Positions 1-25,553 are shown, numbered from the stretch's first letter. The stretch: DNA of 25,553 nt from a virus (IMGVR_UViG_3300009183_000337:1-25553), one strand, 5' to 3'. Notes: generated by a model from the letters alone, not told the origin. Translations and numbers: made by a program.

Positions 1-33
1 ATATTCTAATATATATAAAGGAAAATATAAAAT

Positions 34-62
34 AAAAAACCCCAGAGGGGTTACCTCTGGGG
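34..62 (-). terminator. Terminator of the capsid operon
   Basis: A perfect 9-bp stem, CCCCAGAGG with CCTCTGGGG, encloses a 5-nt loop. On the minus strand it is followed by a run of six T. It lies about 22 nt past the stop codon of the major capsid gene and closes the long minus-strand operon. Confidence 0.9.
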
Positions 63-84
63 CTAAAACTAAGAGAGTTTTTAA

Positions 85-1230
85 TTAGTTGGTAATAACA
101 CCACCGACAGCGCGAGCATCGACGCAAACGCGACCTTCCTCTAGGAATCCGTAGAAACCAGTCTTCTCTGCGCGAGAGATGAATTGGTCATCAGGAAGAA
201 CTTGGAGTTGTCCACCGCTCTCAGCGTTTGTAGATACTGGGCGGATGAAGGCATCACGGCTCAAATCAAGACCAATCGAGAGGTCATGAGAAGCAGTGGC
301 GAAGGTGATAGCATTTGCATTATTGATGTCAGTATAAGTGGTTACGTCAAATGAATCAAATAGAGTGTTGTACTTTTGGTTCTTACCAAGTTCGACTAGC
401 TCGATAATATTGATACCGAACAAGCTTTCCATCCCGCCGCCTCTATACAACTCAGTGCGAACATCTTCAGACAATTGAGTTTGGCTAGTGGAGCTAGTTG
501 GGAAAATAGGATTGAATGAGAAAGCGCGAATCTTAGCCTTAATTTCTGGGCTAATAAAGAGGTCAGTCAATCCGCGAGCAGAGGCATCAGAAGGAGTACC
601 ACCAGCAAATGAAACATTAATTCTCTTAAAGCGGAGAATCAAGTCATTCAAGCAGCCTAGATCAAAAGCTCTTGCGCCACCAACTGGAGCGATAAGATGC
701 TTCAAAGCTCCAGTGGTTGAATAAGAAGCTGATCGGCCATTCAAGGTAGCAGCAGCGCCAAGGGCCTTTAAGATAACAGCCCAAGCATTGCGCTCTTGTT
801 TAACGAGCATTTCTTGAGCCATACGGTCCAAAGCTCCACTGACTACGTCAAGACGAGCCTTGCGGGCATATTTCTTGTTGAAAGAAACAGCAGAGTCAAG
901 GCGGTAGGTGGCGAGCTTCAACTCTTGGACTGGTTGATCCATGTAGTTGGAGGGTAGACCACCAGCGACATTTTGAGCCCAGATGGAAACTAGGCCAGCG
1001 GCCTCGTTGTAATAAAGATCAAGAGGATAAGAAGGACTATCGTCTTCGTTAAACTCCATGTCTTTGTAGATCATGCTGGCAGTACCAGCTTGAGCAAGAA
1101 CCTTTTGGATAACTGGTCCTACGAAAGCGGCCAAGGCCTCCATAGCTTCAGCGGCCTCAACTAGATTGCGAGAACCAACCTTCTTGATTAGCTCTACTTG
1201 TTCTGGCGTATTTTTTAATTTAAGTCTCAT
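85..1230 (-). CDS. Major capsid protein, HK97-fold
   Basis: A 381-residue protein that probably forms the icosahedral shell. The call rests on length, on its place as the last gene of the head operon after the portal and protease-scaffold genes, and on an N-terminal alpha-helical region followed by mixed alpha/beta sequence typical of HK97-fold capsid proteins. The C-terminal part (about residues 320-378) is rich in short strands and ends with the motif CVDARAVGGV. No cleavage site for the protease can be assigned by eye. There is no Shine-Dalgarno sequence before the ATG; the upstream bases are AT-only. The gene is followed by a strong terminator, which suits a highly expressed product. Structural or profile comparison would settle the fold; the identity is inferred mainly from context. 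Confidence 0.8.
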   Translation of the reverse strand: MRLKLKNTPEQVELIKKVGSRNLVEAAEAMEALAAFVGPVIQKVLAQAGTASMIYKDMEFNEDDSPSYPLDLYYNEAAGLVSIWAQNVAGGLPSNYMDQPVQELKLATYRLDSAVSFNKKYARKARLDVVSGALDRMAQEMLVKQERNAWAVILKALGAAATLNGRSASYSTTGALKHLIAPVGGARAFDLGCLNDLILRFKRINVSFAGGTPSDASARGLTDLFISPEIKAKIRAFSFNPIFPTSSTSQTQLSEDVRTELYRGGGMESLFGINIIELVELGKNQKYNTLFDSFDVTTYTDINNANAITFATASHDLSIGLDLSRDAFIRPVSTNAESGGQLQVLPDDQFISRAEKTGFYGFLEEGRVCVDARAVGGVITN

Positions 1231-1267
1231 ATTATATTATAATTAATTGGTTAGGTTAGTGGTTATA

Positions 1268-1831
1268 TTATAGGTCGAGGTTCAATAGTGCATAACCATC
1301 ATCGTCAGCAGAACCTAGATAAGTTCCAACTTTAACATAAGAACCATGAATAGAAGCATTTGACTCTAGTTCTCCAAGAGTATTAATAAAGGCACCGTTA
1401 CCAGCGGTAGCGCCAGTAGCATAAGCCAAGATAATACCGCGCTTAAGAACTGGTACTGTTTGTCCAGAGACAACAGCGCTCAATTCAGCAGCTTTACGAG
1501 GATTGTAGATTAGCTTCTCGCCATTTTCGTCAGTTTCGCGAACGTCATTAAGGAGCAATCCAATGACTTTGTTAGCATCGCCAGTACCAGCAGTGGTAAC
1601 GCGAGCAGTGGTAGAATAACGATCAGAAACGACGTTAAAGTATGAAGCTCCGACAGGAGTGGCTGATGTGATATTTAAAGAATCATCAGAGTTTTTCCAG
1701 CCAGCGCCGAGGACTTTAACGAAAGTTCCTTTGTTTACAGTTTCGAGATCGAAAGCGAACATGTTGATAACTTCATGCTCACCGTAACCACGAAATGGTT
1801 TAATTAATCTTTTAGTAGATGAATATGCCAT
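1268..1831 (-). CDS. Putative capsid decoration/stabilisation protein
   Basis: A 187-residue protein encoded between the protease-scaffold and the major capsid genes, the usual place for lambda gpD-like or other head decoration proteins. It is rich in Gly, Ala, Thr and Val, has no predicted membrane segment, and looks beta-rich. The segment around residues 120-150 (PVLKRGIILAYATG) resembles the hydrophobic strands of trimeric decoration proteins, but this is impression, not proof. The start is preceded by AGGAAAA at a workable distance, one of the few ribosome-binding-like sequences in the window, which may mean high expression. An alternative is a minor head or fibre protein. Confidence 0.5.
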   Translation of the reverse strand: MAYSSTKRLIKPFRGYGEHEVINMFAFDLETVNKGTFVKVLGAGWKNSDDSLNITSATPVGASYFNVVSDRYSTTARVTTAGTGDANKVIGLLLNDVRETDENGEKLIYNPRKAAELSAVVSGQTVPVLKRGIILAYATGATAGNGAFINTLGELESNASIHGSYVKVGTYLGSADDDGYALLNLDL

Positions 1832-1860
1832 AGTGTTTTCCTATATATTTATTTGTTTGT

Positions 1861-2511
1861 TTATTTTGTAATAACGAAGCCTTCGTCATTAAAAGCTGAT
1901 TGGTATTTTTGCTTAACAGTCTTTGATGGATTAACCATGCCAGCAGTGATTTGATCAACTTGCTGAGTTCCATTGTTAATAGCATCATCAACGACATTAG
2001 CATTATCTGTAGAAGCAACGGTCTCTTGAGTCTCAGTGGCCATAGTCTGCTTCTTCTCTTCTTTTGGCACCTTTGAGGTCTTGTAAGCCTTGCTCTTCTC
2101 CTTCATTAGGACGCTCATCTTTTTCTTGTAAGCGGCGAAAGAATCTTCATCCAAATCTCTGATATCGTTAGCAATTACTTCCCTATCTTCGGTATCAAGA
2201 TCAAACTCTTCATCAAGCCCGAACATTCTAGAAGAGAATAATTCTTGCTTATCTTTGGAAGCCTTTTCTTGTTGTAGGGTTTCTAAAGATTGTTTGAGGG
2301 ACTCAAGCTCTTTCTTTAGGTTTTCAGAATCGGAAGAGAGACTAGCGAACTTCTCTTCGGCGTTCTTGATTGCGTCTTCTTTAGCTTTTTGTTCAGCAGC
2401 GAATTTCTCAGAGGCATCTTTAAGTTGCTCTCCAATAAAATCCCTGATGGAAGAAGCGGTTGCTTCTTTAAGCAACTCATCAGTAATTTGAGATAATTCA
2501 GATATTTTCAT
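1861..2511 (-). other. Possible nested scaffold reading frame
   Basis: Inside the protease-scaffold gene an in-frame ATG (residue 274 of the long form, MKISELSQ) is preceded by the purine-rich sequence GAAAGAAAG seven or so bases upstream. It begins exactly where the protease part ends and the coiled coil starts. In lambda and related phages the scaffold is made from such an internal start (C/Nu3), so a 216-residue free scaffold is plausible here. The sequence shows only the start signal, not its use. Confidence 0.4.
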
Positions 2512-3330
2512 ATTCTTTCTTTCGATAATTACATTAGATTCTAACGTTTGTGAAATTTCTTCCGCTTTTTGCTCTATAATTTGTTCAGATTCTTGTTTTC
2601 TGACGCTAACACCGATAACATCGGCAGCAGGATTTGCAGTTAAGCCAACTCCAAGAGGCAGGACTCGGCCCTTAATTTTACGGTAAATTAATTGATTTTC
2701 ATTGAGCCTTCCGCTGCCACCAAATCCGGTTAACTTTCCTTTAATCTTTTCAATCTCTTCTTTGTCAGAAATGATTGTAGCATTTTCGATATTCTTTTCA
2801 GATCCCTCTAATACCGCTACTTCAAAATCATTATAACCCAATTCCCAAGAAGCACTGACCTTCATGTAGTTGTTAGAAGTAGGGTCATTAGACTCTTCGA
2901 TGGTATTGGCAAGGTCTTTGTTTACAATTTTCCAAACAACACCACCAAGAGTAATATTGTATGGTTCTTTTTTGTCTTTAACTTGCTCTTCGGTAAGTGG
3001 TGCATCAGTCCCAAACTCAGAAAATCCTGCTGACAAGATAACACCAACTACATTGGCGCGATTATGTTCAATATTGATTGGCTTATTGATGAAATTTTTA
3101 TACATCTCAGAAGCAATAGCAGAATCAACTACATCACCATTTTTATTAACACGATTTACAACACAAGCATTAAAAGCAATTGGCAAAAGATCCATATTAG
3201 ACTCAGCATTGACGTTAGGAATAAAATTGCCTACATCAATTAGACTGGCTAATGATAGATACTTATCTTTTTCCTCAGAAACCAACGGTCTGATTGAAGA
3301 ACTAAATGTTGTAGAGAATTCAAATTTCAT
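1861..3330 (-). CDS. Prohead maturation protease fused to scaffold
   Basis: A 489-residue protein. Residues 1-250 look like a phage prohead serine protease: INIEHNRANVVGVI (about 93-106) holds the candidate catalytic His and MKVSASWELG (about 157-166) the candidate Ser. Residues 275-375 are a long charged coiled coil rich in Glu, Lys and Gln, as in assembly scaffolds. The C-terminal 100 residues are polar and probably disordered until a short end motif. Such proteases cleave scaffold and capsid proteins during head maturation. The gene lies between the structural genes 3332-3634 and 1268-1831. An in-frame internal ATG at 2511 may also produce the scaffold alone. The protease call is fairly firm; the exact catalytic residues need an alignment. 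Confidence 0.75.
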   Translation of the reverse strand: MKFEFSTTFSSSIRPLVSEEKDKYLSLASLIDVGNFIPNVNAESNMDLLPIAFNACVVNRVNKNGDVVDSAIASEMYKNFINKPINIEHNRANVVGVILSAGFSEFGTDAPLTEEQVKDKKEPYNITLGGVVWKIVNKDLANTIEESNDPTSNNYMKVSASWELGYNDFEVAVLEGSEKNIENATIISDKEEIEKIKGKLTGFGGSGRLNENQLIYRKIKGRVLPLGVGLTANPAADVIGVSVRKQESEQIIEQKAEEISQTLESNVIIERKNMKISELSQITDELLKEATASSIRDFIGEQLKDASEKFAAEQKAKEDAIKNAEEKFASLSSDSENLKKELESLKQSLETLQQEKASKDKQELFSSRMFGLDEEFDLDTEDREVIANDIRDLDEDSFAAYKKKMSVLMKEKSKAYKTSKVPKEEKKQTMATETQETVASTDNANVVDDAINNGTQQVDQITAGMVNPSKTVKQKYQSAFNDEGFVITK

Positions 3331-3331
3331 A

Positions 3332-3634
3332 TTATTCTAAGAAATAATTAATACTGCCGATTGAATTAACGGGGATAATAGCAATACCTGAGAAATCAGG
3401 AACGTCAATAGGGACAGAAAAGTTGCAGTTGCCTTGAGCGATATAAGCTAAAATACCACCAGTTGCAGTAGCACTTGCATTCAACAATGTAATAGCATTG
3501 TTAGTCGCTACTACATCAGTGATGAAAATTCTTGAGTTTCCACTATTAGGAGGTTGAATAACTACACCGGAAGTAGTGAAATTAGCTACGAGGCCATTTA
3601 CCGAAGCTACGCCATGTTGGATAAAAGATTTCAT
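3332..3634 (-). CDS. Small probable virion protein, unknown
   Basis: A 100-residue protein without recognised domains. It is rich in Ile, Val, Asn, Ser and Thr with alternating hydrophobic residues, so an all-beta fold is likely; no signal peptide or clear membrane helix is seen. Its start lies directly beside the stop of the Dps-like gene (3635) and its stop is one base before the protease start codon region, so all three are translated from one mRNA. Position in the head operon suggests a minor head, neck or decoration component, but nothing in the sequence proves it. Confidence 0.6.
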   Translation of the reverse strand: MKSFIQHGVASVNGLVANFTTSGVVIQPPNSGNSRIFITDVVATNNAITLLNASATATGGILAYIAQGNCNFSVPIDVPDFSGIAIIPVNSIGSINYFLE

Positions 3635-4000
3635 TTATTTTAAAGTTAAAAGATATTTAGTTTGGTTTACATCTCCTAAAATTTCATCTCTAATATTGAG
3701 AAGATCAGTATCTTTAGCTGGGTCTAGTTGAGAAGGTAAATCATTGCTAAGAAATGCGATAAAGCTGTTCATTGTGTCAAGAGGGCTAATTGATTTATAG
3801 TTTTGCAAAGTTAATACAAATGATTCTTTAGCAATAATACGTCCATACTTGCCCATGAAAGTCTCAACAAAATCATCAATATTTTCAGAAAGCTTATCAT
3901 ACAATTCTCCAAAAGTCTTATGCTCGGAATAGCCATAAGTTTGCCAATGGAAAACTTTAACTTGGTTTTGGAACTCTAACATTGATGATAAGATATTCAT
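3635..4000 (-). CDS. Dps/ferritin-like helical protein
   Basis: A 121-residue, mostly helical protein with the N-terminal pattern QVKVFHWQTYGYSEHKTFGE (about 12-31). This FHWQT...H...GELYD arrangement is typical of Dps-like ferritin-fold proteins, where His, Glu and Asp ligands bind iron, and of a family of small phage and giant-virus proteins related to them (I believe Pfam DUF5856). The role in a phage is not established; binding iron or DNA during infection or packaging inside the head are guesses. It is encoded within the capsid operon between two structural genes, and the next gene starts one base from its stop codon, which suggests coexpression with capsid proteins. Confidence 0.6.
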   Translation of the reverse strand: MNILSSMLEFQNQVKVFHWQTYGYSEHKTFGELYDKLSENIDDFVETFMGKYGRIIAKESFVLTLQNYKSISPLDTMNSFIAFLSNDLPSQLDPAKDTDLLNIRDEILGDVNQTKYLLTLK

Positions 4001-4023
4001 ATTGCTTAATATTTGTACACTTT

Positions 4024-5097
4024 TTAATTTATTTTCGTTAACTGGTCTGGGGTTTTAGTAAGTACGTCGCCTTTTTTGTAAGTCTCTCCTTCGTTTGTAA
4101 CTTGATAAGAAATTACTTTGCCCATGCGATCAGGTAATTCTTTTATTTCAGTGACAATTCCTTCGCTGCCGAAATGATAACAAGATCTGTTTATGTTCTT
4201 TACTTTGCTGCCAACCATATACATAGGACCTGCATCATAAGAACTAGCTTCGACTGATTCTGGCCCTTCACTGACATCTTCATTAGGATCTTCAGAAACA
4301 TCTTCAGATTGTCCATTTTTTAAGAATCCACCTCTTGGATAAACTAGATAAGTATGGATGGCATTAATGTTATGTTCAGTAATAGCGATCTTGTTAATAA
4401 TCCAAGGTTCAGAAATTTCCAAAGCAATCTCTGGATCTGTTTGAATCTTAACAATTAGATCTTGTAATTTTTCGACGCAAAGAGAAAATTGACCAACTGC
4501 CATTTCAGCAGCGTCTTGAGTATGATACATCATCTCTTCAGAATCATCTTCGATTGCAATATCGTCTGCCTTAGAAAGATCAGGATAGATGTTTAATAAT
4601 TCTTCTTGATTCCAGAAAGTAATCCCATCCCACTCTTCTTCACTTGCTTGAGCTTTCTTTAAGGCACCTTGCTTTGGATAATCTTTATCTCCGGGTTTCG
4701 CTGGCTTATAATTTTTACCCATACGCTCTTTTTTCTTTTGGATATTGTACCACAAGCCTTTATTAGCTTCTGATTCTATATCAGCAGAACCTTCGACTGG
4801 AGCAGAGCTTCTCCATTGTCTGCATGACCAATATTTAGCTTTCCATTTAGGGCCGGGATTCTTATCGCAACCATGTCTTGCTCTAAAACTCTTTCTTCTT
4901 GCAGGATTGTCTCTCTTGATCTCCATGTTTGGGTCACCAAAGTTAACCTTTACGACATTTCCCTTTTCATTTTTGACATAAACAGAAAACTTCTTTGGAC
5001 CGTTTGAAGTTCTAAAAGGTTTATTGAGAGTTTTCTTTTGATTATCTGCGGCGATAATATTATCAGAAATATCGATTTCGAGTTCTTTTGTTTTCAT
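4024..5097 (-). CDS. Probable virion-associated protein with Arg/Cys/Trp motif
   Basis: A 357-residue hydrophilic protein. Residues about 66-95 hold a conserved-looking segment, RRKSFRARHGCDKNPGPKWK followed by YWSC and QW, a motif I associate with phage structural-region proteins and sometimes with prohead-core or protease neighbours. A second recognisable short motif, KPGDKDYPKQ, follows. The middle is acidic and helical. Residues about 290-350 (GSKVKNINRSCYHFGSEGIV and what follows) resemble a small beta-barrel, SH3- or KOW-like, that could bind nucleic acid or protein. It overlaps no neighbour and is one base from the next gene. A head-assembly or internal head protein is likely from context; the precise role is unknown. 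Confidence 0.6.
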   Translation of the reverse strand: MKTKELEIDISDNIIAADNQKKTLNKPFRTSNGPKKFSVYVKNEKGNVVKVNFGDPNMEIKRDNPARRKSFRARHGCDKNPGPKWKAKYWSCRQWRSSAPVEGSADIESEANKGLWYNIQKKKERMGKNYKPAKPGDKDYPKQGALKKAQASEEEWDGITFWNQEELLNIYPDLSKADDIAIEDDSEEMMYHTQDAAEMAVGQFSLCVEKLQDLIVKIQTDPEIALEISEPWIINKIAITEHNINAIHTYLVYPRGGFLKNGQSEDVSEDPNEDVSEGPESVEASSYDAGPMYMVGSKVKNINRSCYHFGSEGIVTEIKELPDRMGKVISYQVTNEGETYKKGDVLTKTPDQLTKIN

Positions 5098-5098
5098 G

Positions 5099-5668
5099 TT
5101 AAATATATTCTAGCCAATTTGCTTTTTCTTGTTCTGTATCCAAGTATAGATCATTCTCATCTTCAAAATCATAATCAAGATTATAGTCTTGAATATCATT
5201 ATCTGCTTGAGAGAAATCACCATCATTTGGTTCCCAAGAACCTGTAACATCAATTTCTGAAGCTCTAGCTACATCACTATCAGCTTTGCGGTAAGCATCT
5301 TTAACAGTTTTACCAGCCATCATTCTTAAGAAAGTATTCACACGGGCCATTGCCCACTGTCCTCTTGTTTTTCCGGGTCTATGACTAGAACTAAAAGCTC
5401 CAGCGCCTCTACGATAAACTTTCTTTAATTGACTTAAGCTTACTTTCTTAGAATATTTGCTATTATGCTCTCTAACTTTAGACTTTAAAGCTTCAACTAC
5501 TTTAGCAGAAAACTCTATTGCTTTATCACTTTTTGTTCCTGCGCTACCAGCAGGATTTTTATCAGAACCACTGCGCTTTTCAGAAGGTTTAGCAGGGGTC
5601 TGAGCAGAGCTTTTAGGCCCAGACCTCTTTGATTCTATGATTTCAATTTCTAAACCTTGTAAGCTCAT
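5099..5668 (-). CDS. Phage protein with DUF5824-like domain
   Basis: A 189-residue protein in three parts: a Lys/Ser/Pro-rich basic N-terminus (1-55), a compact domain (about 55-130) with the pattern LKKVYRRGAGAFSSSHRPGK, QWAMARVNTFLRM, and a very acidic C-terminal tail with many Asp and Glu. The middle pattern recurs in many phage proteins from structural clusters; I believe it corresponds to Pfam DUF5824, whose function is not known to me. The basic and acidic ends suggest interaction with DNA or with a basic partner. It lies next to the 357-residue gene with a one-base gap, so the two are probably coexpressed and may cooperate in head assembly. Confidence 0.6.
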   Translation of the reverse strand: MSLQGLEIEIIESKRSGPKSSAQTPAKPSEKRSGSDKNPAGSAGTKSDKAIEFSAKVVEALKSKVREHNSKYSKKVSLSQLKKVYRRGAGAFSSSHRPGKTRGQWAMARVNTFLRMMAGKTVKDAYRKADSDVARASEIDVTGSWEPNDGDFSQADNDIQDYNLDYDFEDENDLYLDTEQEKANWLEYI

Positions 5669-5715
5669 AATTTGTAGTTGATAATAAATACACTGAAAAT
5701 TACTAATTAAGGAAA

Positions 5716-6990
5716 TTATAATGGCCCATTTGTATTAAAGTTTGTGTAATTCAATCCCTTCAATAATCCGCTCATAAACAAACCATTAGGATGAGGATAA
5801 GCATTTTGGTCCATATCACAATAAAAACTAAAATCTAAAACAGCATTAGCGCCGATTGAAGAATCGTAAGAAAGGTCTTTAAACTTTGCTCCTCTAATAT
5901 CGTATCTTATAATCGTCTCAGAATCCTTATTCATCTTAATTACGATATCATATTTAGATTCTGATTTTATGTTTGATATTAAGTCTCCTGAATAGATTAA
6001 ATTTTTATAAATAGCAGAAAAAGCACCTTCAACAGTGATTGGTGTATTTATTTGCCTATCTACTGGGTAAACATAGCCCAATGTCTTTACGAGTTCTCTA
6101 TCTAATGGGATATTAAAATTAAAACCCTGAATTGCCGAGTCTTGTATGATTACATTTGATTTAGTTTTAGAAATAGAGCCCGCATCATATACATCTACCG
6201 TGATTTCTCCGGGTAATAAGACTGAAATTGAGTTACCTATTTCTTCGTATGCTGCGTTGTAATTAGGAATAGAAAAACGAACTCCCGTATTAAGCAACCC
6301 ACTCTTGGGTTCAACAAAAGGAGATACTGCGTTGGTGCCAGAAGAGTAATAAATTACATTATGCGCCGTGCAATTAACTGAAGCTGTTGGGATTTCGTTC
6401 ACTTTAGCATTTACTCCATAAGAAGTAATATAACAATTACCAAAAGCCAATACAGGGAATCCAGACAAATTAGAGTTAATAACGTCTGCGGGATTTGGGT
6501 TAATAGACAAGAAAATATTTCTTTGATCTCTGTATTTGAACGGGTATTTAAATGTGTTATTTGTTGGAAGTGTTAAATCAGTATTGTAGGCAAACCCTTG
6601 ATCTCCAAAAGTGAATCCTGATAAGATATTTCCACTAGGATATATTTGTCCACCATCGAATTGATCTAAATTCGGAATCCCAAGCTCTACATAAAAGCCA
6701 AGTCTAGCTTCATTTCTTAAATCTTTAATGTTGTAATTAAAACTAAGATTTATATCTGGTCGCTTTAGGTTGTAATCATAAATTGTAGAAGCATTTCCAA
6801 TTTCAGTGAATCTTGCTGGCTGAGTAGTGATTTGGTAACTAAATTGATTTACTCTCTTAAGAGGTTGGACCAAATTATAGAGTCCCGTAGGCAAAAGAGA
6901 GCCATTAGGGTCACAAAAATAGTAACCACTTGCTGGAGCAGGTCCAACAAGCAACAACTGATTGTTATAGATTACTCTATTTGTAGGCAT
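5716..6990 (-). CDS. Large virion structural protein candidate
   Basis: A 424-residue protein encoded directly downstream of the portal; its ATG overlaps the portal stop codon by one base, so translation is coupled. Composition (Asn, Tyr, Ser, Gly, Ile rich, few charges, almost no long helices) indicates an all-beta virion protein. The N-terminal region from about 45 to 110 (QFSYQITTQPARF ... LNFNYN-like repeats of alternating residues) resembles tube- or neck-type beta proteins, but I cannot assign a family. Candidate roles are connector, tail-tube-like or head-surface protein. The end of the gene is followed by a 47-base gap, the largest in this part of the operon. Confidence 0.55.
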   Translation of the reverse strand: MPTNRVIYNNQLLLVGPAPASGYYFCDPNGSLLPTGLYNLVQPLKRVNQFSYQITTQPARFTEIGNASTIYDYNLKRPDINLSFNYNIKDLRNEARLGFYVELGIPNLDQFDGGQIYPSGNILSGFTFGDQGFAYNTDLTLPTNNTFKYPFKYRDQRNIFLSINPNPADVINSNLSGFPVLAFGNCYITSYGVNAKVNEIPTASVNCTAHNVIYYSSGTNAVSPFVEPKSGLLNTGVRFSIPNYNAAYEEIGNSISVLLPGEITVDVYDAGSISKTKSNVIIQDSAIQGFNFNIPLDRELVKTLGYVYPVDRQINTPITVEGAFSAIYKNLIYSGDLISNIKSESKYDIVIKMNKDSETIIRYDIRGAKFKDLSYDSSIGANAVLDFSFYCDMDQNAYPHPNGLFMSGLLKGLNYTNFNTNGPL

Positions 6991-8876
6991 TAGATTTTAC
7001 TATGGTAAAGCAAGCTAGCCATATAAGAATCCACTTGATGTTCGCAAGCAATCTCATGAATCTCTTCTATCCTCTTTGTGTTCTTGTCTACAGGAGATTG
7101 GACGTATTCAGTAATCTTAGAAGACCAATTGCTTTTTTCTTCGTTAGCGACTATAATTTTTGTAATGTCAAGAGCTACTTCTTTTTGTTTATCGTTTAGT
7201 TTTTTAAGTTTATGTTTTTTCTTTAAAAGGGTTTCTACTTCGTCGCCTAATTTATTTGTGGCTTCAACTACGTCTTTCAACTTAGTCACGCTGTAATTCG
7301 CCTTAGAAGAAGTGCCAACTGGTTTGACATTTTTGGTTGTCTGTTTAATTCCGGTGCTACCTGCCGGTCTACCGGCATCTATTTTAGGTCCACCAATTAG
7401 AGGTTGATAAAAGCCTTTGTCTTTTAGGTCAACGAAACTAGTTTGAGACTGGAGTGACTCTTCTGGACTTGGCAATACTCCTGTTTCAATAGCTTTAAGA
7501 CCTTCCTCTGGAGTGAGGACCCCAAGCTCTATAAGGCGAGTGTAAACTCTGTTAAGATTTTGATCTGTCTTAAGGTCCATATCTTCAAAGAATGGAGTAG
7601 GAAATACTTTGAACCCTATTTCTTTAGAAATTCTCTTGATTTCAGGAAGTAAGAAGTCTGTGATAAAAGCTTGGCGAGCTTGCATTAATTTTTGTCCCAA
7701 AAGAGAAACTTTCGTAGTGGTGTTGGCAAACTTTTCGTTTCCAATTAAGATATTGTTTAATCCAATATTTATATCTTTATCAATTATTTCATACTTCTTT
7801 GGATCAAGGATGTCTGCAATTTGAGGGATAACGAATTCAGCTTTTGTTGTGTAGTCTGCAATAAGGACTCTACCAACAGATTGGTTAGTAAAGAGATTTT
7901 GCATCGTCTTTAAGTTCTCTTGGTTCACACCGCCTTTATCTGGCTCAGTTCCCATTGTGATAAGCAGAACGACTTGTTGGATTGTTCTCGTAAGAGCCAT
8001 ATCCATACGGCGCATTTCAATTTTAGCGCTTATATCTTCAAGAACTGGAAATCCCATTGGCACAGCGAATGGTTCATAATCTTGTTTCTTATAGAATACA
8101 GCATAGAATTTTTTAGTATCTAGATGTAATAGAACTGCTGTGGCTTTTCCTTTTAAAACTTGTTCTTTAACAAGAGGGTCAAGAGAGTTTAATATTTCCT
8201 GATCTTCTTCTGTTCTTGGGTGCCTAATTTGTTCAAGCTCGTAATCAGTTAAGACTTTGTAATACTGCCCTCTATTAAAAGAAAGGTTACCATTGACCTG
8301 AACATCGGCTGGATTGATGATGATGTATTTAGCTGGCAAAGAAATCTTCGCAGCTAATACTTGAGAACCAAAAACTTGGCTAATTTTAGATACATCCTCT
8401 TCTTTAATGGTAGTGTCGTATCTATAGATGAAAACATTTCCAGAGCGATAATACTCTCTAAAGAACTTGTCTTGAAGGGCAGTAATATTTATCTTATTAA
8501 ATAAGGCTTGGAAGAAGTCTCTTGCGCTTTTATTTCCGCCTTTCAAATGCAGATTACCGCAAGAAAGCTCCGACATCAAATCAATAGTGTTTCTAAATAA
8601 GCCAAAGTTATAATAAGCTTTTTGGCACAAGATAACTGTATCTCTTACGTCAATATTAGACTTATTGTAATTATAGCCAGTGGCATAGTTAAATGGCACC
8701 ATGCCTTCATCAATATTGCGAAAACGATCTGTTCTCTCAATGGTTGATGCAGCATTTCTACGGCTTCTCGTCTCAGTGACTCTGCTTGCTACTCCGCCAT
8801 GAGCAGGGGTAGAGCCTTCGACCATCATTGGAGCGAAAGAAGATTCCTCAGTTTTTTCTTTTTTAACCTTTGCCAT
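6990..8876 (-). CDS. Portal protein
   Basis: A 628-residue protein placed directly after the terminase gene, as expected for the dodecameric portal through which DNA is packaged. Visible portal-like features are the N-terminal segment with VRDTVILCQKAYYNFGLFRN (about 76-95), the following helix-rich wing with FFREYYRSGNVFIYRY (about 143-158), the hydrophobic strand LPAKYIIINPADVQVNG, and a helical central part with the conserved-looking IGLNNILIGNEKFANTTTKV (crown/stem side). The C-terminus is Lys-rich and variable. Length is at the long end but within the range of myovirus portals. Gene order terminase-portal-protease/scaffold-capsid supports the call strongly. Confidence 0.88.
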   Translation of the reverse strand: MAKVKKEKTEESSFAPMMVEGSTPAHGGVASRVTETRSRRNAASTIERTDRFRNIDEGMVPFNYATGYNYNKSNIDVRDTVILCQKAYYNFGLFRNTIDLMSELSCGNLHLKGGNKSARDFFQALFNKINITALQDKFFREYYRSGNVFIYRYDTTIKEEDVSKISQVFGSQVLAAKISLPAKYIIINPADVQVNGNLSFNRGQYYKVLTDYELEQIRHPRTEEDQEILNSLDPLVKEQVLKGKATAVLLHLDTKKFYAVFYKKQDYEPFAVPMGFPVLEDISAKIEMRRMDMALTRTIQQVVLLITMGTEPDKGGVNQENLKTMQNLFTNQSVGRVLIADYTTKAEFVIPQIADILDPKKYEIIDKDINIGLNNILIGNEKFANTTTKVSLLGQKLMQARQAFITDFLLPEIKRISKEIGFKVFPTPFFEDMDLKTDQNLNRVYTRLIELGVLTPEEGLKAIETGVLPSPEESLQSQTSFVDLKDKGFYQPLIGGPKIDAGRPAGSTGIKQTTKNVKPVGTSSKANYSVTKLKDVVEATNKLGDEVETLLKKKHKLKKLNDKQKEVALDITKIIVANEEKSNWSSKITEYVQSPVDKNTKRIEEIHEIACEHQVDSYMASLLYHSKI

Positions 8877-8900
8877 AAGCCTAATAATTAATTACACATT

Positions 8901-10742
8901 TTAAATTAAAATTGGTGTAAATCCCGCAGCTACTATTTTATTTTCAGTAGTCATAATGTCATTATAGCATTTGGAACCCCATTTCGCTAACATTAAAGCA
9001 GTGTAATTATCTTTTCTTGCTCTATTGGGAGAATTGGAACGCTTTAGGTGTTGAGGCAAGTCGAAATTAACAGATCCACGGCTGCTAGTAGTGAACTCAA
9101 CTAGCGAGCATTGTTTCTTGGTGTTGTAAACCAATAAGTCTTGGTGTTCTATTAAATCTAACTTGTTCCAGTCCTTGTTCTCTTCTACGAATATAATCTC
9201 TTCTGGTATTCTCTTATTTATCTCTTCATTAAAGAACGTTTCATTAGCTACAGTCTTTGAAGCGAACCAAATTTTCTTATAATCAATTGCCGCTTGTAGA
9301 TTTTCGTTACCTCTTCTAATAAATGTAGTAGTAAATACTTGAGTGACTGCTATCTGCTTGTTCTCAAGGTTGTATTGACTCTTAGCTTTTTGCACCATCC
9401 TTGTGTATTCAATACCCTCAAGATCAGAATCGAAATCAATAAACTTAATCTTCTCAGATTCTGAATTCACATATTGAGATTCATTATAAGTGTTGAAGAA
9501 GATGTCAGCACCAGCATTATCGCAGATTATGTAAACAATATTAAAGCTCGTCATTAAGTAATGAAAGTATTTGATATGAGTATTTAAGCTCCCAAGTCCA
9601 GCATAACAATGGACTAGGGTATCGTTCTTATTTTCTCGGTCTATCTCTAAAATACCCATTGCAAAATAGTCAGCATTTGGACTATCGCTCATGTTAGGGT
9701 CCATTGCTAAAATATATTGCTTACTACTATCTCCTTTAATTTGAGAATGGGGGCGTTCTTCGAACTTAAGGGTACACTCTTCCATTTTCTTCATGCTAAA
9801 ATAAGAATCGCTACCATCAGTGAATTGAGCGCAATACTCTCTTAAGAAAGAAGCATGAGAAGCTCCACCATTTTGCGCTTCTTCTGTAATTGAAGAGTCT
9901 ATCATCTCTGGAGGAAGGGCTTCGTAACTTAATTGAGAGACAAAATAAGTAGCACTTGTTGGCTCCTTTGAGTAGATATTATCACACCACTCTTTATAAG
10001 TCTTATAGAGGTTCTCAAAAGTATAAGAGGCTGAAGACAGGGCAATCATTTTAGAAGTGTTCTTAAACTCCATGCGGTCAGCTTCTGTCATTGCTCCTTG
10101 GCTAATTAAATCATCTTCTTGTTCGCGAATACTAATACGTTCTTTAATATCTTGCGGCACAATCAAGAATGGCATCAATACATTCTTAATAATGTCTTCC
10201 GGTAGAAGCATGAACTCGTCTAGTACAAGGACGTTAGCACGGAAACCACGAATCTTTTCGCCGCTTAGAGGAATAGCTTTTATTGAACCCTCATTAATTG
10301 ACCAATCGTATTCATCATTGCGTTTTGACTTTGCGCCGAACGCTTGCATTAAAAGATCTGCGCCTTTAGACTCAGTAATCTTTTCTATTGAATTAAAAAT
10401 GCTTCTTGCTGTTCTGAATGTTGGACCAGCAATTAGGATCTTGCTCTTGGGCTCAAATATGCATTGCAAAAAACAAAATACCGCAGCAGAAAAAGACTTG
10501 GAAGCACCACGGCCCCACACATTCATACAAAAGTTCCGATTCAACATGGCTTTAATTACAACCTCTTGATAAGGCCATAATTTTATACCAGAAATTAGCT
10601 CTGTAGTTATACCAATGTTAGAACGCAAAAATTTAGCTAAAGTTATCTTAGCTTCTTTGTCTTCAAGAGTATCTTTTAGTCTAGAATATTCATCGTTTAG
10701 ATTTGGAATTATTCTATTATATTTTTCTGGGGTATACCACAT
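8901..10742 (-). CDS. Terminase large subunit (ATPase and nuclease)
   Basis: A 613-residue DNA-packaging motor. The N-terminal ATPase has a Walker A-like VWGRGASKS (about 75-83) and Walker B VLVLDEF (171-177); SSAS near 236-239 fits the coupling motif. The C-terminal RNase H-like nuclease has candidate acidic residues at D348 (ILAMDPN), D408 (YIICDNAG) and a third in RKDNYTALMLAKWG near residue 590. It pumps DNA through the portal and cuts concatemers. The Walker A carries Ala-Ser in place of the usual Gly before Lys, a minor variant. It begins next to the stop codon of the ERCC4-type nuclease gene and ends 24 bases before the portal start. The start MWYTPEKY gives the full ATPase domain. Confidence 0.95.
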   Translation of the reverse strand: MWYTPEKYNRIIPNLNDEYSRLKDTLEDKEAKITLAKFLRSNIGITTELISGIKLWPYQEVVIKAMLNRNFCMNVWGRGASKSFSAAVFCFLQCIFEPKSKILIAGPTFRTARSIFNSIEKITESKGADLLMQAFGAKSKRNDEYDWSINEGSIKAIPLSGEKIRGFRANVLVLDEFMLLPEDIIKNVLMPFLIVPQDIKERISIREQEDDLISQGAMTEADRMEFKNTSKMIALSSASYTFENLYKTYKEWCDNIYSKEPTSATYFVSQLSYEALPPEMIDSSITEEAQNGGASHASFLREYCAQFTDGSDSYFSMKKMEECTLKFEERPHSQIKGDSSKQYILAMDPNMSDSPNADYFAMGILEIDRENKNDTLVHCYAGLGSLNTHIKYFHYLMTSFNIVYIICDNAGADIFFNTYNESQYVNSESEKIKFIDFDSDLEGIEYTRMVQKAKSQYNLENKQIAVTQVFTTTFIRRGNENLQAAIDYKKIWFASKTVANETFFNEEINKRIPEEIIFVEENKDWNKLDLIEHQDLLVYNTKKQCSLVEFTTSSRGSVNFDLPQHLKRSNSPNRARKDNYTALMLAKWGSKCYNDIMTTENKIVAAGFTPILI

Positions 10743-10743
10743 A

Positions 10744-11682
10744 TTATAGCATCTTTAGGTCGTAGCAAAGTTGCAGATCGTATTTAAAAAAGTTCTCATC
10801 AGTAGAAAACATCTTCTCAATTACTCTAACAGACTCTTTGCGCCCCTTTGCAAATAAGAATTGCACATGAGGGTATTTTTGTATTAATTCTCTGACGTTA
10901 TGGAATATAAATTCAGGGTTTACCTTTGTAGCTTTCTTGTATACATGAGGCAGATGATTAAACGACAGAGCGTTGCTTAAGCTTTCTTCTACAATGATGA
11001 CCATATTAGCTTTTGCTTCGCTTGCCTTCTCAATCTCTCGGCAAAACCTTTCGTAACCTGCGCTTAGTGTCCCAATAAAATCAGAGATAGACTTTCTCTC
11101 AAAATAAAGTTTGCCATCATAGCTTGGATGACTAAATCCATAGTCTCCAAACTTAAGGGTGCGAACTTCAGAGGCCATATTGAAGATAAATGGCTTCTGT
11201 TCTCGGGTATCAATATAAATGATTGAGCCTTTGGTTTGTAATTGAGCTAGATTATCCAAATTATTTGGATATACATACTTATTTTTAAAACCAATGTCTT
11301 CAGCGAGCTTGTAATAGCTATCAAAAATTTCTTGCAAGTAAATAACACTTGGGCTTAACACACTACGAAGCTCAACTTGAGAGGGCGTATACTGTAAGCC
11401 TTTCTTCTCTTTCCTCTTGATAAGAAAGTCTTTGCAATATTCTTTTTGCTTCTCTAGAGACTGGGCCTTGAGCCAATTTTTGAGATTGTTTTTATTATTA
11501 AAGTCAGTATTGAAGTACTGGTCTTTATTTTTGTATATAATTATTGAATTATCAAAAGCATCATAGCGAGGATGCTGTTGTTGATAGTATTCTATTACTC
11601 TAAGCTTATGAGCCTTGAGATGGCGATTAAAATCTGCATCTACTTCATAAACTTTCTGACATATTTTACATGTTTCAGCCAT
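10744..11682 (-). CDS. C2H2 zinc finger - ERCC4-type nuclease
   Basis: A 312-residue protein. Residues 5-25 form a classical C2H2 finger (C5, C8, H21, H25). A linker with basic helices follows, and residues about 150-300 carry an XPF/ERCC4-type nuclease core: YIDTREQKPF (D158), KFGDYGF (D180) and FERKSISDFIG (194-204), the last being the ERK-x3-D signature of the family. Such enzymes cut branched or flapped DNA and need a divalent metal. The gene overlaps its upstream neighbour by 8 bases and abuts the terminase gene. It may resolve branched replication intermediates before packaging or help recognise the packaging site; that role is inferred. All core catalytic residues appear intact. Confidence 0.8.
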   Translation of the reverse strand: MAETCKICQKVYEVDADFNRHLKAHKLRVIEYYQQQHPRYDAFDNSIIIYKNKDQYFNTDFNNKNNLKNWLKAQSLEKQKEYCKDFLIKRKEKKGLQYTPSQVELRSVLSPSVIYLQEIFDSYYKLAEDIGFKNKYVYPNNLDNLAQLQTKGSIIYIDTREQKPFIFNMASEVRTLKFGDYGFSHPSYDGKLYFERKSISDFIGTLSAGYERFCREIEKASEAKANMVIIVEESLSNALSFNHLPHVYKKATKVNPEFIFHNVRELIQKYPHVQFLFAKGRKESVRVIEKMFSTDENFFKYDLQLCYDLKML

Positions 11683-12793
11683 TTAACACCTCATCTTCTG
11701 AAATTCCTAAGATACGACACTTGATTTCATCCATTGTAGACAAGCGGTCTATTTCATTTTTGACCATTGCCTTTCTCCTTTCAGCAAGTTTCAATAACTT
11801 TGTGCGAGAGTCTTCTTCTTTCCACATCTGAACTAAATTGAGGATACTGGCGTTCTCTTTTATTTGTTTACTAAGGCGATCACTTCTTTTTACTTTAAGA
11901 TCATTGAGAAGTTTTTGCTGGCGGATAGTTGATTGATTATATTCGTTTCTTGCGCCGCTAATAGCCTCAATAAGAGCCATAGGTATTTTGCCGCCCCCAT
12001 CTACTTCCATATCAATCTGATCTTGAAGGGTCTGAATGGTCTCTTGGATATTAGCAGAGATTACCACTTCAGTAGCTAGGACAATATATTGGTCTACCTC
12101 TTCTTGAGTAAGGTCTGGTTTATCAAATGTATAACGGACAAAAGAACTTTCAAATAATTCACGGTCAATATTAGAAGAGTAACTATTTATCTGATGCAAA
12201 AACCGATAAGTATGCATGTATCCAATAATAGCATTAATAGCGGCCTTCTGGCGCGAAGTGACTTTGTCTTTATCAATGCCTTCATGCACATATCTATTGA
12301 TACGAAAGAGCATCCGCTCAAAAGTCTTTGGCGGCATGTATTGAGAATCAGCTATACTCTCTGTATCTCTTTGGGAGACTGGACCTGCTTGAATTACTTT
12401 TTGATCAAGGGTCTTAATGAACTCAATTACTGTACGAGTCTCTTGACTGAGGCTAGTAAGGTTTTGATTGTTGAAAACACTTTTAGTAATCTCAAGTGCG
12501 CCCATTGAACCGGCATTATTAGCAGCAAACTCTTTTTGTTCTGGAGATAATTCGATCTTATCTTTCGCCAAGTACTCATACGAAGCCCTTGCTTTAATTT
12601 GTCTTGTGGATAAGAACTCTTTAACCTTCTTACCGTGCCAACTTCTACCGTCTGCGCCTTCAGCGTCAGGAAAAGCAACCCTAACAAGTTCAAGCAGAGA
12701 AGGAGGATTAGTAGGGCGATTGTTCCACTCATTTAAAATTGCCAGTCTCTGTTGGTCATTAAGTTCTTGAGGTTGATTTTCGTTTTCAGCCAT
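11675..12793 (-). CDS. Putative DNA-binding protein, small-terminase candidate
   Basis: A 372-residue, almost entirely helical protein. I chose the ATG at 12793 (MAENENQ); a GTG six codons upstream lies deeper inside the sigma gene. Residues about 12-60 (QRLAILNEWNNRP, LLELVRVAFP, GRSWHGKKVKEFLSTR) look like a helix-turn-helix or similar DNA-binding module, the rest like coiled coils and helical bundles. In many phages the gene before the large terminase is the small subunit, which selects the DNA to package; here an ERCC4-type nuclease lies in between, so the role is only a candidate. The start overlaps the sigma-gene stop by eight bases, indicating translational coupling. Confidence 0.5.
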   Translation of the reverse strand: MAENENQPQELNDQQRLAILNEWNNRPTNPPSLLELVRVAFPDAEGADGRSWHGKKVKEFLSTRQIKARASYEYLAKDKIELSPEQKEFAANNAGSMGALEITKSVFNNQNLTSLSQETRTVIEFIKTLDQKVIQAGPVSQRDTESIADSQYMPPKTFERMLFRINRYVHEGIDKDKVTSRQKAAINAIIGYMHTYRFLHQINSYSSNIDRELFESSFVRYTFDKPDLTQEEVDQYIVLATEVVISANIQETIQTLQDQIDMEVDGGGKIPMALIEAISGARNEYNQSTIRQQKLLNDLKVKRSDRLSKQIKENASILNLVQMWKEEDSRTKLLKLAERRKAMVKNEIDRLSTMDEIKCRILGISEDEVLNG

Positions 12794-13478
12794 AAATTTC
12801 CACTTCTCCACTCACAATGCACTTCTTAGCTTTTATAAGGATAGAGCGCTTTAAGTTTTTTATCTGTTTGTATCCGGGGGAACGATTCTTTTCAGTAGTC
12901 TTGAAGCCTAATAGTTTTGCTACTTCTTCTTCTCTTTGATTTTTTAGACAGAGCATCTCATAGACCATCCACTCTGCTGGCTTTAGCACTTTCTTTAATG
13001 CTGAAGATAAACTTTGGGTACTCCTTAGAAGGTCAAAGCCTTCGTTGGTCATGTCGTGGACTTCCTTAATGTGATTCTCAAGAGGAAGGGTTACTTTTGT
13101 ATTGAAAGCATCTTTTTTATTGCTCTCCCAATGGGCATACATTGGACACTTCTTGCACTGCTCTCCATATATTGAACAAGAATCATCCCACTCTGCCGCC
13201 GCACACTTCAAACAAGGTCTAGCATAATTACCATAGTTGTTTCTTATAATGTTTTTTATCTGATTAGAGATAATAATATTTAACCAAGGGGCAAGGGGTT
13301 TTTTCTGATCATATAGGCTCCATTTTTTATAAATATGAATCCTTAGTATCTGCTCAACGTCCTCAAAATCAATCCAAGACAGTGCAGCAAGGGTCCACTT
13401 GCCCTTGCGTTTGCGAATTTCTTCATCTACTATAGCAATGTTACTTTCAAAGGATTGGTTTTGAGTTTTATCAGACAT
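12786..13478 (-). CDS. Sigma-70-type factor with zinc-binding insert
   Basis: A 230-residue RNA-polymerase sigma factor. Residues 36-80 match sigma region 2 (IDFEDVEQILRIHIYKKW, PLAPWLNIIISNQIKNIIRN), which binds the -10 element and core polymerase. Residues 165-215 match region 4 (LKPAEWMVYEMLCLKNQREE, VAKLLGF, YKQIKNLKRSI), a helix-turn-helix. Between them lie five Cys (C89, C92, C101, C108, C111), arranged C-x2-C...C-x2-C, an insert likely to bind zinc and not usual in sigma factors. Small size and position in the late operon suggest a T4 gp55-like late sigma. TATAAATA sites like T4 late promoters occur at 17096, 17115, 17930 and 17944. That it recognises them is inference. Confidence 0.8.
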   Translation of the reverse strand: MSDKTQNQSFESNIAIVDEEIRKRKGKWTLAALSWIDFEDVEQILRIHIYKKWSLYDQKKPLAPWLNIIISNQIKNIIRNNYGNYARPCLKCAAAEWDDSCSIYGEQCKKCPMYAHWESNKKDAFNTKVTLPLENHIKEVHDMTNEGFDLLRSTQSLSSALKKVLKPAEWMVYEMLCLKNQREEEVAKLLGFKTTEKNRSPGYKQIKNLKRSILIKAKKCIVSGEVEIYG

Positions 13479-13479
13479 T

Positions 13480-13875
13480 TTATTTTTGCCTTAGTGTACC
13501 GGCTTCTTGTTTAAATATTTTCATCATCTCTCTGGCAGAGACTTTCTCTGTAAATCTTTGTTGACCTTGCAAGAGTTGATCTGGCACTGTACCAGCAATT
13601 TTAGAGAGAGATTCTCTCTTTGGAGCATCAAATTCGATATCAACATCTAGACCACCTTTCAATTCAGGAATTCCGGTAGAAGCTTCTGAATCATCTTCAT
13701 CATCTTCAGAGTCAAGCTCTTCTTGAGCGCGAACTTTGTTTTCTCTTAGCTTCTTATCTTGTGGCTTTTCTACGATAACACCATAGAACGGAGTGCCACA
13801 TGCAGAGCAAAATTTTGGCTTTGCTTGAGTATATAAATTAGGATTGCCACATTTGGAGCAGTAAATTTTTTGCAT
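13480..13875 (-). CDS. Zinc-ribbon protein, first gene of late operon
   Basis: A 131-residue protein with an N-terminal zinc ribbon (C6, C9, C23, C26: YCSKCGNPN ... KFCSACGTPFYG), a charged acidic middle (many Asp, Glu, Ser at about 50-66) and a C-terminal segment with FTEKVSAREMMKIFKQEAGT. The ribbon resembles those of small transcription or recruitment factors. It is the first gene after the late-operon promoter at 13889-13917 and lies one base before the sigma gene, so it may work with that sigma factor, for example as a polymerase-bound coactivator. This is inferred from neighbourhood only. No exact family recognised. Confidence 0.65.
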   Translation of the reverse strand: MQKIYCSKCGNPNLYTQAKPKFCSACGTPFYGVIVEKPQDKKLRENKVRAQEELDSEDDEDDSEASTGIPELKGGLDVDIEFDAPKRESLSKIAGTVPDQLLQGQQRFTEKVSAREMMKIFKQEAGTLRQK

Positions 13876-13888
13876 AATTCATTTATTT

Positions 13889-13917
13889 ATTATAGTTTGA
13901 TAATAGCAAATAAGCAA
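13889..13917 (-). promoter_or_regulatory. Promoter of the minus-strand virion operon
   Basis: On the minus strand TTGCTT (13912-13917) and a perfect TATAAT (13889-13894) are separated by 17 bases, a good sigma-70 promoter 13 bases before the ATG of the zinc-ribbon gene. It overlaps the opposing promoter of the metallopeptidase gene, so the two should exclude each other. Confidence 0.7.
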
Positions 13918-13924
13918 GTGTAAT
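13897..13924 (+). promoter_or_regulatory. Promoter of metallopeptidase gene, overlapping
   Basis: TTGATA (13897-13902), 16 bases, TGTAAT (13919-13924), then 9 bases to the ATG at 13934. The start of transcription would fall at or within about three bases of the start codon. It lies inside the divergent late-operon promoter. Confidence 0.5.
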
Positions 13925-13933
13925 TGTAGAAGA

Positions 13934-14209
13934 ATGAAGTATTCGTTTAAAAATAACGAAAAGGTTGAATACGTCATCAATTGGGCCAAACCCCCCAGAG
14001 GGTGCTATGGCATATGCGATTCGCCAGAGATGGACGATCCAAAGATTATAATTGATCCCAAATTGACGAAACAAAAGACGATCAACATTCTAATCCACGA
14101 AGTATTACACGCATTCTTCTGGCACGAATCAGAAACAAAAGTAACTAAATGCGCGAATACTTTATCAAGGCTTATCCACCAAAGGATGAAACAAAAGTTT
14201 AATGAATAA
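13934..14209 (+). CDS. Small HExxH zinc metallopeptidase-like protein
   Basis: A 91-residue protein with ILIHEVLHAFFWHESE (about 52-67). HEVLH (55-59) is an HExxH zinc site, and the following HESE gives a possible third ligand, as in ImmA/IrrE- and SprT-type minimal metallopeptidases. The upstream GCYGICDSPEMDDPKIIIDP resembles the strand-turn region before the active helix in such domains. It has no room for other domains. The ImmA-type proteins cleave repressors; any substrate here is unknown. It is on the plus strand, divergent from the late operon and convergent with the PhoH gene, which it overlaps by 11 bases. Confidence 0.7.
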   Translation: MKYSFKNNEKVEYVINWAKPPRGCYGICDSPEMDDPKIIIDPKLTKQKTINILIHEVLHAFFWHESETKVTKCANTLSRLIHQRMKQKFNE

Positions 14210-14927
14210 TTTCTTTGTATTTAGTGATCTTGTCAACAATAAAGCGGACAATACCACTTCTCATAATGTCTTCTTGTCCAAGTTTAAAGTATTGAATACC
14301 ATTATCTCGGCTATCTTGGTCTTGGAAGATCTCACAGAACTCTTTAAAGCCAGATCTCTTGCCTAAGTCGTTTTGCATAATGCTATCGCCGCAAATAAAT
14401 AGCTTACTAAACTTACCCATTCGGGTTGCCGCCGTTACGAGAGAGTCAAACATCATGTTTTGTCCCTCATCCAAAATAACGGAGTTAACGTTAAAGGTGT
14501 AACCGCGAAGCAGAGAGACTGGATAGGTTTTGATCCTTTCTTGCTTGTATAGTGATTCAATACTGGACTTATTTAGTAATTCTTCTAGCTTATCAAATAG
14601 AGGTACGTTATAGAAGAAGGTCTTCTCGTCTAAGTCGCCAGTCAAGAAGCCAGTTTGACCATCTGTACTCTGAATTAGGGATCTGATGTATACAATATCA
14701 GAGATCTTTTTGGCTTTTAATAGTTCTAGGGAGCAATAGACACTCAATAAAGTTTTCGCTGTGCCCGGAAGACCATCTAGGATAACTATATTGGTAGTCT
14801 TATCTAAAGCCGCTTGAATGATTTGTTCTTGTTTCGGGGTCCATTTCAGTTTGCGAATTTCAAAGTCGTCTTTGACTTTGTCTTTTTGCGCGATGTGTTG
14901 GGAGGTATCTTTTTTTGACATTTTCAT
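14199..14927 (-). CDS. phoH: PhoH-like ATPase
   Basis: A 242-residue P-loop ATPase of the PhoH family. Walker A is GLPGTAKT (52-59), Walker B ILDEGQN (151-157), and the sequence QSTDGQTGFLTGDLDEKT (about 86-103) and FICGDSIMQNDLG (about 177-189) match the conserved PhoH motifs, including the residues that follow the sensor strand. Many phages carry phoH; the enzyme is thought to be an RNA/DNA helicase-like ATPase, but its phage role is unclear. The protein is the typical single-domain phage length. Two ATGs (14927 and 14921) are both possible starts. It is separated from the divergent gene at 14963 by only 35 AT-rich bases that must hold both promoters. Confidence 0.9.
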   Translation of the reverse strand: MKMSKKDTSQHIAQKDKVKDDFEIRKLKWTPKQEQIIQAALDKTTNIVILDGLPGTAKTLLSVYCSLELLKAKKISDIVYIRSLIQSTDGQTGFLTGDLDEKTFFYNVPLFDKLEELLNKSSIESLYKQERIKTYPVSLLRGYTFNVNSVILDEGQNMMFDSLVTAATRMGKFSKLFICGDSIMQNDLGKRSGFKEFCEIFQDQDSRDNGIQYFKLGQEDIMRSGIVRFIVDKITKYKEIIH

Positions 14928-14962
14928 TGGCTTTATTATTTTAATTACATGTATTATATAAG

Positions 14963-15304
14963 ATGAAGAACAAATTAAATGTTACAGTTGTAAACCCCAA
15001 GACTTGCAGGAAGAGAATATGTTGTGAGGGTTGTGAACTGTCATACAATAAGGAAGATTATTTATTATTCTTTAAGGCGCGGAAACTTGTTTATTTTAAT
15101 ATGATTGCAGAAGATGGGAAGCAAATAAAGATTTGCGATTGTTGTCTAGTAACTCTCGCTTCGATGACTTGTGCGAAATATGATTTGCCATATATTAGTA
15201 TTATAATTAAGGGTGAGGAAAATACAAAACAAATAAATATCGAGTATAGTGAAGACAAGTTATTTGAGGAGGAGTTGTTAAAAGTCTTTAAGCAGGTTAA
15301 GTAA
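14963..15304 (+). CDS. Cysteine-rich hypothetical protein
   Basis: A 113-residue protein of unknown function. Two Cys clusters stand out: CRKRICCEGC (about 15-24) and KICDCCLVTLASMTC (about 52-66). Their spacing suggests a zinc-binding fold rather than disulfides in a cytoplasmic phage protein. No signal peptide or membrane segment. The C-terminal 40 residues are a mix of strand (ISIIIKG) and an acidic helix. It is divergent from phoH and its last 27 bases overlap the end of the convergent HNH endonuclease gene. I do not recognise the family. Confidence 0.6.
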   Translation: MKNKLNVTVVNPKTCRKRICCEGCELSYNKEDYLLFFKARKLVYFNMIAEDGKQIKICDCCLVTLASMTCAKYDLPYISIIIKGEENTKQINIEYSEDKLFEEELLKVFKQVK

Positions 15305-15790
15305 TTGATCTTTCTTTTCAGGAGCCATATCCTCTGGCGGCGAATTAGTTATTATATATTCTAGCATCTTAACGGCGGAATGGAAATTGTTTCTATTTTT
15401 TAGGGAGTTGCCTTCGTGGGATACTATCTTAACGTTACTAATTATGTATCCTTTAGTTGGGTCTATCCTGTCTAGGGATGCTGATCTCTTATGGTCTATT
15501 CCTGACTTATATAGTATTTCGCAGCCCAAAATGGGGCAGGTATTATTTTTAAGACTTATTAAATCGGATAAGGTGAGGTCAAATTCTAGACCCTTCTTTT
15601 TTGAACGCTTTTTTGCTTTGTTTAAGATGACTTTTTTGAGATAGACTATCTCGCCAGTCTCAGGATGGCCCATCATTTCTTTAATCCTATTGTATTCTTG
15701 GGAGTGGCAACAAGGGTTGCACTTACCTTTTACTCTGTTAAATTCTATATCTTCTTTTTCAATGTTACAGACAGAACATTTGATTAACAT
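15278..15790 (-). CDS. HNH endonuclease, probably free-standing homing type
   Basis: A 170-residue nuclease. The N-terminus has a treble-clef-like zinc site (C5, C8, C24, C27 in CSVC and CNPCC). The middle has CPILGCEILY (85-94) and then HKRSASLDRIDPTKGYI (100-116) and NVKIVSHEGNSLKN (119-132), the His-Asn-Asn/His arrangement of HNH enzymes of the endonuclease VII-related or phage homing type. Such genes move by cutting DNA that lacks them; this one is at the border between the virion and cassette regions, a common insertion place. A perfect palindrome, TAGATATATCTA, lies directly before its start codon. All core residues seem intact. Confidence 0.8.
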   Translation of the reverse strand: MLIKCSVCNIEKEDIEFNRVKGKCNPCCHSQEYNRIKEMMGHPETGEIVYLKKVILNKAKKRSKKKGLEFDLTLSDLISLKNNTCPILGCEILYKSGIDHKRSASLDRIDPTKGYIISNVKIVSHEGNSLKNRNNFHSAVKMLEYIITNSPPEDMAPEKKDQLLNLLKDF

Positions 15791-15802
15791 TAGATATATC
15801 TA
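15791..15802. promoter_or_regulatory. Palindromic operator candidate before HNH gene
   Basis: TAGATATATCTA is a perfect 12-bp palindrome touching the ATG of the HNH gene. A related half, TATATCTA, recurs at 15810-15817. This could be an operator that limits nuclease expression; it could also be just an AT-rich start region. Confidence 0.35.
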
Positions 15803-16163
15803 CACAAGCTATATCTAAAAAAGGTATTTTTCACAGGGGGGTCCGGGGATTTTTTGACCCTGCAAAGTTTCTAGGTCTTCCTTTTGGTCTTATTTTTTGA
15901 GAAATAGGGACTCTTACATAAAGATAGTAATTATTTAGTAATGTGTTTAAAGGGAGAGAGAGAATAGACTTCTTTTAATGGATATCATTAATAAAAGAAA
16001 GAATTATTGATTTAAGGATAGAATGATAGAGGGATATATTAACAAGAGGTATATTAATAGAAGAAGGGCAGAATGATTTTTAGACCCCCCCGCCGCCGTA
16101 TTTGAAAAGCCTCTGGCAATATTTCCAAAAATAGGGGGCAATGTCAAGGAAATATTTTGACAC
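15803..16163. other. Gene-free boundary region
   Basis: About 360 bases between the HNH gene and the next terminator show no convincing reading frame. They hold a hairpin at 15970-15999 (TTCTTTTAATG, loop GATAT, bulged complement), two similar AT-rich segments (GATATATTAACAAGAG and GGTATATTAATAGAAG at about 16030-16065), a C-run at 16085-16091 followed by CGCCGCCG, and a complementary G-run near 16134-16138. This is the border between the virion operon side and the cassette region, and no 39-bp element lies here. Confidence 0.5.
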
Positions 16164-16197
16164 AAAAAACCCCGCTCGAAAGCGGGGTCTGTTTTTT
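16164..16197 (-). terminator. Terminator of 154-residue paralog gene
   Basis: CCCCGCT, loop CGAA, AGCGGGG with an A-run on one side and a T-run on the other, so it may work in both directions. It lies right after the stop codon of the minus-strand gene at 16198. The bases before it contain TTTGACACAAAAAACCCC, also found at 18073 and 19680. Confidence 0.85.
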
Positions 16198-16662
16198 TCA
16201 CTCTAAGTTTGCGACAGAGTCAAGTTTGAAAAGCAAGATGTCTGGGTCCTTGTCAGACTTGTCCTTTCGGTACGCGTGAATCGTCGCCAGTTCTGACGGT
16301 GTCGCTTCGCGGTTGTCAACCAAATAACGGACGGTACGCGTGACGCTTGTGGGGTCACAGACCAGATAAAGGGTTCCGTTTTTCTTGTGAACCGCCAGAC
16401 CGTCAATCACTTTGCCTTCGCTGTCCTTGACCCATTCCCAATAGGTGGGGGCACCAACAGGAGTTCGACCGTCACGCGTCAAGCGACGGTTGTAGGTTTC
16501 AACGCCAGAGACGCGAAGGACCAAGCGGTGGTCACGCGTGACGCGGTCACGCAGAGGGTTTCTAGGCCTGCCCATAGTGCCCCCCGTCGCCATTTCATGC
16601 TCGCCGGTGACCAGAATAGTCGCCAGTTGCCCCGCACGAATTTGTCCAATTTGAATTCCCAT
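16198..16662 (-). CDS. Conserved cassette protein, paralog A (unknown)
   Basis: A 154-residue protein of unknown function. I start it at MGIQIGQIRAGQ because that aligns with the paralog at 17130 (MIDLNKVKAGH). Shared features with the paralog are IRAGQLATILVTGEH, GRVTRDHR-like DRVTRD, GVETYN and RYLVDN near the C-terminus, spread along the whole length, so the two are homologous. No catalytic motif is evident; the fold appears beta-rich. The gene is visibly GC-rich with many ACGCGT and GTCACGCGT strings, unlike its AT-rich sister, so they were probably acquired separately or have diverged under different hosts. It is the minus-strand arm of a divergent pair that shares a 467-base control region. 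Confidence 0.7.
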   Translation of the reverse strand: MGIQIGQIRAGQLATILVTGEHEMATGGTMGRPRNPLRDRVTRDHRLVLRVSGVETYNRRLTRDGRTPVGAPTYWEWVKDSEGKVIDGLAVHKKNGTLYLVCDPTSVTRTVRYLVDNREATPSELATIHAYRKDKSDKDPDILLFKLDSVANLE

Positions 16663-16703
16663 AGTGTTTTTTAGTTTCCACAAGCGTCATTGCCTGTCCT
16701 TCG

Positions 16704-16731
16704 ATTATACAAAGAAAACGAGCAAGGACAA
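16704..16731 (-). promoter_or_regulatory. Promoter candidate for paralog A
   Basis: On the minus strand TTGTCC (16726-16731), 16 bases, and a perfect TATAAT (16704-16709). The mRNA leader would be about 40 bases. Confidence 0.5.
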
Positions 16732-16744
16732 CGGAAAACGGCTT

Positions 16745-16785
16745 CCGTCACACAAATGTTACAATTGGTTTTGGCACACTTCATG
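16745..16785 (-). promoter_or_regulatory. Shared leader element, copy 1
   Basis: The string CGTCACACAAATGTTACAA followed by GG and TTTTGGCAC aligns with the leaders at 18409 and 19522 (CGTCAC, ACAA, GG, CTTTRGCA in the same order). It lies upstream of a minus-strand cassette gene in all three cases and runs into the first TTGGCA hairpin. Confidence 0.45.
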
Positions 16786-16808
16786 CTCCCCAGCAAGTCC
16801 CATGCCAA
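16771..16808. repeat. TTGGCA/TGCCAA hairpin R1
   Basis: A 38-bp imperfect palindrome: outer arms TTGGCA and TGCCAA, inner arms TGCT and AGCA, loop CCCC. Nearly the same as R2, 45 bp away. Confidence 0.75.
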
Positions 16809-16815
16809 GTCTAGG

Positions 16816-16853
16816 TTGGCACACTTTATGCTCCCCAGCAGGTTCTATGCCAA
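16816..16853. repeat. TTGGCA/TGCCAA hairpin R2
   Basis: A 38-bp palindrome with the same arms and CCCC loop as R1. It ends 13 bp before the 39-bp element, mirroring the distance of R3 on the other side. Confidence 0.75.
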
Positions 16854-16866
16854 GTCCGTGGAAAGC

Positions 16867-16905
16867 ATAGTTTTCTGTTTTGGGGTCCCCAATTTGAAAA
16901 ACTAT
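16867..16905. repeat. 39-bp boundary palindrome, copy 1
   Basis: Arms ATAGTTT and AAACTAT, centre GGG-GTC-CCC. It lies in the middle of the control region between the divergent paralog genes and is flanked at 13 bp on each side by R2 and R3. The left arm match extends to 8 bp. Confidence 0.9.
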
Positions 16906-16918
16906 CGTCGCCCATAGG

Positions 16919-16960
16919 TTGGCACACTTCGTGCTACGCCCGCAGCAAGAGTCGTGCCAA
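16919..16960. repeat. TTGGCA/TGCCAA hairpin R3
   Basis: A 42-bp imperfect palindrome with arms TTGGCAC and GTGCCAA, inner TGCT and AGCA, and an 8-nt loop ACGCCCGC. It is the first of two hairpins on the side of paralog B. Confidence 0.75.
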
Positions 16961-16965
16961 GTCGG

Positions 16966-17007
16966 TTGGCATGGTTCATGCTACGCTCGGAGCATAAGCT
17001 GTGCCAA
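16966..17007. repeat. TTGGCA/TGCCAA hairpin R4
   Basis: A 42-bp palindrome with arms TTGGCA and TGCCAA, inner ATGCT and AGCAT, and loop ACGCTCGG. Period to R3 is 47 bp. Confidence 0.75.
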
Positions 17008-17095
17008 GTGCCCGTTAACGTAGAAAATTAAAGTAGATTCAGTTCTTGTATATATATAGTAGTATGTTAAATTGTCATAGTCAGTTTGGTTCTTA

Positions 17096-17122
17096 TATAA
17101 ATACAACGTCACTATATAAATA
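17096..17122 (+). promoter_or_regulatory. Tandem TATAAATA boxes before paralog B
   Basis: TATAAATA occurs at 17096-17103 and 17115-17122, each followed by CAAC. The second ends 7 bases before the ATG at 17130, so an mRNA starting from it would have almost no leader. The octamer equals the T4 late-promoter core; whether the phage sigma factor encoded at 12786 uses it is inference. Confidence 0.5.
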
Positions 17123-17129
17123 CAACAGC

Positions 17130-17576
17130 ATGATTGATCTTAATAAAGTAAAAGCGGGCCATATAGCAACAGTGCTAATGGACGGCGAATATAAATTGAA
17201 TAAGGGCGGACGTAGCGGGCTTCCTATCAATATATATAACGGTCGTGTTACACGCGACTTTCGTTTTGCTATAACGCTTGCGGGCGAGGAAACGTATAAC
17301 AATAAGTATCCTGATGCAGTTGGTAAGCCTAATTGGTTTACCTTCGTTAGAGACGGTTTAGTGAGAAACAATAAGACCGGCCAATTGTATTTGGCTGGGC
17401 TTCCTACTAATAGCAAGAAGAATAGGTTTGACCTATTAGTAGACAATCAGCCTATTACACAAGAGCAATACGAATATATACAACAATATCGCTCTGACAA
17501 AGAGGAACTGAAGTTTCTCACTATTGCAGTTGATAATTGTATTAACGTAGAAGATCCTGCAATATACGTTGGCTGA
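17130..17576 (+). CDS. Conserved cassette protein, paralog B (unknown)
   Basis: A 148-residue protein homologous to the gene at 16198-16662: KAGHIATVLMDGEYKLNKGG at residues 8-27, GRVTRDFRF, AGEETYNN, TGQLYLAGLPT and LLVDN near the C-terminus match in order. The start at 17130 is preferred over an in-frame ATG 28 codons upstream because it aligns with the paralog and because the upstream stretch contains the TATAAATA boxes. It is AT-rich and uses many ATA and TTA codons, in contrast to paralog A. No known domain recognised. It shares its unit with the small genes at 17644 and 17835, and a terminator follows at 17899. Confidence 0.75.
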   Translation: MIDLNKVKAGHIATVLMDGEYKLNKGGRSGLPINIYNGRVTRDFRFAITLAGEETYNNKYPDAVGKPNWFTFVRDGLVRNNKTGQLYLAGLPTNSKKNRFDLLVDNQPITQEQYEYIQQYRSDKEELKFLTIAVDNCINVEDPAIYVG

Positions 17577-17643
17577 TATACAAACAGTGGGGCGCGAATA
17601 CTTAAAACGCGCAATTAATAACAACCTCTTATCCTAATACAAT

Positions 17644-17838
17644 ATGACCGAATCAGTATCTTTAATGGAATTAGTACATATACAATTAGCTCTTAAAGCT
17701 AGAATCATTCATTGTGATAAACAAATAGCCGATTGTAAAGAACTTGATATTGATCCCGATATTTGGATTAATACAAAAGCAAATATAAACAGCGGCCTCC
17801 TCAAGTTAGAAGGCAAATACAATAAGGGCGAGCTATGA
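17644..17838 (+). CDS. Small helical hypothetical protein
   Basis: A 64-residue, mostly helical protein (SLMELVHIQLALKARIIHCD at the N-terminus), with two Cys and a Lys-rich end. No family recognised. It begins 67 bases after paralog B in the same direction and its stop TGA overlaps the ATG of the tiny membrane peptide gene (ATGA), so the two are translationally coupled. No Shine-Dalgarno sequence precedes it; TAATACAAT lies immediately before the ATG. Confidence 0.6.
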   Translation: MTESVSLMELVHIQLALKARIIHCDKQIADCKELDIDPDIWINTKANINSGLLKLEGKYNKGEL

Positions 17839-17882
17839 TAATACTATTGCTAATCCTACTGATAGTAGGAATGACTAGATAA
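17835..17882 (+). CDS. Tiny single-span membrane peptide
   Basis: A 15-residue frame, MIILLLILLIVGMTR, too short for ordinary gene finders. Its ATG overlaps the stop of the 64-residue gene in an ATGA junction and the terminator follows 16 bases later, so it is in the unit. Almost every residue is Ile, Leu or Val up to the Gly, as in a very short transmembrane helix with positive end. A similar tiny frame occurs at 24221-24292. Function unknown; peptides like this can tune membrane proteins or act as toxins. Confidence 0.45.
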   Translation: MIILLLILLIVGMTR

Positions 17883-17898
17883 GGCCCTTAGTGACAAA

Positions 17899-17924
17899 CC
17901 CTCTGTAGTAATACAGGGGGTTTC
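17899..17924 (+). terminator. Terminator of the paralog B unit
   Basis: CCCTCTGTA, loop GTAA, TACAGGGGG, followed by TTTCTTGTTT. The transcribed loop GUAA is a GNRA tetraloop. One internal mismatch. Confidence 0.8.
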
Positions 17925-17929
17925 TTGTT

Positions 17930-17951
17930 TATAAATAGTTGTTTATAAATA
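17930..17951 (+). promoter_or_regulatory. Second tandem pair of TATAAATA boxes
   Basis: Two copies of GTTTATAAATA, with TATAAATA at 17930-17937 and 17944-17951 (period 14), lie between the terminator of the previous unit and boundary element 2. No plus-strand gene follows directly, so their use as promoters is doubtful. Confidence 0.35.
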
Positions 17952-17955
17952 AGCG

Positions 17956-17994
17956 ATAGTTTTCTGTTTTGGGGTCCCCAAAGTGAAAAACTAT
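17956..17994. repeat. 39-bp boundary palindrome, copy 2
   Basis: Arms ATAGTTT and AAACTAT, centre GGG-GTC-CCC; differs from copy 1 in only three positions. It lies between two convergent units (17644-17882 plus strand, 18130 minus strand) with a terminator on each side. Confidence 0.9.
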
Positions 17995-18000
17995 GAAATC

Positions 18001-18014
18001 AGTGATAAATCACT
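18001..18014. repeat. 14-bp palindrome AGTGATAAATCACT, copy 1
   Basis: Six-base arms AGTGAT and ATCACT around AA, starting 7 bp after the end of boundary element 2. An identical copy sits at the same offset after element 4. Confidence 0.7.
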
Positions 18015-18026
18015 AGTATTACTATT

Positions 18027-18075
18027 ATTTGGCCTTTATTTGCGTAATATTTGCGTAATGTTTGATTAATATTTG
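18027..18075. repeat. 11-bp-phased ATTTG array I
   Basis: Boxes at 18027, 18038, 18049, 18060 and 18071 read ATTTG, ATTTG, ATTTG, GTTTG, ATTTG. Every step is exactly 11 bp. The last box runs into TTGACA. The array begins 33 bp after element 2 and ends directly before the terminator of gene 18130. Confidence 0.8.
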
Positions 18076-18080
18076 ACACA

Positions 18081-18109
18081 AAAAACCCCGATGCATTACT
18101 GCAACGGGG
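18081..18109 (-). terminator. Terminator of gene 18130
   Basis: CCCCG-A-TGCA, loop, TGCA-A-CGGGG, with a T-run on the minus strand. The transcribed loop is GUAA. Confidence 0.85.
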
Positions 18110-18129
18110 TTTGTGTTTATTACTATCTA

Positions 18130-18333
18130 TCAATCTTCGTTGTCATAGTACGGCTCAAAGTCTTCGTCTGAAGCCCGCCGCCGCTTGTGGCAAGGCTCGC
18201 AAACGGCGCTCCGTGCCTTTGGAGCCATCAGGACGGAGCAGCAAGCGCAACGGAAGCGCTCTGCGCCGTTCTCATCGATTTGGGGGCAACCGCCAGCTTC
18301 GTGACCGCAACAAGGATAGTCTTCGCATCTCAT
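18130..18333 (-). CDS. Small zinc-ribbon protein, EDYPCCGH type
   Basis: A 67-residue protein with the N-terminal signature CEDYPCCGHEAGGCP and a second Cys cluster, FRCACCSVL ... CEPCHKRR. The total of Cys pairs fits one or two zinc ribbons. Short proteins with this EDYPCCGH start occur in many phages and plasmids; no function is established to my knowledge. The C-terminal 12 residues are acidic. The gene is clearly GC-rich compared with its AT-rich neighbours, which suggests a foreign source. Its ATG overlaps the stop of an 11-codon leader frame. Confidence 0.65.
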   Translation of the reverse strand: MRCEDYPCCGHEAGGCPQIDENGAERFRCACCSVLMAPKARSAVCEPCHKRRRASDEDFEPYYDNED

Positions 18334-18365
18334 AGAGTTTTTAGTTGATTTTTACCGTCGCCCAT
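18330..18365 (-). other. Possible leader peptide frame
   Basis: ATG at 18365 opens a frame of 11 residues, MGDGKNQLKTL, whose TGA overlaps the ATG of the zinc-ribbon gene. Such an ATGA junction could couple translation. It may be chance. Confidence 0.25.
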
Positions 18366-18400
18366 AATTTTACTAGGTTTTCGTCTGAGATCAACAACAA

Positions 18401-18455
18401 AAGTGATTCGTCACACAAAAGTAACAAAGGACTTTAGCACGGTCCTTGCTTCACC
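18401..18455 (-). promoter_or_regulatory. Shared leader element, copy 2
   Basis: A 55-base block directly beside boundary element 3, alike in sequence and place to 19514-19567. Shared parts are AAGTGATTCGTCAC, TAACAAAGGACTTT, GCA and TTGCTTCACC. On the minus strand it contains TGCTAAAGT, a possible extended -10, and a GTGA-CGAA-TCAC hairpin that would be in the RNA leader of gene 18130. Confidence 0.6.
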
Positions 18456-18494
18456 ATAGTTTCCCGTTTTGGGCAGCCCAAAAGTAAAAACTAT
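18456..18494. repeat. 39-bp boundary palindrome, copy 3
   Basis: Arms ATAGTTT and AAACTAT. The centre is GGG-CAG-CCC, so the 9-bp core GGGCAGCCC is fully symmetric around A. It lies between the promoter side of gene 18130 and the terminator of gene 18539. Confidence 0.9.
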
Positions 18495-18496
18495 GA

Positions 18497-18522
18497 AAAA
18501 ACCCTATTGTATTACAATAGGG
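18497..18522 (-). terminator. Terminator of gene 18539
   Basis: A perfect 9-bp stem, CCCTATTGT with ACAATAGGG, triloop ATT, and a run of seven A before it (T on the minus strand). It starts 3 bp after boundary element 3. Confidence 0.9.
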
Positions 18523-18538
18523 CTGTTGTATTACTATT

Positions 18539-18796
18539 TCACGAAAAGTACTTAATCGTTGAAGTATTTACTTGAACGCCCTTTCGTAGCTTGTTTTTGA
18601 CACTAACCAAACGAGTTAAGCGTTCGTTCCAAAACTCTAAGCTCTCAGGATTATAAGTAGCGGTGGCGCTATAGTAATTGACTCGGCCAGTCAAAAACTC
18701 GATGTCCTTATTAATAGAACAGAACAAGCCAAAGCTTTCGTCCCAATCGAGGTACTCGACTTGGGTTTCTGTTTCGTTTTCGATAGTTTCGATCAT
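18539..18796 (-). CDS. Small acidic hypothetical protein
   Basis: An 85-residue acidic, helical protein (YLDWDESFGLFCSINKDIEF, then WNERLTRLVSVKNKLRKG). No known domain. Its own promoter (18830-18857) and terminator (18497-18522) make it a complete single-gene unit between boundary elements 3 and 4. The mRNA leader of about 30 bases has no Shine-Dalgarno sequence. Function unknown. Confidence 0.6.
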   Translation of the reverse strand: MIETIENETETQVEYLDWDESFGLFCSINKDIEFLTGRVNYYSATATYNPESLEFWNERLTRLVSVKNKLRKGVQVNTSTIKYFS

Positions 18797-18829
18797 ATTG
18801 TTTTTAAATAAGTATTAACTTACGATAAG

Positions 18830-18857
18830 ACCTTAACACAGCCACACAGGATGTCAA
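18830..18857 (-). promoter_or_regulatory. Sigma-70-like promoter of gene 18539
   Basis: TTGACA (18852-18857), 16 bases, TAAGGT (18830-18835), with an A/T-rich UP-like tract AAAAATAAATT before the -35. The same TTGACA plus tract, with the same spacing, occurs at 20205-20232. Confidence 0.75.
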
Positions 18858-18890
18858 AATTTATTTTTGACCAATTTACATACTTAATAC

Positions 18891-18929
18891 ATAGTTTCCG
18901 CATTTGGGCTCCCCAAAAGTAAAAACTAT
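18891..18929. repeat. 39-bp boundary palindrome, copy 4
   Basis: Arms invariant, centre GGG-CTC-CCC. It lies upstream of the promoter of gene 18539 and downstream of the unit 19055-19471. Confidence 0.9.
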
Positions 18930-18935
18930 CAAATT

Positions 18936-18949
18936 AGTGATAAATCACT
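18936..18949. repeat. 14-bp palindrome AGTGATAAATCACT, copy 2
   Basis: Identical to 18001-18014 and at the same 7-bp offset from the end of its boundary element. Confidence 0.7.
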
Positions 18950-18962
18950 ATTCGTTATTCAT

Positions 18963-19000
18963 ATTTGGTTGTTATTTGCAGAACATTTGATTAATATTCG
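18963..19000. repeat. 11-bp-phased ATTTG array II
   Basis: Boxes at 18963, 18974, 18985 and 18996 read ATTTG, ATTTG, ATTTG, ATTCG, each step exactly 11 bp. It starts 34 bp after element 4 and ends before the terminator of gene 19055. Confidence 0.8.
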
Positions 19001-19004
19001 ATAT

Positions 19005-19034
19005 AAAAAAACCCCACTGTTTGTTACAGCAGGG
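19005..19034 (-). terminator. Terminator of gene 19055
   Basis: CCC-CA-CTGT, loop, ACAG-CA-GGG with an A7 run before it on the plus strand (T on the transcribed strand). Same design as 18081-18109. Confidence 0.75.
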
Positions 19035-19054
19035 TTATTGTATTTGTTTAGCGT

Positions 19055-19471
19055 TTATTCATAATGCGGGCGATCTTCCGCGCTATTGTCACATTCGCCC
19101 CTGACCTGCTCAATTGTGACCCATAGCTCGCCCCCGTCGCTCCACCCCGTAGGGATGTAGCCTTCATCGTGATAAGCTGTGTCATATTCCTCGCCCGGAA
19201 GGGATGCCATTGCGCGATGCCGCGCCGGGGCTTCCTCGCGATTTTCGCGCTCCACTTCCGCCTTGGCCTTTTCAAGCCAAGCCTCGGCGGTTTCCATTGC
19301 AGGGAAATAGACAGAGCCCGCCAACGTGTTGCGGTTGTACCACCAGCCGCCTTCTTCTGGACCACCGTAGTTCTGACTGCGGCGATACACGCTGACCCAC
19401 GCGCCTTGCGGCACACTGAAGTCAGGGTGGGATTCGATTTTTTCGATCAAGGACTGCATTGTTGCTTTCAT
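19055..19471 (-). CDS. Conserved phage hypothetical protein
   Basis: A 138-residue protein. I start it at MKATMQSLIEK because a -10-like TATTGT lies 7 bases upstream, the same spacing as in other cassette genes. Recognisable segments are YGGPEEGGWWYNRN (about 35-48), a helix with AWLEKAKAEVERENREEA, and the C-terminal GYIPTGWSDGGELWVTIE and RPHYE. I associate this combination with a conserved family in phages of varied hosts, with no known function. The gene is much richer in G and C than the flanking AT-rich units, a sign of acquisition from another genome. It is a single-gene unit between elements 4 and 5. Confidence 0.65.
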   Translation of the reverse strand: MKATMQSLIEKIESHPDFSVPQGAWVSVYRRSQNYGGPEEGGWWYNRNTLAGSVYFPAMETAEAWLEKAKAEVERENREEAPARHRAMASLPGEEYDTAYHDEGYIPTGWSDGGELWVTIEQVRGECDNSAEDRPHYE

Positions 19472-19478
19472 CGTCCAC

Positions 19479-19507
19479 ACAATAACACACACACAAGGGA
19501 AAGCAAG
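19479..19507 (-). promoter_or_regulatory. Promoter for gene 19055
   Basis: TTGCTT (19502-19507), 17 bases, TATTGT (19479-19484), then 7 bases to the ATG. Supports the shorter start and a leaderless or nearly leaderless mRNA. Confidence 0.5.
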
Positions 19508-19513
19508 GGAGAA

Positions 19514-19567
19514 AGTGATTCGTCACCAGAATTTAACAAAGGACTTTGGCATGAGATTTGCTTCACC
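19514..19567 (-). promoter_or_regulatory. Shared leader element, copy 3
   Basis: 54 bases next to boundary element 5, similar to 18401-18455 in order and position: AAGTGATTCGTCAC, TTAACAAAGGACTTT, GCA and TTGCTTCACC are shared. It lies between element and promoter of gene 19055. Confidence 0.6.
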
Positions 19568-19606
19568 ATAGTTTCCCGATTCGGGCTCCCCAAAAGCAAA
19601 AACTAT
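19568..19606. repeat. 39-bp boundary palindrome, copy 5
   Basis: Arms invariant, centre GGG-CTC-CCC. The left half contains CCCG-ATT-CGGG, an alternative small hairpin that competes for the central GGG. Confidence 0.9.
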
Positions 19607-19607
19607 G

Positions 19608-19637
19608 AAAAACCCCTATTGTATTACTACAACGGGG
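19608..19637 (-). terminator. Second, distal terminator of the 19726-20170 unit
   Basis: CCCC-TA-TTGTA, loop TTAC, TACAA-C-GGGG, with an A-run on the plus strand. The minus-strand loop is GTAA. It lies between boundary element 5 and ATTTG array III, behind the primary terminator at 19687. Confidence 0.7.
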
Positions 19638-19644
19638 GTGTCTT

Positions 19645-19682
19645 ATTTGACCGTTATTTGTTTAATATTTAAATAATATTTG
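19645..19682. repeat. 11-bp-phased ATTTG array III
   Basis: Boxes at 19645, 19656, 19667 and 19678 read ATTTG, ATTTG, ATTTA, ATTTG, with exact 11-bp steps. The last runs into TTGACA as in array I. Confidence 0.8.
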
Positions 19683-19686
19683 ACAC

Positions 19687-19715
19687 AAAAAAACCCGCCG
19701 TATTGCTACAGCGGG
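19687..19715 (-). terminator. Terminator of the 19726-20170 unit
   Basis: CCCGC ... GCGGG stem with TA/TA inner pairs and a GCAA-type loop on the transcribed strand, preceded by an A7 run on the plus strand. Ends 10 bases from the stop codon. Confidence 0.8.
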
Positions 19716-19725
19716 ATTGTATTAC

Positions 19726-19971
19726 TTATGGTTCATTGATATATATATCCCATTCTTTTATAGCGTTGGTGTTGATGTAATCATCAATCTCAACAATAGA
19801 ATCAGCATCGAAGACTGATTTATCATAAGCAACCATAACAACATACTGCTGACCATTCTCAATATCATAATCAAATATCACTTCAACAGCAATATCAGAG
19901 CCAAACACATTAACTTTGAAATTGCAGACATTGGTGAAGGTGTTTTTAAGAGAGCCATCTATGATTTTCAT
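19726..19971 (-). CDS. Small hypothetical beta-rich protein
   Basis: An 81-residue protein, with the start at MKIIDGSLKNTF one base after the stop of the preceding gene (19973). Alternating hydrophobic and acidic residues (FKVNVFGSDIAVEVIFDYDI, QYVVMVAYD) suggest a beta sheet. No domain recognised. Together with the 65-residue gene upstream it forms a two-gene unit between elements 5 and 6. AT-rich codon use like the virion genes. Confidence 0.6.
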   Translation of the reverse strand: MKIIDGSLKNTFTNVCNFKVNVFGSDIAVEVIFDYDIENGQQYVVMVAYDKSVFDADSIVEIDDYINTNAIKEWDIYINEP

Positions 19972-19972
19972 A

Positions 19973-20170
19973 TTAGAAACGGTTGAGATGCAATTCGTAC
20001 AATTCTTGAAAGTATAAATCAGTGATACTATCACACTCAGCTTCTGTTAAATCGCGATTCAATTGTTTATGAAAAGCGGAATCGACATATGCATTGGCGG
20101 TTCCAGAGTTAGTGATAATCACTTCCTCTAAATTACTAAACTTAATTGTGGTTTCTGTATTGATACTCAT
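19973..20170 (-). CDS. Small hypothetical protein
   Basis: A 65-residue protein. The start at 20170 (MSINTETTIKF) is chosen because the promoter at 20205-20232 places the mRNA start just upstream; an earlier in-frame ATG would overlap that promoter. Seen are a beta-like N-terminal half (TTIKFSNLEEVIITNSGTAN) and a helical, acidic C-terminal half (LTEAECDSITDLYFQELYEL). Unknown function. It is the first gene of its unit and divergent from gene 20413 across boundary element 6. Confidence 0.6.
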   Translation of the reverse strand: MSINTETTIKFSNLEEVIITNSGTANAYVDSAFHKQLNRDLTEAECDSITDLYFQELYELHLNRF

Positions 20171-20204
20171 GTTGTGTTTATAAATGAGAACTACCCGACA
20201 GTGA

Positions 20205-20232
20205 ACTTTAGCACACCCACGCAACCTGTCAA
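20205..20232 (-). promoter_or_regulatory. Sigma-70-like promoter of the 19726-20170 unit
   Basis: TTGACA (20227-20232), 16 bases, TAAAGT (20205-20210), preceded by the tract AAAAATAAATT. Nearly the same promoter as 18830-18857. The leader is about 30 bases and ends TTATAAACACAAC-ATG. Confidence 0.75.
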
Positions 20233-20265
20233 AATTTATTTTTAATTAGTTCTGATACCTAATCG

Positions 20266-20304
20266 ATAGTTTGCCGATTTGGGCTCCCCAGATGCGAAAA
20301 CTAT
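20266..20304. repeat. 39-bp boundary palindrome, copy 6
   Basis: Arms invariant, centre GGG-CTC-CCC, with the only G at position 8. It lies between two divergent promoters, with no terminator beside it. Confidence 0.9.
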
Positions 20305-20340
20305 GGCGGAGCATAGGCGGAAGCACTTGTCAAGACCTTT

Positions 20341-20378
20341 ATTTGCACTTTATTTGCGCCAAATTGAAATAATTTTTG
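20341..20378. repeat. 11-bp-phased ATTTG array IV
   Basis: Boxes at 20341, 20352, 20363 and 20374 read ATTTG, ATTTG, ATTGA, TTTTG in 11-bp steps, starting 37 bp after element 6. Here the last box overlaps a real-looking -35 (TTGACA at 20376), so the array is placed like an activator site for gene 20413. Confidence 0.7.
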
Positions 20379-20403
20379 ACAATCTCCACCGATCTGATAA
20401 CTT
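20376..20403 (+). promoter_or_regulatory. Promoter of gene 20413
   Basis: TTGACA (20376-20381), 16 bases, TAACTT (20398-20403), then 9 bases to the ATG. The -35 is the end of ATTTG array IV. Confidence 0.65.
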
Positions 20404-20412
20404 GTCTCTGTA

Positions 20413-20679
20413 ATGAAAACACAACACGAAAGCATCGATACCGCCAGCGATCTCCGCGACCTCATCGCGCAAAGCCCACAAGAGACTAAGTCTTCTGAGT
20501 TGTCTTGCGTCAAGATCCGGCACGAAGACCTTGCCGAAATGCGCCTCTTGATTCTCCGCTTGCAAAATGACATTTCCTATGTTGAGGGCATGGCCCTAGA
20601 AACGAAGATCGACATCAAGAATAGGGCCGAAAAAATCCTTGACAAGACCAATTGGTTCAAAGTCAAGTTCGTTGACTGA
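20413..20679 (+). CDS. Small helical hypothetical protein
   Basis: An 88-residue, charged, helical protein (about residues 35-65 form RHEDLAEMRLLILRLQNDIS, a possible coiled coil). No family recognised. Single-gene unit: promoter at 20376, start with almost no leader, terminator at 20690 directly before element 7. Its GC content is moderately higher than that of the 19.7-20.2 kb genes. Confidence 0.6.
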   Translation: MKTQHESIDTASDLRDLIAQSPQETKSSELSCVKIRHEDLAEMRLLILRLQNDISYVEGMALETKIDIKNRAEKILDKTNWFKVKFVD

Positions 20680-20689
20680 AAAACCTCAC

Positions 20690-20709
20690 CCCCGCTTCGG
20701 CGGGGTTTT
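20690..20709 (+). terminator. Terminator of gene 20413
   Basis: CCCCGC, loop TTCG, GCGGGG followed by TTTTA. The T-run leads straight into the boundary element at 20710. Confidence 0.85.
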
Positions 20710-20748
20710 ATAGTTTCCCGTTTCGGGCACCCCAGACGCGAAAACTAT
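20710..20748. repeat. 39-bp boundary palindrome, copy 7
   Basis: Arms invariant, centre GGG-CAC-CCC. Left half has CCCG-TTT-CGGG, a perfect alternative hairpin. It lies between terminator and promoter of two plus-strand units. Confidence 0.9.
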
Positions 20749-20787
20749 CCCATGCGCCCCGTGTGCGAAAATAATTTTACTTTTTAT

Positions 20788-20815
20788 TTGACTCTCTCCC
20801 CGCAAAGCTTAAGCT
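20788..20815 (+). promoter_or_regulatory. Promoter of gene 20825
   Basis: TTGACT (20788-20793), 16 bases, TAAGCT (20810-20815), then 9 bases to the ATG, the same layout as gene 20413. Confidence 0.55.
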
Positions 20816-20824
20816 GTAGAGGTA

Positions 20825-21025
20825 ATGAAAAGAACAATTGAGTTTTACAACCGCGAAGTCTACGGGACTACCCGCGAGTACGTCGCCAATGAAAACGACG
20901 CAAAAATCATTTTTCAGTTGACGGGAAAGAAAACCGTCACTAGTGTTGAGAGAGAGTTGATCAGAGACCTTTCTGGTGGGCTGGTTGACTTCAAACAAAT
21001 TTTGCCTCCTTCGAAGTCGAAGTGA
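20825..21025 (+). CDS. Small basic hypothetical protein
   Basis: A 66-residue basic protein (MKRTIEFYNREVYGTTREYV at the start, KSK at the end) with a strand-helix look. The segment YVANENDAKIIFQLTGKKTV and ERELIRDLSGG could be a small DNA- or protein-binding module, but I do not recognise it. It is the only gene between elements 7 and 8 and is followed by about 200 non-coding bases with structured repeats. Confidence 0.6.
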   Translation: MKRTIEFYNREVYGTTREYVANENDAKIIFQLTGKKTVTSVERELIRDLSGGLVDFKQILPPSKSK

Positions 21026-21110
21026 GGGCACTGGTAACGGCATGGTACGCAGGGAGAACTTGCGGCGGGTGTTGATAGTTGGGCCTTTAGAAACACCGTT
21101 ACCCTTTTAG
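21026..21110 (+). ncRNA. Structured RNA candidate, three-stem
   Basis: Downstream of gene 20825 the outer stem GGTAAC (21033) with GTTACC (near 21098-21103), a middle hairpin with loop GAGAA at 21048-21064, and a hairpin GGTGTT/AACACC (21068-21097) could fold into a three-way junction followed by CTTTT. It may be a 3'UTR structure or terminator, or a separate RNA. No covariation except in the GAGAA hairpin (see 21127). Confidence 0.35.
21048..21064 (+). promoter_or_regulatory. GAGAA-loop hairpin, copy A
   Basis: Stem CGCAGG with CTTGCG, loop GAGAA, preceded by CATGGT. Same flanks and loop as copy B at 21127. The loop fits the GNRNA pattern of lambdoid boxB hairpins. Confidence 0.5.
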
Positions 21111-21126
21111 TTTCGCGCTCATGGTG

Positions 21127-21143
21127 CGTGGGGAGAACCCACG
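21127..21143 (+). promoter_or_regulatory. GAGAA-loop hairpin, copy B
   Basis: Perfect stem CGTGGG with CCCACG, loop GAGAA, preceded by CATGGT at 21120. Compared with copy A, stem positions 3 and 4 changed on both sides (C-G to T-A, A-T to G-C), which preserves pairing and supports an RNA role. Confidence 0.55.
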
Positions 21144-21156
21144 ACAGGGATTTTTG

Positions 21157-21191
21157 TCAAGAGTTTTTTTGATGATTTACTCTTGAAATTT
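21157..21191 (+). terminator. Possible terminator before element 8
   Basis: TCAAGAGT (21157-21164) pairs with ACTCTTGA (21179-21186) around a 14-base loop, followed by AATTTT. A weak terminator of the 20825 unit. Confidence 0.4.
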
Positions 21192-21222
21192 TGACCCTCA
21201 TGAAACAAGTGCGAAACTTTCG

Positions 21223-21261
21223 ATAGTTTCCGGGTTTGGGCACCCCGAAAGAAAAAACTAT
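21223..21261. repeat. 39-bp boundary palindrome, copy 8
   Basis: Arms invariant, centre GGG-CAC-CCC. It lies 17 bp before the -35 of the lysis gene. Confidence 0.9.
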
Positions 21262-21277
21262 TAAATCGAAAAAAAGT

Positions 21278-21305
21278 TTGACTCTCTCTCTGAATCTGAT
21301 ATTTT
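21278..21305 (+). promoter_or_regulatory. Promoter of lytic enzyme gene
   Basis: TTGACT (21278-21283), 16 bases, TATTTT (21300-21305), 7 bases to the ATG. An mRNA start at the A of ATG is expected. Confidence 0.65.
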
Positions 21306-21312
21306 CTCTCAT

Positions 21313-21705
21313 ATGAACAAAATCGCTTTATCTCTATTTGCTGTCGCCCTTGTCGCCCTTGGTTCCTCGCGCCGAAACTATGGCACCAAAGAAGACTTGT
21401 TTCGCGCAATGGCTGCTGTCGAAAGCAGCAACAACCCCAAGGCAGTCAACGCTAAAGAAACTGCCCTTGGTCTTTACCAAATTCGCCCAATGTATTTTCT
21501 TGACTCTGGGGTCAAGGGAAGCCATACTCAGGTTTATGAGCCTACAGTTGCCCGTAAAGTCTGTGAAAAATACTTTATGAGATATGAACCCAAAGCCTTT
21601 GCTAATAATGACATAGAGACTTTGGCTCGGCTTCATAACGCTGGCCCTAATTGGCGTAAAAGAGATACTGATAAATATTGGAATAAGATTAAAAAGCACT
21701 TGTAA
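21313..21705 (+). CDS. Secreted lysozyme-like lytic transglycosylase
   Basis: A 130-residue endolysin candidate. Residues 1-18 are a signal peptide or signal-anchor (Lys, then IALSLFAVALVAL, small residues). Residues 28-125 fit a minimal SLT/goose-type lysozyme domain: AAVESSNNPKAVN with likely catalytic E37, ALGLYQIRPMYF, and ARLHNAGPNW near the C-terminus. It would cleave peptidoglycan between N-acetylmuramate and N-acetylglucosamine. The N-terminal signal implies export by the host and no need for a holin, or a pinholin-released type. It leads a three-gene unit with 21707 and 21896 between elements 8 and 9. The start ATG sits 7 bases after the -10. Confidence 0.8.
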   Translation: MNKIALSLFAVALVALGSSRRNYGTKEDLFRAMAAVESSNNPKAVNAKETALGLYQIRPMYFLDSGVKGSHTQVYEPTVARKVCEKYFMRYEPKAFANNDIETLARLHNAGPNWRKRDTDKYWNKIKKHL

Positions 21706-21706
21706 T

Positions 21707-21895
21707 ATGAATACAGAACTAAAAATTACTATCCAAGAAGTAGTACAACTTCGTGAAGCTTTAATTAATTTAGAACGCCGTATTAAACAATTAATGGCGT
21801 TAGAGCATAAAGACTGGCATAAACTGTATGATTTAGATATCCAGTCAGTAGAAAAAGGTAAACAAATACTAAAACAAATAATACAAAGAGATTAA
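21707..21895 (+). CDS. Small coiled-coil protein, lysis unit
   Basis: A 62-residue protein that is nearly all helix with heptad-like Leu/Ile (VVQLREALINLERRIKQLMA, LYDLDIQSVEKGKQILKQII). No membrane segment. It starts one base after the stop of the lytic enzyme and ends directly at the start of the next gene, so all three are cotranslated. It could be an accessory of lysis, but that is guesswork from its place. Confidence 0.6.
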   Translation: MNTELKITIQEVVQLREALINLERRIKQLMALEHKDWHKLYDLDIQSVEKGKQILKQIIQRD

Positions 21896-22231
21896 ATGAA
21901 TAACCTTTTAGTGATTAACCCATACAAGAAAGATGACGTTTGGGCTATTGATGATGAATTGCGCGAATTGAAAAGAGAGCCTTTGGTTCTTGGTATTGAT
22001 TCGATGTTGGATTATTGGAATAATAAACTAATCGCTAATAACAAACTAAAAGTTATATTCTCTAATAATACTTTTCCTAAATATAATTTTCATTTGAAAT
22101 GGCTTAGAGAAGAAAACGGCGGCAATTGGTACTATTCAAAGGATCTAAAAGAAGAGGGCTGGCTTTGCCCCGCTCTTTATAAATACTTTGAGATTGCCCC
22201 TAAAGAGATATTTATGAATATCGCTAAGTAA
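21896..22231 (+). CDS. Hypothetical protein, lysis unit
   Basis: A 111-residue protein. Seen are an N-terminal acidic stretch (YKKDDVWAIDDELRELKREP) and a Trp-rich C-terminal half (FHLKWLREENGGNWYYSKDL, GWLCPALYKYFEIAPKEIF). The first half resembles phage proteins that start INPYKKDDVWAIDDE, but I cannot give the family or function. No signal peptide. Terminator at 22238 follows immediately. Confidence 0.6.
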   Translation: MNNLLVINPYKKDDVWAIDDELRELKREPLVLGIDSMLDYWNNKLIANNKLKVIFSNNTFPKYNFHLKWLREENGGNWYYSKDLKEEGWLCPALYKYFEIAPKEIFMNIAK

Positions 22232-22237
22232 TCAATC

Positions 22238-22254
22238 CCCGCTTCGGCGGGTTT
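22238..22254 (+). terminator. Terminator of the lysis unit
   Basis: CCCGC, loop TTCG, GCGGG, followed by TTTC. It stops two bases before boundary element 9. Confidence 0.75.
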
Positions 22255-22255
22255 C

Positions 22256-22294
22256 ATAGTTTCTGGGATTGGGCACCCCGAAGGAAAAAACTAT
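22256..22294. repeat. 39-bp boundary palindrome, copy 9
   Basis: Arms invariant, centre GGG-CAC-CCC. Between terminator and promoter of plus-strand units. Confidence 0.9.
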
Positions 22295-22321
22295 CATGGC
22301 AAAGAAAAGTGAGAAAGAGCG

Positions 22322-22350
22322 TTGACACTTCTCCTTCCAAGGGCTAATGT
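22322..22350 (+). promoter_or_regulatory. Promoter of gene 22359
   Basis: TTGACA (22322-22327), 17 bases, TAATGT (22345-22350), 8 bases to the ATG at 22359. The alternative ATG at 22347 lies inside the -10, so it cannot be the start of this transcript. Confidence 0.75.
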
Positions 22351-22358
22351 CTCCCTGC

Positions 22359-23180
22359 ATGAATAACACTGTTAAGAACTCAGTCCGCCACCTCATTTGC
22401 AAGGTCTATGACCAATTTGCATCTAACAAAGACAAGGTTAGTGTTTTATCACTTCCCGGCACTAGTTGGGAATTTGAAAAGTATGTGTTAAACAATTACG
22501 GCTTTCGTAATTTGTTTGGTTCTCAATTAGAAATGGATCTTGTTTGCTTTGAACGCGATCACGCTACATATGAATATAACGTAGAAGAGCGTTATGATGT
22601 GTTAGATAATCATAATGTCAGCTATATAAACGAACACGTTGAACAGGCAATGGAAGTCTATACACAACAGGAAAATGTATTTAGTTGGTTTGATTTCTGC
22701 GGCCAGCCTTCTTTCTTTGATCTTGATTATCATAGGGCAACTGGTAAACAAGTTCAGGTATTCACCTTTACTACCAATTGGCGCAGACGGGAAAATGTCC
22801 CTGCTGCAATACTTGAAGACGCAAAGAAGGTTAGCCCTGCTCAGGCTATCCTTAATTACTTTAAGCCGCTAATGGATGAGCGCGGCTATCATTTGCTCTT
22901 TGCAATTGAATATGTGGGTGTTAAATCTCCCATGCTTTGCTTCTGTATTACTAATGACCACGATGTGTTAAATCATAACTATAAGGTCGAGAATATGAAT
23001 GCCAAGAAGCAAGCTTCTGTTGTCACACAGAAGACTATTATTCCCAAGACTAATAAGCAAGGTATCTATGAAGCCCTGAAGTCTGGTATCAATGAATCAG
23101 TCATTATGGTTACATATGGTATCAATATACATCAATTAGCCGCACATAAGGCTTGGCTCACTATGTGGGGCCAATGGTAA
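22359..23180 (+). CDS. Hypothetical protein with Rossmann/methyltransferase-like look
   Basis: A 273-residue protein, the largest in the cassette region and alone in its unit. Possible methyltransferase-like landmarks: VSVLSLPGTSWEFEKYVL (motif I-like, near 30-47), an acidic strand end MDLVCFERD, and FSWFDFCGQPSFFDL (near 108-122, where motif IV would be), then VFTFTTNWRR. The order and spacing fit a Rossmann-fold SAM-dependent enzyme, but the glycine-rich loop is poor, so it could be inactive or unrelated. The C-terminal 45 residues (KQGIYEALKSGINES, NIHQLAAHKAWLTMWG) look like a helix-turn-helix or lid. The start at 22359 is set by the promoter. Function unknown. Confidence 0.55.
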   Translation: MNNTVKNSVRHLICKVYDQFASNKDKVSVLSLPGTSWEFEKYVLNNYGFRNLFGSQLEMDLVCFERDHATYEYNVEERYDVLDNHNVSYINEHVEQAMEVYTQQENVFSWFDFCGQPSFFDLDYHRATGKQVQVFTFTTNWRRRENVPAAILEDAKKVSPAQAILNYFKPLMDERGYHLLFAIEYVGVKSPMLCFCITNDHDVLNHNYKVENMNAKKQASVVTQKTIIPKTNKQGIYEALKSGINESVIMVTYGINIHQLAAHKAWLTMWGQW

Positions 23181-23194
23181 TAGGATAGTGTAAC

Positions 23195-23212
23195 GGGGGG
23201 CTTCGGCCCCCC
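23195..23212 (+). terminator. Terminator of gene 22359
   Basis: GGGGGGC, loop TTCG, GCCCCCC, very stable, followed by TTCATAG with few T. It ends four bases before element 10. Confidence 0.75.
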
Positions 23213-23215
23213 TTC

Positions 23216-23254
23216 ATAGTTTCCCGGTCTGGGCACCCCAAAGCCCAAAACTAT
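23216..23254. repeat. 39-bp boundary palindrome, copy 10
   Basis: Arms invariant, centre GGG-CAC-CCC. It lies between two convergent terminators. Confidence 0.9.
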
Positions 23255-23260
23255 CAAAGA

Positions 23261-23280
23261 AAAACCCCGCCGAAGCGGGG
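23261..23280 (-). terminator. Terminator of the 23289-23899 unit
   Basis: CCCCGC, loop CGAA, GCGGGG (UUCG on the transcribed strand), with the run of A/T on the minus-strand 3' side. It lies 9 bases from the stop of gene 23289. Confidence 0.85.
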
Positions 23281-23288
23281 CTTGTGTT

Positions 23289-23441
23289 TTATTCTTTAGT
23301 AGATAAGTGAAGCTGTTCTGTTATTAAATCTAATACAAAAACAATATCTGATAATATTTCTTTTATCTCAGAGTCTTTCTCTTTATTGAGCCGTATATCT
23401 ATTTCTTCTAATTTGTTTAAGATTTCGTCAAAGGGATTCAT
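23289..23441 (-). CDS. Small coiled-coil protein
   Basis: A 50-residue frame, too short for usual tracks. Sequence MNPFDEILNKLEEIDIRLNK and then acidic and hydrophobic heptads (EIKEILSDIVFVLDLITEQL) indicate a single amphipathic helix or coiled coil. It lies two bases after the stop of gene 23444. Both starts are preceded by AGAAGAATAAAT. Unknown function. Confidence 0.55.
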   Translation of the reverse strand: MNPFDEILNKLEEIDIRLNKEKDSEIKEILSDIVFVLDLITEQLHLSTKE

Positions 23442-23443
23442 AT

Positions 23444-23572
23444 TTATTCTTCTTCCTCGTCTAAGCTAGTTATTACTGGGCCATCGTAATGAAAAACTAT
23501 TTCAAAACTAGTATCAGATTCAAGAATAGGAGGAGGGGGAGGAATTGACATTATTAACTCTGTTATGGTCAT
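23444..23572 (-). CDS. Small proline-rich acidic protein
   Basis: A 42-residue frame with five consecutive prolines (IPPPPPILE, residues 10-18) and an acidic tail of four Glu. The middle (FEIVFHYDGPVITS) is strand-like. It lies between two genes of the same unit with the same start context, AGAAGAATAAAT-ATG, so it is likely expressed. Function unknown; could bind a proline-recognising partner. Confidence 0.5.
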   Translation of the reverse strand: MTITELIMSIPPPPPILESDTSFEIVFHYDGPVITSLDEEEE

Positions 23573-23593
23573 ATTTATTCTTCTTTCTTATTA

Positions 23594-23899
23594 TCAAATC
23601 CCAACAAGTGATTCCAACTCAAAGTAATTCAAATCCTCCCTTGCTGTCCAGAACAAATCGCGCTCAATTTTCAAACCAAATCGCCCCCTGATAGCTTCCA
23701 TTTCGCCCAAGGTAGCAATACCGCCCCATTCGACGCACCCCATGCCCAAATCAGCGAAGCCATGCAGGATGCCGCCTTCGATGCCTGTAATGAGCCAAGT
23801 TGCTGCGCCCCAAGGGGTGAATAGTTTGCAGAGGGGCACATAGCTATCGGCCCCTGCCTTGCTGAGTTTTTCCATCAATTCGACAGTAAGTAGTTTCAT
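23594..23899 (-). CDS. DUF2958-like protein
   Basis: A 101-residue protein whose sequence resembles DUF2958: MKLLTVELMEKL at the start, PLCKLFTPWGAATWLITGIE in the middle, and a C-terminal part with EMEAIRGRFGLKIERDLFW. These match the family's start MKLLT, the FTPW motif and the GxFGLxIERDLxW end. DUF2958 genes are common on plasmids and integrative elements and sometimes phages; the function is unknown to me. The start is set by the -10 hexamer 7 bases upstream (23907-23912). It heads the three-gene unit and is richer in G+C than its partners, suggesting it was acquired. Confidence 0.75.
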   Translation of the reverse strand: MKLLTVELMEKLSKAGADSYVPLCKLFTPWGAATWLITGIEGGILHGFADLGMGCVEWGGIATLGEMEAIRGRFGLKIERDLFWTAREDLNYFELESLVGI

Positions 23900-23906
23900 C
23901 AGGGAC

Positions 23907-23935
23907 AAGGTAATGGGAAACGGCGCGAGAGTCAA
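23907..23935 (-). promoter_or_regulatory. Promoter of the DUF2958-like unit
   Basis: TTGACT (23930-23935), 17 bases, TACCTT (23907-23912), 7 bases to the ATG. Confidence 0.65.
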
Positions 23936-23945
23936 ATTTAATTTG

Positions 23946-23984
23946 ATAGTTTTTTACTTTGGGCTCCCCAATTCCGAAAACTAT
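23946..23984. repeat. 39-bp boundary palindrome, copy 11
   Basis: Arms invariant, centre GGG-CTC-CCC. The flank between arm and core is the most divergent of all copies (TTTACTTT). Confidence 0.9.
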
Positions 23985-23986
23985 AG

Positions 23987-24016
23987 AAAAACCCCCTAGT
24001 GTTAAACACTAGAGGG
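23987..24016 (-). terminator. Terminator of the 24040-24928 unit
   Basis: CTAGTG and CACTAG around a five-base loop, extended by C-run/G-run, with the A-run on the plus strand (T on the minus strand). It follows element 11 after two bases. Confidence 0.75.
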
Positions 24017-24039
24017 TGCTTTATTTGATATTTGTTCTG

Positions 24040-24234
24040 TTATTCTTTAATCTTTGGAGTCTTATTTGCAAACCTGCTGACTTTTAAACTAATGTTCCTG
24101 AGACTTTTCTTAATTTCTGACAATTTGACTTTGAGTTTAATTCGTTTCTTTTGTAAAGACCTAGCGCTTTTCTTCATTACCTTTAGGTCAGTGATTTTCT
24201 TTTCTAGTTTTGCTATTTGTTTATCTTTTGTCAT
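24040..24234 (-). CDS. Small basic coiled-coil protein
   Basis: A 64-residue protein that is nearly all Lys, Leu, Ile and Ser with heptad spacing (KQIAKLEKKITDLKVMKKSA and so on). It is a basic coiled coil, perhaps DNA- or membrane-associated. It is the last gene of its unit; its ATG lies inside the tiny membrane-peptide frame in another phase, so the two are coupled. No family recognised. Confidence 0.55.
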   Translation of the reverse strand: MTKDKQIAKLEKKITDLKVMKKSARSLQKKRIKLKVKLSEIKKSLRNISLKVSRFANKTPKIKE

Positions 24235-24292
24235 TGTGTTTGTTTCCTATTATTATTCCTATCAATACTACTATTAGTAGTAATACTATCAT
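24221..24292 (-). CDS. Tiny single-span membrane peptide
   Basis: A 23-residue frame, MIVLLLIVVLIGIIIGNKHN and DKR. It starts four bases after the stop of the Gp88-like gene and overlaps the start of the coiled-coil gene, so it is set in a tight operon. It looks like a short membrane helix with a polar, basic C-terminus. It resembles the 15-residue peptide at 17835-17882 (MIxLLLI...IG start), and may be a distant relative. Confidence 0.45.
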   Translation of the reverse strand: MIVLLLIVVLIGIIIGNKHNDKR

Positions 24293-24295
24293 GAT

Positions 24296-24928
24296 TTAAT
24301 GTAATTTGTAGCTTACGTTTTGCACTGATTTATTCCAACAAGCGCGGCAAGTAAGGCATTTGTTATCTTGATTAGAAGCAGGACAATTAAATGTCTGATC
24401 TTTTGACACGCCGGAAGTAGTTAACCCTAATGTTTTGGCAATAGCGCTAGGTGCATTGCCATTAATCATTAGAGAAGAAAGTCGAATAGTTAAATTAGAA
24501 GGAATAGTCCCATACAATTTAACATAAGTGCTGACAATAGAATACTCCCGAGTAGGAAGCCAGAAAGTAATGTTAGGAAGATTAATTGCAATCTGACATA
24601 TCTTTCTTAAATGAATTACCGATTGAATATCACCACTATCGTGCCAACGAAAGAATCCACTCTTTTCTTTACCTGCAATAGCAATAGTCATTGCTTCAAC
24701 CCATTCGGGCTTATCTATAGAATCAAATCGCTTTTGTAAAGCGTTTCTGACATTGGGCATATTATAAAAGCCCTTTAACGCATAACACTTAGAGCAAACA
24801 CTATTCTTTACGGGCACTAATTTTGCGCCGGTTTTGCAATGCTTTGCGGGGGTAGAATAAGATCGGCATGGCATTTTGCTGGGCGCAGAAAGTCCGCCAA
24901 CAAAATCAAGGGCGTAGTCAAGGTTCAT
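24296..24928 (-). CDS. Gp88-like phage protein
   Basis: A 210-residue protein that I believe belongs to the phage gene-product-88 family (Pfam PF17338). The start MNLDYALDF is set by the promoter at 24936-24964. Seen are CRSYSTPAKHC, TGAKLVPVKNSVCSKCYALK (about 38-57) with several Cys, then FFRWHDSGDI, ITFWLPTREYSIVSTY, LTIRLSS, and a C-terminal Cys group in CPASNQDNKCLTCRACW. The Cys pattern fits metal or iron-sulfur binding. The biochemical role is not known to me. It leads a three-gene unit between elements 11 and 12. Confidence 0.65.
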   Translation of the reverse strand: MNLDYALDFVGGLSAPSKMPCRSYSTPAKHCKTGAKLVPVKNSVCSKCYALKGFYNMPNVRNALQKRFDSIDKPEWVEAMTIAIAGKEKSGFFRWHDSGDIQSVIHLRKICQIAINLPNITFWLPTREYSIVSTYVKLYGTIPSNLTIRLSSLMINGNAPSAIAKTLGLTTSGVSKDQTFNCPASNQDNKCLTCRACWNKSVQNVSYKLH

Positions 24929-24935
24929 CGTGGAA

Positions 24936-24964
24936 AGAGTAGCCCAAAGCAGCGACCATTGCAA
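24936..24964 (-). promoter_or_regulatory. Promoter of the Gp88-like unit
   Basis: TTGCAA (24959-24964), 17 bases, TACTCT (24936-24941), 7 bases to the ATG. The -35 is weak. Confidence 0.5.
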
Positions 24965-24985
24965 ACATTTTCACAAAATTATTTG

Positions 24986-25024
24986 ATAGTTTCTGGCTTC
25001 GGGGTCCCCAATCTGAAAAACTAT
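24986..25024. repeat. 39-bp boundary palindrome, copy 12
   Basis: Arms invariant, centre GGG-GTC-CCC as in copies 1 and 2. It is the last copy in the window. Confidence 0.9.
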
Positions 25025-25038
25025 GGTGACAACAAAAG

Positions 25039-25062
25039 AGCCCCAATTATTAAATCGAGGCT
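25039..25062 (-). terminator. Terminator of the 25117 unit
   Basis: On the minus strand AGCCTCGATT pairs with AATTGGGGCT (two wobbles), loop TAAT, followed by CTTTTGTTG. It is 54 bases past the stop of gene 25117. Confidence 0.7.
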
Positions 25063-25072
25063 TATTTGCCTT

Positions 25073-25110
25073 ATTTGCGGTTAATCTTTTTAATATTTAG
25101 AGCTTATTTA
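25073..25110. repeat. Degenerate 11-bp-phased array V
   Basis: ATTTG at 25073, ATCTT at 25084, ATTTA at 25095 and ATTTA at 25106 keep the 11-bp step of the other arrays, though two bases are off in one box. It lies after element 12, beyond the terminator. Confidence 0.4.
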
Positions 25111-25116
25111 TTCATA

Positions 25117-25290
25117 TTATTCAATCTCAATAAAAAAATGATCTTTGTCTAGTACGTCATCGACAAGAGAAACATCGCAACTATAAACAGGATAATATTC
25201 ATCAACTGCTCCATTATACACAGTAACAGTTTGGTTTAGCTGTTCCGCACTCAATTCATTCAAAGACTCAAGTAATTCTTTGTATGTCAT
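25117..25290 (-). CDS. Small conserved phage-type hypothetical protein
   Basis: A 57-residue frame read by eye: TYKELLESLNELSAEQLNQT, then VTVYNGAVDEYYPVYSCDVS and an acidic end (VDDVLDKDHFFIEIE). The KELLESL-N-L-S-x-EQLNQTV pattern with DEYYPV and a C-terminal LDKDHxF(I/L) recurs in many short phage and bacterial proteins with unknown role. Start ATG at 25290 is 21 bases after the preceding gene's stop. Terminator at 25039-25062. Confidence 0.65.
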   Translation of the reverse strand: MTYKELLESLNELSAEQLNQTVTVYNGAVDEYYPVYSCDVSLVDDVLDKDHFFIEIE

Positions 25291-25311
25291 ATTACTATTT
25301 AGTTAACTGTT

Positions 25312-25553
25312 TCAATGAAAGAAGATTCGTGATTCGTCTTTGAATGTAGCCTTGTCCCCAGCTTCATTCCATTCGACTCCATAGGTCATGCCTTCTTCGA
25401 CATGGTGCTTGTGTAGATAGTTGAAGCCTCTATATTGCTTTGCTTCCATCAATAGATCAGTCACGAAGAACTGGAGAGTCCTGCGTTGGATTGTAGCCTC
25501 ATTCTTGCTGGTGGTGAAGAAGTGATTAACTTTCTCTTTCACCGATTCCAGAT
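25312..25553 (-). CDS. Hypothetical protein, N-terminus cut by the window edge
   Basis: At least 76 residues of a basic to neutral protein: VKEKVNHFFTTSKNEATIQ, then LQFFVTDLLMEAKQYRGFNY, HVEEGMTYGVEW, and the end SRIFFH. The frame remains open to the end of the window, and the only possible start inside it is a GTG at 25542; the true start may lie outside. Function unknown. It is the gene before 25117 in the same direction. Confidence 0.55.
   Translation of the reverse strand, partial: LESVKEKVNHFFTTSKNEATIQRRTLQFFVTDLLMEAKQYRGFNYLHKHHVEEGMTYGVEWNEAGDKATFKDESRIFFH

Follow-up and report, generated by a model that had tools for sequence, protein, structure and literature searches.

The window, by which we mean the whole stretch of DNA analysed here, is a whole 25.5-kb virus record (25,553 nucleotides), from an incomplete genome, without a close match among named phages, and judging from the metagenome records its source is probably freshwater. 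Its late genes lie on the minus strand and include a terminase, a PhoH-like gene and a match to sigma-70 region 2; the best named-phage match of the terminase was Microcystis phage MaeS, at 24% identity. The right third of the window consists of small, mostly single-gene early cassettes with 39-bp boundary elements (BEs) between them, of which we counted 12, spanning positions 16867–25024. A scan of bacterial genomes for the BE returned one match, in Butyricimonas, which names no host. The arrays of short boxes that concern us here lie among these cassettes, with the following features around them.

17956–17994, plus strand: BE beside array I, ATAGTTT-N8-GGGNNNCCC-N8-AAACTAT (hairpin z −2.9)
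18001–18014, strandless: palindrome AGTGATAAATCACT, between the BE and array I
18025–18081, plus strand: array I, five boxes at 18027, 18038, 18049, 18060 and 18071 (ATTTG four times, GTTTG once)
18083–18112, minus strand: terminator-like hairpin of the minus-strand gene 18130–18333, abutting array I, a layout kept in relatives
18891–18929, plus strand: BE beside array II
18936–18949, strandless: palindrome AGTGATAAATCACT, adjoining array II
18961–19004, plus strand: array II, ATTTG at 18963, 18974 and 18985, degenerate ATTCG at 18996
19010–19036, minus strand: terminator of the minus-strand gene 19055–19492, abutting array II
19568–19606, plus strand: BE beside array III
19643–19688, plus strand: array III, ATTTG at 19645, 19656 and 19678, ATTTA at 19667
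19694–19715, minus strand: terminator of the minus-strand gene 19726–20034, abutting array III
20266–20304, plus strand: BE beside array IV (hairpin z −3.2)
20339–20381, plus strand: array IV, boxes at 20341 and 20352, ATTG at 20363, then the TTTGACA of a −35
20398–20403, plus strand: −10 hexamer TAACTT, 16 bp past the −35 and 9 nt before the ATG at 20413
20413–20679, plus strand: early gene downstream of the array-IV promoter, 88 aa, without a PHROGs family match
25062–25109, plus strand: fifth array in degraded form, two boxes (25064 and 25073, step 9), 3′ of a terminator-like hairpin

Small arrays of TATTTG at an 11-bp repeat beside early gene cassettes are genuine. On re-count, the first boxes of arrays I to IV fall at 18027, 18963, 19645 and 20341, where the sequence-only reading had placed them, and they lie 33, 34, 39 and 37 bp past their BEs, matching its range of 33–39 bp. 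Its description of the steps as exactly 11 bp holds for array I (11, 11, 11, 11, the fourth box being GTTTG), array II (11, 11, then 11 to the degenerate ATTCG) and array III (11, 11, 11, the third box being ATTTA), degenerate boxes included, but not for array IV, in which steps of 11, 10 (to ATTG) and 12 (to the TTTG of the −35) sum to 33. The fifth array, which had been put at 25073 and called degraded, does consist of degenerate T-rich words after its first two boxes; it has a further box at 25064 and opens with a 9-bp step.

The part played by chance was assessed with shuffles that preserved the local dinucleotide content of the 8.9-kb early region (16700–25553). TTTG pairs 11 bp apart occurred 10 times, against a shuffled mean of 0.45 and a maximum of 3, which amounts to an excess of about 20-fold; three-box chains numbered 4 versus 0.01, four-box chains 2 versus 0, and the one five-box chain had no counterpart in the shuffles. 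Among the other periods from 9 to 13 bp, none was conspicuous for TTTG pairs relative to shuffles of this region. RNA folding of arrays I, II and IV was no better than that of shuffles, whereas array III gave a z of −2.35, unlike the other arrays; array III has a terminator-like hairpin on each side.

The arrays occupy two contexts, one 5′ of a sigma70-type promoter (IV) and the other between a BE and the terminator of an opposing gene (I–III). The promoter at IV comprises TTGACA (20376–20381), a 16-bp spacer, TAACTT (20398–20403) and the ATG at 20413, as expected from the earlier assignment of this TTGACA to gene 20413. Arrays I and III had likewise been described as leading into TTGACA, which they do, but only at IV is the array end followed by a −10 at 16–18 bp; past the TTGACA of I and III we saw no −10 or other promoter-like site, and found the terminator poly-A and hairpin instead. 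In the I–III-type arrays of relatives this position is not conserved, reading TTCGAT, TTTAAC, TTTGGC and others. A plus-strand (antisense) promoter at I and III, for which starts at 18073 and 19680 had been envisaged, was rejected because no −10 follows the TTGACA. Since arrays I–III are not at promoters, a plain activator role fails for them; the sequence-only reading had drawn the same conclusion from the opposite strand of the adjacent genes, whose terminators indeed abut the arrays. Where the array belongs to an IV-type promoter, its first box precedes TTGACA by 34 bp in 6 sequences and by 24 bp in 3, distances that differ by one helical turn.

Some other signals were noted in passing around the genes. 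TANNNT lies 6–9 nt upstream of the ATG in 22 of the 23 early promoters found (search window 4–14), which suggests that early mRNAs are leaderless or nearly so; this spacing concerns the promoters at BEs 20266, 20710, 21223 and 22256 (plus strand) and 23946 and 24986 (minus strand). Late genes listed with early promoters showed little sign of Shine-Dalgarno sequences. Repeated and inverted TTGGCA-N7-TGCT / AGCA-N7-TGCCAA motifs, which resemble the sigma54 −24/−12 spacing or a paired operator, occur around 16867 in the window and in relatives, and the T4-late-promoter-like TATAAATACAAC / TTTATAAACACAAC stand directly 5′ of an ATG at 17089–17130 and upstream of 20224 (minus strand).

Relatives were collected from viral contigs by a BE pattern scan, which yielded 23 stretches, and by the terminase, which yielded 80 loci; gene-based searches for distant relatives returned unrelated phages without the elements. 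The arrays recur in about 10 related phage contigs, each time adjoining a 39-bp BE, and none was found away from a BE elsewhere in the related contigs searched. In 113 distinct BE flanks, the spacings of TTTG pairs form peaks at 11 (30), 22 (20) and 33 bp (10). A relaxed three-box pattern run over 14 whole related records matched only in those with BE cassettes, and there within the cassette region; it detected no array in G002, G003, G004 and G006, the first of which has a second BE type with a 22-bp array, while the other three contain little of the cassette region.

Across 17 distinct I–III-type arrays, all 50 of the 50 steps fit 11 bp, and the arrays contain 3, 4 or 5 units, changing by whole units. 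The exact register runs from the first box up to the terminator poly-A in 17/17, arrays without TTGACA included. The distance from BE to array takes values of 33, 34, 38, 39, 43 and 44 bp, and a fixed helical phase between the two was looked for over these 33–44-bp gaps and not found. The AGTGATAAATCACT palindrome is present in nearly all I–III-type arrays of relatives. We then compared 17 distinct units picked by position alone, irrespective of whether TTTG was present. Columns 1–2 (TT) and 9 (A) were invariant, column 11 (A) nearly so and columns 3–4 (T, G/A) strongly conserved, whereas spacer columns 5–7 were near background, giving an 11-bp unit TTT(G/A)NNNNANA. Conserved box columns with a variable spacer are not what pure slippage without selection would favour, and unit duplication alone would keep the length multiples but leave the box columns unprotected; because the arrays compared are related, this test is limited in strength, and because the relatives are close, part of the conservation reflects shared descent.

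The array is tied to position and not to a gene. The array-I sequence stands at a convergent junction that continues into gene I in the window and into gene II in L188–L191. A link to a particular gene was rejected, since homologues of the genes beside arrays I and II have no array beside them in G001 (gene I) and G002 (gene II). The early cassettes themselves are permuted and partly inverted between the window (16800–25400) and G001, G005, G007–G009 and L003. Collinear blocks end near BEs or arrays, at a median of 77 bp from a BE versus 163 bp for random points, the block end points coming from related contigs and not being independent.

A sister lineage shows the boxes alongside different BE arms. 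In G002 and in the L185 and L186 contigs, the terminases are ~96–99% identical to that of the window, but the BEs are of a second type, with arms GAGAGTTGC...GCAACTCT around the shared GGGNNNCCC core. The arms ATAGTTT and GAGAGTTGC are entirely different and have switched together in nearly all copies per genome, a pattern that looks like a specificity change of a phage DNA- or RNA-binding factor. The arrays of this lineage are still built of TATTTG/TATTTA boxes. Its IV-type arrays retain 11 bp, while in the I-type array a 22-bp unit with sub-steps of 7 and 15 replaces the 11-bp box-to-box step, and L185 and L186 have I-type arrays whose lengths are exactly one such unit apart. The 11-bp period by which the sequence-only reading had proposed to judge close relatives is therefore kept with the same BE type, but gives way to the 22-bp unit in I arrays of the GAGTTGC type, the IV-type arrays there remaining at 11, a mixed outcome for that test. 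As the boxes are kept while the BE arms change, the factor that reads the boxes probably differs from the one that reads the BE arms. Two recognition systems, boxes and boundary arms, would be separable inside one phage family.

What is shown is that the arrays exist, keep their register, are conserved and occur in two settings; the binding of a protein, its type and its regulatory effect are inferred. The reading that we favour, at about even odds, is that the arrays are tandem same-face sites for a head-to-tail, oligomerising winged-helix or OmpR-type regulator that acts both at IV and at I–III. One subunit would occupy each 11-bp unit, made up of a 7-bp box WTATTTG/AATATTTG and 4 variable bp, and the likeliest binder would be an oligomerising winged-helix or OmpR-type regulator from elsewhere in the phage genome or from the host. 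At IV-type sites the protein would sit just 5′ of the −35 of the early promoter, assisting or gating RNA polymerase; at I–III-type sites it would be loaded between the BE and the terminator of the opposing cassette, and its role there may be that of a local silencer or insulator, unless these sites are a left-over of cassette exchange. Cooperative binding to one DNA face, as suggested earlier, is indirectly supported by the exact register, the whole-unit changes, the contrast between box and spacer columns, and the boxes outlasting the BE arms.

Searches for the binder covered contigs that are incomplete or of unknown completeness. The OmpR-type C-terminal domain (PF00486) had no significant match in 14 such contigs, HTH_17 (PF12728) none in 12 contigs of incomplete genomes and RHH_1 none in the contigs searched, whose genomes are also incomplete; among 69 early-region proteins from incomplete genomes, no clear DNA-binding regulator appeared in Pfam or among the PHROGs matches listed. 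It seems to us rather unlikely that a phage regulator polymerises on the 11-bp boxes and is loaded at the edges of shuffling early cassettes, at promoter and terminator ends alike, with the cassettes carrying their own loading site and the BEs changing specificity independently between lineages. The arrays hold register while genes, spacers and BE arms turn over, and their motif provides a clear, testable handle for tracing the binder in complete genomes. Operators made of tandem direct repeats are known for cellular regulators; in this uncultured phage clade they would form part of movable modules between genes.

The main rival for I–III is that these arrays are relics of cassette exchange, namely shortened remains of the sequence 5′ of IV-type promoters, left behind when an inverted cassette took the place of the gene, kept by recent common descent and repeat slippage and now functionless. 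We regard this as possible, though unlikely. TTTGACA still closes arrays I and III and several arrays of relatives, and units one and two are similar to IV (TTTATTTGcactTTATTTGcg); the permuted and inverted cassettes, the block ends close to BEs (77 versus 163 bp) and the tie to position over gene would also fit. A functionless remnant accounts less readily for the conservation of box over spacer columns and for a register held in 17/17 arrays, with or without TTGACA. It is quite improbable, in our judgement, that the arrays are UP-like elements, offering phased AT-rich sites to the C-terminal domain of the alpha subunit in the host's RNA polymerase, with no dedicated regulator: I–III have no promoter, other early promoters in the window have no array, and the strong G/A after TTT and the fixed 7+4 unit are unexpected for a loose AT-rich site. 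What speaks for such an element is the place of IV-type arrays, immediately 5′ of the −35 and with a distance of 34 or 24 bp to the first box.

The origin-like unwinding element raised by the sequence-only reading fared poorly. Replication iterons would share the tandem 11- or 22-bp repeats in AT-rich DNA, but each contig has more than one or two of the arrays, which without exception lie at cassette edges and in one case at a promoter, and in the window no replication gene was recognised nearby and no clear skew signal was seen, so that we find this function very improbable. Phased intrinsic curvature as the function itself is scarcely probable at all. Predicted with assumed wedge values, the 46-bp bend of I and IV is at about the 99th percentile of the window, but that of II and III no higher than about the 82nd; relative to composition-matched shuffles, one model raised only I (2.2%) and marginally IV (6.4%) and the other raised none, so the predicted bend was not well above shuffles in all arrays. 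The boxes are moreover T3 tracts, not A5–6 tracts. Curvature as the cause of the arrays was rejected as inconsistent between arrays and models, and what is left of the phased bending proposed earlier is weak, with I standing out from shuffles (~2%) and II and III not.

Returning to the reading of the arrays as tandem sites for an oligomerising regulator, we compared the locus with known systems. The 'mobile regulatory cassettes' of phage T4 (Arbiol et al. 2010, a paper cited in PMC4177764) reportedly combine an early promoter with a stem-loop between small early genes, which shuffle at these modules. The window resembles them in having promoter and stem-loop modules between small early genes, with gene shuffling there, and differs in that a conserved 39-bp BE, its arms specific to the lineage, takes the part of the stem-loop and is accompanied by phased box arrays. 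The stoperators of mycobacteriophages, each an asymmetric single site, differ from the BE, which is palindromic. Their likeness concerns the BE and not the arrays: stoperators are many copies of one binding motif scattered through a phage genome, and related phages can have different immunity types (PMC9283540, PMC6550527); the BEs likewise have many copies and types differing between relatives.

SARP regulators, which are OmpR-type, bind direct repeats that share one DNA face and follow each other at 11 or 22 bp, beside or over the −35 (PMC10936776), and the direct repeats of the window's clade are also spaced 11 or 22 bp, like the afs box. At SARP promoters, 8 bp separate the 3′ repeat from the −10, and afsS has a poor −35; the last box of array IV, in contrast, is a good −35, TTGACA, 16 bp from TAACTT, which matches neither this spacing nor a weak −35. 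BldC binds a variable number of AT-rich direct repeats head to tail, each subunit taking up about one turn (PMC5859096, PMC6428758, PMC11963761). Its sites have 2 to 4 or more repeats in the same orientation, one such site being CATTTGCAC (PMC5859096); the consensus is AATT-N3-4-C/G, with 9-bp sites. The arrays also vary in their number of same-orientation AT-rich repeats, from 2 to 5 units, but the unit is 11 bp with TATTTG and does not match the 9-bp consensus. They fully match neither family, differing from SARP sites in −10 spacing and −35 quality and from BldC sites in consensus and site length, and no such protein was found in the contigs searched, which are incomplete or of unknown completeness.

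Three-box arrays also occur in unrelated phages, in about 36 distinct cases, several of them within open frames. TTGAC lay within 40 bp downstream in 3 of the 36 and upstream in 0, too few for a general rule linking such arrays to a downstream TTGAC, which was rejected. In four unrelated phages (L117, L134, L151 and L171), 4–5 TTATTTG-N4 units followed by TTATTTTnnTTGACA adjoin terminase genes; these arrays read against the genes, and the portal gene is on the far side in 3 of the 4. At L172:4618–4735, three 11-bp TTATTTG/ATATTTG units lead straight into TTTGACTTGACTATAAT and a gene for what looks by eye like a ribbon-helix-helix protein, possibly an autoregulated relative of the array idea.
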